From: Candidatus Aminicenantes bacterium
GTDB taxonomy: Bacteria > Acidobacteriota > Aminicenantia > UBA2199
Direction: 5' to 3'
Length of the DNA: 52,816 bases
Assembly (NCBI GenBank): GCA_026393795.1
Contig: JAPKZL010000223.1
Location: 1 to 52,816, forward strand
Shown: piece by piece, positions 1 through 52,816 of the stretch
Layout: each line of letters opens with the position of its first letter
Position numbering within the stretch: position 1 is the stretch's first letter
Position numbers and translations under genes: made by a program
The notes under the pieces: generated by a model
What the model saw: only the letters and a program-made list of their open reading frames with translations
Told to the model about the DNA's origin: nothing
Database searches by the model: none

Positions 1-175
1 AAGCTTTTAAATATATGGGATTCAAGGAGATCGCCACATTGAAATCCAACAATGCTTTTTCCGGTTGATTGTTGGCAACATATACGCTCCCACGGTTGTA
101 ATAGGCTTCCGTATATTTTGGATTCAAGGAAATCGCCGTATTGAAATCCATCAACGCTTTTTCCAATTGATATTG
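1..175 (-). pseudogene. TPR tail of the TMTC-like gene, out of frame
   Basis: Read on the minus strand, this stretch encodes two well-formed TPR units (LEKALMDFNTAISLNPKY and PEKALLDFNVAISLNP are visible) that run off the window edge. It is the direct continuation of the membrane protein at 151-1488 but lies in another frame. Aligning the two repeats shows that one extra base near 173-176 would restore the frame, so a one-base deletion or a sequencing error separates the halves. The start of the window is also the 3' truncation point of the gene. Confidence 0.75.
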
Positions 176-1488
176 GCAAAATACGCGTCTCCACGGTTGT
201 TGTAAGCCAAGCTTTCTTCGGGATTGTTTTTAATCACGTCTGTCCAGAGAAGAATATTGTCCCCCCATACTCGCAAATGTTTTCTGGTTTCAACCGACAA
301 ACCCGTGATAATTATCATTAAAAGTGCTATAAGACCGATTCTAATGATTCGAGAAAATCTGGATTTCAAATTAAAAAAATAGTAAAACGCCCAGGCAAAT
401 ATGTAAAAAATCCAAATTGCAGGGATATAAAAATATCGATCTGAATAAGGCATTCCAGCTGTATTGAATATCATGCTAGGAAGAAGCGTTATTAAAAATA
501 AACTGAATGAAAACAGAACGATTTGATTATTAAATTTTTTTTTAAAGATGAACGTGAATGTGATGAACAGACTAGAAAAGATAAAGGAGATCAAAACAGT
601 GGGTGCCTGCAAGATCAATCGATTAGAATACCGGGCTGACAAAGCAATTGGAATAAAGGCTTTGCCGATATAAAAGAAAGGCGCGTAAAAAAATCTCAAA
701 ACACTTAACAAGAAATGATTTTCAGGAACCCCTGATAATTGGATTAGGGGCGCTGTTGTCAGAGAGATAACGAGAAAGACCGCGCTAATTAAGAAGAAGT
801 ACAGCTTTTTTTTGAGTTCTTTGAGCTGATGATCGCCAGATTCCACATAATCGAGAAGAAAAAGAATCAATGGAAAGGAGATGGCAATTATTTTTGAAAA
901 CAAAGAAAGAATAAAGAACACAGTTGTCAATGTAAAAAACAAAACTTTTTGTGATGATCGCAGATATCGGAGATAAGCGAGTATACCCAAAAAATAAAAA
1001 AATGAAAAAAGGAGATCTTTTCGACCTTGTATCCAGACGATTGCTTCTATGTTCATGGGGTGAATGGCAAAGACCAAAGTGGTAAAAAAAGTGATGAAGT
1101 GGCTTCCGCTCAGACGCCAAATAATAAAAAATACGAGAATTATGTTAAGCAAGTGAATGGCTAAATTGTTGCCGTGATAGGCATTTGGATCTAATTTTGA
1201 AAATCTGTAATTGATGGCGTAGGAAACCAAGACCAATGGAGTATAGCCTCCCAAACCAATATAGGATTGTGAAAAGATTTGAGCTATATTGTGAAGGTTC
1301 AGCTTTTTGATGGAGTCATTCTGGATAATGAGGTCCGGATCATCCCAATTGGTGAAGCCAAAACGAAGTGAGGGAAGAAAAACGCATACAGCAATTATCA
1401 AAATAAGCCCCAGCAGGATAATTTTCTGCCTAGAATCGCGGTTCATATTCATATGTCCCAACTTGTCTAAAACTTGCACGAAAACCAT
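151..1488 (-). CDS. TMTC-like GT-C membrane protein, frameshifted before its TPR domain
   Basis: This 445-residue polytopic membrane protein has the layout of the bacterial TMTC/PMT-like family, membrane-embedded glycosyltransferases that use lipid-linked sugars. Visible marks are the early acidic motif NWDDPDLI after the first membrane helix (typical GT-C catalytic position), YHGNNLAIHLLN, and HPMNIEAIVWIQGRKDLL. About ten hydrophobic helices follow. The frame ends at GDAYFANINWKKR, inside the first TPR, where a one-base shift occurs (see the entry at 1-175). The start is ambiguous: Met1, or the MNMNRD start 12 residues later, which leaves a more usual first helix. The gene is strikingly AT-rich compared with pckA next door, which suggests transfer. 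Sugar donor and acceptor are unknown. Confidence 0.75.
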   Translation of the reverse strand: MVFVQVLDKLGHMNMNRDSRQKIILLGLILIIAVCVFLPSLRFGFTNWDDPDLIIQNDSIKKLNLHNIAQIFSQSYIGLGGYTPLVLVSYAINYRFSKLDPNAYHGNNLAIHLLNIILVFFIIWRLSGSHFITFFTTLVFAIHPMNIEAIVWIQGRKDLLFSFFYFLGILAYLRYLRSSQKVLFFTLTTVFFILSLFSKIIAISFPLILFLLDYVESGDHQLKELKKKLYFFLISAVFLVISLTTAPLIQLSGVPENHFLLSVLRFFYAPFFYIGKAFIPIALSARYSNRLILQAPTVLISFIFSSLFITFTFIFKKKFNNQIVLFSFSLFLITLLPSMIFNTAGMPYSDRYFYIPAIWIFYIFAWAFYYFFNLKSRFSRIIRIGLIALLMIIITGLSVETRKHLRVWGDNILLWTDVIKNNPEESLAYNNRGDAYFANINWKKR

Positions 1489-1564
1489 TTTTCTTCATGA
1501 TAAATTTTATTAGAAATATGTAAAAATTACAATAAGCGGTTGTGGATTACCGGTTTAAAATAAG

Positions 1565-1591
1565 TTGATTTTTTAGCGCCGATGATATAAT
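1565..1591 (+). promoter_or_regulatory. sigma70-like promoter of pckA
   Basis: TTGATT at 1565-1570 and a perfect TATAAT at 1586-1591 are separated by 15 bp, slightly shorter than optimal. The predicted start near 1598 lies just upstream of the ribosome binding site AGGAG before the ATG at 1620. This fits an independently transcribed pckA. Confidence 0.55.
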
Positions 1592-1619
1592 ATTTCCTCT
1601 TTATCAAAAGGAGAGCAGA

Positions 1620-3263
1620 ATGAATTTCCTGGAAAAATTGACCGACCTCATCAACAAAAAAGAAAATGTACATAGTAATCCCAAGCGCCGCGACCTGATC
1701 AAGGCTGCCGTGAAGAACAAGGAAGTCCTGGTCAGCAAGAATGGCGCCCTGGCCACCTGGACGCGCATCGAATCGACCGGCCGCAGCCCCAAGGACACCC
1801 TGACCGTCCGCCGGCCCGAGATCGAGGCCGAGATCGACTGGGACTCGCCCAACAACTTGCCCCTGGCCCCCGAGACCTTCGCCATGATCCTGGAAGACGC
1901 GCTGGCGCTGGCCGGCAAGAAGGAAAAACTGTACGTCACCGACCGCGTCATCGGCGCCGACAGCCGCTACGCGCTGCCGGTGCGCACCGTCAGCGACCAC
2001 GCCAAGACCGCCCTCTTCGCGATCACCATGTTCCGGCCCGTGCCGCGCGACATCGTCCGCAGCATCTACCACGACCAGCCCTTCACCATCCTCGTTCTAC
2101 CCGCCGACAAGCTGGATAAGCAACGGTACGCCGGCAAGCTGCGCCGGCTCCCCGACGGCAGCGCCTCGGACATGGTGGTGGCCGTGGACTTCGTCGAGCG
2201 CATCGGCGTGATCATCGGCTCGGCCTACATGGGCAGCGTCAAAAAACTGATGTTCACGGTCATGAACTACCTGCTGCCCAAGGCGGGCATCCTGCCGCTG
2301 CACGCCTCGGCCAACGAGGGCCTGGACGGCGACATCGCCCTTTTCCTGGGCCTTTCCGGGACGGGCAAAACCACCCTGTCGGCCGATCCCGACCGGGCGT
2401 TGCTCGGCGACGACGAGCACGGCTGGGATAAATACGGCATCGCCAACTTCGAGTTCGGCTGCTACGCCAAGCTGATCAACCTAAACCCGGCCAAGGAGCC
2501 CCAGATCTACGACGCTATCTGCCACGAGGCTCCGTACCTCGACCATGGCGCCATCGTCGAGAACGCCATGATGTACCCCGACGGCACCTTCGACTTCAAC
2601 GACTCGCGGCTCATCGAGAACTCGCGCGGCTCCTACCCCCTCTCCTTCCTGCCCAGGATCAAGAAGTCGTCCCGCGGCAAGCACCCCAGGACCATTATTT
2701 TCCTGACCGCCGATGCCAACGGCGTCCTGCCGCCGGTGGCCAAACTCGACCAGAACCAGGCCATGTTCTGGTTTTTGATGGGCTACACCTCCAAGCTGGC
2801 CGGGACCGAGACCGGCATCGTCGAGCCGGTTTCAACATTTTCGCGTTTCTTCGGCCAGCCCTTCATGCCGCGCAACCCCAATGATTACGCGTCTTTGCTG
2901 GGAGAAAAAATAAAGAAACACCGCACCCAGGTCTACCTGGTCAACACCGGCTGGAGCGGCGGCCCCTACGGCGAGGGGAAGCGCATGGATATCAACATCA
3001 CCCGGGCCATCATCAAGGCCGTCCTGAACGGCGAGCTGGATAAATCCACCTATGCCGAGGACCCGACCTTCCACATCAGCATCCCGGCCGCCTGCCCCGG
3101 TGTCCCCGACGCCATCCTGCAGCCGCGCAACACCTGGAAGGACCCCGAAGCCTTCGCCAGGCGGGCGCAGAAGCTGGCCGGGGAATTTAGCGCCCATTTC
3201 GACCGTGTCTACGGGAGCAAGAATCTGCCGGAATCGGTGCGTCGGCAGTGCCCGGGGAAGTAA
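1620..3263 (+). CDS. pckA: Phosphoenolpyruvate carboxykinase (ATP)
   Basis: Catalyses oxaloacetate + ATP to phosphoenolpyruvate + CO2 + ADP, the entry step of gluconeogenesis, in the cytoplasm. The 547-residue length matches the ATP-dependent family. The phosphate loop GLSGTGKTT lies at residues 244-252, followed by the metal/nucleotide segment LLGDDEHGW and by FEFGCYAKLINL. The oxaloacetate-side segment RVIGADSRYALPVRTVSDHA is near residue 100. AAAGGAGAG precedes the ATG at a good distance, and a TATAAT promoter lies immediately upstream. The gene is monocistronic, convergent with tsaD across a 213-bp gap that carries a degenerate inverted repeat. High GC contrasts with the AT-rich gene on its left. 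Confidence 0.97.
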   Translation: MNFLEKLTDLINKKENVHSNPKRRDLIKAAVKNKEVLVSKNGALATWTRIESTGRSPKDTLTVRRPEIEAEIDWDSPNNLPLAPETFAMILEDALALAGKKEKLYVTDRVIGADSRYALPVRTVSDHAKTALFAITMFRPVPRDIVRSIYHDQPFTILVLPADKLDKQRYAGKLRRLPDGSASDMVVAVDFVERIGVIIGSAYMGSVKKLMFTVMNYLLPKAGILPLHASANEGLDGDIALFLGLSGTGKTTLSADPDRALLGDDEHGWDKYGIANFEFGCYAKLINLNPAKEPQIYDAICHEAPYLDHGAIVENAMMYPDGTFDFNDSRLIENSRGSYPLSFLPRIKKSSRGKHPRTIIFLTADANGVLPPVAKLDQNQAMFWFLMGYTSKLAGTETGIVEPVSTFSRFFGQPFMPRNPNDYASLLGEKIKKHRTQVYLVNTGWSGGPYGEGKRMDINITRAIIKAVLNGELDKSTYAEDPTFHISIPAACPGVPDAILQPRNTWKDPEAFARRAQKLAGEFSAHFDRVYGSKNLPESVRRQCPGK

Positions 3264-3278
3264 CGAAGAAAGGACCCG

Positions 3279-3446
3279 GCTCACGGTAGACGGCGGACGG
3301 CATACGGTAAAAAAAGTAACACATCAGTATGTAGTCTTCTTTTTACTTGCGAGGACCCTTTTTTTCTGGGCCATTGGGTCATTTGCAATTGGTGCTTGTT
3401 CGGGGCTTATCTCTTACCGTACACCGTAAGCCGTACGCCCTACGCC
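3279..3446. repeat. Degenerate heptad inverted repeat between pckA and tsaD
   Basis: The left arm at 3279-3309 is built of repeated ACGGTA/ACGGC-type words (CGGTAGACGGCGGACGGC). The right arm at 3415-3446 is its approximate reverse complement (TACCGTACACCGTAAGCCGT). The 105 bp between them hold no gene. It could be a miniature element or an RNA hairpin separating two convergent genes. There is no U-tract, so it is not a classical terminator. Confidence 0.5.
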
Positions 3447-3476
3447 AAGCTCATTTTTTCTCGCACAGTGAACGGC

Positions 3477-4514
3477 CTAGCGGTGGCGGCGGCTCTCGCG
3501 GGAAAGAGCGCGCGAATAGGAATTGAGGTACAGGTCGAAATAGTTCAGGTTCGGATAGGCCCGGTATTTTTCATAGCCCAGCCAGGCGATCATGGCCGCG
3601 TTGTCGGTGCAATAAGCCGGTTCGGGCAGGTAGAGGTTGATCCCCAGCGGGGCGCATGTTTCCGCGAAAGAACGTCGCAGCAGCGAATTGCGGCTGACCC
3701 CGCCGGAAACGATGAGCGAGCGGGCCGGGAATTTTTCCAGGGCGGCCAGGGTTTTTTTCAGCAAATAATCGACCAGCGAACGTAAAAAAGAGGCCAGCAA
3801 ATCGAAAAATTCCCGGCTGCCGGGCTCCACCTTCAAGCTCTGCGCCTGGCGCAGCAGCGCCGATTTGTAGCCGGAGAATGAAAAGTCGTCCCCGCCGTCG
3901 CTCATGCGCGGCGTGGTAAAGGCGAAGCGGCCGGGATCGCCCTTGGCATACAGGTCGTCCAGCAGCGGCCCGCCGGGATAGCCCAGGCCGAAATGCTTGG
4001 CTATTTTGTCCATGATCTCGCCGGCGGCGTCGTCGCGGGTCTTGGCGACCACCTGGCCGGAGAATTTTTCTTTCTGGTAAAAAAGCGACGTATGCCCTCC
4101 GGAAACGACCAGGGCCAGCAGCGGGTAGGCAATCGGCGCCTGGGTGATGAACGGCGCTTCAATGTGGGCGGCGATATGATCAACCGCCACCAGCGGCAGG
4201 CGCTGGGCCAGGGCCAGCCCCTTGGCGAAAGCCAGGCCGATGAGCAGCGAGCCGATCAAGCCGGGTCCGACCGTCAGCGCCAGCAGGTCGATGCGGTCGA
4301 TGCCGATCCCGGCCTGAGCCAGCGCCTGGCGGGCCAGCAGGTCGATCGCCTCGTAATGGGTCCTGGCCGCTATTTCGGGGACGATGCCGCCGTAGGGCGA
4401 ATGCAGGGAGATTTGCGATTTGATTTTTTCGGCCAGGACGGCGTTCTTCTCGCCCCGTTCAACGACGGCGACGGCCGTTTCATCGCAGGAAGATTCTATC
4501 CCTAAAATAAGCAA
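3477..4514 (-). CDS. tsaD: tRNA N6-threonylcarbamoyladenosine synthase catalytic subunit TsaD
   Basis: TsaD transfers the threonylcarbamoyl group to A37 of ANN-decoding tRNAs in the universal t6A pathway, together with TsaB and TsaE. The 345-residue length is normal. The N terminus LGIESSCDETAVAVV is diagnostic of the Kae1/Qri7/TsaD ASKHA fold. The metal-binding HIAAH motif is at residues 113-117. SGGHTSL and VSGGVSRNSLLR mark the nucleotide site, and CTDNAAMIA lies near the C terminus. It is the last gene of the minus-strand run after a small exported protein (20-bp gap). No other t6A gene is in the window. Confidence 0.96.
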   Translation of the reverse strand: MLILGIESSCDETAVAVVERGEKNAVLAEKIKSQISLHSPYGGIVPEIAARTHYEAIDLLARQALAQAGIGIDRIDLLALTVGPGLIGSLLIGLAFAKGLALAQRLPLVAVDHIAAHIEAPFITQAPIAYPLLALVVSGGHTSLFYQKEKFSGQVVAKTRDDAAGEIMDKIAKHFGLGYPGGPLLDDLYAKGDPGRFAFTTPRMSDGGDDFSFSGYKSALLRQAQSLKVEPGSREFFDLLASFLRSLVDYLLKKTLAALEKFPARSLIVSGGVSRNSLLRRSFAETCAPLGINLYLPEPAYCTDNAAMIAWLGYEKYRAYPNLNYFDLYLNSYSRALSRESRRHR

Positions 4515-4533
4515 AGCCGGGCCCCCAACTCTC

Positions 4534-4983
4534 TTACTTGATGTCCATCAGCTTGGTGATTTTCGCCCAGGCTTGCTTGCGGTGCACTTCATACTGGTCA
4601 ATGTCGTCCTGGGAGCGGCTGGCGACATATGCGAGCATGTAATCGGCTTCGCCGGTAAGCTCATCGACGATGGCGATCATTTCCATGAACGTGCCGCGGT
4701 CTTCATTGTTGATGGAAAATTCGGTCAGCTCCTGCAGGTTCTTCCTGGAAGCCTGCAGGAACGACAGGTTGGTGCCGAGCAGGGACTTGGCGTCTTCGGG
4801 AGAGTAGATGTTGTGGGTCCAAATGTCGGAAATCATGCCGATGTTGAGGTAGGTCTGATAGAGAAACGTGGCGCCGAAGTGACCCAGGCTGTAAAACAGT
4901 TTTTCCTCGAGCTTGCTGCTGTAGGGAAACAGGGAAACAGCCAAAACCAAAAGCAGAATCGTCAACACTGCCTTTTTTTTCAT
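4534..4983 (-). CDS. Small exported protein of unknown function
   Basis: This 149-residue protein begins MKKKAVLTILLLVLAVSLFPYSS, a clear signal peptide (charged start, hydrophobic core, short polar exit) without a lipobox cysteine. The mature part is predicted mainly helical, rich in Leu, Asp and Glu, with no motif I recognise. The start is chosen because GGAGG sits 5 bp before this ATG; the longer upstream frame runs into the pseudopilin gene. It lies between a pseudopilin gene (70-bp gap) and tsaD (20-bp gap), probably co-transcribed with both. Function unknown; periplasmic localisation is inferred. Confidence 0.7.
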   Translation of the reverse strand: MKKKAVLTILLLVLAVSLFPYSSKLEEKLFYSLGHFGATFLYQTYLNIGMISDIWTHNIYSPEDAKSLLGTNLSFLQASRKNLQELTEFSINNEDRGTFMEMIAIVDELTGEADYMLAYVASRSQDDIDQYEVHRKQAWAKITKLMDIK

Positions 4984-5053
4984 GTTGCCTCCGTGGCTTC
5001 CATCATAGCAAAAGCGCGCCCGATTCTCAACCGCGGCACTAAGGCCGCGCCGC

Positions 5054-5572
5054 CTACCAGTCGCGATAATAGGTACCGTCCAGCGCCTTTTTGTCGGAGT
5101 CGCAATGCACGTCCCAGATGTTCTGCCCGCCCCAGGTCTTGGCATCGAGCTTGTCCTGGTAGGAGCGCAGCCCCCAGTCGGTGGTGGCGCTCATCGGATC
5201 CAGGGGAATCCGCCGCAGAAATTTCATTATCCGCGTTTTATTTTTTTTGTCCTTGTATTCGATGCCCTTGACCAGGTCGTCCAGCTTTTCCGGGTAGCCG
5301 TATGTCTCTTCATCGAAGACGATCTTGTTTTCTTCGCAGAATTTTTTATAATCGTCGATGGCCGTGCGCAGCATGCGCAGCGCCCGGCGCAGTTCGATTT
5401 CTTTTTCGCGCTGGAAGACGTTGTGCGCCAAGGGGATGGCGATAGCGGCCAGAATGGCGATGATGACGGTGACGGTGATGACTTCGATCAGCGTGAACCC
5501 GCGCTGGCGGCGGAGCACATCGGCTGATGCCGATACCCGGGCCGCTTCCTGCTTATCTTTCCGGCCGGCCAT
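5054..5572 (-). CDS. Type II secretion/type IV pilus-like pseudopilin (GspG-like)
   Basis: A 172-residue prepilin-type protein. A basic leader ends RRQRG, followed by FTLIEVITVTVIIAILAAIA, so prepilin peptidase would cut after Gly and the mature chain keeps Glu5, needed for pseudopilus assembly. The globular part (YGYPEKLDDLVKG, RRIPLDPMS, WGLRSYQD) resembles the major pseudopilin GspG, whose C-terminal domain follows this PL-D-P and W-G-LRS pattern. The leader of about 25 residues is longer than usual; a shorter start is possible. It follows pnp by 35 bp. No other secretion gene is adjacent, so its machine is encoded elsewhere. Confidence 0.85.
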   Translation of the reverse strand: MAGRKDKQEAARVSASADVLRRQRGFTLIEVITVTVIIAILAAIAIPLAHNVFQREKEIELRRALRMLRTAIDDYKKFCEENKIVFDEETYGYPEKLDDLVKGIEYKDKKNKTRIMKFLRRIPLDPMSATTDWGLRSYQDKLDAKTWGGQNIWDVHCDSDKKALDGTYYRDW

Positions 5573-5607
5573 TTTTACCCCCGCCCTGCCCGAGGCGAAT
5601 CAACGAT

Positions 5608-7692
5608 TCAACGATCCTCTGGATTTGGATTGTTTTCCAGGGCCTTGTGGCTCAGTTTCATCTTATTGTCCCGGTCCAGGGCCAGCAGCTTGACGTCGAT
5701 CATCTGCCCCAGCTTGAATTCCTGGTGGACGTCGCGCACCCGGCGGTGGGAGATTTCCGAAACATGCAACAGCCCGGTCACGCCGGGCATGATCTCCACG
5801 AACAAGCCGTAATCTTCAATGCGGTTGATCTTGCCGCTGTAGACCTTGTTGACCTCGGGCGAGCTGGTCATGGCCTCGATGCGGGCGATCACCTTTTCTC
5901 CGACTTCCTTGTTGGCCGCGGCCACCGACACTTTTCCGTCATCCTCGGCGTTGATCTTGACGTTGTAGGTCGCCACCAGCTCCTTGATGTTCTTGCCGCC
6001 CGGGCCGATCAGATCGCGGATCTTGTCGACAGGGATGTACATGGTCAGGATGACCGGGGCGTACTCGGAAAGTTTTTCCGAGGGCGCGGCGATCACCGAC
6101 TTCATCTTGGCGAGAATGAAGCGATAGGCTTTGCGGGCGTCGTCGATGGTCTTGCGGATGACGTCGTCGGTCAGGCCGCCGATCTTGATATCCAGCTGGA
6201 TGGCGGTGATCCCCTTCTCGGTACCGGCCACCTTGAAATCCATGTCGCCGAAATGGTCTTCATAACCGGCGATGTCGGTCAGAACCGCGAACTCATCACC
6301 CTCCTTGACCAGGCCCATGGCGATGCCGGCCACCGGCGCCTTGATGGGCACGCCGGCGTTCATCAGGGCCAGCGTGCCGCCGCAGACCGTGGCCATCGAG
6401 GAGGAACCGTTGGATTCCAGGATATCGGAGACCACGCGGATGGTGTAGGGGAAATCCTCGTTGTTGGGCATGATCTTGCTGATGGCTTTTTCGGCCAGGT
6501 TGCCGTGGCCGATCTCGCGCCGGCCGGCGCCGCGCAGGAAGCTGACCTCGCCCACTGAGAAGGGCGGGAAATTATAGTGCAGCATGAATTTCTTCGTCGA
6601 TTCATCGCCGTTGAGGTTGTCCAGCCGTTGCGCGTCGTCTTCCGAACCCAGGGTCACGGTCGACAGCGATTGGGTTTCACCGCGGGTGAAAACCGCCGAT
6701 CCGTGCACGCGCGGCAGCACCCCCAGCTCTATGCTGATGGGGCGGATCTCGTCGAACGCCCGCAGGTCGGTCCGCTTTTTTCCCTGCAGCAGCGTGCTGC
6801 GGAAAATTTGCGCTTCGACCTTTTCGAAGGCGCCCTTGATCCTGGCGATTTCCACCTCATCCTCTTTGCCCTGAAGGAGCTCTTCCTTGATGGCCTTGAG
6901 CTTCAAATGGCGCAACACCCGTTCCTGGGTGAAAATGGCGTCCTTCAGCGGGGCGGAAAACCGACTGCGGATGTCCTCGACCAGCGCCTCGGCTTCGGGA
7001 TTGGCGGGCACCGCCATCTTGGCGGGATTGATCAGTTCCTTCTGGGCCTGGCAGATCGTGGCGATCACTTCTTTGCCCCGGCGCAAGCCCTCGATGAACA
7101 CGCCCTCGGGAAATTCGTTGCCACTGGCTTCGAGCATGACCACCTCGTGTTCGGTTCCGGCCACGAGCAGCACCATGTCCAGATCCTTGAGCATGTTCTG
7201 GCCGGGATTGATCGAATAGGCGCCGTCCTTCCAGCCGATTTTCACCGCCCCCAGCGGCGTGTCAAAGGGGATCGTCGACGCCAGCAGGGAGGCGGAAGCC
7301 CCGATGATGCCCAGGGCGTCATAGTCGATGCTGAAGTCGGCCGAAAGCAGCAGCGCGATCACCTGGGTGTCGTGATGGTAGTTTTCGGCGAACAGCGGCC
7401 GGATGGGCCGGTCGATCAACCGCGAAAGCAAGACTTCTTTTTCGGAGGGCCGTCCCTCGCGCTTGAAAAAGCCCCCGGGAATCTTGCCGGCGGCATAGGT
7501 GTTTTCGCGGAAATCGACCATTAGCGGCAGAAAATCCTGCTGCGGCTTCGCTTCCTCGCGCATGTTGGCGGTGACCAAAATGACATTGTCCTTGTAGGTG
7601 ACCAGCGCCGAACCGTTCGACTGCAGGGCCCAGCGGTGAATGTCTATTTTAAGTGTAGACCCATCGATGCCAATTTCAATAGTTTGTCGCAT
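5608..7692 (-). CDS. pnp: Polyribonucleotide nucleotidyltransferase (PNPase)
   Basis: PNPase degrades RNA 3' to 5' using phosphate and can add tails in reverse; it is a trimer and a degradosome component. The 694-residue protein has the complete order: first RNase PH domain ([20 protein letters not shown]), helical linker, second catalytic RNase PH domain ([14 protein letters not shown] and [18 protein letters not shown]), KH domain ([11 protein letters not shown] near residue 560) and S1 domain ([20 protein letters not shown] near residue 625). AGGAG precedes the ATG. It lies 18 bp after rpsO, the conserved rpsO-pnp arrangement in which PNPase expression is often controlled post-transcriptionally. 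Confidence 0.98.
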
Positions 7693-7710
7693 GTATTTCT
7701 CCTGAATGGT

Positions 7711-7980
7711 TTACTTTCTCAGTTCAAGTTCCTGGATTACTTTTAGGTATTTATCGTAGTTGGTCCGGCGCAAATAGTTCAACAGTTTTTTCCGGGTCGA
7801 GACCATCGTCAACAGCCCTTTTCGCGAATGGTTGTCCTTCTGGTGCGTCTTGAAATGCTCGGTCAAATGCCGGATCCTTTCGGTCAACACCGCCACCTGC
7901 ACTTCCGACGAGCCCGTATCCTTGTCGTTTATCTGAAAGCGACTGATCAGTTTCTGCTTGGTTTCCTTGCTAACGCTCAA
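7711..7980 (-). CDS. rpsO: 30S ribosomal protein S15
   Basis: S15 is a primary binder of the 16S rRNA central domain and bridges to the 50S subunit. The 89-residue length is exactly typical. The family signature runs from FQINDKDTGSSEVQVAVLTE through HLTEHFKTHQKDNHSRKGLL to RRKLLNYLRR-like helices near the end. The start is TTG (read as Met), chosen because AAAGGAGG lies 5 bp upstream and the N terminus MSVSKETKQ fits the family. A TTTACA-N17-TAAAAT promoter is immediately upstream. It precedes pnp by 18 bp. Confidence 0.97.
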   Translation of the reverse strand: MSVSKETKQKLISRFQINDKDTGSSEVQVAVLTERIRHLTEHFKTHQKDNHSRKGLLTMVSTRKKLLNYLRRTNYDKYLKVIQELELRK

Positions 7981-8015
7981 AATATCCTCCTTTGCTTCAA
8001 ACGAATTTAGAACCT

Positions 8016-8044
8016 ATTTTAGCAGAAAAGAGTTCCCTTGTAAA
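8016..8044 (-). promoter_or_regulatory. sigma70-like promoter of rpsO-pnp
   Basis: On the minus strand TTTACA (8044-8039) and TAAAAT (8021-8016) are separated by exactly 17 bp. Transcription would begin near 8009, leaving a leader of about 30 nt that carries the strong AAAGGAGG site of rpsO. It lies between the TolC-like gene and rpsO, so the ribosomal operon starts here. Confidence 0.65.
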
Positions 8045-8072
8045 CCATCCCGCCAAAATAAGCCGTCCGCGG

Positions 8073-9548
8073 TCAGTTTTTCGTCAGCAAATCGGCAAAT
8101 TGGATATTGTGCTTTTCAAGGGTCGTGCCCAGCACCCGGTTGACCCGGGAAAGGGCCAGGCTGTAGTCGATCAGCGATTTCAGTTCGGCGATCTGGGCAT
8201 TGGAGAAATCACGCTGGTACTGCAAGACCAGGTAGTTGGTCGATAGGCCGACGGCGAGTTTCTTCTGCTCCGCGGCCAGCTTCTGATCGGCCAGCTCCCG
8301 CGAAATGCGGTTGGCCGCAACGATCTTGGCATTGGTCTCCAGGTCCATGATGATCTGTTTGACCTCGGAATAGATCGTGCTTTCGGTCTTCTTGAGGGTC
8401 AGCAGCGATTGCTCCAGGTTCAACCGGGCCTGGGTCAGGTCGGCCCGTCCCGAGGCGTTGAACACCGGGAAGGACAGCTGCAAGCCGACCGCGTAATTGC
8501 GATAGAGCCCCTTCAGCGCGTCGCGCAGCGAATCGCTCATACCGCCGCCAATGGTGCCGGCCGTACCATCGACGGGTAGGAGGCTGAAATCCACGTCCTG
8601 GGGAGTGCCGCTTAAGCCCTTGGTGTAATAGGAAGCGGTGAGCTGCAGGTTGGGCAGCAGCTGGTTGCGGTAGTAGCGGACCTCGACGTTCTTGCTCTTC
8701 AAGTCGAGCCGCACTTGCTCGATGTCGGGCCTCTTTTCAAGCGCTTGCTCCAAAAAAGCGTCGAAATCGACTTCGATCGGGGTGAACAGCGGCTCGTCCT
8801 GGGGGACGATGGCTTCGGGCATGCGGCTGATGTTTAATATACGGCGTAGATTTTCTTCGCAAGTCTGGATCTGGCTGCGGGCCTGCAGCGTTTCGCTCTC
8901 GCGGGCGGCCACCTCGGCCTGGGCAGTGAGGATGTCCATGGGGGCGGAGACGCCGACCTTGACCTGGACTTCGTTCTGCTTGAGCAAATCCTTGGCCAAC
9001 TGCAGCGATTTTTCCTTGACGGCCAGGTTGCGGTGCGCATAGACCAAGTTCCAATAGGCTTCCTCGGTCTGGTAGATCAGGTCAATCACCTGCTGCTTCA
9101 GGGCGAAGAGCGACTTCTCCCGGCTGAAGGTGAGCTGCGAATTGTAGCGCGGGTTGATCTGGCTGTAGCGCGAGTTGGTCGAGTTGCGCGCATTCTGTAG
9201 CTCAACGCTCACATTGCCGCCGAAGAGCAGGTTCTGCGAAAGGGAAAAGGCCAGCGCCCCCGAATCGGCCTTTTCAATGTCGGCGCCGGTGAAAATGCTG
9301 GAGCTGGGGGTCGTGGTCGAACCGCGGTTGAAATCGACCGCCAGGGTCGGAATGAACATGGAGGTGCTTTTTCTCCACAGCGCCCGGGCGATCTCCGGGT
9401 TGGCCAACTCTATCTGCAGGTCCAGGTTGTTCTTCAGGGCCTGGTTGATGACATCGTCAAGGGTCAGGGATTGCACGTCTTTATTCTGGGCCGGGATCAG
9501 CCAACCCATCAATAAAACGGCGACTGTCAAGCAAACTAATTTTTTCAT
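8073..9548 (-). CDS. TolC family outer-membrane efflux/secretion channel protein
   Basis: A 491-residue TolC/OEP-family protein forming the outer-membrane channel of tripartite export systems. A signal peptide (KKLVCLTVAVLLMGWLIPAQ) is followed by LTLDDVINQALKNNLDLQI, the typical start of the family. Two long coiled-coil helical regions (NLAVKEKSLQLAKDLLKQNE; LNLEQSLLTLKKTESTIYSE) flank short beta segments, and the second half repeats the first in layout. GGAGG is 7 bp before the ATG at 9548, which makes it a better start than the ATG two codons upstream. A TATAAT-like -10 lies near 9573-9578. No inner-membrane pump or adaptor is adjacent. Confidence 0.9.
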   Translation of the reverse strand: MKKLVCLTVAVLLMGWLIPAQNKDVQSLTLDDVINQALKNNLDLQIELANPEIARALWRKSTSMFIPTLAVDFNRGSTTTPSSSIFTGADIEKADSGALAFSLSQNLLFGGNVSVELQNARNSTNSRYSQINPRYNSQLTFSREKSLFALKQQVIDLIYQTEEAYWNLVYAHRNLAVKEKSLQLAKDLLKQNEVQVKVGVSAPMDILTAQAEVAARESETLQARSQIQTCEENLRRILNISRMPEAIVPQDEPLFTPIEVDFDAFLEQALEKRPDIEQVRLDLKSKNVEVRYYRNQLLPNLQLTASYYTKGLSGTPQDVDFSLLPVDGTAGTIGGGMSDSLRDALKGLYRNYAVGLQLSFPVFNASGRADLTQARLNLEQSLLTLKKTESTIYSEVKQIIMDLETNAKIVAANRISRELADQKLAAEQKKLAVGLSTNYLVLQYQRDFSNAQIAELKSLIDYSLALSRVNRVLGTTLEKHNIQFADLLTKN

Positions 9549-9642
9549 CGTCATGCCTCCGGGGTTAAGGTTATTATACGAAATGGTAACAAAAAAGTTC
9601 CTTATTTCTTGCCGGCGCGCCCTTGGCGGACCGGGTCGACGG

Positions 9643-10623
9643 CTAAATAATGCCTTTATCCTTGAGCCATTCGTCGTTGTAGATCGTGCTCAGGTAGCGG
9701 GAAGCGCCGTCGGGAAATATTGTGACGATGCGGGCCGGCTGTTCCAGTCTCTTGGCCACTTGACGCACCCCCCAGAGTGCCGCGCCGCTGGAACCGCCGG
9801 CCAGGATTCCCTCGCGCCGTGCCAGTTCGCGGGCGGCCAGGAAGGCCTCCTTGTCGGTCACCTGGAACATGTCGTCGATGACGCTGAAGTCGGCGCAGCG
9901 GATCATGAATTCGTCGCCCAGCCCTTCCAGCAGATAGGGGGCCGATTTCGCGCCCGGGCGATGATGAAAATTGTCGTAGAAAACTGAACCGAGGGGATCC
10001 ACGGCGATGACCTTGATGGTCGCGTCCTTTTCCTTCAGGAAGCGGGCGGTGCCGCCGATGGTGCCGCCGGTGCCGATGCCGGCGACGAAATAATCGATGC
10101 GGCCCTCCATCTGCTCCCAGATCTCCGGCCCGGTGCCCAGGTAATGGGCCTCATTGTTGTCGCGGTTGTTGTGCTGGTCTGGGAAAAAGCAGTTCGGCGT
10201 CTCACGGGCCAGGCGCGGCGTGATGTTGTTGTAGCTGTCGGGGGACTCGGGCGGCAGGGTGCTGTCGACCATGTGGATCTCGACGCCCAGGGCATTCAGC
10301 TGGTCGAGTTTTTCCCGGCTGATGCGATCGCGAACAACCACCTTCAACCGGTAGCCTTTCTGGATGGCGATCAGGGCCAGGCCCAGGGCGGTATTGCCCG
10401 AGGAATTTTCGATGATCAGGTCGCCCTTTTTTATCTTGCCCTCTTTTTCGGCCTTTTCGATCATGTGGCGGGCAATACGATCCTTGCTGCTGCCCATCGG
10501 GTTCAGGAATTCAAGCTTGGCGAAAACCTCGCCGGGGATGCCGGCGGCCACGTGGTTCAGTTTGACCAGCGGCGTGTTGCCGATGCAGTCAACGATGCTG
10601 CTGAATTTTTTTTTTCTGTTCAT
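9643..10623 (-). CDS. PLP-dependent cystathionine beta-synthase/cysteine synthase family enzyme
   Basis: A 326-residue fold-type II PLP enzyme of the beta-elimination/replacement group. The PLP lysine is K47 in NPMGSSKDR, the substrate loop is NSSGNTALG near residue 75, and the phosphate loop is GTGGTIGG at 184-191. The segments FFPDQHNNRDNNEAHY, VDPLGS and LLEGLGDEF, and the terminal FPDGASRYLS, follow cystathionine beta-synthase more closely than CysK. The regulatory CBS-domain pair of animal enzymes is absent. It may make cystathionine from serine and homocysteine, or cysteine from (acetyl)serine; the sequence does not decide. AGGA precedes the ATG. The TolC-like gene lies 94 bp downstream. 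Confidence 0.9.
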   Translation of the reverse strand: MNRKKKFSSIVDCIGNTPLVKLNHVAAGIPGEVFAKLEFLNPMGSSKDRIARHMIEKAEKEGKIKKGDLIIENSSGNTALGLALIAIQKGYRLKVVVRDRISREKLDQLNALGVEIHMVDSTLPPESPDSYNNITPRLARETPNCFFPDQHNNRDNNEAHYLGTGPEIWEQMEGRIDYFVAGIGTGGTIGGTARFLKEKDATIKVIAVDPLGSVFYDNFHHRPGAKSAPYLLEGLGDEFMIRCADFSVIDDMFQVTDKEAFLAARELARREGILAGGSSGAALWGVRQVAKRLEQPARIVTIFPDGASRYLSTIYNDEWLKDKGII

Positions 10624-10782
10624 GGAGCATTCCTTTTGAAAACCGCGCTGGAACGGATATTTTATCTGAAATCGCCGTGCCTGTAAAGGACCGCCCCTCA
10701 GGGAGTAGTGTCGCGGCGGCCCGCATTCAAATCTGCTGATCGAGAATGGAGTGTTCGTATGGAGAATACTTTTGATAAAAAG

Positions 10783-11353
10783 TCAGCGTTTGCGGGCAAA
10801 GACATTAACCAAGCCGAGGAAGCCTATGGAAATGAATCGTTCGCGCAGGGATCTCCGCCGCTCCAGCCAGACAACTATTTTCCGCATGGGCGAAAAACGC
10901 GCCCGCGCCTCCAGCCGGTCCAGGAAATAACCTAACCGGAGAACGCGCACATGGCGCCGGGCCGGCAGCTGCGGCCGTTTTCATGAATACGCCGGTATAG
11001 CAGCCCACGTCCAGGAGCCGTCCAGGAGGCTTGGCATAGGCATGCAGCTGGAGCAGCGAACGGGCGAAGGTGCGCTCCCGCGCCGTCGCTTCCTCCAGGT
11101 AAAGGGGATCTTCAACCGCGCGGTAGATGTCCAGCACCTCCCCCTGCTGGAGCTGGGGATTGCTGAAAACCAGGCGGCAGCGGCTGCACTGGACGATGTT
11201 GCCGTGCCGGGAAAGGGCGGTCGAGGTGCAGCGGAAATGCTCGGTACTCACGATCTCCTCTTTCCCCTTGCTGGCGGGATAGCGGAGGCGGGAATCGGGG
11301 CTGCCGCAAAAGGGGCAGTTCACCCGGACCCACGCCGACCCGCCTTTTTCCAT
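10783..11353 (-). pseudogene. SAM-dependent methyltransferase with internal deletion
   Basis: The gene starts MEKGGSAWVRVNCPFCG with a two-CxxC zinc-ribbon-like head (CPFCG, CSRCRLVFSNP), then reaches methyltransferase motif I, RLLDVGCYTGVFMKTAAAAG. Near 10960 the family sequence stops abruptly. In another frame the expected C-terminal tail appears (RLGYFLDRLEARARF, WLERRRSLRERF, FARKR) and ends at the stop 10783-10785. Motifs II-IV, roughly 100 or more residues, are missing, so the gene has a frame-shifting internal deletion or the assembly collapsed here. It is directly coupled to the glycosyltransferase upstream (one base after its stop). Such zinc-headed methyltransferases are common in surface-glycan clusters. 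Confidence 0.7.
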
Positions 11354-11354
11354 G

Positions 11355-12107
11355 CTATTCCCGGAAGCGGTTGCAGCGGAGCCGCAGGAGGGTGAATATG
11401 CTCTTGAAGACTTCGCGGCGCGAAATTTTGGACGTTCCCATGCTGCGATCGAAAAAGATGATGGGCACTTCGGCCACGCGGGCGTTTTTCCTCTGGGCAC
11501 GAAAGATCATCTCCACCAGGAACGAATAGCCGTTCGAGCGGACTTTCTCGGGCTTGATCTCTTCCAGCATCTGGCGGCGGTAGGTGCGGAAGCCGGAGGT
11601 CAGATCGGCCCCCTTCAGGTTCAGGACAAAGCGGGCGAAGCGGTTGGCCAGCCAGCTGAGCAGGATCCTGCGGATCCGCCAGTTGATGGTGCCGCCGTCG
11701 CGGATGTAGCGGGAACCGATCACGACATCGTTGTCGCGGCTGGCCTCGAGCATGGCCGGCAAATGGAGCGGATTGTGCGAAAAATCGGCGTCCATGGTGA
11801 CCAACACTTCGTAGCCATGGTCCAGGCCGTAGCGCAGCCCGTCGCGGTAGGCGTTGCCCAACCCGCGTTCTCCGCTGCGTTCGATCAGCGTGACCGTCTC
11901 GCCAACACCGCGGTACGAGCGGACGACCTCGCCAGTGCCGTCGGGAGAGCAATCGTCAACGACGACGACATGGGCGCCGGGAACGATCTCGTTGATCTGC
12001 TTGAGCATTTCGGCGATGTTTTCGCTCTAGTTGTAGGTGGGGATGACGATCAGGGTCTTTTCCCGCACCTGGTAGGCGATGAAGGTGACGGCCTGGGCGA
12101 TTCTCAC
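11355..12107 (-). pseudogene. Dolichyl-phosphate mannose synthase-like GT2 glycosyltransferase with in-frame amber codon
   Basis: The product would be a GT2 enzyme transferring a sugar from a nucleotide donor to polyprenyl phosphate, the donor for GT-C enzymes such as the neighbours. The frame contains VIPTYN, then TAG (12027-12029), then SENIAEMLKQ, VVVVDDCSPDGTG, MDADFSHNP, IGSRYIRDG and SGFRTYRRQML. The family motif is PTYNE, so the stop replaces the invariant Glu by one change (GAG to TAG). The reading start is GTG at 12107, overlapping the upstream TGA as GTGA and preceded by GGGGGGAG; an alternative GTG is at 12068. The portion after the stop (217 residues from Met 12008) lacks the nucleotide-binding N-terminal strand. 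It has no C-terminal membrane helices. Confidence 0.8.
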
Positions 12108-13687
12108 GGTTCTCCCCCCGTTGCCCGCATGCGCAGCACCTGCACCTTGTAGGGCAGCTCGCCGCAGCGGGCGTAGAAAGCCAGAACCTTGCCTTGAATA
12201 TCCTTGCCCGCGGCCAGGGCGAATCCGCGGTCGGTGAAGACCAGGGTGGTTGCCTGACCCTTCAGGGCCGGCAGCAGCTCGCCCTTCCCCACCGGGGCCA
12301 TCCGCCGCGAGAATGGCTCGCCCAAAAAATTGGCCAGCGGCGACAGGAATACCTCCTGCCAGATCGCTCGGTCGCGAACGAACAGGATCTTCTTGTAACC
12401 CTTGACCGCGTCGGCCAGCTCGAACACCGCCCGCCGCTTTCCCAGATCGACGAAAATGATGGGCTGGTCCGGCGCGATTTTTCCTTTGACCTGCGCGTAC
12501 ATGGCGGCCAGCTGCCGGTGCAGGTCGCCGCGCAGGCGGTAATCGCCTATTTCCCAATGAAGCATGACCGCCTGCTGGCTCAGAAAAAAAACCAGCGGCA
12601 AGGCGATAAGGACCATCGCCAGCCGGCGCTGGCGCGGATGATTCTGGGCAAATGCCCCGAATTCAGCACCGACGAAGGCGACGATCATGATCCAGAATCC
12701 CAGCAGGGGTAGGTAATTGTAGCGGGCGGCGGCATAGAAAATTGGGAGCGATATGCCGATGCCCAGGAGCATCCAGAATAAGCCGAAGAGAGCTGGGCGG
12801 TTGCGGCGGCGGACGAGGGTGAAGAGCGTCGCCGCCAGCAGCGCCGCCAGCAGGATAAGCTGCAACCAACCGCCATGGTACTGTTCGCCAAGGCCCATGT
12901 ATTTGCAGACGAGGAAGGCGGCCTTGTCGACCATCATTCTCAGTCCGGCCCGGCCGTAGGCGGTGAAGGCGGCATTGCCCCTGAGCATGGGGAGGCCCAC
13001 GAAAAGCAGCAGGTAGAGCCCCAGGAGGATGAACAGGCCGAGCGAATGAGCGAATGCCCGTTTCCATGGGATCTCCATGACCAGCCAGAGAAGGGCCAGG
13101 GCGAGAAACGGCAAAACGATCCACGCCTCCTTTGCCGCCAGGGCGCCGCCGGCCAGCAGCAGCAGAAGCAGGTGTTTGCCCAACGGCATTCCTCTGGCGG
13201 CGGAAGCGTTGCGCGCCAAAAACAGCAGGGCGGCAAGGACAAACAGCATCATCAGCGAATCGGGACGCCCGGCCGCCCACAAGGTGACTTCGCTGTAGTA
13301 GGCGGACACCCCATAGGCGAGAACGAGCAGAACGGAAGGCAGGGTTCGCCTGAAGAGACGGCGGGCCAGCAAAAACATAAGCCAGAGATTGGCCAGATGC
13401 AGGAGGACGGTGAACAGATTGTAATAGAAGACACGGGTACCGAAGAGGGTGTAGTTCAGCAGGTAAGAGAGCTTCACCATGGGCCGGAAAAAATTGTTTA
13501 TTTTTTCAAAAAACTGGCCGGGATGCTGCCAGCCGCGGTAGATGCTGTCCAGCCATTCAAAATCATCGCCCATGAGATAGTTCCCCAAGGCGGGGACATA
13601 CAACAGAAAAATCAGGACCAATGTGCAGCCGCCCCAGAAATAGGGATTTGTTTTCTGCAAGCGCGAGAGCCAATTTCTCCGGCTCAT
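12104..13687 (-). CDS. GT-C type membrane glycosyltransferase-like protein
   Basis: A 527-residue polytopic protein with about a dozen hydrophobic helices. After the first helix it carries GDDFEWLDSIYRGW, the acidic loop expected for GT-C enzymes using polyprenyl-phosphate sugars, then FFRPMVKLSYLLNY and SEVTLWAAGRPDSLMM, resembling the TMTC/PMT-like group. A soluble tail of about 130 residues follows (DQPIIFVDLGKRRAVFELAD) without TPRs. The start ATG at 13687 has AGGGAG 7 bp upstream; a GTG six codons earlier is less likely. Its stop overlaps the GTG of the mannose-synthase-like gene, linking donor synthesis and use. Acceptor unknown. Confidence 0.8.
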   Translation of the reverse strand: MSRRNWLSRLQKTNPYFWGGCTLVLIFLLYVPALGNYLMGDDFEWLDSIYRGWQHPGQFFEKINNFFRPMVKLSYLLNYTLFGTRVFYYNLFTVLLHLANLWLMFLLARRLFRRTLPSVLLVLAYGVSAYYSEVTLWAAGRPDSLMMLFVLAALLFLARNASAARGMPLGKHLLLLLLAGGALAAKEAWIVLPFLALALLWLVMEIPWKRAFAHSLGLFILLGLYLLLFVGLPMLRGNAAFTAYGRAGLRMMVDKAAFLVCKYMGLGEQYHGGWLQLILLAALLAATLFTLVRRRNRPALFGLFWMLLGIGISLPIFYAAARYNYLPLLGFWIMIVAFVGAEFGAFAQNHPRQRRLAMVLIALPLVFFLSQQAVMLHWEIGDYRLRGDLHRQLAAMYAQVKGKIAPDQPIIFVDLGKRRAVFELADAVKGYKKILFVRDRAIWQEVFLSPLANFLGEPFSRRMAPVGKGELLPALKGQATTLVFTDRGFALAAGKDIQGKVLAFYARCGELPYKVQVLRMRATGGEP

Positions 13688-13726
13688 GCAAAGGCTCCCT
13701 GCCACGTTGCGCGGCCATGTATCCGA

Positions 13727-15136
13727 TCAGACATTTGCTTTGAATTCGGGCAAAGGGGAGGCGAACAATTCCCTCAAAACCATCGGTGCCAGGGCATAGC
13801 CGACGATCAGGAACGCGTCGCAGATAACCCTGTGCCTGTCCGAGGGGACCAGGAGGACCAGCGGCAGCATGATCAGCATGTACATCAGCAGCACCAGCAG
13901 CGCCTTATGGTTCTTTTTCCAAGCCAGGATAATCAAGGAGCTCAAGCCGAAAAAACTCAAAGCAGCCACGTCCAAAACCGCGGCGATGCTCAGCTCATAG
14001 ACGGAAAACCCCAGCCGATAGATGAACAGCGCTAAGACAAGCTGGAGAACGATCAGCATGGCGAAGGCCCGGCGGCGCTTCTTCATCAGGAAAATAAAAG
14101 GCAGAAGAAAATAGAAGATGCCGTTTTTCGCCGCCGGGTAGTAGTCCCTGAACACGGCGTTGATCCTCTCCTTCATTCTGGCTAGATGCCACGTGAAGCC
14201 GTTGGCACGGAAAAGGGTGTAGCCCATCTTCCACAGGTGGCGATCGGCCTCGACCTCGCTCACCCCCTGCTTCAACAGGTCATTCATGATGTTCTTGTAG
14301 TCCATGATATTGTTCAGGTCCATGCGAATGGCGGGATTGTTGGCTACGTAGAAATTATAACCGCTGATGGTCGAAAACACGGGGAATTCGCCCAGGACCA
14401 CCTTGTTGCGAATGATCCAGGCTGAAAAAATCAGTATCGGGAATATGAGCGCAACGAGATATTCCTTCCTCTTCAGCATCAGCGGCAGCGGGAAAAGGAA
14501 AACCAGCATGATCAGCAGGAGATTCTGCTTGACCATGATGGCCGAGGCGAGTAAAAAAGAAAAGGCCAGCAGCTTGTACAATTGCTTCTTGGCCAGATGG
14601 GAAAAAAGCGCGAGCAAGGCGATGAGCAGGAGAAAAAAGGCCAGGAATTCGGGATGAATGATGTTGGCCATGACCCGCAGCGGCTCGAAAAACGTACATA
14701 GAAAAGCGGAGAACAAGGACAGAAGCCGCGAGGAGGAAACGTGGAAGGTCAGCCAATAGAAAATCAACGGCAGCAGGCAGAAAAAAAGGTTCTGGTAAAG
14801 GATAACGGCCATGAGGAACTTGTCTTTCCCATACAACCAGCGGAAAAGCGACAAAAAAACAGGATAGCCGGGAGTGCGAAAAGCCGTCCCGCCGGGCGTG
14901 ACACAGATTCCACTGCTGACCCGGTATCCCTTACCTTCATAAAGGTTGTTGGCCAGGGAAATGTATTCCCGGGCATCCATGCGTAAAAATTGATTCTCAT
15001 CTTTTATGAACGAGATTTCCTTTAGCGATAAATAAAAATTGAAAGCAATCAATCCCAGCAGGCATACGGCAGACCGCGTGACCTTTATTTTTTTAGACCA
15101 GGTGTTTTTCATTGCCGGACCGCTGTCTTTTGCCAT
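13727..15136 (-). CDS. ArnT/PMT-like GT-C glycosyltransferase family membrane protein
   Basis: A 469-residue integral membrane protein. After helix one it reads RMDAREYISLANNLYEGKGY and FRTPGYPVFLSLFRWLYG, the pattern of the glycosyltransferase 39/ArnT-like family in which the acidic D-x-x-x-Y loop binds the lipid-linked sugar. Roughly eleven helices follow, with a periplasmic loop containing NNPAIRMDLNN and a helix bundle to the C terminus. The start could be Met1 or Met9 (MKNTWSKKIK), which is the more usual basic N terminus. It is upstream of the GT-C gene at 12104 by 40 bp, probably in one transcript. It lacks a soluble C-terminal domain, unlike its neighbour. Confidence 0.8.
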   Translation of the reverse strand: MAKDSGPAMKNTWSKKIKVTRSAVCLLGLIAFNFYLSLKEISFIKDENQFLRMDAREYISLANNLYEGKGYRVSSGICVTPGGTAFRTPGYPVFLSLFRWLYGKDKFLMAVILYQNLFFCLLPLIFYWLTFHVSSSRLLSLFSAFLCTFFEPLRVMANIIHPEFLAFFLLLIALLALFSHLAKKQLYKLLAFSFLLASAIMVKQNLLLIMLVFLFPLPLMLKRKEYLVALIFPILIFSAWIIRNKVVLGEFPVFSTISGYNFYVANNPAIRMDLNNIMDYKNIMNDLLKQGVSEVEADRHLWKMGYTLFRANGFTWHLARMKERINAVFRDYYPAAKNGIFYFLLPFIFLMKKRRRAFAMLIVLQLVLALFIYRLGFSVYELSIAAVLDVAALSFFGLSSLIILAWKKNHKALLVLLMYMLIMLPLVLLVPSDRHRVICDAFLIVGYALAPMVLRELFASPLPEFKANV

Positions 15137-15234
15137 TGGGAAATTCTAAAAGAAAAGGACGGCAATGTCAAAAACCGTCTGTCCTGGGAGCCTGGAAAAG
15201 AAACCCGAGAAAAAAATATGGTTGGCCGCCGCGG

Positions 15235-15603
15235 TCAGGGAACGGTTTTTTCAAACCGATTCACGGGCCCAAAGGGCAACAAACGCTGATGGGCAACGGT
15301 TTTAATGAAACGGGCGTAACCGCGGTCGGATCTCTTTATCTTGACGCCCAACCCGGCCGGCACATTTTCTCCCGACGGGCTCTCCCGCTTCGTATTCCAG
15401 ACCACCAAGCCGGTGAGGGAGTAGATGTCGTCGGCCGCGGCCAGGAGAATTTGAAACTCGCTTCTCACGGGGAACATATCGGTGGTGGCGATCAGCATCC
15501 CCCGGCGCGAGATGTTGACGGTGACGCCCATGCGTTCAAAACCATTCTGGTTGATATTGACCAGCAGGCTTTTGTTTATTCTTTTGTCTTTTCTTTTTGT
15601 CAT
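15235..15603 (-). CDS. PilZ domain protein (putative c-di-GMP receptor)
   Basis: A 122-residue single-domain protein. KRKDKRINKSLLVNI contains the basic arginine-containing start of a PilZ domain, followed about 20 residues later by VNISRRGMLI, matching the (D/N)xSxxG motif that contacts cyclic di-GMP, and by VVWNTKRE and GLGVKIK strands. The RxxxR part is imperfect (KRINK), so ligand binding is probable but not certain. The start MTKRKDK is chosen because a GGCAGGG site precedes it; an upstream ATG two codons away is possible. It stands alone, with its 3' end 98 bp from the GT-C gene at 15136. Confidence 0.75.
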   Translation of the reverse strand: MTKRKDKRINKSLLVNINQNGFERMGVTVNISRRGMLIATTDMFPVRSEFQILLAAADDIYSLTGLVVWNTKRESPSGENVPAGLGVKIKRSDRGYARFIKTVAHQRLLPFGPVNRFEKTVP

Positions 15604-15840
15604 GAGCATCCCTGCCCAGATCGATAAAGGGTCAATCCGAAATTGAATAGCAAATCGCGTGCCAAATCCATTAGACGGCGCTGGACAGAAAACTTTCATC
15701 CCGATAAGCTCCAACACTCACTTTCCCCGCATTTTGCCTGGATCTTTTTTTGGTTCCGGATGATTGGTAAAAAACAGTCGATCGAAATGGGTAAATTATT
15801 TACAGTTAAAACTATCAATTCCCATTGCAAATTTTTTTTG
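15604..15840. other. Intergenic region between the divergent PilZ and SPFH genes
   Basis: I see no credible gene here. The left half is of mixed composition; the right half turns AT-rich and runs into the SPFH promoter (15841-15869). Short open frames exist but have no ribosome binding site or recognisable family sequence. The PilZ promoter must lie in this stretch; no strong match to the sigma70 consensus was found for it. Confidence 0.5.
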
Positions 15841-15869
15841 TTGACGGATAGAAAAATAAATGCTATATT
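15841..15869 (+). promoter_or_regulatory. Strong sigma70 promoter of the SPFH operon
   Basis: TTGACG (15841-15846) and TATATT (15864-15869) are separated by 17 bp, with TG at 15861-15862 forming an extended -10 element. The surrounding DNA is very AT-rich. The predicted start near 15876 lies inside the repeated TGATATC site. AGGAGG at 15896-15901 precedes the ATG at 15907. This is the most consensus-like mRNA promoter in the window. Confidence 0.75.
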
Positions 15870-15871
15870 TA

Positions 15872-15889
15872 TGATATCATTTTGATATC
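15872..15889 (+). promoter_or_regulatory. Operator-like direct repeat TGATATC at the SPFH transcription start
   Basis: TGATATC occurs at 15872-15878 and again at 15883-15889, start to start 11 bp, about one helical turn. Each GATATC core is itself palindromic. The pair overlaps the predicted start site, where a bound protein would block RNA polymerase. Ribbon-helix-helix repressors often bind such one-turn repeats, and the operon's second gene encodes one, so autoregulation is a reasonable inference. Confidence 0.5.
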
Positions 15890-15906
15890 CATTTTAGGAG
15901 GTACTC

Positions 15907-16800
15907 ATGTCAAACGAGAAACAAGGTAAGTCGTTCAAGGGATGGACGGTCGTTACCATCCATGTGCTGCTGATCGCCGCCATTCTGTTGATCTTCTTCT
16001 CAGGAGTCAACACCGTCCAATGGTCGGCGCTGCGGCTAATCCCGCTCATCGCCCTGCTGATAGTCGTCGCCGGCATCCTGCCCCCGGGCTACTTCACCCT
16101 GCAACCGAACGAAGCCAAGGTGTTGGTCCTTTTCGGCAAATACAAGGGGACAATCCGTAACGACGGCTTTCACTGGACCAACCCCCTGCAGCTGGCCCAG
16201 CCGCGCGGCAAGTACACGATTTCCCAGCGCATACGCAACTTCGAGATCGAAAAGCTGAAGGTCAACGACAAGCGCGGCAATCCCATCGAGATCGCGGCCG
16301 TCGTCGTCTGGCGGGTCGTGGACACGGCCCACGCCCTTTTCGACGTCGACCACTACGAGCATTATGTCAAGATCCAGAGCGCTGCCGCCCTGCGCCACCT
16401 GGCCAACTGCTACCCCTACGACCACGGCGAGGAGGAAGAGGTCACCTTGCGCAGCGGCATGGACGAAGTGGCCCAGGTCTTGAGAAAGGAACTCCAAGAC
16501 CGGCTGGCCAAAGCCGGGGTACAGGTCGACGAGACGAGGCTCACCCACCTGGCCTACGCACCGGAAATCGCCAATGCCATGCTGCGCCGCCAAATGGCCG
16601 AAGCCATCATCGCCGCCCGGCGCAAGATCGTCCACGGCGCGGTCTCCATGGTCGAGATGGCCCTAGACGAGCTGAAAAGCAAGAAGGTCGTCGACCTGGA
16701 CGAGGAGCGCAAGGCGGCCATGGTCAGCAACCTGCTGGTCGTGCTGTGCGGCGAGGCCGAAGCCCAGCCGGTGATCAACGCCGGGACGCTGTACAAATAA
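15907..16800 (+). CDS. SPFH/Band 7 (stomatin/prohibitin-like) membrane protein
   Basis: A 297-residue membrane-anchored SPFH protein. Two N-terminal hydrophobic segments (about 15-33 and 42-60) are followed by [19 protein letters not shown], the start of a Band 7 domain, then [19 protein letters not shown] and [15 protein letters not shown] helical coiled tail ([35 protein letters not shown]) would drive ring assembly. Such proteins scaffold membrane microdomains or proteases; no NfeD or FtsH partner is adjacent here. Instead it leads an operon with a ribbon-helix-helix protein and a zinc-ribbon protein. AGGAGG sits 5 bp before the ATG, downstream of a strong promoter. Confidence 0.92.
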
Positions 16801-16818
16801 GCGGCCGGGCGCAAGGCC

Positions 16819-17019
16819 ATGCCTGCGAAAAAATCATTCCTGCTGCGCCTCAGCCAGGAGATGTGGGAAGAACTCGAGCGCTGGGCCGCCGACGATTTTC
16901 GCAGCGTCAACGGCCAGATCGAGTCCATTCTCAACGAAGCCATCAACCGGCGCCGTAAAAAAGCGCCGGTCCCGGCCCCTCTGGGCGAGTCGCCGCCAGC
17001 CATCAAGGAGGAACCATGA
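16819..17019 (+). CDS. Arc-type ribbon-helix-helix DNA-binding protein
   Basis: A 66-residue basic protein. [20 protein letters not shown] gives the beta strand and first helix, and [17 protein letters not shown] the second helix, of an Arc/CopG ribbon-helix-helix fold, which dimerises and inserts its strand pair into the DNA major groove. A Pro-rich tail ([18 protein letters not shown]) has no known role. It begins 18 bp after the SPFH stop, and its own stop overlaps the next ATG as ATGA. No toxin gene is nearby, so it is more likely the operon regulator than an antitoxin. The TGATATC pair at the promoter is a candidate target. Confidence 0.85.
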
Positions 17020-17240
17020 AAAAAGGCGTTTGCCCCCGCTGCGGGGGAAAAGAAATCTACAGCGGCAGCACCGTGGCCAACAAGTCGGGAATGCACGACA
17101 GCAACGCCATCCCGGTCTCGCTGTTCCGCAGCGCCGCGCTCGACAACTTCGTTTGCGGCCAGTGCGGCTACGTCGAGAGCTACATCGCCAAGGAAAAAGA
17201 CCTGGCAACGATCAAAAAGAAATGGCCGCTGGTATTCTGA
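17016..17240 (+). CDS. Small zinc-ribbon protein
   Basis: A 74-residue protein with two CxxC pairs: [12 protein letters not shown] at the start and [12 protein letters not shown] in the second half, the arrangement of a single zinc ribbon. The middle ([20 protein letters not shown]) is a linker, and the helix [11 protein letters not shown] ends the protein. AGGAGG lies 4 bp before the ATG, which overlaps the stop of the ribbon-helix-helix gene. Function is unknown. Co-translation with a DNA-binding protein and an SPFH scaffold suggests a shared envelope-related role. No catalytic motif is visible. Confidence 0.8.
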
Positions 17241-17283
17241 CGCCCCCATTTATCTGATAAAGAAGGAATCTCAAACATGCCGC

Positions 17284-18153
17284 TCAATCTGCAAACCAGG
17301 ACCCTTCATAAAAATCCTCAATAAAAAAGGAATAGTTGGCATAGGGAGGCACTTCAGCAATATCCTCTTTGGAATTGACCAGATAAACCTTGTATCGTTC
17401 AATACCATCAAAATTTATTGGATTGCCCACATGATCATTTTTTATCCAAACAGCAAAATACTCAAACCTGGCGAAGTGGTTGGATCCTATTTCGGATTTC
17501 TTGCTGCCGATCATACTAATTTTTTTGCTGATTCTATAGGCGGCAGATATTTTCCCCGCTGACAATGGAAACCCCTTTTCGTTAACGTAATAACTGTCAT
17601 AAAATGGATCAAAGCATACCCACCGGTTCATAGAAGGTAAAAATACTTCGGACACTTCATGATTTCTGATTGTGACATATCTTGCCTTATATCCAAAACT
17701 TTGCATAGCCTGAACAAAAACATAGCAGTATTGGGCACAAAATCCACCGGTCTCACCATCGCGGATTCGTTTTAAAATTTCCATGGCATTGATGGGGGGA
17801 TATGGGCTTGGTTTCCCCGGCTCCCATTGGCTTCTCACCCAGTGCATCAGTTTTACGGCGATATCGAAATCAGTTTTACAGCCAAAAATCACAGAATCTA
17901 GATGTTCACCTTTCCTGAATTCCCCTAATGCTTCGACGGAGTCATAAGAATAAACAAAACGGCACCTATTTTTTGGTTGCTTGGTGAAAGTGGGAACAAC
18001 GATCGGTTTTTCTCGTTTTCCGCTCGCCAACACACTGACTGGTTTTATATCGGCATAGTTGGATATTTGACCAGCCAAGTAAGAGCAATAGGAAACAAGC
18101 CCGATAAACACAAGTGCGACAATAAACTTCAATGAAAATTTCAGTTTAAACAT
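17284..18153 (-). CDS. Membrane-anchored transglutaminase-like protein
   Basis: A 289-residue protein with one N-terminal membrane helix (SLKFIVALVFIGLVSYCSYL) and a periplasmic papain-like transglutaminase core. The likely triad is C139 in GGFCAQYC, H165 in RNHEVSEVF and D182 in CFDPFYDSYY. It could act as a protease, amidase or transglutaminase; substrate unknown. The start at 18153 has GGAG 7 bp upstream; the longer frame lacks a signal. The gene is clearly more AT-rich than the SPFH operon and stands alone on the minus strand beside the tRNA-His fragment and tandem repeats, suggesting horizontal origin. Confidence 0.8.
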   Translation of the reverse strand: MFKLKFSLKFIVALVFIGLVSYCSYLAGQISNYADIKPVSVLASGKREKPIVVPTFTKQPKNRCRFVYSYDSVEALGEFRKGEHLDSVIFGCKTDFDIAVKLMHWVRSQWEPGKPSPYPPINAMEILKRIRDGETGGFCAQYCYVFVQAMQSFGYKARYVTIRNHEVSEVFLPSMNRWVCFDPFYDSYYVNEKGFPLSAGKISAAYRISKKISMIGSKKSEIGSNHFARFEYFAVWIKNDHVGNPINFDGIERYKVYLVNSKEDIAEVPPYANYSFFIEDFYEGSWFAD

Positions 18154-18337
18154 TTTTGTCTCCACATCATGCATTATATGACTATTTTGAAGAATATTGT
18201 GATTTACAAGTTTCAATTCCCAATATTGTTGCTCGGAATATGCCGCACGTAAATCAGCATCCAATAAATTGCTCGGGAGAAAAAAGCCAGCCACATTCCG
18301 GCAAGCATTCTCTCAAACTTAGCACGGGGAAATGGTC

Positions 18338-18400
18338 GGAAAGGCAGGCAGGAACTGGGGTGAGTGACGGGATGTGAACCCGCAGCGATCGGATCTACAG
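18338..18400 (-). repeat. Displaced 3' half of tRNA-His (att-like copy)
   Basis: This 63-bp segment matches 20295-20357 with only 5 mismatches at a constant offset of 1957 bp. It contains the tRNA-His 3' half from the anticodon loop through the T arm, acceptor strand and CCA, plus about 18 bp of 3' flank. Homology ends in the anticodon loop, a common crossover point for tyrosine integrases. No 5' half exists here, so no tRNA is made. The tandem hairpin repeats begin within its last 10 bp. Confidence 0.8.
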
Positions 18401-18650
18401 CACAAACTATCCTGACACGCAGTGTACGGATCTAGTTTGTCTGTAACGCCGGATTTACAGCACAAACTATCCGGACACGCAGTGTACGGATCTAGTTTGT
18501 CTGTAACGCCGGATTTACAGCACAAACTATCCAGACACGCAGTGTACGGATCTAGTTTGTCTGTAACGCCGGATTTACAGCACAAACTATCCAGACACGC
18601 AGTGTACGGATCTAGTTTGTCTGTAACGCCGGATTTAGTTTGTCTGTAAC
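18391..18650. repeat. Four tandem 60-bp palindromic repeats plus a 20-bp partial unit
   Basis: Units lie at 18391-18450, 18451-18510, 18511-18570 and 18571-18630, followed by a partial copy of the right arm at 18631-18650. Copies differ only at unit position 5 (c/t) and 33 (t/g/a/a). Each unit folds as a hairpin: TTACAG-c-ACAAACTA-TCC pairs with GGA-tc-TAGTTTGT-CTGTAA (17 pairs), and the loop itself contains ACACgcaGTGT. The near identity implies recent amplification. There is no unique spacer between units, so it is not CRISPR. Confidence 0.9.
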
Positions 18651-18834
18651 GAAGGGCGATGAGTGAATCCAGCAACTTGTCCCGCCGTTACAGTCCCGCT
18701 TAGGATATTTCAAAACGCTGTATTATCAAGCCTGTACAGCGTCTTAGGCACATATGCCTATCTATTCACGGATGGAATCGGTTAAAATTTAAGCACACTT
18801 TAGTACACACAAAAACGACCGAATCAATATTTTT
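18651..18834. other. Noncoding stretch between tandem repeats and the LolA-like gene
   Basis: This AT-richer DNA has no credible open frame. Two short inverted words are visible (GTTACAG near 18687 echoing the repeat unit, and ACGCTGTATT/TGTACAGCGT around 18715-18745), but no tRNA, terminator or known element is recognisable. Confidence 0.4.
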
Positions 18835-20124
18835 TCAGAGCAGTGAATTCAGCACGTGCGCCATGATCTGTTTTTGCCGGGAATAGTTGCCTACAAAAAT
18901 TTTTTTCACCACTCCGGAGTGATCGATGATCACCCAAAAGGGCGGGGAGATGCAGTTGAAATGGAAAGCCGATCCCACCGATCCGTGAAAATCAATAGCC
19001 ACAGGAATATTCATTCCCATCTTACGTATAGCGGTTGCGGTCTCCTCACGCGTCGATTTCATGCTGATTCCAAGAAAAACAACGGGCCTCTTCGAGAATT
19101 CAGCAACGAGTTTGCCAAGAGTCTGGAGGTGCTTCCCGATGTTATACGAACGATCGAAGTTTTTTCCGTTAAAAATAAAGAAAACGGCTGCTCGTCCTTT
19201 TATGTCCGCCAAATTGTATTCATCTCCCCGATTCATTCCCGGAAGCGCGATGCCCGGCATCGCTTTGCCTTCCATGAACTCTTCAGGCTCCGGTCCTTTC
19301 TCGTGGATAGGAAAGGAATCAAACAGATTGAACGTTTCCACAGCGGCGGGAGGGGGGATAAAACGGAAGGCCCCGGGGGGAATCGGCTGATTGATGCGGA
19401 TGTCATTATGAAAATATTCATAAACAGTCTCGTGTTTAAGGGCATTCCCTCCCATTTTGATGTTTTGGATTTTCTTCTCCTTCACATGGTGGATCAGGAA
19501 CGTTTTGGAATCGATCCACAAGTTGACCAACCACTCATCGTCTTCAACTTTTCTTTCCAGAACGATATGCAGGAGATTTCCCGAATGAGTTTCCTTTTCA
19601 TTGGCGAACGCCGCGACCGGGTAGTTATCCAGGTTCTTTTGCGCTGTTTCCGGATCAAAAAGCATGGGAATGACAAAACCGTTTTTCATGCTCGTATACT
19701 GTGCGTCGAACATAAAATCGTCGGAATCAGCGATTTCTTTCAGCGTTTTCGGCGCCTCGTCATTGGTGAACTTGTTAAACATGGGCATATATTCCCAGAT
19801 CCTTTTCCCGTCACACACCAGAGACGTGCCCGCAATAGAAAACTCTCCCGACTGCCAAAAACGGAGGCGGTTGGGTCTGGCAATGCAGATGTCGATGACA
19901 TTCCCGACGGCTCCGCCGACATTGATGATTTTCGGACCCTGGTATTTTGAGCTGATCTGGACTTTGAGCTGCTCCTGATACGTCTTCAGGTTCCCGTACA
20001 TGCGTATACACTTCTCCATGATTTTTCTGGCGGCAGGGTCATTCCGCAAAGGTGTGCTCCTGATCATATGAGCAAGGAGGGCAAGAAAAACAATACCCAT
20101 AAGTGCTTTCTTTAAACCTGACAT
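18835..20124 (-). CDS. LolA/DUF2092-like protein fused to a cysteine-less redoxin-like domain
   Basis: A 429-residue exported protein starting MSGLKKALMGIVFLALLAHM (membrane/signal helix). Residues of about 30-260 resemble LolA/DUF2092-type lipid-carrier folds (ARKIMEKCIRMYGNLKTYQE, RPNRLRFWQSG, NLWIDSKTFLIHHV). A C-terminal part from about 280 has the AhpC/TSA/TlpA layout (PGMNRGDEYNLADIKGRAAV, PVAIDFHGSVGSAFHF, PPFWVIIDHSGVV). At the place of the catalytic FWASWCPPC-type site it reads FIFNGKNFDRSYN, with no cysteine, so peroxidase or thioredoxin chemistry is unlikely. GGAGGAG precedes the chosen ATG. It is the only gene between the two tRNA-His repeats. Confidence 0.75.
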   Translation of the reverse strand: MSGLKKALMGIVFLALLAHMIRSTPLRNDPAARKIMEKCIRMYGNLKTYQEQLKVQISSKYQGPKIINVGGAVGNVIDICIARPNRLRFWQSGEFSIAGTSLVCDGKRIWEYMPMFNKFTNDEAPKTLKEIADSDDFMFDAQYTSMKNGFVIPMLFDPETAQKNLDNYPVAAFANEKETHSGNLLHIVLERKVEDDEWLVNLWIDSKTFLIHHVKEKKIQNIKMGGNALKHETVYEYFHNDIRINQPIPPGAFRFIPPPAAVETFNLFDSFPIHEKGPEPEEFMEGKAMPGIALPGMNRGDEYNLADIKGRAAVFFIFNGKNFDRSYNIGKHLQTLGKLVAEFSKRPVVFLGISMKSTREETATAIRKMGMNIPVAIDFHGSVGSAFHFNCISPPFWVIIDHSGVVKKIFVGNYSRQKQIMAHVLNSLL

Positions 20125-20294
20125 TTTTCTCTCCTCCTGAAAAAGCATTATATGCACAAAGGGGAAAATGGTCAAAAGAGGGATTAAGGAAACGGGGCCA
20201 GTCGCTGGCTGTCCCATAGCGGTTCATTTCGGGCAAATTTCTGTCAGCACAAAATAGGACACACTCTATCGGATTCGGGCAGGGTAAAATGACT

Positions 20295-20357
20295 GGAAAC
20301 GCAGGTGGGAACTGGGGTGAGTGACGGGATTTGAACCCGCAGCGATCGGATCCACAG
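20295..20357 (-). repeat. Att-like copy inside the intact tRNA-His
   Basis: This is the partner of the 63-bp repeat at 18338-18400, in the same orientation (58 of 63 positions identical). It covers the tRNA-His 3' half from the anticodon loop and about 18 bp of 3' flanking DNA. Together the copies bound a 1.96-kb segment, as expected for an element integrated into the 3' end of the tRNA gene and reconstituting it. Confidence 0.75.
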
Positions 20358-20388
20358 TCCGATACTCTACCATTGAGCTACACTCACC
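20313..20388 (-). tRNA. tRNA-His (GTG anticodon)
   Basis: The minus strand gives a complete cloverleaf: acceptor GTGAGTG paired with CACTCAC, D arm GCTC/GAGT-type, anticodon stem-loop TCGGA-CTGTGGA-TCCGA with anticodon GTG, and T arm GCGGG-TTCAAAT-CCCGT. An extra G at position -1 (20388) faces C73, the hallmark of tRNA-His, and CCA is encoded (20315-20313). A strong promoter lies 12-40 bp upstream. Its 3' half is duplicated at 18338-18400. Confidence 0.95.
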
Positions 20389-20400
20389 ACGCCCTGTGAT

Positions 20401-20428
20401 TGTATAGCATTCCCCCCCTTGCTGTCAA
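20401..20428 (-). promoter_or_regulatory. Promoter of tRNA-His
   Basis: On the minus strand a perfect TTGACA (20428-20423) and TATACA (20406-20401) are separated by 16 bp, ending about 12 bp before the tRNA. The spacer contains a run of seven G residues (20418-20412 on this strand). A one-base slip there would bring the spacer to 17 bp, the optimum. Confidence 0.7.
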
Positions 20429-20464
20429 CCACTTTTTTACGCTGGCCCCGGCCAGGGGATTAGC

Positions 20465-20510
20465 GGCGCTCCCCTCTTTTTTTGAAAAGAGAGGGGCCGG
20501 GGGTGAGTTT
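20465..20510. repeat. Dispersed palindromic repeat, copy A
   Basis: The core is CCCCTCTTTTTTTGAAAAGAGAGGGG-like (near-perfect hairpin), followed by the constant tail gccgggggtgagttt. The same module recurs at 22766-22810. A smaller perfect hairpin, CTGGCC-cc-GGCCAG, lies just to the left at 20442-20455. The motif is seen in many unrelated genomes as a short intergenic repeat; it is noncoding here. Confidence 0.7.
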
Positions 20511-20617
20511 TTTTAAGCAGAGACTGTCATAAAATTTTAAGCATCTCCCGTTGTGTGATGGATTTTTATGGCCGACTCCATTATAATGAAGAAAATCTCA
20601 CTAGGAATAAAGATATA

Positions 20618-21730
<1,113 letters not shown>

Positions 21731-21764
21731 CAACGGCCACATAGGGGCACAGCGCGCTGTGCCC

Positions 21765-22631
21765 CTACCGAATCGTAAACGAAACAATATATTCGAAATT
21801 AGCGGGAGTATCCGGCAACCTGGGATCCATATCCCGCCATTCGCCGGAGAGGCCAAGCTCAGTCGCCGCCAGCTGGAAGTGGCACATGGCGATGCCCAGG
21901 TCGATGCGCTGCAAATCGGCGAGGGGCATCAAGGCGCTGTAGGCCTTGTCGCGGCTGAGGAAAAAATGAAAGCCACCCTCCTTCAAGACGATGCGCCAGG
22001 GCTGCTTGTTGGAGGCCGAAGGCCCCAGGCGTACACCCTCCAGGACCGGCGCCCAGCGCGGGGAATCGGCGCTGCGCCACGGGGTCTGCCAATCGTCCTG
22101 GAAAAAAATCTCGGTCGCGGCCTTGCGCCGGTCGCCCCGGGCGCTCCAGCGCACCAGGCGGTCGCGCAGGGAGCGTTGTTCGGCCGGCCGGCCGACGGCG
22201 ACCACCGCCGGCAGCATTTCCTCGGGCCGGATGCCGAGGCTGCGGCCGAAATGCTTGCGGTCAAATATGCCGCCGATCCAGCAGCTGGCCAGGCCCAGGG
22301 AGGTGGCGTACAGGACGATCGCCTCCAGCCCGAAACCGACATCTTCCCAGCAGTGGAGCGAGCCCTTTTTGACCAGGGCGCTCAGATAGAAGCGCACCCC
22401 CTTGATCAGCCCGTAGCTGCCGCCGGAAAAAACATTTTCAGCTCGCACCCGCTCTTTGTCGATGACGCCGAAACGAACACTGTTTTTAAAGGGTAGTTCC
22501 AGGGCAGCCGAAAATTTTTCCAGCGCCACCAGAATATCAGGCTCCAACCCGCGGCCATCGAAACTGCGGCAAGAATAGCGTTTTTGAATAAGCTCCAAAA
22601 CCGGCTGGCTGAAAATGATGTTTTTTGGCAT
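21765..22631 (-). CDS. Nitroreductase family protein
   Basis: A 288-residue FMN-dependent nitroreductase-fold protein. The N-terminal LIQKRYSCRSFDGRGLEPD is the classical S-x-R-x-F/Y FMN phosphate motif. The middle has GFGLEAIVLYATSLGLASCW (the dimer-interface A-T-x-L-G-L-x-x-x-W motif) and AVVAVGRPAEQRS, and a second, degenerate copy follows (GPSASNKQPWRIVLKEGG). This duplicated layout resembles the putative TM nitroreductase subgroup. Substrate unknown. The ATG at 22631 lacks a ribosome binding site, but TATAAT ends only 6 bp upstream, which suggests a leaderless transcript. Confidence 0.85.
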   Translation of the reverse strand: MPKNIIFSQPVLELIQKRYSCRSFDGRGLEPDILVALEKFSAALELPFKNSVRFGVIDKERVRAENVFSGGSYGLIKGVRFYLSALVKKGSLHCWEDVGFGLEAIVLYATSLGLASCWIGGIFDRKHFGRSLGIRPEEMLPAVVAVGRPAEQRSLRDRLVRWSARGDRRKAATEIFFQDDWQTPWRSADSPRWAPVLEGVRLGPSASNKQPWRIVLKEGGFHFFLSRDKAYSALMPLADLQRIDLGIAMCHFQLAATELGLSGEWRDMDPRLPDTPANFEYIVSFTIR

Positions 22632-22735
22632 GGGCGGATTATAGCACACTTCAACCGTGCCAAACTCATCCCCCACCCCCCTCAGGTGGCAGACAAACCA
22701 AATCCGTCCACTTCGTGGCCAGATTGTTTGTGCTG

Positions 22736-22758
22736 CCCTTCTCTTGGCAAGAGAAGGG
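22736..22758. repeat. Perfect 11-bp palindrome, relative of the dispersed repeat
   Basis: CCCTTCTCTTG and CAAGAGAAGGG flank a single G, a perfect hairpin directly left of copy B (22766-22810). It resembles a diverged or shorter version of the same module, making a two-unit cluster. Confidence 0.6.
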
Positions 22759-22765
22759 GAGTTAT

Positions 22766-22810
22766 GGCACTCCCCTCTCTTTTGAAAAGAGAGGGGCTGG
22801 GGGTGAGTTT
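22766..22810. repeat. Dispersed palindromic repeat, copy B
   Basis: CCCCTCTCTTTT-g-AAAAGAGAGGGG is a perfect 12-bp inverted repeat, followed by ctgggggtgagttt. It matches copy A (20465-20510) over about 45 bp with few changes. It lies in the gap between the nitroreductase and tRNA-Arg genes. Confidence 0.7.
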
Positions 22811-22863
22811 AAAATTTCCGACATCGATATTTTTTAAACTCAAAATCCAAATTATTCTTTTTA

Positions 22864-22892
22864 TTGCTGCAATCTTAGAATCAGGCTATAAT
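22864..22892 (+). promoter_or_regulatory. Promoter of tRNA-Arg
   Basis: TTGCTG (22864-22869), a 17-bp spacer and a perfect TATAAT (22887-22892) lie 13 bp before the tRNA. No other gene is close enough upstream to supply the transcript. Confidence 0.65.
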
Positions 22893-22905
22893 CGCTTCTA
22901 CCGCC

Positions 22906-22978
22906 GCGCCCGTAGCTCAAAGGATAGAGCGGCAGCCTTCGAAGCTGTGCGTTGGGAGTTCGAGTCTCTCCGGGCGTA
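22906..22978 (+). tRNA. tRNA-Arg (TCG anticodon)
   Basis: A full cloverleaf: acceptor GCGCCCG with CGGGCGT (terminal G-U pair), D arm GCTC-AAAGGATA-GAGC, anticodon loop CTTCGAA with anticodon TCG, variable loop GCGTT, and T arm GGGAG-TTCGAGT-CTCTC. CCA is not encoded, unlike tRNA-His in the same window, so it must be added by the CCA enzyme. The UvrA-like gene starts 34 bp downstream. Confidence 0.93.
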
Positions 22979-23012
22979 TTTATCTTGTCTTTAACAGGAA
23001 CGAACGACGGGC

Positions 23013-25397
23013 ATGGAAAAGAACATCATCCTCAGGGGCATCCGCACCAACAACCTGAAAAATATCGACGCCGAAATCCCGCTGGGGAAGATAACGGCCA
23101 TTGTCGGCGTCAGCGGCGCCGGCAAGTCATCGCTGGCCTTCCATACCCTTTACGCCGAAGGCTACATCCGCTACATCGAATCCATTTCCCCATATATCCG
23201 CCAGTTCCTGGACCGGATCGATAAGCCCGACATCGACCGCATCGACAACCTGCCGCCGGCGCTCGCCTTCCGCCAGAAAAAACCGGTCCGCAATCCCCGC
23301 TCTATCGTGGCCACGGCCTCCGACATTTTCGATTACCTGCGCATCCTTTACGCCAAGATCGCCGATTTTTACTGCCCGGGCTGCGGCGCCGAAATCAAGA
23401 AGTTCAGCATCGACGAGATCATCCAGACGCTGCTGGCGCTCAAGCCCGGCAGCCTGCGCGTCTGTTTTTCCTACCAGGGCGATGTCGCTTTCCTGATCAA
23501 CCGCGGCTACTATTTCCAGGTTCGCCGGGGCCGCAAAATGGCCATCGACAGTCAAAGCCGGAATGTGCCGATTCGGGTCCTGGTCGACGAGCTGGAAAAC
23601 CGGGCCGAGAACCGCAGCCGGATTTTTGAGGCCGTCGACGCGGCCATGGCCATGAGCCGTGACACGGTAACCGTGTACCATGACCGCCGGCCGCTGTATT
23701 TCCCGGTCGTGCTCTTCTGTCCCCGCTGCCGCAAGGAGTATGAAAGTCCGGACGAAAACCTTTTTTCGTTCAACAGCGGCCGTGGCGCCTGCCCGGTTTG
23801 CAAGGGGCTGGGCGAAACGGACGAAAGCGGCTCCGGGTCCACCCCCTGCCGCGAATGCCGCGGCAGCCGCTTCAGCCGTCTGGCCACTTCGTTCCGGATC
23901 AAAGGCCGGACCATCGCCGACCTGCTGGCCATGACCATCGGCGCCGCCGACGACTGGATCAAGGATCTGGACGGCGACGCTTACCGGAACAGGATTTCCC
24001 CCGAGGTCTTCGCGGAGATCGCGGCCAAGCTGGAGTATCTGCGCCGCAGCCGGCTTCATTACATCCACCTGAACCGCCCCACCTTCACCCTTTCCAAGGG
24101 CGAATACCAGCGCATCAACCTGGCCTTCATCATGGGCTCCACCCTCTCCGATTCGCTGCTGATCATCGATCAGCCTTCCGCCGACCTGCATCCCGTTGAC
24201 TACGAAAAGATGGATTTTTTCCTTAAAAAACTGAAAGAAAACGGCAACACCGTCATCCTGGTCGAGCACAACCCGCACCTGGTCGGCTATGCCGATCATG
24301 TCATCGAGCTGGGGCCGCGGGCGGGTGTCGCCGGTGGGGAGATCGTCTATTCCGGGAGCAAGGATGATTTTTTCAACTCGCAGGTGACCACCACCCAGAA
24401 GTACTTCCGTCTGGCGGCGAAGCGGCCGGCCCAAGCGAAGGCCGCACTGGAATTCTGGACCTGCCGGGACGCCGGCAGCCACAATTTGAAACATTTTGAT
24501 TTCCGCATCCCGCGCCGGGCATTCACCGTCATTGCCGGAGTCAGCGGCGCCGGCAAGAGCACGCTGCTCTACGATGAAATCTACCTGAAGCACGGAGCCG
24601 ACTCCGGACACAGCGAAGTCGTCCATCTCGACCCGGGCGTGGGCGCCAGGCGCGGCAGCACCAACGTCGCCGGATTTTTCGATGTGTTCCCGCCGTTGCG
24701 GGAATTTTTTGCCGCCTTGAAACAAAGCCGCCTGCTGGGGTATCTTCCCGGCCATTTTTCTTTCAATTCTCCGCTGGGGCGCTGTCCCGAATGCAAGGGC
24801 CGGGGTTATCTGGAGATTGAAATGCAATTCCTGCCCGCGGTCAGAACCACCTGCCGCCACTGCCAGGGCAGCGGCTTCACCCCCGACATCCTGAAGATCA
24901 CCCATAAGGATAAAAACATCGCCGCCGTTTTGGCCCTGACCATCGATGAATTCGTCCGCGATTTCGGCGCCGATCTCCCCCAGCTGCTCAAGACGCTGAA
25001 AAACCTGCAGGACAACGACATGGGCTACCTGCAGCTGGGGGAGAAGGTCAGCTGCCTGTCCACCGGGGAATTGCAGAAGCTCAAGCTGCTGAAATACCTG
25101 GATCAGGAAAAAACGGACATCCTGTTCCTGCTCGACGAGCCGTCGTTCGGTCTTCACGCCTACGATATCGCGGTCATCCGCAAGCTCTTCGCCCGCCTGC
25201 TGAAAAACCGCAACACCATCGTGGCGGTCGAGCACAATCTGTCGCTGATCGCCAGCGCCGATCATGTCATCGAACTCGGCCCCGAGGGGGGCGACGGCGG
25301 CGGTTACATGCTTTTCAACGGCTCTCCCGCCGCCATGATGAAAGACAGAAAATCGCTGACCGGGCACTATCTGAAAAATTATTTGAAAAACACTTGA
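23013..25397 (+). CDS. Divergent UvrA-like ABC ATPase with a degenerate first nucleotide site
   Basis: A 794-residue UvrA paralogue, about 140 residues shorter than classical UvrA. It keeps the two split ABC modules: Walker A GVSGAGKSS (32-40) and GVSGAGKST (about 509-517), with zinc-module cysteines FYCPGCG, CPRC...CPVCKGLG...CRECRG and CPECKGRGY...CRHCQGSGF. Site 1 is altered: the signature reads LSKGEYQR instead of LSGGE, and Walker B reads IIDQPSADLH, replacing the catalytic Glu by Gln. Site 2 keeps LSTGE and LLDEPSFGLH. One ATP site is probably hydrolysis-deficient. It may be a UvrA2-like protein in DNA repair or drug tolerance; role unproven. It follows tRNA-Arg. Confidence 0.88.
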   Translation: MEKNIILRGIRTNNLKNIDAEIPLGKITAIVGVSGAGKSSLAFHTLYAEGYIRYIESISPYIRQFLDRIDKPDIDRIDNLPPALAFRQKKPVRNPRSIVATASDIFDYLRILYAKIADFYCPGCGAEIKKFSIDEIIQTLLALKPGSLRVCFSYQGDVAFLINRGYYFQVRRGRKMAIDSQSRNVPIRVLVDELENRAENRSRIFEAVDAAMAMSRDTVTVYHDRRPLYFPVVLFCPRCRKEYESPDENLFSFNSGRGACPVCKGLGETDESGSGSTPCRECRGSRFSRLATSFRIKGRTIADLLAMTIGAADDWIKDLDGDAYRNRISPEVFAEIAAKLEYLRRSRLHYIHLNRPTFTLSKGEYQRINLAFIMGSTLSDSLLIIDQPSADLHPVDYEKMDFFLKKLKENGNTVILVEHNPHLVGYADHVIELGPRAGVAGGEIVYSGSKDDFFNSQVTTTQKYFRLAAKRPAQAKAALEFWTCRDAGSHNLKHFDFRIPRRAFTVIAGVSGAGKSTLLYDEIYLKHGADSGHSEVVHLDPGVGARRGSTNVAGFFDVFPPLREFFAALKQSRLLGYLPGHFSFNSPLGRCPECKGRGYLEIEMQFLPAVRTTCRHCQGSGFTPDILKITHKDKNIAAVLALTIDEFVRDFGADLPQLLKTLKNLQDNDMGYLQLGEKVSCLSTGELQKLKLLKYLDQEKTDILFLLDEPSFGLHAYDIAVIRKLFARLLKNRNTIVAVEHNLSLIASADHVIELGPEGGDGGGYMLFNGSPAAMMKDRKSLTGHYLKNYLKNT

Positions 25398-25422
25398 CAA
25401 AAACAATTTATCAAATTAAATA
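25394..25422 (+). promoter_or_regulatory. Promoter overlapping the UvrA-like stop codon
   Basis: TTGACA (25394-25399) overlaps the TGA of the UvrA-like gene; after 17 bp comes TAAATA (25417-25422) in very AT-rich DNA. It would transcribe the acidic protein at 25459 and possibly the ATP synthase F0 genes behind it. Confidence 0.55.
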
Positions 25423-25458
25423 AGTACAATAAAAAATTTCGTCAAGGAGTATCCGCTG

Positions 25459-25815
25459 ATGGAGCAGATCGAAATCATTTCGTGGCAAACGCTTGACGTC
25501 TTGAAAGCCGCCGCGACCAAGATCATAGAAGTGGTTGGCGCCCTGGATACGGACGAGCACATGTCCGTTTTTTGCTATATCGAGGACGACTACCTGGAAC
25601 TGTTTTACAGCGAACTGGACGCCAATTTCATCAGGCATTTCGAGGACGAGGATGAATTCCAGAAGACCATCGAAATACGCAAAACCGAGTTCGGCGCCGA
25701 AAATTTCGAAACGATGAACTACTACGAGGAAGAGGAGAATTTCGGCGACGACGATTCCGAAGAAGACCTGGACGGCTTCGACATGAAGGATGACGAAGCG
25801 GATGACGATTATTGA
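25459..25815 (+). CDS. Highly acidic protein of unknown function
   Basis: A 118-residue protein with a folded-looking first half (MEQIEIISWQTLDVLKAAAT, FCYIEDDYLELFYSELDANF) and a very acidic tail (EEEENFGDDDSEEDLDGF) that should be disordered and strongly negative. No domain is recognised. AAGGAG precedes the ATG and a separate TTGACA promoter lies upstream. It sits 43 bp before the ATP synthase genes, so it may be co-transcribed with them; no functional link is established. Confidence 0.65.
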   Translation: MEQIEIISWQTLDVLKAAATKIIEVVGALDTDEHMSVFCYIEDDYLELFYSELDANFIRHFEDEDEFQKTIEIRKTEFGAENFETMNYYEEEENFGDDDSEEDLDGFDMKDDEADDDY

Positions 25816-25858
25816 CCGCGGCCGGATTCTTCCCGCCGCGGCCTGAGCCGGTCACGCC

Positions 25859-26074
25859 ATGACGCCCTTGCCCGACAAGATAAAATGGCCGGCCTACGCG
25901 TCGGTTGGCCTGATGTTTCCCAGCTCGATCCTGGTCGGTTTCGCCATCGGCCATTATCTGGACAAATGGCTGAAAACCGATCCCTATCTGACCCTCATTT
26001 TCATCATCTACGGGATCGTGGCCGGATTTGTCAACCTGTTTGCCGTCACCCGGTCCGATGACAAAAAAAAGTAG
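25859..26074 (+). CDS. AtpZ/AtpI-like small membrane protein
   Basis: A 71-residue protein with two membrane helices (YASVGLMFPSSILVGFAIGH and TLIFIIYGIVAGFVNLFAV) joined by LDKWLKTDPY, the hairpin of the AtpI/AtpZ family (F0F1-ATPase gene 1-type proteins), which assist c-ring assembly or divalent-ion supply. The conserved G-x-x-x-D-x-x-L-x-T-x-P pattern is recognisable. It is first in the F0 set, and its 3' end overlaps the next gene in another frame (26058 start). The ribosome binding site is weak. Confidence 0.8.
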   Translation: MTPLPDKIKWPAYASVGLMFPSSILVGFAIGHYLDKWLKTDPYLTLIFIIYGIVAGFVNLFAVTRSDDKKK

Positions 26075-26444
26075 GCCGGGTATCGGCGCCCAGGTGGCCT
26101 TCAAGGCAGTCGTTGCCGAGGCCAGCGCCATGGCTTTCATCTATTTTTTTACAAAAAGCGCCGTTTATTGTATAATTTCCCTCACGGGCGCCGCCATCAG
26201 TATCGCCGCTTTCGCGCTGCTGATCCGATCGACCGACCGCATCTTGAAAAAAGGCAAAGGAAGGATGATGTTTTTTTTATTGGCCCAGCTGAAATTGTTG
26301 ATTATCGCCGTGGCCTTCTACGCGCTCAGCCGCTGGACGAAAAGCGGCGCTGTTTTTTTCATCCAGGGAATCGCCATCATCTACCTGGCCATCCTGATCG
26401 AGGGACTGGCCCGCTTTTCCGGGAACGCAAGCCATGGAACATAA
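26058..26444 (+). CDS. ATP synthase subunit I-like membrane protein
   Basis: A 128-residue protein with four predicted membrane helices, starting MTKKSRPGIGAQVAFKAVVA. Size, helix number and position directly before subunit a fit the ATP synthase I/AtpI chain, but sequence signals in this family are weak. The start is taken inside the preceding gene (17-bp overlap), because the longer frame begins within AtpZ without a ribosome binding site. Its stop overlaps the start of atpB by 11 bp, indicating translational coupling. Confidence 0.65.
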   Translation: MTKKSRPGIGAQVAFKAVVAEASAMAFIYFFTKSAVYCIISLTGAAISIAAFALLIRSTDRILKKGKGRMMFFLLAQLKLLIIAVAFYALSRWTKSGAVFFIQGIAIIYLAILIEGLARFSGNASHGT

Positions 26445-27147
26445 TCCCCTGATTGCCGTCTGGATCAATCGCCTGATCCGCCTCATCGCCCAAGCGCTGG
26501 GTTTCCGCCTGCACGCCGATCCCCTGCCCGCCCACCTGATCATGGCCGCGATCGTCACCGTGATCCTGATCATTTTTTTCAAGCTCACGGTCAGGAACCT
26601 CTCCCTTTTCCCCAAGAAGATGCAAACCCTGCTGGAAATGCTCTACCTATTCCTCAGAAACCATGTCGACGACACCATCGGACCCGAAGGCCGGAAATTC
26701 ATACCCGCCCTGGGCACGCTGGGCCTGTTCATCGCCCTGGCCAACCTGCTCGGCCTGTTCCCGGAAATGAGCTCGCCCACGGCCAATTTGAACGTCCCGG
26801 CCGGCTGCGCCATATTCATTTTCCTTTACTACCATGCCCAGGGAGTGAAAAAACACGGTTTCTTCGGCTATCTGAAAACGTTCACCGGCCCGGCCTGGTG
26901 GATGGCCTGGATGTTCGCGCCCATTGAAATCATCTCCCATTTTTCCCGGCCGATGTCGCTGACGGTCAGGCTTTTCTGCAATATCTTCGGCGAAGATCTG
27001 GTCATTATCATCATCGTGTCGCTGGTCCCTTTCATCGCGCCGCTGCCGATGATGGCCATGGCCATCTTCACCTCCCTGTTGCAGGCGTACATTTTCATCA
27101 TGCTGTCGTCGGTGTACCTTGCCGGCGCCGTGGCGAGTGAACATTAA
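26434..27147 (+). CDS. atpB: F0F1 ATP synthase subunit a
   Basis: A 237-residue stator channel protein of F0. The functional helix is recognisable: RPMSLTVRLFCNIFGEDLV contains the essential arginine (R in TVRLFCN) that separates the two ion half-channels, and helix PLPMMAMAIFTSLLQAYIFI with Gln is the partner helix. NLLGLFPEMSSPTANLN matches the family block N-L-x-G-L-x-P-x-x-x-x-P-T. It overlaps the upstream gene by 11 bp and is followed by subunit c after 25 bp. F1 and subunit b genes are absent, so the ATP synthase operon is split in this genome. Confidence 0.95.
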   Translation: MEHNPLIAVWINRLIRLIAQALGFRLHADPLPAHLIMAAIVTVILIIFFKLTVRNLSLFPKKMQTLLEMLYLFLRNHVDDTIGPEGRKFIPALGTLGLFIALANLLGLFPEMSSPTANLNVPAGCAIFIFLYYHAQGVKKHGFFGYLKTFTGPAWWMAWMFAPIEIISHFSRPMSLTVRLFCNIFGEDLVIIIIVSLVPFIAPLPMMAMAIFTSLLQAYIFIMLSSVYLAGAVASEH

Positions 27148-27172
27148 TAAAACAAAGAGGAGGATATACGAC

Positions 27173-27517
27173 ATGAGAAAAAAACCGCTTCTGATCATTT
27201 TGGCCCTGCTCATCATGGCCTCGGCGCTCCCGGCCCAGGGCACGGAGCAGCCCGGGATCACGTCATCGATGTTTTTCTGGACCACCCTCATCGGCAGCCT
27301 CTGCTTGGTCGTGGCGGCCATCGTGGGCATCACCAGCCAATCGCGGGCATTCCGCTCCGCCGCGGACAACATCGCCCGCAACCCGGCCGCGGCCGATTCG
27401 ATTCGCGGCCTGCTGATCATCGCCCTGGCCCTGATGGAATCCCTGGTCATTTACGTCCTGCTGATCGACCTCATCCTTTTCTTTGTCAAATGGGGTAATT
27501 ACACTGTCGTTAAGTAA
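27173..27517 (+). CDS. atpE: F0F1 ATP synthase subunit c with signal peptide and Na+-type ligands
   Basis: A 114-residue c subunit. Residues 1-22 form a cleavable-looking signal peptide (LLIILALLIMASALPAQG), followed by the two-helix hairpin with the polar loop ARNPAA. The carboxylate is E89 in LMESLVIY. Compared with the Ilyobacter tartaricus Na+ ring there is a constant offset of 24: Q32, E65, S66 and Y70 correspond to Q56, E89, S90 and Y94, with T67 replaced by Leu. That suggests Na+ (or Na+/H+) coupling. The usual glycine-rich helix 1 is poorly kept (VGITSQSRAF). GAGGAGG precedes the ATG. Confidence 0.88.
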   Translation: MRKKPLLIILALLIMASALPAQGTEQPGITSSMFFWTTLIGSLCLVVAAIVGITSQSRAFRSAADNIARNPAAADSIRGLLIIALALMESLVIYVLLIDLILFFVKWGNYTVVK

Positions 27518-27527
27518 TCATGCCGAC

Positions 27528-27552
27528 GGGGAAAGGCAGACCGCCTTTCCCC
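27528..27552 (+). terminator. GC-rich hairpin after atpE
   Basis: GGGGAAAGGC and GCCTTTCCCC form a perfect 10-bp stem with a 5-nt loop directly after atpE and 11 bp before the next gene. No U-tract follows, so it is more likely an mRNA-stabilising hairpin or attenuator than a full intrinsic terminator. It could help keep the subunit c message abundant. Confidence 0.45.
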
Positions 27553-27562
27553 GCTCCAGCCA

Positions 27563-28450
27563 ATGAAAAAACACGACCGGGCGCTGGCGCCGCTTCATGT
27601 CGTCAAGAGCGGCTGGCTGGCGCTGAAAGATTTTCTGAGCGAGAACGGGATCGACAAGTCTTCCATCCTCGCCTACTACTCGATTTTTTCGTCTTTCTTC
27701 CTGCTGATTTTCTTTTCATTCCTGTTCAACAAGTTCGTCGGCGACCCGGGCCACGCCGTGGAAAACATGTACCCGTTCTCTCCTGATTTTTTTTCCCGGA
27801 TTGCCCCCATTTTTTTCCAGAAAGCCAGCGAGTTGACCGCCCAGGTCGAGGACCTGGGCCTGATCGGCTTGGCCGTGTTCCTGTTCGTCGGCATCCTGGT
27901 TTTCAAAAAGATGATTCATTATGTCAACGACATGTTTTTCATCAAGATCAAGCGCGGCATCCTGCTCCGGCGCATCAAGGAAATCGGCTTGCTGGTGATC
28001 GTCGGCATCCTGTTCATTTTTTCATTCCTGGTCACCGGCCTGATCTCCGCCGTCAACACCCTGGCGGAAGAGAACCCTTTTTTCAAAAAGCACATCGACC
28101 CGGCTTTCGTCCTTTCCATCGACAATTTGCTCGTCGGCGTCGTTTTGCCCTTCCTGGTCACCTTCCTGTTTTTTTTCATCCTGTACAAGTGGATCCCGGA
28201 AAAGAGAATCCATGCGGGCGCCGCCCTGATCGCCGCGTTTTTTTCGGCCCTGCTGTGGGAATTGCTCAAAAGGGCCTACACCTATTACCTGATCCACGTG
28301 TCGGTCTTACGAAAAATAGAGAGCCCGATCGTGGCCATCATCCTTTTCGGATTTTGGATGGAGCTGACCATGGGCATCATGCTCTATGGGGCGAAATTCA
28401 CCTTCCTGCTGGACAAGGAAGAAAATGACAAACCTAAAAAAACTCACTGA
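27563..28450 (+). CDS. YihY/virulence factor BrkB family inner-membrane protein
   Basis: A 295-residue protein with about six membrane helices and the YihY/BrkB layout (formerly and wrongly called ribonuclease BN). Marks are SILAYYSIFSSFFLLIFFSF near the start, the central FKKMIHYVNDMFFI, ISAVNTLAEEN, and the end helix PIVAIILFGFWMELTMGIML with YGAKF, matching the family's terminal (Y)GAE motif. Transported substrate unknown. It begins 45 bp after atpE, past the hairpin, and overlaps lpxD by 26 bp, so the two are translationally coupled. Confidence 0.85.
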   Translation: MKKHDRALAPLHVVKSGWLALKDFLSENGIDKSSILAYYSIFSSFFLLIFFSFLFNKFVGDPGHAVENMYPFSPDFFSRIAPIFFQKASELTAQVEDLGLIGLAVFLFVGILVFKKMIHYVNDMFFIKIKRGILLRRIKEIGLLVIVGILFIFSFLVTGLISAVNTLAEENPFFKKHIDPAFVLSIDNLLVGVVLPFLVTFLFFFILYKWIPEKRIHAGAALIAAFFSALLWELLKRAYTYYLIHVSVLRKIESPIVAIILFGFWMELTMGIMLYGAKFTFLLDKEENDKPKKTH

Positions 28451-29447
28451 GATCGTTTCCGGCCAGCTGCGCGGCGATCCCGAGCGCGCGATCAGCGGCA
28501 TCCAGTCCCTGCAGAAGGCCGGCGCCGACGACATCGCTTTTATCGCCAGGGGCAAGGAGGACGCCGACCTGTCAACGATCCGCGCCGCGGCCCTGATCGT
28601 GGCCGTTGACAGCGCCATCAGCTACCCGAACCGGGTGCTGGTCGCCGATCCGCAGCTGGCGTTTGCCAAGCTGCTGGAGTTCTTTCACCCGCAGCAGCCG
28701 TTCTGCCCCGGCATCGCCGCCAACGCCAGCATATCGGAAAAAGCCCGACTGGAAAAGAATGTCCGCATCGGCCCCTTTTCCTATGTTGGCGAAAACAGCC
28801 ACATCGGCGAAAATACGGAAATCCACGCCGGCGTGGTCATCTACCGCGACGTGAAGATCGGCCGCGACTGCCTGATCTATTCCCGGGTCGTCATCCGCGA
28901 AAACGTGGAAATCGGCGACCGGGTGATCATCCATCCCGGAGCCGTCATCGGCGCCGACGGCTTCGGCTACGGGCACGCCGCGGACGGGACGCCGATAAAG
29001 ATCCCGCAAAAAGGCAAGGTGCTCATCGCCGCCGGCTGCGAGATCGGGGCCAACACCTGCATCGACCGCTCGACCGTCGAGGAGACCAGCCTGGCCGAGA
29101 ACACGAAGCTGGACAACCTGGTCCAGATCGGGCACAATGTCCGCATCGGCAAGAACACGATCATCTCCTCGCAGACCGGCATTTCAGGCTCCACCGAAAT
29201 CGGCGCCCAGGTGGTCATGGGCGGCCAGGTGGGAATCGCCGACCATGTCAAAATCGCCGACGGCGTCATAATCGCCGCCAAGAGCGGCGTTTCCGGATCG
29301 GTCAAGAGCAAAATGATCGTTGCCGGCATCCCCCACCAGGAGATCGGCGCCTGGAGAAAAAGCATGGTCCTGCTAAGGAACCTCGGCGCCTGGAAAGAAA
29401 AATTGCAGAAAATAGAGGCCAAGATCAAAGAATGGGAGGCAAAATGA
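28425..29447 (+). CDS. lpxD: UDP-3-O-acylglucosamine N-acyltransferase
   Basis: LpxD adds the second acyl chain, from acyl-ACP, to UDP-3-O-acylglucosamine in lipid A synthesis. The 340-residue length is exactly typical. The N-terminal uridine-binding domain (LQKAGADDIAFIARGK, LVADPQLAFAKLLEFF) is followed by a left-handed beta-helix of hexapeptide repeats. The catalytic His is in DNLVQIGHNVRIG, and IGADGFGYGHAADG is the family-specific insertion. AAGGA precedes the chosen ATG. It proves an outer membrane with lipid A. No other lpx gene is adjacent; it is coupled to a DUF1573 gene by an ATGA overlap. Confidence 0.96.
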   Translation: MTNLKKLTEIVSGQLRGDPERAISGIQSLQKAGADDIAFIARGKEDADLSTIRAAALIVAVDSAISYPNRVLVADPQLAFAKLLEFFHPQQPFCPGIAANASISEKARLEKNVRIGPFSYVGENSHIGENTEIHAGVVIYRDVKIGRDCLIYSRVVIRENVEIGDRVIIHPGAVIGADGFGYGHAADGTPIKIPQKGKVLIAAGCEIGANTCIDRSTVEETSLAENTKLDNLVQIGHNVRIGKNTIISSQTGISGSTEIGAQVVMGGQVGIADHVKIADGVIIAAKSGVSGSVKSKMIVAGIPHQEIGAWRKSMVLLRNLGAWKEKLQKIEAKIKEWEAK

Positions 29448-30124
29448 AAAAAAGCATATTGGGGCTGACGGTCTTGCTGGCGGCATTGCCGATGCTCGCC
29501 AAGCCGGTGATTAAATTTAAAAGCATGGTTGTCGATTTCGGCGTAGTGGAAAGCGGCCAGGTCGTCGACGTCAACTTCGAATTTGAAAACGCCGGTTCCG
29601 ACCTCTTGATCATAAAGAACATCCTGCCTTCCTGCGGCTGCACCACGGCCGGGCTGGTTAAAAAGGAGTACCAAGCCGGCGAAAAGGGGACCATCGCCGG
29701 CAAATTCAATACCAGCGGCTACAACGGCAAGGTTATCAAGACCATCACCGTGACCAGCAACGACGTTGAAGCCGCGGAAGTCCGCCTGACCTTCAGCGGC
29801 ACCGTGATCATCAAGGATTTCGCCCAGGCCGACCTCAAGCCGGAGCGTATCGATTTCGAATCGGTAACAATCGGCAAGACCTACAGCCGCAAGCTTAACC
29901 TGAGCAACAGCGGCACCAGCGATTTGCGCGTGATCGAGATCAGCTGCAGCCCGGAGGTCTCGCTGCAATTCAAGACCAATCTTGTCGGCGCCAAGAAGAC
30001 CACCGAGATCACCCTCACCTTCACCCCGTTCGTCAAAGGACCTTTCAGTAACCTGGTCAAGATTCGCACCAACGACTATCGCAACCCCTATCTGTTCATC
30101 CGCCTTGAAGCCGAAAACGACTGA
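29444..30124 (+). CDS. DUF1573 (ASH-like) exported protein, two repeats
   Basis: A 226-residue protein with a signal peptide (KKSILGLTVLLAALPMLA) and two immunoglobulin-like DUF1573/ASH domains, about residues 25-115 and 125-226. The first has the family signature FEFENAGSDLLIIKNILPSC and CGCTTAG; the second repeats LNLSNSGTSDLRVIEISCS. Such modules mediate binding on the cell surface or in the periplasm; there is no catalytic motif. GGGAGG lies 5 bp before the ATG, which overlaps the lpxD stop as ATGA. Its stop abuts that of the convergent ligase gene with no gap. Confidence 0.88.
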   Translation: MKKSILGLTVLLAALPMLAKPVIKFKSMVVDFGVVESGQVVDVNFEFENAGSDLLIIKNILPSCGCTTAGLVKKEYQAGEKGTIAGKFNTSGYNGKVIKTITVTSNDVEAAEVRLTFSGTVIIKDFAQADLKPERIDFESVTIGKTYSRKLNLSNSGTSDLRVIEISCSPEVSLQFKTNLVGAKKTTEITLTFTPFVKGPFSNLVKIRTNDYRNPYLFIRLEAEND

Positions 30125-31957
30125 TCAGCGCCCGCTGCCGTCCGCGGCCGGCGGCAGGCAATACAGGTTGTACAGATAAGAGCCGGGTTGAACGCGCAGG
30201 GCTTTCGCCTTGGCCAGAATTCCCGCGATGCGCTTCTGGAAAGCGGCTTCGCTCTCGCCAGAACCGTCCAGGCGGCGCATGAAAAACAGGGCGGCAACGT
30301 AATCCGGCTCCAGCCCCAGGGCGGCGTTCGCCAGGCGTCGCGCCTCCGCCCGGCGGTCAAACTCGTTTAAGATCACCGCTTGCTGCAGGCGCAAAAAAGG
30401 GTTGAACGGATCGAGCTCCTGGGCCCGGCGCAGCGGCGCCAGCATTTCCTCGGCCAGGGCGGGGTAGACGATCTTTTTTTCCCGGATATCCCCGAACAAT
30501 GCCGCTTCCAAAACGCAAGCCTCGCTGCTGTTGCGATTCAGTCTTTGGGCCAAACGCAGGTCTTCCCAGGCGGCCGTCCATGCCTCCAGGCTGTTCGCGG
30601 CCTTGAAAAATCCGCGCAGGGTTTGAGCGCGCGCCAGGGGCATCCGCTCATCCAGCGGACTGAAGAGGGCGGCGCGGTTCAGCAAGGCAAAGCGCCGAGG
30701 AATGTCTTTTTCCCCAGTTGCCGCTCTGAGCATGCGGTCGGCGCAAAGAGGCAGCAAGTAAAACTGGATGAAAAGCACGAACAACAATCCCGCCAAAAAA
30801 ACCTTGAGCGCGGGCGCCAGCGAGACAAAAAACATACGCCGCCAAAAAAAGGCGTACAGCAGGAAAAGCGTGACCAGCAGGAAAAAGTTGTTAAAGACGA
30901 AGTTGAAGAACAGCATCTGCAGCAGCAAAAAGGCCAGCAATACCTTGGGCAAGTCGAACCAGGGGGGCACCAGCAGGCGGCGGATGGTAAAAAACAAGAA
31001 CAGCAGGACAAAGATCAGGCCGGCCAGGCCGGTCTCGACGATCATCTTCCAATAGTCGCTGTGCGGCGATTCGGGCAGCTTGGCATAGCGGGCCGGGCCC
31101 TTTTCCTGGGGAAAATTAAATCGCTTGGCCGCCTCGTCGAAAAGGTCTGGCCCGATGCCGGTCCAGGGATGGGCGCGGAACATGCGGGCCGACATGCTCC
31201 AGATATCCAGGCGATTGAGCACGTAGGTATCGTGGCGCAGCGAATGGCCGACCATGTGCCGCAACGGATTGGGAACCAGCGCCAGCAGGAGCACGAGCGC
31301 CATGAAATAGATCAGCCATCTCTTGTTCCTGGCCAGGATCATGGCGGCTGAAAACAACGCCAGACCGAGGGAAGCTGCCTTGGAAGCGCTGACGATCACG
31401 GCCCCGGTGTTGATGAGCAGCAGCGCCAGGTCAACGAAGGTAAACTTCAGCAACAGGGCATGGAGGAAAAACAGGACGGCCAGCGCCGCCGCGATGCCCT
31501 GCAAAATGGGGTTGTTGAAAACTGTTCCCGGCGGGCTGTGGCCAGCCCGCAAGGCGAGCAGAATGACGATCGCCAGGGAGGCGATCGAAATGACAAAAGC
31601 GAGCAGGCGCAGGTAGCGGTCGATGTCTATTTTTTCTATGTCGAAAAAGAAAAACCACAGCGAAAGCAGCAGAATGTCGCAGAGGAACAAAAGCGATTTG
31701 CCCGGATGCGGCGAAAAAAAAGCGCTGCCGACCATAACAGTATTGAACAACAGCAGGAAGAGCGAAACGCGCATGACGGAGATATTCTTCAGGGTGAAGA
31801 TTTTTTTCAGGCAGAACAAGACCAGCAGGGTGGTGAAGCCGAAGTAATAAAGATAGGATTGCTTGTCCGGGAAGAGCAATGCCCAGGCCAGGAGAAACGA
31901 AAATTCAATTTCCTGAAAGCGGGATCCGATCCGCAAGATGGGTTTTAATATATTCAT
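30125..31957 (-). CDS. O-antigen ligase/polymerase family protein with TPR-like tail
   Basis: A 610-residue protein with about twelve membrane helices followed by a soluble helical tail. The WaaL/Wzy-type core includes GTVFNNPILQG, the periplasmic loop RLDIWSMSARMFRAHPWTGI then GPDLFDEAAKRFN, and PESPHSDYWKMIVETGLAGL with the conserved His, as in ligases that transfer glycans to lipid A core or to proteins. The tail (LAQRLNRNSSEACVLEAALF, RRLANAALGLEPDYVAALFF) has TPR-like helices. The start at 31957 has AGAGG closely upstream and overlaps the previous gene by 53 bp. It is convergent with the DUF1573 gene. Confidence 0.85.
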   Translation of the reverse strand: MNILKPILRIGSRFQEIEFSFLLAWALLFPDKQSYLYYFGFTTLLVLFCLKKIFTLKNISVMRVSLFLLLFNTVMVGSAFFSPHPGKSLLFLCDILLLSLWFFFFDIEKIDIDRYLRLLAFVISIASLAIVILLALRAGHSPPGTVFNNPILQGIAAALAVLFFLHALLLKFTFVDLALLLINTGAVIVSASKAASLGLALFSAAMILARNKRWLIYFMALVLLLALVPNPLRHMVGHSLRHDTYVLNRLDIWSMSARMFRAHPWTGIGPDLFDEAAKRFNFPQEKGPARYAKLPESPHSDYWKMIVETGLAGLIFVLLFLFFTIRRLLVPPWFDLPKVLLAFLLLQMLFFNFVFNNFFLLVTLFLLYAFFWRRMFFVSLAPALKVFLAGLLFVLFIQFYLLPLCADRMLRAATGEKDIPRRFALLNRAALFSPLDERMPLARAQTLRGFFKAANSLEAWTAAWEDLRLAQRLNRNSSEACVLEAALFGDIREKKIVYPALAEEMLAPLRRAQELDPFNPFLRLQQAVILNEFDRRAEARRLANAALGLEPDYVAALFFMRRLDGSGESEAAFQKRIAGILAKAKALRVQPGSYLYNLYCLPPAADGSGR

Positions 31958-33308
31958 GCCACCTCTGGTATTCATGGTTTTTTTTATTGGCTGCCGCCGC
32001 CCGGCCGGCGTAGAGCAGGGCGGTCAGGTAGGCGTTGCGCCGGAAAGCGGCATGCGAGAACATGAAATTGGCATAAGCCTGCCCTGGATAGATTTCCAGG
32101 ATTTTTCCGTAGCTGCGCTCCGCCGCTTCAGAGTCACCTTTTTTTTGGGCGATGGCGGCCATGCCCAGCCATGACCGGTATGAAAGGGGATTGATGCGCA
32201 GGGCCTGGCGGCAGCAGCCCTCGGCCCTGCCGAACTCGCCGCGGACCAGCCAGAGATCGGCCGTCTTTTGCCGGTCGACGCCGATCTCATTGACCAGCAG
32301 CACGATGGCAAGTACGGCCGCCGGCCAAAAATAGAGCCCGCGCTTCCGCCCGCCTAGGTCGGACAGCTGCGAGCAGGCGACGGCAAAACCGATGCCAGCG
32401 GCGAAGAAATAGTTGCCGACGTCGAAAAGATTGAAAAGGAGGATCAGGATGGCGAGCGCGGTGAAAAGGGCATTTTCCCTTTGCAGAAGCTGGCGGCCAT
32501 TATCCTTCAGCCAGGGCACGGCGAGCAGCAGCAGCAGGATCAGCCAGGGAACGCCGATTTCGGCCGTCAGCTGCAGAAAGAAGTTATGGGCGTAAATAGA
32601 AGCGGGTTCACCGGGATAAACATGCGCCGGCACGGCCGTTTCATAGTTGCCCAGCCCGACGCCCAGCAGCGGCGCCTGGGCGATGATCCGCCCGGCCTGC
32701 AGCCAGTTGTCAAAACGCAGTTTGACCGGCTTCAACTGCCGGGCCTCGGAGAAGCGCATGGCCAAGACCAGGGAAAAAAGCAGAGCCAGGACCATGAGCA
32801 GGGGGGCCAGGTACTTGATCTTGAATATGCCGGAAATGAAAAGGTAAAACAGCATGCCGACGGTAAAAAAGATAATGCCGCCGAACGATTGGGTGAAGAA
32901 CAGGTTGGCAACGCCCAGCAGGAACAGGAGGGCCCAGTATCCCTTGCGCCAGCCATTCGCCTTGAAAAAATAATGGGTGACGAAAATCAGCAGCAAACCG
33001 CAGACCATGGCATATAATGTCGGCAAGGGAAAGATGGCGAAAATGCGCCCCGAAGCGACCTGCGTGCGCAACGCCGCCGCATAAGGCGACATATCCCAGC
33101 CCGACTGCTTCAGGATCCAGGGGAAAAGAAAGAATTTCTGGATGAACCCGTAAACAAAGACGATCAGGGCGATGCCGCCGCTCAGCGGCGCCAGGATGGC
33201 CTGCAGCCGGAAACGGCTCAAAAAAGCAGCCACCAGGAAAAGAAGCAAAAAATAAACCAGGCGCAGGAAAAATAAGTACTTGACCCCGCTTACCGTGTAA
33301 TTCAGCAA
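31905..33308 (-). CDS. O-antigen ligase family/TPR protein, apparently N-terminally truncated
   Basis: A 467-residue membrane protein of the same family as its neighbour. It has ASGRIFAIFPLPTLYAMVCG, FDNWLQAGRIIAQAPLLGVG and YAHNFFLQLTAEIGVPWLIL (ligase core with His), then a TPR tail (RAEGCCRQALRINPLSYRSW, AERSYGKILEIYPGQAYANF). Compared with the 610-residue paralogue, about three N-terminal helices are missing: it begins within what should be helix 3-4. The only start is TTG at 33308, with no ribosome binding site, just after the U-tract of the pilin terminator. Either the 5' end was lost or another start exists upstream. Product doubtful. Confidence 0.65.
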   Translation of the reverse strand: MLNYTVSGVKYLFFLRLVYFLLLFLVAAFLSRFRLQAILAPLSGGIALIVFVYGFIQKFFLFPWILKQSGWDMSPYAAALRTQVASGRIFAIFPLPTLYAMVCGLLLIFVTHYFFKANGWRKGYWALLFLLGVANLFFTQSFGGIIFFTVGMLFYLFISGIFKIKYLAPLLMVLALLFSLVLAMRFSEARQLKPVKLRFDNWLQAGRIIAQAPLLGVGLGNYETAVPAHVYPGEPASIYAHNFFLQLTAEIGVPWLILLLLLAVPWLKDNGRQLLQRENALFTALAILILLFNLFDVGNYFFAAGIGFAVACSQLSDLGGRKRGLYFWPAAVLAIVLLVNEIGVDRQKTADLWLVRGEFGRAEGCCRQALRINPLSYRSWLGMAAIAQKKGDSEAAERSYGKILEIYPGQAYANFMFSHAAFRRNAYLTALLYAGRAAAANKKNHEYQRWHEYIKTHLADRIPLSGN

Positions 33309-33309
33309 T

Positions 33310-33344
33310 AAAAAAAAAGCGGCCGGAAAAAACTTCCAGCCGCT
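33310..33344 (-). terminator. Rho-independent terminator of the pilin gene
   Basis: On the minus strand AGCGGCTGGAA pairs with TTCCGGCCGCT (11 bp, one G-U), loop GTTTT, followed by nine T residues at 33318-33310. It lies 24 bp after the pilin stop. It would stop transcription immediately before the ligase gene at 33308, leaving that gene without an obvious promoter. Confidence 0.85.
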
Positions 33345-33367
33345 TCTAAAAAAAGAATTCGCCTTAA

Positions 33368-33826
33368 TTATTTTTTTACAACGGGCCCGTATGTGAACTG
33401 TCCGTTGGAAAAGGTGATGTTGTTGTTGAAATCAGACAGAGCGGTCACTTGATACATGCTGGTAGCAGGGGAAGCGATTGATTTGTCCCGTCCCCAGGAA
33501 GTGATCGAATACTGGTCGCTGGGGGTTGTACCTCTTAGATAAGCCCAAGCAGTTCCCCAGGCATCCACTGTGGGCAGGACCTTGATGTAAAAGGGAATGA
33601 AATAAGTGGCCGTGTTGAGGTTGGCTAAATCTTCGTTGGGAACCATCGAGTTATCGGTGGTATAAATTTCCAAGGCGGTGCCTACTGACTTCATATCGCC
33701 CATGGTCGCTTTTTGTTTGCCCTTCTGCAATGCGACCAACAAGTTGGGAATCGCGATGGCGGCCACGATTCCGATAATGGCCACAACAATTAGCAATTCA
33801 ATCAATGTAAAACCTTTTTTGTTCAT
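33368..33826 (-). CDS. Type IV pilin-like protein (prepilin N-terminal methylation domain)
   Basis: A 152-residue prepilin. The short leader MNKKG is followed by FTLIELLIVVAIIGIVAAIA with Glu5, the class III signal cut and N-methylated by prepilin peptidase. The rest resembles GspG/type IVa pilins (NLLVALQKGKQKATMGDMKS, ALEIYTTDN), with the small C-terminal domain of geopilin/T2SS-like subunits and no disulfide pair. A perfect AGGAGG precedes the ATG. The gene is monocistronic, with a strong intrinsic terminator and a sigma-54-like promoter upstream. It is more AT-rich than its neighbours and could be the major pilin. Confidence 0.9.
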   Translation of the reverse strand: MNKKGFTLIELLIVVAIIGIVAAIAIPNLLVALQKGKQKATMGDMKSVGTALEIYTTDNSMVPNEDLANLNTATYFIPFYIKVLPTVDAWGTAWAYLRGTTPSDQYSITSWGRDKSIASPATSMYQVTALSDFNNNITFSNGQFTYGPVVKK

Positions 33827-33858
33827 TGAGAACCTCCTTTAAGGATCTACTTTTTATA

Positions 33859-33875
33859 AGCATTTTGTCTGCCAA
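33859..33875 (-). promoter_or_regulatory. Sigma-54-like promoter of the pilin gene
   Basis: The minus strand reads TTGGCAGACAAAATGCT, with GG and GC separated by exactly 10 bp as RpoN promoters require (consensus TGGCAC-N5-TTGCW). Position -24 is perfect; the -12 element has one mismatch. An overlapping sigma70 reading (TTGATT-N16-TATAAA) is possible. Many pilA genes are RpoN-dependent, which favours the first reading. Confidence 0.5.
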
Positions 33876-34106
33876 ATCAAATCGCAAGTCTGCAGGCCTG
33901 TTTCCATTTTTGTCTTCTCAGTATTTACCAAAAAAAGTCACAAAAAATGCCAATTTTTGTCAATATCTCTCAACCTATCGACTCCAAGCCAAACAGTTTA
34001 TTGTTTTGGCAATTTTGAACGGTTGCCTGCCAAATAAAGCGAACAATTTGAGCATGACAAATTATCCAACTTTATTTTGCCTGCCCACGAAGTATACTGC
34101 TTGCAA

Positions 34107-34177
34107 AAACGAGCGTAAATGATATATCATAACTTCAGATACAAGATTGGCTCCCAATGGCAGAAACTCGCTCGTTT
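34107..34177. repeat. Nested inverted repeats upstream of the glycan operon
   Basis: The outer arms AAACGAGCG (34107-34115) and CGCTCGTTT (34169-34177) enclose the palindrome TGATATATCA and the small hairpin ATTGG-ctc-CCAAT. The position, about 80-150 bp before the first operon gene, fits a leader hairpin or regulator site; which one cannot be told from sequence alone. Confidence 0.45.
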
Positions 34178-34254
34178 GACCGGCCCGCACGCAGCGGCGG
34201 CAGCTTATCCGAATCGGCGCGGACAAATGTAAAATCCAAACAGGAGATAAAAAT

Positions 34255-34584
34255 ATGCAGTTCATCGACTTGACAGTCCAGCAGAAAAGGATCCGCGGGC
34301 AGCTTGAAGAAAGGATCAAAAAAGTACTTGACCACGGCCAGTACATCCTGGGCCCCGAAATCCGCGAACTCGAGGAAAAATTGGCCGCGTTCGTGAACGT
34401 GCCTTACGCCTTGTCCGTCGCCAGCGGCACAGATGCCCTGCTCATGCCGCTGTTGGTGGAGAATATCGGCCCCGGCGACGCCGTTTTCACCAGCACCTTC
34501 ACCTTCATCGCCAGCGCCGAGGTGATCGGATTGCTGGGCGCAACGACGGTCTTCGTCGACATCGACAGCGAAACCTTCGCCTGA
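34255..34584 (+). pseudogene. DegT/DnrJ/EryC1 aminotransferase, N-terminal fragment
   Basis: This is the first third of a PLP-dependent sugar aminotransferase: MQFIDLTVQQKRIRGQLEER, GPEIRELEEKLAAFVNVPYA, then the PLP phosphate-binding segment VASGTDALLMPL and TFTFIASAEVIGLLGATTVF. After FVDIDSETF the frame meets TGA (34582-34584), while the family sequence continues in another frame. AGGAG lies 8 bp before the ATG. Such enzymes make amino sugars for O-antigens. It opens the 18-kb glycan operon. Confidence 0.8.
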
Positions 34585-34604
34585 AACCCAGGGGCATCAT
34601 CCCG

Positions 34605-35312
34605 GTGGACCTTTTCGGCCAGCCCGCCGATTACCGGGCCATTCAGGCCATCGCCGAAAAATACGGCCTGTTCGTTTTGGAGGACGCCGCCCAGAGTTTC
34701 GGCGCCGAGCAGAAAGGCAAAAAGGCCGGCGCCCTGGCCAAGGTGGCCGGCACCAGCTTCTTCCCGGCCAAGCCGTTGGGCTGCTACGGCGACGGCGGCA
34801 TGATCTTCACCAATGACAAAGACATCCGCGACCAGCTGTTCTCCATCCGCGTTCACGGCCAGGGGGCGGACAAGTACACCAACGTGCGCCTGGGCATCAA
34901 CGGCCGCATGGATTCCCTGCAAGCCGCCGTCCTGCTGGCCAAGATGGAAATATTTCCCGAGGAGATCGAACGGCGCCAGGAGATCGCCGGCCGCTACAGC
35001 CGGCTGCTGGCAGGGACCGTCACTGTGCCGCGGGTGCTGGAAGAAAATGTTTCGGCTTGGGCGCAATACTCGGTGCTGCATCCGCGCCGCGACGAGATTA
35101 TCAAAAAGCTCCGTGAAAACGGCATCCCGACCGCCATCTATTACCCCATCCCCCTGCATTTGCAGGAGGCTTTCGCCGGCCTTGGCTACCAGGCCGGTGA
35201 CTTCCCCATCGCCGAGAAAGCGGCCAAGGAAATTTTCAGCCTGCCCATGCACCCTTACCTGGGAGCGGCCGAACAGGAAATGATCGCGGCCATCATCCGC
35301 CAGTGCCAATGA
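34605..35312 (+). pseudogene. DegT/DnrJ/EryC1 aminotransferase, C-terminal fragment
   Basis: The remaining two thirds of the same aminotransferase. In-frame family sequence begins before this GTG, at about 34580 (LKPRGIIPVDLFGQPADYRA), and includes LFVLEDAAQSFGAEQKGKKA, then SFFPAKPLGCYGDGGM with the PLP lysine, and RMDSLQAAVLLAK. Between fragments roughly 20-30 residues normally present after DIDPxTFNID are missing, so an internal deletion that is not a multiple of three has broken the gene (or the assembly lost bases). It overlaps the next gene as ATGA. A second, intact aminotransferase follows in the operon. Confidence 0.8.
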
Positions 35313-35758
35313 AAAAAACAGCGCCGGAACCGGCGTTTGAAGAAATCCAGCATCAAGGCAAAACGATCGCCATCATCCTGCGCAGCCATTACAGCGCCGG
35401 CGAAAGCCGTTTTTTCAGCCCGGCCGATTTTTCGCAGCAGTTAGGCTTCCTCGTCCACCGCCGGGGCCACACCATCCCCGCCCATTTTCACAAGAAGATC
35501 CAGCGTGAAATCTTTCTAACCCAGGAAGTGCTGCTGATAAAGAAAGGGGAAATCCAGGTCAACCTGTACAGCAACGAGCAGCAGTTCCTGACCAGCCGTC
35601 TGCTGCATACCGGCGACATCATTTTTCTCTGCAGCGGCGGGCATGGTTTCACCATGCGCCAGGACAGCGAGATCGTCGAGGTCAAGCAAGGTCCCTATTC
35701 GGGCCGCGACAGCGACAAGGAGAATTTTGCCGGGATTGAGAATGATACCGGTCAGTGA
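35309..35758 (+). CDS. Cupin-like protein of the glycan cluster
   Basis: A 149-residue protein with a single cupin-like core: GHTIPAHFHKKIQREIFLTQ supplies His-x-His-type residues and Glu, VLLIKKGEIQVNLY is the following strand pair, and LHTGDIIFLCSGGHGFTM supplies a further conserved His. It ends VEVKQGPYSGRDSDKENF. This is not the dTDP-sugar epimerase RmlC; it resembles small metal-binding cupins found in O-antigen loci, whose activity is not established. The ATG overlaps the previous stop (ATGA), and the next gene starts 17 bp before its end, so it is tightly coupled on both sides. Confidence 0.7.
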   Translation: MKKTAPEPAFEEIQHQGKTIAIILRSHYSAGESRFFSPADFSQQLGFLVHRRGHTIPAHFHKKIQREIFLTQEVLLIKKGEIQVNLYSNEQQFLTSRLLHTGDIIFLCSGGHGFTMRQDSEIVEVKQGPYSGRDSDKENFAGIENDTGQ

Positions 35759-36857
35759 ACCGCTCATCGGCCGTCAGGAAGCGCGCTGGGTGCGGGAATG
35801 CCTGGAGACCGGCTGGATCTCATCCGAAGGCCGCTTCATTCCCGCTTTCGAATCCGCCTTCGCGGACCTCTGCGGCCGCCGCCACGGCGTGGCGGTAAAC
35901 AACGGTACCAACGCCCTGATCCTGGCGCTGCGGGCGCTGGCACTGCCGGCCGGCAGCGAAGTAATCGTCCCAGCGTTCACCATCATCTCCTGCGCCCTGG
36001 CCTGCATCGATAACGGCCTGGTCCCCGTTTTTGTCGACGCCGAAAGGGACACCTGGAACATGGCCATCGATCAGATCGAAGCCCGGATCTCCCCCCGTAC
36101 CAGGGCCATCATGGCCGTGCACATCTACGGCCACCCGGTTGACATGGATGGGCTGCAAGCCATTGCTGACCGCCACCACTTATTGGTCATCGAGGACTTC
36201 GCCGAAGCCATCGCTTCGGAGTACAGGGGGAAAAAATGCGGGAGTTTCGGCCGCGTCAGCTGCACCAGCTTTTACGCCAACAAGTTGATCTCCACCGGCG
36301 AAGGCGGCATGTGCCTGACCGATGACGAGGAACTGGCCGCGGCCATGCGCCGCCTGCGCAACCTGGCCTTCGTGCCCGAGCAGCGTTTCGTCCACCAGGA
36401 ACTCGGTTTCAATTTCCGCATGACCAATATCCAGGCCGCCATCGGCCTGGGGCAGCTGGCAAACACCAAGTCCCGCTTGAAGAAAAAAATCGTTATGGCC
36501 AAACGTTACCGTTCCCTGCTGGCCGACCTGGAGCGGCGCGGCTTGATCGTCCTGCCGGCGCAGCGGCCGCAGACCGTCAACAGTTACTGGATGTTCGGCA
36601 TCCTGCTGACGAAAAAAAGCGGCTGCCAGGCCGCGGCGGTGATGAAGGAGCTGGCCGAAAAAGGGATCCAGACACGCCCGTTCTTTTACCCACTGCACCG
36701 CCAACCCGCCTTCCGGCCGTTCCCCTGGTTCAAAGAAATGAGTTTGCCGGTCAGCGAGGAGCTGTATCAATACGGATTGTACCTGCCTTCCGGGCTGACC
36801 TTGCGCAAGGCACAGATGGAGAAAGTAGCCGCGGCACTGGCGGAGATTTTGCCATGA
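35742..36857 (+). CDS. DegT/DnrJ/EryC1/StrS family sugar aminotransferase
   Basis: A 371-residue PLP enzyme, likely converting a nucleotide-activated keto-sugar into an amino sugar (perosamine or 4-amino-4,6-dideoxy type). Motifs run in order: MIPVSEPLIGRQEARWVREC, GVAVNNGTNALILALRALAL (PLP phosphate), VPAFTIISCALACIDNGLVP, LLVIEDFAEAIASEYRGKKC (PLP aspartate), SFYANKLISTGEGGM with the Schiff-base Lys, and GFNFRMTNIQAAIGLGQL. The length is typical. It overlaps the cupin gene by 17 bp and the following methyltransferase as ATGA. It is complete, unlike the paralogue upstream, so the pathway may persist. Confidence 0.92.
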   Translation: MIPVSEPLIGRQEARWVRECLETGWISSEGRFIPAFESAFADLCGRRHGVAVNNGTNALILALRALALPAGSEVIVPAFTIISCALACIDNGLVPVFVDAERDTWNMAIDQIEARISPRTRAIMAVHIYGHPVDMDGLQAIADRHHLLVIEDFAEAIASEYRGKKCGSFGRVSCTSFYANKLISTGEGGMCLTDDEELAAAMRRLRNLAFVPEQRFVHQELGFNFRMTNIQAAIGLGQLANTKSRLKKKIVMAKRYRSLLADLERRGLIVLPAQRPQTVNSYWMFGILLTKKSGCQAAAVMKELAEKGIQTRPFFYPLHRQPAFRPFPWFKEMSLPVSEELYQYGLYLPSGLTLRKAQMEKVAAALAEILP

Positions 36858-37621
36858 GCGTGTTCGACGCCGGGTACGCCGGCTGGTACGACACCTTGTA
36901 CGGCGAAAAGGATTACCCGGGCGAATGCGCCTACCTGCAGGAGCTGTTTCAGCGCCGAGGCGTGACCCCGAAAGCCATCATCGACCTGGGCTGCGGCACC
37001 GGCGGCCATGCCTTGCTGCTGGCGCAGCGCGGCTATGCCGTGACCGCCGTAGACCGCTCGGCCGCCATGCTCCAGACGGCGCGGGACAAGGCGGCGTGCG
37101 CCGGCCTGAACGTGGATTTCCGCCAGGAGGATATCACCCGCATGGGCTGGCGGGAGAACTTCGACGCCGCTATTGCCATGTTCGCCGTAGCCGGCTATTT
37201 GGCCGAAGACCGGGAGATGGAGGATTTCCTGACCGGCGTAATGCGCAGCCTGCGGCCGGGCGGCATCTTTATCTTCGACGGCTGGTACGGCCCAGGCGTC
37301 CTGCGCGAACGGCCGGCGACGCGGCGGCTGGAAATCCCTTTGGGCGACGGCGAGGTACTGCTGCGCTCGGCCGAGCCCCGCCTGGACATTCAGGCGCAAA
37401 CCGTGGAAATACACTACCGCTTGCAGCATACGCGGGCGGGAGCCGTCATCGCCGAAAGCGAAGAGCGTCACCTGATGAGGTTCTTTTTCCCGCGCGAATT
37501 GTGCGCCCTGCTGCACCAGGCCGGGTTCGTCGACGTTTCCCTGCATCCCTGGCTTGAGCCCGATCAGCCGTTGCAGGAGCAGCACTGGCATTTCAGCGCC
37601 GTCGCCGCAAAAAGAAAATGA
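36854..37621 (+). CDS. Class I SAM-dependent methyltransferase
   Basis: A 255-residue methyltransferase: motif I is IIDLGCGTGGHALLLAQRG (about 39-57), followed by AVDRSAAMLQTARDKAACAG (adenosine-binding acidic residue) and the post-motif region MFAVAGYLAEDREMEDFLTG, LRPGGIFIFDGWYGPG. The beta-sheet C-terminal half with IVEIHYR-like strands is typical of small-molecule or sugar methyltransferases. Its substrate is probably a sugar of the cluster's glycan. The start is coupled to the aminotransferase by ATGA; the exporter gene follows after 6 bp. Confidence 0.88.
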   Translation: MSVFDAGYAGWYDTLYGEKDYPGECAYLQELFQRRGVTPKAIIDLGCGTGGHALLLAQRGYAVTAVDRSAAMLQTARDKAACAGLNVDFRQEDITRMGWRENFDAAIAMFAVAGYLAEDREMEDFLTGVMRSLRPGGIFIFDGWYGPGVLRERPATRRLEIPLGDGEVLLRSAEPRLDIQAQTVEIHYRLQHTRAGAVIAESEERHLMRFFFPRELCALLHQAGFVDVSLHPWLEPDQPLQEQHWHFSAVAAKRK

Positions 37622-37627
37622 ATCGCC

Positions 37628-38467
37628 ATGAATAAAAGAAGCGCGGAGCCTTTCGACCTGATCATCGAGCCCAAGCAATCGGTCCGCCACTTCTGGCGCG
37701 ATCTGTGGGAGTACCGCGAGCTGTTTTACTTTCTTTCCTGGCGCGACGTGCTGGTCCAATACAAGCAGACGGCGGTGGGAATCGTCTGGAGCGTGCTGCG
37801 GCCGCTCTTGACCATGCTGGTCTTCACCTTCATCTTCGGCCGGCTGGCGCGGCTGCCGGCGGAAGGTCTCCCCTACCCGGTGCTGGTATTCTGCGGCATG
37901 CTGCCCTGGCATTTTTTCGCCAGCGCCCTGACCGAGAGCAGCCAAAGCCTGGTGGGCAACGCCAACCTGATCACCAAGATCTATTTCCCGCGCCTGATCA
38001 TCCCCATCTCCAGTCTCCTGGTCGGGCTGGTCGATTTTCTCGTCTCCTTCGTCATCCTGTGCGGCCTGCTTGGCTGGCACGGGCTGTGGCCCAATTGGCA
38101 CTGGCTGGCCCTGCCCCTCCTGCTGCTGCTCGCCTGCGCCGCCGCCCTGGGCGCCGGGTTGTGGTTCGCGGCCTGGAACGTGAAATACCGCGACTTCCGC
38201 TATGTCATTCCCTTCGTCGTGCAGTTCGGGCTTTACATTTCGCCGGTGGGGTTTTCCAGCACGATCGTTCCCGCGGCCTGGCGTTCCCTGTACGCCCTGA
38301 ACCCCATGGTCGGGGTGATCGACGGCTTCCGCTGGGCCGTCAGCGGCGGCCGCACGGCGCTGAGCCTGACCGCGCTCCTCGTTTCCGCGGCCGTTTCCCT
38401 GGTCCTGCTCGGCAGCGGGCTCGCCCATTTCCGCAAAATGGAGCGGGAATTCGCGGACGTGATCTGA
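37628..38467 (+). CDS. wzm: ABC-2 O-polysaccharide exporter permease (Wzm-like)
   Basis: A 279-residue permease with six membrane helices. Family segments are visible: FDLIIEPKQSVRHFWRDLWE and FFLSWRDVLVQYKQTAVGIV-like N-terminal interface helix (LSWRDVLVQYKQTAVG), FTFIFGRLARLPAEGLPYPV, SLVGNANLITKIYFPRLIIP, NVKYRDFRYVIPFVVQFGLY and LYALNPMVGVIDGFRWA. With the Wzt ATPase one base downstream it flips undecaprenyl-linked O-polysaccharide across the inner membrane. This indicates ABC-dependent, not Wzx/Wzy, assembly for this glycan, although ligase-family proteins lie nearby. Confidence 0.93.
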   Translation: MNKRSAEPFDLIIEPKQSVRHFWRDLWEYRELFYFLSWRDVLVQYKQTAVGIVWSVLRPLLTMLVFTFIFGRLARLPAEGLPYPVLVFCGMLPWHFFASALTESSQSLVGNANLITKIYFPRLIIPISSLLVGLVDFLVSFVILCGLLGWHGLWPNWHWLALPLLLLLACAAALGAGLWFAAWNVKYRDFRYVIPFVVQFGLYISPVGFSSTIVPAAWRSLYALNPMVGVIDGFRWAVSGGRTALSLTALLVSAAVSLVLLGSGLAHFRKMEREFADVI

Positions 38468-38468
38468 C

Positions 38469-39764
38469 ATGAACGAAGTGATCCGCCTGGAAAGCGTCGG
38501 CAAAAAGTACCGCCTGCGCCACCAGAGCAGCGCCCATTACCAGGCCTTGCGCGACGTTCTCGGCGAAAGCCTGCGCGGCCTGGGCCGCCGGCTGCGAAGA
38601 CGCGGCCGCCAGGGCCGGGTCACCAAAGAGGACTTTTGGGCCCTGCGGGACGTCTCCCTGGCCGTCAAGCAGGGCGAACGACTGGGCATCATCGGCCGCA
38701 ACGGCGCCGGCAAGTCCACCCTGCTGAAGCTGCTCAGCCGCATCACCGCCCCTTCGGCGGGGCGGCTCCTGCTCAAAGGCCGGGTCGGCTCGCTGCTGGA
38801 GGTCGGCACCGGCTTTCACCCGGAATTGACCGGCCGGGAGAACATCTATCTCAACGGAGCCATCCTGGGCATGAAGCGCGCCGAGATCCGCCGCCAGTTC
38901 GACGAGATCGTGGCCTTCGCCGAGGTGGAAAAATTCCTCGACACGCCGGTCAAACGCTATTCGTCCGGCATGTACGTGCGCCTGGCCTTTGCCGTCGCCG
39001 CCCATCTGGACACCGACATCCTGCTGGTGGATGAGGTCCTCGCCGTCGGTGACGCGCAGTTCCAGAAAAAGTGCCTGGGCAAGATGGAGGACATCACCCG
39101 CCAGGGGCGGACCATTCTCTTCGTCAGCCACAACATGTCTTTGATATCCGCCCTTTGTTCTCGAGCTGTTCTTTTAAACGCCGGCCGGATTGAAAGCGTG
39201 GGCGAAGTTTCGTCGACTATCCTTGCCTATTCCAAGGATATCTCCACACTTTCTTCTATCGACCTAACCCATTTCTCCCACTCTGGCCCGCATGAATATG
39301 TTTTTACCAAAAAGTTGTCTTTGTTCAATTCGGAAAAAAGCCCATGCAGTACATTCACCATGGGAATGCCACTGATTGCCCGAATCGAGTTTACGTGCCT
39401 GAAACAGTTCAAGGATGTGGAAGTCGGCTTGAAAATCAGCAGCATCAACCATGCCGCCATTCATTACCTCAGTTCAAGCTGGGAGGGCTTGAAGCAGGAT
39501 TTGGAACCCGGGACCTACGTTTATGAAGTGACCATACCGGAAATATTGCTTTTTCCCGGCAAATACATCTTGGGAACTTGGATACTCAGGGATGGATTCT
39601 GGTCAGATGACCATGTCCAGGAAATCACTGCCATTGAAGTTATCGGCAAGGATATCACCGGGAACTTTTGCAAGCACAATATCAAAAACACCTTCGAAAA
39701 ATATGCCCACAGCGGAGGGGAGGTTTACCTGCCCAGCCACTGGCGATTCTGGCGTGGAGAATAA
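38469..39764 (+). CDS. wzt: O-polysaccharide exporter ATPase with C-terminal glycan-binding domain (Wzt-like)
   Basis: A 431-residue ATPase partner of Wzm. The ABC domain has Walker A GIIGRNGAGKSTLLKLL, the TagH/Wzt-type LTGRENIYLNGAILGMK, signature YSSGMYVRLAFAVAAHL, Walker B ILLVDEVLAVGD and the switch His in LFVSHNMS. Residues from about 265 form an additional beta-rich domain (FTMGMPLIARIEFTCLKQFK, EPGTYVYEVTIPEILLFPGK) of the Wzt_C type, which in known systems recognises the capped, often methylated or phosphorylated, non-reducing end of the O-chain. The presence of this domain fits the methyltransferases and phosphotransferase downstream. The last third is noticeably less GC-rich than the ATPase part. 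Confidence 0.93.
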   Translation: MNEVIRLESVGKKYRLRHQSSAHYQALRDVLGESLRGLGRRLRRRGRQGRVTKEDFWALRDVSLAVKQGERLGIIGRNGAGKSTLLKLLSRITAPSAGRLLLKGRVGSLLEVGTGFHPELTGRENIYLNGAILGMKRAEIRRQFDEIVAFAEVEKFLDTPVKRYSSGMYVRLAFAVAAHLDTDILLVDEVLAVGDAQFQKKCLGKMEDITRQGRTILFVSHNMSLISALCSRAVLLNAGRIESVGEVSSTILAYSKDISTLSSIDLTHFSHSGPHEYVFTKKLSLFNSEKSPCSTFTMGMPLIARIEFTCLKQFKDVEVGLKISSINHAAIHYLSSSWEGLKQDLEPGTYVYEVTIPEILLFPGKYILGTWILRDGFWSDDHVQEITAIEVIGKDITGNFCKHNIKNTFEKYAHSGGEVYLPSHWRFWRGE

Positions 39765-39766
39765 CG

Positions 39767-40489
39767 ATGAAAACAAAACACGCTTTGTTTTTAGCGGCGG
39801 GAAGCGGAAACAGGCTGCTCCCGCTCACCAAGGACCTGCCCAAAAGCCTGTTGCTGGTCAACAGAAAATCTATTTTGGAAAACGCCCTTACCCACCTCGC
39901 TGAAGCAGGAGTGGAAAGGGTTGTCATCGTCATCGGTCACCTGGGACAGTTAATTCGCGACTGCTTTGGTGATTCCTTTCTTGGCATGCGCTTGGAGTAT
40001 ATGGAAAATCCCATCTACCAATCAACCAATAGCATGTACAGTCTGCATCTGGGCCTGCAAGAAGTATCAGGGCCGATCTGGATCCTGGAAGGAGACGTGG
40101 TATTTGATGGACAAATTCTACACCTGCCCCGTCCCGCTGAAATATCGTGGTTTGTGGATTCGCAGGCGCTGCAAATGGATGGGGCCTTCCTGCAAACGGA
40201 TCAGCATGGGATAGTCCAGTCCCTACGCATCATCCGTCCTCCGGAAAAAGCCCAGATGGGAAACTTTAAGTCGATCGGGATCCTTCATCTCTCCATGGCC
40301 GCCGTACCGATTATACAAAAATGGCTGTCCGGCGGATTGGCAAATCAGCAAAGCAATCTGTATTATGATTTGATCTTTGCGGATCATCTTGAGGAAAGAC
40401 TGATTTCGGTGGTAGACATCCATGGTTCACGCTGGTTCGAAATTGATACTCCAGCCGATCTGAAGGCGGCGCAGGAACTCTTTAAATGA
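39767..40489 (+). CDS. Nucleotidyltransferase, LicC/phosphocholine cytidylyltransferase-like
   Basis: A 240-residue NTP-transferase. AAGSGNRLLPLTKDLPKSLL is the nucleotide-binding start, LAEAGVERVVIVIGHLGQLI follows, and NPIYQSTNSMYSLHLGLQEV is the T-N-x-x-S-x-x-x-A/L block found in LicC-type cytidylyltransferases. WILEGDVVFD holds the metal-binding Asp, and the end HGSRWFEIDTPADLKAAQEL is typical. The likely product is a CDP-activated alcohol or amino compound rather than a dTDP-sugar; the exact substrate (choline-, ethanolamine-, glutamine- or glycerol-like phosphate) is not decided. It begins 2 bp after wzt. A TagB-like transferase downstream could use its product. Confidence 0.8.
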   Translation: MKTKHALFLAAGSGNRLLPLTKDLPKSLLLVNRKSILENALTHLAEAGVERVVIVIGHLGQLIRDCFGDSFLGMRLEYMENPIYQSTNSMYSLHLGLQEVSGPIWILEGDVVFDGQILHLPRPAEISWFVDSQALQMDGAFLQTDQHGIVQSLRIIRPPEKAQMGNFKSIGILHLSMAAVPIIQKWLSGGLANQQSNLYYDLIFADHLEERLISVVDIHGSRWFEIDTPADLKAAQELFK

Positions 40490-40531
40490 AGATGATAATG
40501 AGTTGTCTACCATTCTTCAGGAAAAACATTT

Positions 40532-41344
40532 TTGACCACATCCCCACCAATGCCTCCAAATAAAGTTCCTTTCCGTTTTTGGAATAATATGCAGGGTGTT
40601 TCTCCGCCACTGATCGGAGTTCACGGCATGGGTGGAGGCGGGCTAATAGAAGTTTGCTACCGACACTATTTTGAATTTCGTCATCTACAAAATATCTGTA
40701 ACTTCCGCAAGGATATGAAGGTTTTGGAATTGGGATGCGGCAATGGCCGGTGGGCACTTTCTATAGCGCCACAAGTGAAGGCCTATGTCGGTGTTGACTT
40801 CAGTCATTCGGCTTTGCAGGTTGCCCAAAAACAAGTTGAAAAAAACAGATCGAAAAATATATCGCTCATCGAAAAAAACATCGTCGAATTCATGGGCGCG
40901 GACAAATATGACCTGATTTATCTGAGCGGCGTCAGCCAATATTTGTCGGATGAAGAGTTTCAGCTTACCCTGGAGCACATCCGCCCCTGTTGCCACCCGG
41001 CGACGGTCATCGTGGACAGAAGCACCATCAATCTCAAGCAAAGGGAAATCATGGAAAACGGAGATTACTGGGCCCTGTTCCGCACCGCCAACGAATTGGA
41101 ACGGCTTTTAAAAAGCATCGGTTTTGCGCTCATTTACAGAAAAAGAAGTTACCGTTTTTTAAGGGGGGGGAAACTCCTCCGCCAGCCGCGGTTGAATAAA
41201 TGGTTGGCCAAGCTGGTTTACTGGACGCGACCGCTTTCCTTCCACGTGCTGCACCTGGCTACCATCCTGGCCGACGCCATCAAGCCAATTTCATTTGAAG
41301 GCGGAATGCGCTCGCACGATTTTCTCGTCTTTAAACAACCATGA
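40532..41344 (+). CDS. Class I SAM-dependent methyltransferase containing a G8 tract
   Basis: A 270-residue methyltransferase. Motif I is VLELGCGNGRWALSIAPQVK, then YVGVDFSHSALQVAQKQVEK and the DLIYLSGVSQYLSDEEF region; the C-terminal part is basic and helical (FLRGGKLLRQPRLNKWLAKL). The reading start is TTG at 40532 with AGGA about 10 bp upstream; an ATG at 40550 is an alternative without a ribosome binding site. A run of eight G (41163-41170) lies inside the coding region, where slippage would switch the gene off. It is coupled to the racemase gene by ATGA. Substrate probably a glycan or its phosphate decoration. Confidence 0.82.
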   Translation: MTTSPPMPPNKVPFRFWNNMQGVSPPLIGVHGMGGGGLIEVCYRHYFEFRHLQNICNFRKDMKVLELGCGNGRWALSIAPQVKAYVGVDFSHSALQVAQKQVEKNRSKNISLIEKNIVEFMGADKYDLIYLSGVSQYLSDEEFQLTLEHIRPCCHPATVIVDRSTINLKQREIMENGDYWALFRTANELERLLKSIGFALIYRKRSYRFLRGGKLLRQPRLNKWLAKLVYWTRPLSFHVLHLATILADAIKPISFEGGMRSHDFLVFKQP

Positions 41345-42066
41345 GCAAGAGCCGAGCAAAAACAGTGGGGGTCCTCGGCGGGATGGGACCGTTGGCAACT
41401 GCCCTTTTTTTTAAAAAACTGATCGAAGCGACGCCGGCAAAAAAGGATTGGGAACACCTGCGCGTGATCATCGACAATGATCCGCAAATCCCCAGCCGCA
41501 CCCGTCATTTCTTATATCAGGAGGAATCGCCGGTAGCCAGGATGATTGCCGATTGTCAAAAACTGGCAGCCTATCCGGTCGATTTCATCGTCATCCCGTG
41601 CAACAGCGCCTCATTTTTCCTCCCTGAAATCCAGCCCCACGTGACGGTCCCCATTCTGAACATCATGGAGACAACGGCCAGGAGTTTGGCTTCCAACTTT
41701 CCCGGCATCCGCCGGGTGGCCGTATTGGGAGGAGCCATCACCTATCATCATAGGACCTACCAGCCTTTCCTGCAAAAGCTGGGATTCATCCATGTTCAAC
41801 ATTCGCCAGCGATCCAGCAGCAAGTCGAAGCTCTCATTGAACAAATCAAGATCAATGAACTGGGCCCGGCAATCCTAAAAAAAATGAAAACGCTAATCAA
41901 GCAATTGAAGGAAAAGGAAAAAGTGGAAGCGATTATCCTGGGTTGCACCGAATTCGGCTACATCGCCCAGGTCAAGGCAGGCATCCCCGTCATCGACTCC
42001 ACCCTGGAACTGGCCAAATTCACCGTCCAACTGGCGAGAGCATCCGCCGGAACAGACCGCCCATGA
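41341..42066 (+). CDS. Aspartate/glutamate racemase family protein
   Basis: A 241-residue PLP-independent racemase. VGVLGGMGPLATALFFKKLI is the family start, and both catalytic cysteines are present, C87 in IPCNSAS and C202 in ILGCTEFGYI, so two-base proton transfer is possible. Conserved NDPQIPSRTRHFL binds the substrate carboxylates. It overlaps its neighbours on both sides by ATGA. Cell-wall synthesis needs D-Glu, but MurI is usually elsewhere and of another subfamily. The position inside a glycan operon suggests a D-amino acid (D-Asp or D-Glu) used as a substituent on the exported polymer. That role is inference. Confidence 0.87.
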   Translation: MSKSRAKTVGVLGGMGPLATALFFKKLIEATPAKKDWEHLRVIIDNDPQIPSRTRHFLYQEESPVARMIADCQKLAAYPVDFIVIPCNSASFFLPEIQPHVTVPILNIMETTARSLASNFPGIRRVAVLGGAITYHHRTYQPFLQKLGFIHVQHSPAIQQQVEALIEQIKINELGPAILKKMKTLIKQLKEKEKVEAIILGCTEFGYIAQVKAGIPVIDSTLELAKFTVQLARASAGTDRP

Positions 42067-44057
42067 TCATCCGGGACAGTTTGGCCGCCCTGTCGATCAA
42101 AACGGAACTTTTGTTCCGCGGCCAGCGCCGGATAATCATTTTCGAAGTCGCCTCGCCGGGAGAAATCCAGTTCATAAAAAATATTCTGCTGGCCGCCATC
42201 GAGCGCTTCCCGAAATCCATCTTCTATATCGCCCACTGCCGGCAAACGAAAGCGGAATTCAATCGCTTGTTCCCCGACCTGAAGAGAAAGATAAGGCATG
42301 TCCGGCGCCGTGACCTCGATATGGGGCTGCTCGCCAAAGCCGACCTGTTCCTGACCAGCGAGCAATACAGCCTGGGGGTCAATGGCCTATACAGCATCTG
42401 CCTGTTTCATGGCCAGCCTTCCAAGGGCCTGACCTTCACCCAGAAAATTCTCCAGTCATTCGACGCTTTTTTCATGTACGGCCAGCTGCACCATCAGGCG
42501 TTGCGGGAGTTTTTAAGGCGCGAGGGAATTGAGCTTCCCGAGCACTTGGAATTGTTTGACATCGGCTACAGCAAATCGGACGGACTGTTGAATGGCCATT
42601 TCCAGCGGGCGGAAACCCTGGCCGGGCTCGGTCTCGACCCCCTGAAAAAAACCATCCTCTATGCGCCGGCCTTTGATGAGCATGCTTCATTGGAGGAGTT
42701 CGGCGGCGAGATCATCGAGATTCTGGCCGCCGACCCGAAAAACAATGTCATTGCCAAGCTGCCGATGGAATGCCTTGAGACCAATCGCCGCCCGAGGCAA
42801 AGCCCGACCGTCGACTGGATGGAAAAAATCGGCCGGCTGGAAAACCGTTACCCCAACTTTCGCCTCTCCCGCAGCCCCGTGGCCGACCCGCTGTTGGCTG
42901 CCGCTGACATTCTGGTCACGTGCGTGTCCAGCATCAGTTTCGAATTTCTCGCCCTGGGAAAACCCGTCATCTTCATCGACACCCCGCTTTTTTTCTCGCG
43001 CTATTTAAAAAAGTATTTCCCCGATCAGGATACCGCCTCATGGAGCTCCTTGACGACCATCAACGGCGGGCGCGAGTTCGGGATCCTGATCAAGAAGCCC
43101 AGCGAGCTCCCCGCCGCCATCGTCTCTGTTTCCGAGCACCCGGCCTGCTGTCCGCCGGAGCCGGAAAGGCTGCGGGACTTTCTGCTCTTCAATTCCGGCC
43201 AAGCCACCCGGGCGGCTGTCAACGAAATGGATAAGCTCCTCAAGCGGGGGGCCAGAAGCCGCCGCCCGGACGGCCACCATGCTTTTCATTCGCTCCTGGC
43301 AAAACGATCGAAGGCCCTCGCTGCAGCAAAGCTGATTGCGCTTCTCAACCGGCTATTCCTTTTCTCGGGCCACTCGTTGCAGAAGAACGGTGAAAATTAC
43401 CTGCCGGCGAAGCCGACCATCGCCGCCGCCAAAAAAGAAAAAAGCTCCCTCTGCCATTATCTGGAAAACCGGGAAAGCCATCCCGGCAAACGGGGCCGCC
43501 GGGATCGGATCATCCAGCGCATGCGTGCCGCCGGAGTTTTCAAAGAATGCCGGAATGCATGCGAGATTGGTGCGGGGACCGGCATGTACCTGAGCCAGGT
43601 CCTGGAACTCGCCCGCCCCCAGCAGTATGAAGTATACGAAACCGCCCGGGATTGGGTGCGCTATCTAAAAAGGACTTTTTCGAAGCAAAATGACTGCCAA
43701 TTCCGGTTTCATCACGCCGACGGCCACACCTTGAAAGATACAAAAAACAACTCGTGCGATCTGGTACACGCCCATGCCGTCTTCGTTTACACCCCGTTGC
43801 TGACCACGTTCGATTATCTTCGGGAATCCGTCCGAGCCTGCCGGCCCGGAGGATACATCGCCTTCGATTGCCTGCTGGACACGGGCTTCAGCATCGAGAC
43901 GATCGAGGCCTGGCGGAAAACGCCGTGGCGCTTCCCCGTGATCGTCCCTGAAAAATTGCTCCGCCTTTGGCTGGAAATTCAGGGCTTGCGGATCGTCGAT
44001 GAATTTTCAGAATTGTATGGTGCTTCATTTTCCAATTACTTCATCCTGCAAAAATGA
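42063..44057 (+). CDS. TagB/TagF-like CDP-alcohol phosphotransferase fused to a methyltransferase
   Basis: A 664-residue fusion. Residues of about 20-395 follow the CDP-glycerol glycerophosphotransferase family: ADLFLTSEQYSLG, SICLFHGQPSKGLTF (His116 at the catalytic HG motif), TILYAPAFDEH and TCVSSISFEFLALGKPVIFI, the cytidine-diphosphate-binding end. Residues of about 480-664 are a class I methyltransferase (EIGAGTGMYLSQVLEL at 501-516, LRESVRACRPGGYIAFDCLL). The single chain could add an alcohol phosphate from a CDP donor and then methylate it, capping the polymer. The start overlaps the racemase stop (ATGA). The two domains are usually separate proteins. Confidence 0.85.
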   Translation: MIIRDSLAALSIKTELLFRGQRRIIIFEVASPGEIQFIKNILLAAIERFPKSIFYIAHCRQTKAEFNRLFPDLKRKIRHVRRRDLDMGLLAKADLFLTSEQYSLGVNGLYSICLFHGQPSKGLTFTQKILQSFDAFFMYGQLHHQALREFLRREGIELPEHLELFDIGYSKSDGLLNGHFQRAETLAGLGLDPLKKTILYAPAFDEHASLEEFGGEIIEILAADPKNNVIAKLPMECLETNRRPRQSPTVDWMEKIGRLENRYPNFRLSRSPVADPLLAAADILVTCVSSISFEFLALGKPVIFIDTPLFFSRYLKKYFPDQDTASWSSLTTINGGREFGILIKKPSELPAAIVSVSEHPACCPPEPERLRDFLLFNSGQATRAAVNEMDKLLKRGARSRRPDGHHAFHSLLAKRSKALAAAKLIALLNRLFLFSGHSLQKNGENYLPAKPTIAAAKKEKSSLCHYLENRESHPGKRGRRDRIIQRMRAAGVFKECRNACEIGAGTGMYLSQVLELARPQQYEVYETARDWVRYLKRTFSKQNDCQFRFHHADGHTLKDTKNNSCDLVHAHAVFVYTPLLTTFDYLRESVRACRPGGYIAFDCLLDTGFSIETIEAWRKTPWRFPVIVPEKLLRLWLEIQGLRIVDEFSELYGASFSNYFILQK

Positions 44058-44237
44058 ATCCTGAACCGGCCGCTTTCAATAGCGGAAATAAAGCTGGATT
44101 TCGTATTTTCCCTTGAAGGCGGGCTGATGGCCACCCGCTTTTCGCGCCTCGGTCTTGCATCCGGACTGGCTTTGTACCCATTCCTGGAAAGACTCGGCGT
44201 GAAGGAAACGACTGTTTTTCCCATCGCTGACGCATGA
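44058..44237 (+). pseudogene. Short C-terminal gene remnant after the TagB-methyltransferase fusion
   Basis: In the same frame as the fusion gene, after its TGA, an open stretch runs LNRPLSIAEIKLDFVFSLEG, then LMATRFSRLGLASGLALYPF, and ends LGVKETTVFPIADA with a TGA that overlaps the next ATG (ATGA at 44234-44237). The overlap is the style of real junctions in this operon, suggesting the 3' remnant of a lost gene, or a 36-residue gene starting at ATG 44127 (AAGGCGG upstream). I do not recognise the family. Confidence 0.4.
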
Positions 44238-45328
44238 CCCCTCGATCCGCCCAAAAACCTGACGCTATTGAAATGAATCCGTATCTCTGCCCGAAGTGCC
44301 ATGACCGGCTGCAGCTCAAGCCGGCCGCCTGGCGCTGCGCCGGGTGCGGAAACGAATATGGGCGGATTGAAGGTTATTACGATTTTTACCTGCCCGACTC
44401 CGTCCCGCCCGAAACCGAATATCCGCCGGCGCTTGCGCATCTGCTTTTTTCGGAAGCGAAAATCCTGGCCTTGCCTGAGGCGACGACGCACCGTATTGCC
44501 GATCGGATCTTCCGGCGGCGGGCATTCAACGCCCGCTGGACGAGCGATCTGCGAGAACTGAAGGAAACCATCAGAAAGTACGGCGCCAGCGAACGGCGCC
44601 GGGTGGAGTTCATGGTGGACGATCGCGCCGCAGCGGATTTCGTCCGCCAAAAACAAGCCACCGCCTGGAAAGCAAAAAATATCCTGCGTCATGTTTCTTC
44701 GCTACCGCATACCGGGAACAAGGTCTTGCATGTCGGCTGCGGGGGCGAATGCAACGAAGCCATCCCCGAAGAATACCAAAAAGCCGGATTCGTCAACTTC
44801 GGCGTCGACGCGGTCAGGTCGTATGTTGAAGAATTCAGCGCTCATGGCGAGGCGCAGCTGGCCAATGCCTCGGCCTTGCCGTATGCCGACGAGACATTCG
44901 ATGTGGTGAATTTTACCGATATTCTCGAGCATCTTTTTGACCCGATAGCAGGCATGCGGGAAGCAGCGCGGGTATTGAAAAAAAACGGCCATCTTGTCCT
45001 GGAAACCCCGAATCGCGCCTATCTGCGGCGCCGGAGTCCGCTTTCCTGGCTGGAATATTTCCTCGGCCGACTGCGCCCCGGCCTTCTGCGGCCGCGGGTG
45101 ATCACCGCTCAATGGGCAGGCGAAGTTTTGTTCCACACCGAATTTTCACGGCGCGAGCTGGCGCTGCTTTTAAAGCATGCGGGGATGACGCCGCTGAAGT
45201 TCACGACCGAGATACTGAAAAAATCGGATGCGGAAAGCCCGGGGGAAAAGCGGCGCCGATGGCTTGTCTCAGGCTTGGAAAAAATCGCGCCGACGGGCAA
45301 ATGGATCGTCATCGCCCGCAAGGCATGA
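44234..45328 (+). CDS. SAM-dependent methyltransferase with zinc-ribbon head
   Basis: A 364-residue protein. The head MNPYLCPKCHDRLQLKP and RCAGCGNEYG (two CxxC pairs, about residues 19-40) is the Trm112p-like/zinc-ribbon start common in glycan-cluster methyltransferases. The catalytic domain starts near 160: NKVLHVGCGGECNEAIPEEY, FGVDAVRSYVEEFSAHGEAQ, LPYADETFDVVNFTDILEHL (motif for the SAM adenine and the post-II loop), VLKKNGHLVLETPNRAYLRR. The substrate is unknown but is likely the exported glycan. The start overlaps the remnant frame (ATGA). It resembles the broken methyltransferase at 10783-11353 in overall design. Confidence 0.87.
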   Translation: MTPRSAQKPDAIEMNPYLCPKCHDRLQLKPAAWRCAGCGNEYGRIEGYYDFYLPDSVPPETEYPPALAHLLFSEAKILALPEATTHRIADRIFRRRAFNARWTSDLRELKETIRKYGASERRRVEFMVDDRAAADFVRQKQATAWKAKNILRHVSSLPHTGNKVLHVGCGGECNEAIPEEYQKAGFVNFGVDAVRSYVEEFSAHGEAQLANASALPYADETFDVVNFTDILEHLFDPIAGMREAARVLKKNGHLVLETPNRAYLRRRSPLSWLEYFLGRLRPGLLRPRVITAQWAGEVLFHTEFSRRELALLLKHAGMTPLKFTTEILKKSDAESPGEKRRRWLVSGLEKIAPTGKWIVIARKA

Positions 45329-45344
45329 CCCAGGCTGGGCGCTT

Positions 45345-46556
45345 ATGAAGAAGATCGCCGTCTTCATCCAAAATTACAACATCGACTACAGCCCCTCGAT
45401 CATCAACCTGCTCGATTTTTTGAGCGACCGTTGCGCCATCGATCTGTTTGTCCGCAATGCGCAGATGAAAAACAGCCCGGTGCTGAAGAAAGCCAATGTG
45501 CGGCTAACCGAGATCAGGCGGCCACCGCACCGGGGGCAGGCGCTGGCCTCCACCCGCCAGCGCCTGGCCGGCGCCATCAGGGGGCAGTGGCGAAACGCCC
45601 TGCGGCCGGTCCATGGCATCAGCGCGGCGGCGAGGCGCTTTGACGGCCAAGATTACCATTGCCATATCGTCTTCGATGCGCCGGGGCTGTTGTTGTGCAA
45701 AGAGCTTTTCCCGATGGCCAAGCCTTTTTATTACAGCCTGGAACTGGCCCTGCTTACCGAAGCCTCTGCCGCCGGCGCGCTTGCCGCTGACCTCGCCTAT
45801 CTGGAAAAAGCGCAGGGCTGGAGCCGCGACATCCGCGGCCTGATCATCCAATCCCAAGAGCGGGAAATGCTGTTCCGGCACGACCAGCGCCTGGGCGAAA
45901 ACGTTCCGGCCCTGCACCTGCCCGTGACCGGCCGCGGGCCGGCGAAGGCGGAGCGGCTCCGCCAGCTGCACGAACAATTCGCCATCCCGGCGCACGGGGG
46001 CATCGCCATCCACCTAGGCGGCGCCAATCCCTATTATTCCAGCCTGGCCATCGCCGAGGTATTCACGAAAATCGAAGGCTGGCATCTGTTTTTCCAGGGC
46101 AACCATCTGCGCGGGTACGGTGAGGAGATCCGCGCCCTGGCCAAACGCAGCGGGGCGCGCAACATCGTGGTGCTAAAAAAGTTCTTCAGCGAAATCGACG
46201 CCCTGGACCGCATCCTGATGTCGGCCAGCGTCGGCATCGCCTGGTACAATGACCTGAACGCCAATTTCCGCAGCGCCGGGCAGTCGTCGGGCAAGATAAC
46301 CGCCTACCTGAAGTTCGGGCTGCCGGTCATCGCCAACCGCTATCCCAGCACCGAAGCCGCCCTGGCTACCCCCGGCTGCGGGATCTGCGTCGCCGGCCTG
46401 GACGAAATCCCGGCCGCGCTTGAGCGCATCGCCGCCAACTACGACGAGTTTTCCGCCAACGCCCGCCGTGAATACGAAAAAAATTACCGCTTTGAAAACT
46501 ACCGGCAGCCGATCCTCGATTTCCTCGATCTGGCAGAAACCGGGCGGCCGGGTTAA
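45345..46556 (+). CDS. GT-B-like glycosyltransferase
   Basis: A 403-residue protein with two Rossmann-like halves. The N-terminal half starts KKIAVFIQNYNIDYSPSIIN, and the C-terminal half carries GIAIHLGGANPYYSSLAIAE, HLFFQGNHLRGYGEEIRALA, then VLKKFFSEIDALDRILMSAS and SSGKITAYLKFGLPVIANRY, the donor-binding E/K-x-x-x-x-G-x-P-V region of GT4-type enzymes. The catalytic acidic residue is not obvious, so the family assignment is by layout. Cytoplasmic or membrane-associated; sugar donor unknown. It begins 16 bp after the methyltransferase gene and precedes the sulfatase-like gene by 10 bp, in the same operon. Confidence 0.72.
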   Translation: MKKIAVFIQNYNIDYSPSIINLLDFLSDRCAIDLFVRNAQMKNSPVLKKANVRLTEIRRPPHRGQALASTRQRLAGAIRGQWRNALRPVHGISAAARRFDGQDYHCHIVFDAPGLLLCKELFPMAKPFYYSLELALLTEASAAGALAADLAYLEKAQGWSRDIRGLIIQSQEREMLFRHDQRLGENVPALHLPVTGRGPAKAERLRQLHEQFAIPAHGGIAIHLGGANPYYSSLAIAEVFTKIEGWHLFFQGNHLRGYGEEIRALAKRSGARNIVVLKKFFSEIDALDRILMSASVGIAWYNDLNANFRSAGQSSGKITAYLKFGLPVIANRYPSTEAALATPGCGICVAGLDEIPAALERIAANYDEFSANARREYEKNYRFENYRQPILDFLDLAETGRPG

Positions 46557-46566
46557 AATTAATAAA

Positions 46567-48330
46567 ATGAAAAAACTTTTCAGAGCCATCGGCCTCCTGC
46601 ATCTCGCCTCTTTCATTTTCCTGATGGTCTTTCTCAGCACCATCCTGCAGGACCGGCTCCTTTTCAAGACCGACTGGCTTACCCTCGGCTATTTTCTGCT
46701 CTCGTTGAATTGGCTTCTGGTGCTCATCGCGCTGCCTCCCTTTTGCCTGGCCGCCCGTGTCCTGGAAAAACGGAGGCCAAACCTGAAGATCCTTTACGCC
46801 CGGGCGATCACCTTCATGATCGCCTACACCATCCTGATGAACCTCTTCAACAACCCGTTCGTTTTTCAAACCCAGTCGCTGCTGCAGCTGGCGATCGTCA
46901 ACCTGCTCTGCCTGGCCTTGGCCTACGTTGCGGCGCGGAAATTTTGCGACCTGACGATCTTCGGCCGCATCGAGCCGATCGGCCGCTGGTTCCTGCTGGC
47001 CGCGCTTCTCTTCATCGTCTCGGCCAAGGCCTATTTCATCCTCCAGTCGCATGAACCACGCACCGGCAAGCCGAAAAATGTCATCCTGGTCGTCCTGGAC
47101 AGCCTGAGCGCGGCATCCATCCGCGAATACGACCCAGGCGCAGCCTTGTCCGTTGAAGATATTTCCGCCGACTATGCCCTGTTTGAAAACGTCAGGACCA
47201 ATTTCACCTACACCTACGGATACTTCGACGCGTTGTTTGGCGGCCGCAAGAGCGGCCGGTCCGGCGCGGCCAACCTGCTCTCCCTGCTGCAGCAAAACGG
47301 GGTCAATACCCGCTGGCTGGCCTCCCAGGGCAACGCCGTTCCCGACAACCATGCCGTCAAGAACTACCGCGGTTTGCGTTCGTATTTTTTCAATTACCGT
47401 TTTTCCTGGCTGCCGGCGCTGCTGGGCATCGATTACAATATCTACCGGGCCCCTTTCAAGAAGGATGGAACCATGATCTACGCGGCCCACGGGCTCATCG
47501 ATCTTTTTTCCAGCCGCCGCGTCGATTTCGCCGCCGAGGTCCATCGCGAGATCAAGAGGCTGCGCAGCGATCCACGGCCGTTTTTTTTCCTAATCCACGA
47601 GTTTCCCGCCTGCGAAACCAGCAAACCGGAAAAATTGTGGGAAACGGGGAAGATCAGGAACCAGCGGGACCGGATCAGCGAGGGCATCACGAAGAACGAT
47701 TTCCGTTACGATGACGGCGAGGAATGGCTGGTGCGCGAGTGGGAAGCCAAGGCGCTTGCCGCCTCCCGGGCCGGCTTCGCCTGCCTGAAGAATATCCACG
47801 ATTTCCTGAAGACCAAGGGCTGGGACCGGGACACCCTGGTCATCCTGACCGCCGACCACGGAAAAATTTTTCGCGACCACAAGGTCTGGTACGGCTTCCA
47901 CAACAACGAGGAGGTCGCCCGGGTGCCGCTGCTGGTGTTCAACGCCACATTGCCGAAAAGGAGCTCCGGCCTGGGCGAAACGATCGACATCACCCAGACC
48001 GTGCTCGAAAATTTCAGGGTGAAGCAAAAGCTCGACCGCGGCGCGCTGTCGCTTTTCAGCGGCGGCCAAAAAAACGCGGTGACGACGCTCACCGAGTATT
48101 CCAGCGTGCGCCGCGAGCAGTTCTTGAATTTGTACAAGGACCAGGCCGGCGCGATTCTCAAGTTTGTCGTCGACCCGGGCAAGAAAGACTTCTGCTGCGC
48201 GTACATCGTGCGGGGCTTCCAGGAAACCCTGCTGGGAAAATTCGCCCTGGCCGGCAGCCCATTGCAGGCCGAATTCGAAAGCGTTTTCAGCGCCTACCGG
48301 CTGAGCCGGGAACCCGCCGCCCCCAGATGA
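46567..48330 (+). CDS. LtaS/sulfatase-like integral membrane transferase
   Basis: A 587-residue protein: five N-terminal membrane helices (about 1-160), then an extracytoplasmic alkaline-phosphatase-superfamily domain. NVILVVLDSLSAASIREY carries the first metal Asp, NFTYTYGYFDALFGG the probable Thr nucleophile, VILTADHGKIFRDHKVW the Asp-His pair, and FHNNEEVARVPLLVF the last His. This layout is shared by LTA synthases, phosphoethanolamine transferases and related enzymes that add phospho-alcohols to glycans or lipids outside the membrane. A phosphoglycerol or phosphoethanolamine transferase role for the glycan is plausible. It is joined to the next gene by ATGA. Confidence 0.82.
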   Translation: MKKLFRAIGLLHLASFIFLMVFLSTILQDRLLFKTDWLTLGYFLLSLNWLLVLIALPPFCLAARVLEKRRPNLKILYARAITFMIAYTILMNLFNNPFVFQTQSLLQLAIVNLLCLALAYVAARKFCDLTIFGRIEPIGRWFLLAALLFIVSAKAYFILQSHEPRTGKPKNVILVVLDSLSAASIREYDPGAALSVEDISADYALFENVRTNFTYTYGYFDALFGGRKSGRSGAANLLSLLQQNGVNTRWLASQGNAVPDNHAVKNYRGLRSYFFNYRFSWLPALLGIDYNIYRAPFKKDGTMIYAAHGLIDLFSSRRVDFAAEVHREIKRLRSDPRPFFFLIHEFPACETSKPEKLWETGKIRNQRDRISEGITKNDFRYDDGEEWLVREWEAKALAASRAGFACLKNIHDFLKTKGWDRDTLVILTADHGKIFRDHKVWYGFHNNEEVARVPLLVFNATLPKRSSGLGETIDITQTVLENFRVKQKLDRGALSLFSGGQKNAVTTLTEYSSVRREQFLNLYKDQAGAILKFVVDPGKKDFCCAYIVRGFQETLLGKFALAGSPLQAEFESVFSAYRLSREPAAPR

Positions 48331-49517
48331 GCGACAAGATAAAAGTCCTGTTCTGGCCCGGCTGCTGGTACCCGGACCGCTTGGACCCCGGCAACGGCAT
48401 ATTCGTCCGCCGCCATGCCGAGACGGTGGCGCCGCTGGCCGATGTCGCGGTGCTGTACATCGCGGCCGATGCCGGGCTGAAAAAGCAAACCTACGATTGC
48501 GACGTCAGCCGCGACGAAACCGGCCTGGCGGTGCGGGTCTATTTCCGGCCGTTTCCGGTGCCCTGGCGGCCGTTGCGCCTGTTCAACGTCTGGCGCTACT
48601 TCCGCGCCGCCCGCCGCGGCATCCGCACCTTGCGCTCGGGCTGGGGAACGCCCGACATCGTCCACCTGCAGGTCAATCCCCCCTGGGGGCAGATCGCGGC
48701 CATAAAGGCATCCCTCCCGGGCCGTCCCTTCATCTTCACTGAGCATTGGTCCGGCTATCACCGCGCCAGCGGCGAGTTCCGCGGTTTTTTCCGCAAACGG
48801 CTGACGGCCTGGGTCGTCCGCCGGGCTTTCGCCGTGACGACGGTCTCGCGCAATCTCCAGGAAATCATGGAAAGCCACGGCTTGCGCGGCCGCTACCGGG
48901 TCGTCCCCAACGCCGTCCGCTGCGATCTCTTTTACCCGGCCGCTACGCCGCGCTCCGGATCGTTGCCGCTTTTTCTCCATGTGTCGCGCCTGACGCCGCT
49001 GAAAAACGTGGCGGGGATCCTGCGCGCCGCCGCCGTGCTGCGCGGCCAGGGCCGCGATTTCCGCCTGCACATCGTCGGCGAGGGCAAAGACCGGAAATCG
49101 TTGGAGAAGCTGGCCGTGACCCTCTCTCTGGGCGAGGCTTTCGTGCGCTTTTTGGGCCGGAAGGACGAGGCCGCCCTGGCCGAAATCATGCGCCAGGCCG
49201 ATTGCTTCGTTTTGTTCAGCCATTACGAAAACCTGCCCTGCGTCATCTCCGAGGCGATGGCCAGCGGTCTGCCGGTCATCGCCTCAAGGGTGGGCGGGAT
49301 CGCGGAGCAGGTGCAAGCGGAAACGGGAATTCTCGTCCCTCCAGGCGACGAAGCCGCCCTGGCGAAGGCCATGTCCGACATCCTGGACGGAAACGTGTCG
49401 TTGGACCGCCGGGCCGCGCGCCGCTTCGCCGAGGAAAATTATAGCTACGCCGAAGTGGGAAAACGTTTCCTGCTCCTGTACCAGGAAGCGCTGAAGAAAA
49501 CCGGGAGTCGGTCGTGA
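48327..49517 (+). CDS. Glycosyltransferase family 4 protein
   Basis: A 396-residue GT-B retaining glycosyltransferase. The N-terminal half has GNGIFVRRHAETVAPLADVA and FIFTEHWSGYHRASGEFRGF (acceptor side). The C-terminal half has the GT4 donor motifs VVPNAVRCDLF, LFLHVSRLTPLKNVAGILRA, LHIVGEGKDRKSLEKLA, FLGRKDEAALAEIMRQADCF, then SEAMASGLPVIASRVGGIAE containing E-x7-E-like residues. It is likely a UDP- or GDP-sugar-dependent assembly enzyme of the exported polysaccharide on the cytoplasmic face. Its ATG overlaps the sulfatase-like stop, and its stop overlaps a GTG start. Confidence 0.92.
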   Translation: MSDKIKVLFWPGCWYPDRLDPGNGIFVRRHAETVAPLADVAVLYIAADAGLKKQTYDCDVSRDETGLAVRVYFRPFPVPWRPLRLFNVWRYFRAARRGIRTLRSGWGTPDIVHLQVNPPWGQIAAIKASLPGRPFIFTEHWSGYHRASGEFRGFFRKRLTAWVVRRAFAVTTVSRNLQEIMESHGLRGRYRVVPNAVRCDLFYPAATPRSGSLPLFLHVSRLTPLKNVAGILRAAAVLRGQGRDFRLHIVGEGKDRKSLEKLAVTLSLGEAFVRFLGRKDEAALAEIMRQADCFVLFSHYENLPCVISEAMASGLPVIASRVGGIAEQVQAETGILVPPGDEAALAKAMSDILDGNVSLDRRAARRFAEENYSYAEVGKRFLLLYQEALKKTGSRS

Positions 49518-50776
49518 ACATCCTGCTGGTGGCTTATTATTTCCCGCCGCTGGTCAGCGGCGGCTCGCAGCGGCCGGCGCGGATGCACAGGCACCTGGCC
49601 CGATTGGGCAACCAAGTCACCGTGCTGGCGCCGTCCTACACGCAGACGGACCTGGCGGGACCGGACCTGATCCGCGTCTACGACCCCAGCCACAACCTGG
49701 ACCGCCGCGGCTTGCATCGGCTGCAATGGTTCTGCCGGCGCCTGCCGGTCGAAATCAGCAACCGCTTCGGCCGCTATTCATCCATCTACTTGCGCTGGCA
49801 GCAGGAGGTCCTGCGCCGGGCCGACGCCATCCTGGCAACAGCCCGGCCGGAGCTCATCCTCGCCACCTACCCCCCGGTCGAAAGCCTAGAGATCGGCCTG
49901 CGGTTGGCGCAGCTGGCGCGGGTGCCGCTGGTGGCCGATTTTCGCGACGGGCTTCTTTTCGAACCGGTGGAGGCGAAACGCCTGGATCGCTTCGCCTGCT
50001 TGCGGCGCCGATATGAACGCATCGAGGCCGAGGTCGTGGCCAAGGCGGCCGCGCTTATCACCGTTTCGCCTTATCTCAGCGCCTATTTCGAAAGCCGCTA
50101 CGGACCTGGCAACGTCAGCACCATCCCCAACGGCTACGATGAGGACGACCGGCGCGATTTTCCGGCCGGAACGGAATTTGCCGGCAAAGGACTGCATGTC
50201 GTTCACGCCGGCAGGATCGCGCTTTCGGATGCCACGCGCTCGCTGCGGCCGTTCGCCGAAGCGGTGGAACGATTGCGCGGCGCCGATCCGGGGCTGGCCG
50301 AAAAATTGCACCTGCACTTTATCGGGCGCTTGAGCACCGGGGAAAAGAGGGACTTGGCCCGTTTGCGGCGATCGGGGCTCGCCAGCCTCCACGGCGAAAA
50401 AGGGCACGCGGCTTCCCTGGCCATGCAGCGGCAAGCCGATCTGCTGCTGCTGATCACATCGGCGGCGAGGCCGGGCATTGCCCCCGGCAAGCTTTTCGAG
50501 TACCTGGCCGTGCAAAAACCGATCCTGGCCCTGGATGACGGAACTTATGCCGGAGAGATCGTCAGGGAATGCGGCGGCGGCTGGGTCGTGCCGGCACGCG
50601 ACGCGCGGGCGATTGGTGCGATCCTCGAAGAAATCATTCGCGACCGCAGCACACTCGCGGCACGAATCCCCTCAGCCGCGAGCGTGCAGGCCTATTCCGC
50701 CACCCGGCAGATGCAGCAGCTAAACGCCCTCCTGTGCCATGTTCTGGCCAGGGCGACCGGCGGCCATGAAGCGTAA
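49514..50776 (+). CDS. Glycosyltransferase family 4-like protein
   Basis: A 420-residue GT-B protein starting with GTG, fixed by the GTGA overlap with the previous stop. NILLVAYYFPPLVSGGSQRP is the classical Gly-rich acceptor-domain start. YPPVESLEIGLRLAQLARVP and LVADFRDG follow, then PNGYDEDDR and LHVVHAGRI of the donor domain, and APGKLFEYLAVQKPILALDD, the E-x-x-x-x-x-x-P-I region binding the nucleotide sugar. The subgroup resembles WsaF/WcaI-like enzymes. It is part of the glycan assembly set and overlaps the next gene by 11 bp. Donor and linkage cannot be told. Confidence 0.9.
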   Translation: MNILLVAYYFPPLVSGGSQRPARMHRHLARLGNQVTVLAPSYTQTDLAGPDLIRVYDPSHNLDRRGLHRLQWFCRRLPVEISNRFGRYSSIYLRWQQEVLRRADAILATARPELILATYPPVESLEIGLRLAQLARVPLVADFRDGLLFEPVEAKRLDRFACLRRRYERIEAEVVAKAAALITVSPYLSAYFESRYGPGNVSTIPNGYDEDDRRDFPAGTEFAGKGLHVVHAGRIALSDATRSLRPFAEAVERLRGADPGLAEKLHLHFIGRLSTGEKRDLARLRRSGLASLHGEKGHAASLAMQRQADLLLLITSAARPGIAPGKLFEYLAVQKPILALDDGTYAGEIVRECGGGWVVPARDARAIGAILEEIIRDRSTLAARIPSAASVQAYSATRQMQQLNALLCHVLARATGGHEA

Positions 50777-52787
50777 AAACCTCTTGTTTCTCCTTGTCCT
50801 GGCCCTGCTGCCGCTGCTGGTCTACCTGCCCACGCTGAAGCATGAATTGATCTGGGATTCCAAGCCGGTCATCCTGGAAAACAGCCTGCTGGACGGGGAA
50901 TTCTCCTGGCTGGCCCCATTCCGTTCCGGCTATTGGGCGTCGACCAGCCAAAAAATGGCGGGCTACGACTACTACCGGCCGCTGATGATCCTCTCCTTCA
51001 TGATGGAAAAAGCCGTCTGGGGATTAAACCCTTTCCGTTTGCGCCTGGTGAACCTGATTATTTTTATCGCCGGGCTGTTCATCCTTTATTTTTTTCTCGA
51101 CCGGCAAACCCCTGACGATGGAATCGCCCGAAGCGCCGTTCTGCTCTTCGCCCTTTTCCCGCTCCACCTGGACAACATCACCTGGGTCGTCGGCCGCAAT
51201 GACCTGCTGATCTTTTTATTCGGCCTGCTGGCCCTCTATTGCTTCGATCTTTTCCTGGCCCGGAGAAATATCTTCTTCGCGCTTCTGGCCGTGGCCAGCT
51301 ACCTGCTGGCACTGTTCGCCAAGGAAGCCGCTCTTTTTTTTCTACCGGTCCTCCTTTTGCACGAGCTGGGCAAGCGCAGACGCATCACCGTTCCGCTGCA
51401 TGCGACCTTCCTGGCCGTTACCCTTCTGTACTGGTGGGCCAAGTCGGCGGTCATCGGCCGCGGCAACCTGCCCGTTCGATTCTTCTCGCCGTTGTGGGAA
51501 AATGGCCGCGTCTTGCTGGGAGTCCTGGGCTACTATTTCCGCTCCCTGCTGTTCCCTTTCCGCTATGACCTGTTCCTGCCCGCCAACAAGGTCAAGACCC
51601 CCGCCTACTCGCTCGCCGGCGTGCTGCTGCTTTTTCTCCTGCTGCTGCTGTTGCGGCAGGGACGGAAGCGGGCCCCGTGCCTTCAGGCCTGGATATGGAT
51701 CGTTCCTTTTTTGGCCGGCCACCTGCTGATGGTGTTTACCCCCATCTACCCCTTCAGCATCTCCACCCGCTACCTGGCGATCCCGGCCGTCGGTCTGGCC
51801 TGGCTTTTGGCCCATCTTCTCAGGTCCATGCCCAAACACTGGGGCAGGTTCGTCCTGCTCGCGCTGCTCCTGGTTCAAGCCGCAGCCATCGGCGGCAACG
51901 GGCAAAAGTATCGAAGCGAAACGGCTTTTTGGGCCAGCGCCCTGAAGTCCTGCCCCAATGACAGTTTTTTCCTGAGCAAATATGCCGGGCAGCTCCGCGA
52001 AAACGGCGATTTCGTCAACAGCGAAATCCTGCTGCGCCGGGCCCTGAACTTCCCCATGGGCAATTCCACCGCCGTGGCCATCGCCCTGCAATTGGCCGAC
52101 CTGACCCGCGGCCAGGCCCGCTACGACGAAAGCCTGGAGTGGCTGGAAAAAATCAAGGTCCTGACCCTCGAACCGCTGCAAGCGCAGAATCGCTTGCTGC
52201 AGCTCCTGAGGATCCGCCTGGCCCGCGGCGAACAGGCGGAGGCCGAAGCGGCCCAGCGGACGCTGGAGCAAGCCGCGCCGGCGTTGGAGTCAAAAACCAT
52301 GCGCCTCGAACTTTGCCTGGCCTTCGCCAATTGGACCCAAGCCCGGGAAACCGCCCAAGCGTTCGCATTCCCGCAGGCGGGCGCCTGGCTGGCGCGGATC
52401 GACAAAATCCAAAGCGCTTTTCAATCCCTTTCCCGAAAGGGACAGGCCCGCTATTTTATAGAGCGCGGCAACTTCGCTTATGCCTGGGAGCTTTGGTCGA
52501 GGGAGACAGCGCCGACAGGGTACGCCGAACAATTGCAGCTGGCCAGGCTGGCCTTCCTGGCCGGGAAAGAAAAAGAGGGAAAAAACAAGAGCGAAACCCT
52601 GGCCCGGGAGGGAGCGAACGACTTCCGCATCCTCAATTCGCTCGGCAATCTTTTTTTCGAACTGCAGCGCTCCGATGAGGCGCTGCCCTTCTATCAACGC
52701 TCCCTGCGCATAAACACCAGGCAAACCGCATTAATTGAACGCATCAAGCTGATTACAGGAAATAAATTTTCTGAGCGGTTCGAATGA
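50766..52787 (+). CDS. TMTC-like GT-C membrane protein with TPR tail
   Basis: A 673-residue protein: about ten membrane helices (1-375), then helical TPR-type repeats to the end (FLSKYAGQLRENGDFVNSEI; LNSLGNLFFELQRSDEALPF). After helix one it reads TLKHELIWDSKPVILENSLL, the acidic loop of TMTC-like glycosyltransferases, then GYDYYRPLMILSFMM, FPLHLDNITWVVGRNDLLIF. It is the intact counterpart of the frameshifted gene at 1-1488, with ordinary GC content. It would use a polyprenyl-phosphate sugar outside the inner membrane. Start ATG 50766 chosen over upstream in-frame codons inside the previous gene; the stop overlaps the next ATG. Confidence 0.82.
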   Translation: MKRKNLLFLLVLALLPLLVYLPTLKHELIWDSKPVILENSLLDGEFSWLAPFRSGYWASTSQKMAGYDYYRPLMILSFMMEKAVWGLNPFRLRLVNLIIFIAGLFILYFFLDRQTPDDGIARSAVLLFALFPLHLDNITWVVGRNDLLIFLFGLLALYCFDLFLARRNIFFALLAVASYLLALFAKEAALFFLPVLLLHELGKRRRITVPLHATFLAVTLLYWWAKSAVIGRGNLPVRFFSPLWENGRVLLGVLGYYFRSLLFPFRYDLFLPANKVKTPAYSLAGVLLLFLLLLLLRQGRKRAPCLQAWIWIVPFLAGHLLMVFTPIYPFSISTRYLAIPAVGLAWLLAHLLRSMPKHWGRFVLLALLLVQAAAIGGNGQKYRSETAFWASALKSCPNDSFFLSKYAGQLRENGDFVNSEILLRRALNFPMGNSTAVAIALQLADLTRGQARYDESLEWLEKIKVLTLEPLQAQNRLLQLLRIRLARGEQAEAEAAQRTLEQAAPALESKTMRLELCLAFANWTQARETAQAFAFPQAGAWLARIDKIQSAFQSLSRKGQARYFIERGNFAYAWELWSRETAPTGYAEQLQLARLAFLAGKEKEGKNKSETLAREGANDFRILNSLGNLFFELQRSDEALPFYQRSLRINTRQTALIERIKLITGNKFSERFE

Positions 52788-52816
52788 ATTTAAGCGTACT
52801 GAATATCAACGTGCCG
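52784..52816 (+). CDS. Start of the next operon gene (partial)
   Basis: The ATG at 52784 overlaps the TGA of the TMTC-like gene (ATGA), as at several earlier junctions. Only MNLSVLNINVP is visible before the window ends. That could be the first beta strand of a nucleotide-binding or glycosyltransferase fold, but the family cannot be decided. Confidence 0.5.
   Translation, partial: MNLSVLNINVP

Follow-up and report, generated by a model that had tools for sequence, protein, structure and literature searches.

Genes and features at the tRNA-His locus

The stretch of DNA analysed here (52,816 nt, referred to as the window, whose coordinates are used throughout) is a contig of a 3.15-Mb draft genome of Candidatus Aminicenantes, and carries a tRNA-His gene whose 3′ part occurs a second time further downstream (Table 1). 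Position-by-position comparison of 18338-18400 with 20295-20357 confirmed a 63-bp direct repeat with five mismatches at an offset of 1957, as an earlier sequence-only reading had described it, and in extended form the repeat matches at 86% over 79 nt (18322-18400 versus 20279-20357). The homology reaches ∼35–55 bp beyond the CCA, into a flank of the genus type. These two copies were the sole tRNA-His matches in a whole-genome search, and the intact copy looks like the only tRNA-His gene of the genome. The 3′ fragment lies downstream of the intact gene and in the same direction, which is the arrangement of tRNA and fragment in the Islander definition. The outer copy had been described as having no 5′ half: it indeed contains no complete tRNA, but tRNA homology resumes at ACAGTCC (18690-18696), on the far side of a tandem array.

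Between the repeats we find one protein gene and the array (60 bp × 4.1, 18390-18637), and no recombinase or integrase is encoded there. Domain searches identified the gene as a fusion of DUF2092, which we take to be the LolA-like domain of the sequence-only reading, with an AhpC/TSA-redoxin domain, so that its account of a LolA-like/redoxin-like gene without an accompanying recombinase holds. An AGGAGG-type ribosome site precedes the ATG at 20124. The G/C content of the gene is 47.6%, compared to 58–61% in its neighbours; no relatives of the redoxin protein were detected at E≤1e-20 in the 141 other genomes of the class, and none was found in plasmids.

Table 1. Positions of the features at the tRNA-His locus in the window.
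Feature	Position	Strand	Basis or remark
Transglutaminase-like gene outside the outer copy, 40% G/C	17284-18153	-	Domain search, G/C content
Outer repeat copy: tRNA 3′ part and flank, displaced or duplicated	18322-18400	-	Repeat comparison and whole-genome search
289-bp insertion with hairpin array, flanked by the 4-bp repeat ACAG (18397-18400, 18690-18693)	18401-18689	-	Not present at the corresponding G014 junction
Leftover 5′ end of the outer copy, GGACTGT when read as tRNA, severed by the hairpin array	18690-18696	-	Collinear with the uninterrupted G014 copy once 18401-18689 is omitted
Outer arm adjoining the outer copy	18697-18800		Common to G014 at 84–90%
Cargo gene: DUF2092 and AhpC/TSA-redoxin protein, 429 aa	18835-20124	-	Domain search; unique in the class
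Inner arm: tRNA 3′ flank, 65 bp at ∼80% identity to G014	20207-20312	-	Flank comparison with G014
Inner repeat copy: tRNA-His from anticodon loop to CCA, and ∼34 bp of 3′ flank	20279-20357	-	Repeat comparison
Intact tRNA-His(GTG)	20313-20387	-	ARAGORN; Rfam tRNA, 70 bits; sole complete copy found genome-wide

The locus in relatives of the same genus

The gene order around the locus is conserved in the genus as PilZ-like, Band 7, RHH/Zn-ribbon, a variable gap, tRNA-His, DUF362, nitroreductase, tRNA-Arg and UvrA-like (the PilZ and RHH/Zn-ribbon names were assigned by reading the sequence). The distance from the Band 7 gene to tRNA-His is 543 bp in G006, ∼630 bp in G007, ∼725 bp in G002 and G005 and 0.9–3.1 kb in others; it amounts to 3.5 kb in the source genome and ∼9 kb in G014. 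The gap thus varies among relatives both in size and in the genes it holds, which marks the region 3′ of tRNA-His as a hotspot. The transglutaminase-like gene beyond the outer copy is probably a further acquisition at this hotspot. Its best DNA match lies in G030, a member of another family of the class, and a distant transglutaminase-like gene occupies the same gap in opposite orientation in G003, G004 and G013.

A second tRNA-His 3′ fragment was found in two of the 16 genomes of the genus, the source genome and G014. The other eleven in which tRNA-His was located carry a single tRNA-His and no fragment, with 0.5–3.1 kb to the conserved Band 7 gene where the contig covers it; such unoccupied sites, a test that we added to the Islander definition, include that of the closest relative, G012, whose gap holds a methyltransferase gene. 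The check for empty sites that the sequence-only reading had suggested thus turned out positive, and its view of an inserted segment survives, the segment not being shared among all relatives. In a protein tree of four neighbouring genes the source genome is sister to G012 and apart from G014, which stands at the base of the clade holding the source genome (support 0.83).

A related unit with different cargo in G014

The second carrier, G014 (isolate QR_Bin.23, record JADFDP010000007), harbors a related unit at the same site, in which other cargo is combined with the same outer arm. Its tRNA-His 3′ fragment lies 1.8 kb downstream of its own tRNA-His, and the gene in between belongs to the beta-lactamase family (PF00144) instead of being a redoxin; no integrase is encoded in this unit either. 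The protein shares 77% amino acid identity with one from another family of the class, and its homologue in G136 has neither a tRNA nor the arm beside the gene. Judging from sequence composition and relatives, the redoxin cargo and the G014 cargo both look horizontally acquired.

The outer arm of ∼110 bp is 84–90% identical between the source genome and G014 (90% over 87 bp), which exceeds the 60–75% identity at four-fold degenerate sites of neighbouring genes, and it is absent from the other 140 of the 142 class genomes searched. When the array is omitted, the outer ends of both carriers align unbroken across the junction of fragment and arm and agree at 145 of 175 aligned positions. Both carriers have the same fragment start point (GGACTGT) and the same outer arm, next to unrelated cargo.

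The G014 fragment also differs in allele from the tRNA of its own genome. In the source genome and G012 the anticodon arm of tRNA-His reads GGA-CTGTGGA-TCC followed by GATCG, and in G014 and the clade of G013, G004, G005, G002, G015 and G008 it reads AGA-CTGTGGA-TCT followed by GACCG. The fragment of G014 is of the source-genome type (GGA..TCCGATCG), whereas its own tRNA is AGA..TCTGACCG. Either a transfer from a source-like lineage or an origin predating the allele change would fit this.

These alignments also bear on the position of a possible crossover. The end of the identity in the anticodon loop had been taken as the signature of a tyrosine integrase; it corresponds instead to the insertion site of the later hairpin array, and the alignment places the true boundary of the fragment in the 5′ strand of the anticodon stem. 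A crossover in the anticodon loop of G014 is ruled out, its own tRNA being host-type on both sides of the anticodon. Any crossover there would thus lie 3′ of the anticodon arm, and if site-specific recombination occurred in G014, it must have taken place in that part, for example in the T arm. The T arm is a recognised crossover position in tRNA genes (PMC4383910).

The array as part of a dispersed hairpin family

The insertion at 18401-18689 splits the outer fragment, which continues at ACAGTCC on its far side. The array had been counted as part of the element; the uninterrupted junction in G014 indicates that the block was inserted into the fragment later and lies outside the element proper. 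Hairpin copies end in CTG(T), which leaves two possible origins for the flanking ACAG, duplication of the target or the ends of the hairpins themselves.

The array units belong to a dispersed hairpin family of the form CAGACAAAYYA-RA-TCCGCC...GGCGGA-TRRTTTGTG-CTG, whose core is a bulged palindrome of 41–47 nt that is often preceded by a CCCC-loop-GGGG mini-hairpin. With a pattern allowing two mismatches, a search of 60 genomes detected 39 copies in the source genome, 24 in G012, eight in G010, five in G006 and one each in G014, G009 and one distant genome, and none in the rest. Copies are frequently nested in, or in tandem with, other hairpins. The stems covary, with 36 cells changed on both sides versus a mean of eight in shuffles, as in a REP-like bulged stem. 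REP/BIME-type repeats are short bulged palindromes with dozens of copies and a conserved stem, and by this general comparison the array resembles them. Unlike REP/BIME repeats, it has no REP-associated transposase beside the copies in the regions inspected (the genome has four Y1_Tnp genes, and the regions around three of them hold no copies of the hairpin), its units are nested with other hairpin families, and it has no match in Rfam.

Hairpin sites in the source genome comprise 18401-18689 and 22688-22730 of the window, L002, L003 and L004, and about 39 genomic places altogether; as a finding made on the side, the family merits attention. At one further place, G000:C207 4204-4505 (L236), and in G012 (L256), the last 65–73 bp of a TPR-like gene, which run to its stop codon, recur on the far side of hairpins of this kind. 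Both copies look coding, and the source genome has one extra tandem hairpin unit compared to G012.

Search for a parent element

The sequence-only reading had suggested a search for larger integrase-carrying elements with the same repeat ends. Neither an integrase-bearing element with these ends nor an ICE or IME with the outer arm was detected in the 142 class genomes, viral contigs and phage records, where G014 gave the sole match to the arm outside the source genome, and no tRNA was seen beside the PF00589 loci examined. A truncated ORF of the tyrosine-recombinase family lies at a contig end of the source genome (G000:C20 1-579, L232), close to two small ORFs resembling a HicA/HicB pair, and similar domain matches occur in G006, G007 and G009.

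Origin of the segment

We consider it moderately probable that the segment is a small CIME-like cargo island without an integrase at the 3′ end of the single tRNA-His, decayed and probably immobile now. Recombination between the chromosomal tRNA-His and an element that carried the tRNA-His 3′ part and a short flank would have produced the present arrangement, in which a complete tRNA stands at one end and the 3′ fragment with the outer arm of the element at the other. Because neither unit encodes an integrase, the recombinase may have been lost since or may have acted in trans, or entry may have relied on homologous recombination between tRNA copies. REP-like hairpins would later have entered the outer fragment, an event visible in the G014 comparison, and been amplified to the 60-bp tandem array. 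In favour of an island are the geometry, with the 3′ fragment and the intact tRNA pointing the same way, the patchy spread over two of 16 genomes that are not sisters, an arm identity above that of four-fold sites, the combination of unrelated cargo with one fragment start, the mismatch between the G014 fragment allele and the G014 tRNA, and the foreign-looking cargo in both carriers. On the other side, the main weak points are the failure of the searches to bring up a relative with an integrase and the genus-type flank of 35–55 bp in the repeat, which reaches further past the CCA than most integrase cores do and would equally result from a duplication. Besides, both carriers have inner flanks similar to those of fragment-free relatives in our flank comparison, the G014 tRNA is wholly host-type, and the same picture could arise if cargo was exchanged within a shared hotspot through homologous recombination. 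The suggestion of a non-autonomous satellite or a fossil thus fares well on the fragment-free sites, the second carrier, the lineage-specific cargo and the missing recombinase, but no larger integrase-bearing element supports it. A more specific version, in which one-gene cassettes lacking an integrase and with a fixed outer arm are inserted or exchanged at tRNA-His by a trans-acting recombinase, so that arm and fragment form a portable landing site in Aminicenantes, is unlikely in our view.

A modest chance falls to a relic of segmental duplication, in which the tRNA-His 3′ part and its flank were duplicated in an ancestor by replication slippage or illegitimate recombination, and the interval became a neutral landing place for acquired genes without a site-specific recombinase ever being involved. 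The genus-type 3′ flank included in the repeat would fit this, as would the lack of an integrase anywhere near and the similar duplication of a gene 3′ end beside hairpins elsewhere in the source genome and its closest relative, and the basal position of G014 would allow a single ancestral origin with several losses. Such losses would, however, be needed in at least three lineages, that of G012 among them, and the conservation of the arm beyond neutral sites and the foreign allele of the G014 fragment further weaken the tandem duplication that the sequence-only reading had named as its alternative. We also considered an old, vertically inherited island whose cargo was swapped by homologous recombination through conserved flanks, in which case the present unit would be a replacement island rather than an integrated element in its own right: conserved ends around unrelated middles in the source genome and G014 and the varying gene content of the locus would agree with it, but all intermediate relatives lack the fragment and any trace of the outer arm, and we regard it as improbable. 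Least credible is an origin from the hairpins, as a mobile element that moved or made the repeat and had the tRNA fragment as its target duplication. The array abuts the fragment, and the duplicated 3′ end of the TPR-like gene also flanks hairpins; yet the array interrupts the fragment instead of bounding it, and G014 has fragment and arm without hairpins at the junction, for which reason we reject the hairpins as makers of the repeat, barring a scarless loss of hairpins in G014.

Comparison with known systems

Read as a decayed cargo island, the locus documents a small example at tRNA-His in an uncultured phylum whose mobile elements are little mapped, together with a second one with different cargo. 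It also illustrates a pitfall: what made a tRNA repeat stop in the anticodon loop was a later repeat insertion and not an integrase. The kind of island is already known, decayed att-flanked elements without an integrase being well documented (PMC7563491, PMC3146451).

The tDNA islands of the Islander database require an integrase gene between tRNA and fragment (PMC4383910). Our segment shares with them the intact tRNA and the downstream 3′ fragment in the same orientation, but has no tyrosine integrase gene inside the interval, the integrase-family genes of the genome sitting on other contigs. In Dehalococcoides, 15 genomic islands at ssrA lack an integration module (PMC3146451). Like the present segment, these stretch from an RNA gene to a copy of the gene's 3′ end, have no integrase and carry strain-specific cargo; unlike them, the segment uses tRNA-His and not tmRNA, is a single small unit instead of part of long tandem arrays and has no known autonomous relatives here. 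Cis-mobilizable elements (CIMEs) are decayed att-flanked elements without an integrase and have a classical size of 1.2–13 kb (PMC7563491). The segment differs from them in that no parent ICE or IME was found and that one flank copy is disrupted by repeats. It resembles them in its size, which falls within this range, in the att-type direct repeats that enclose it and correspond to the target gene 3′ end, and in a content of cargo only, free of integrase, relaxase, conjugation and other recombination or transfer genes.
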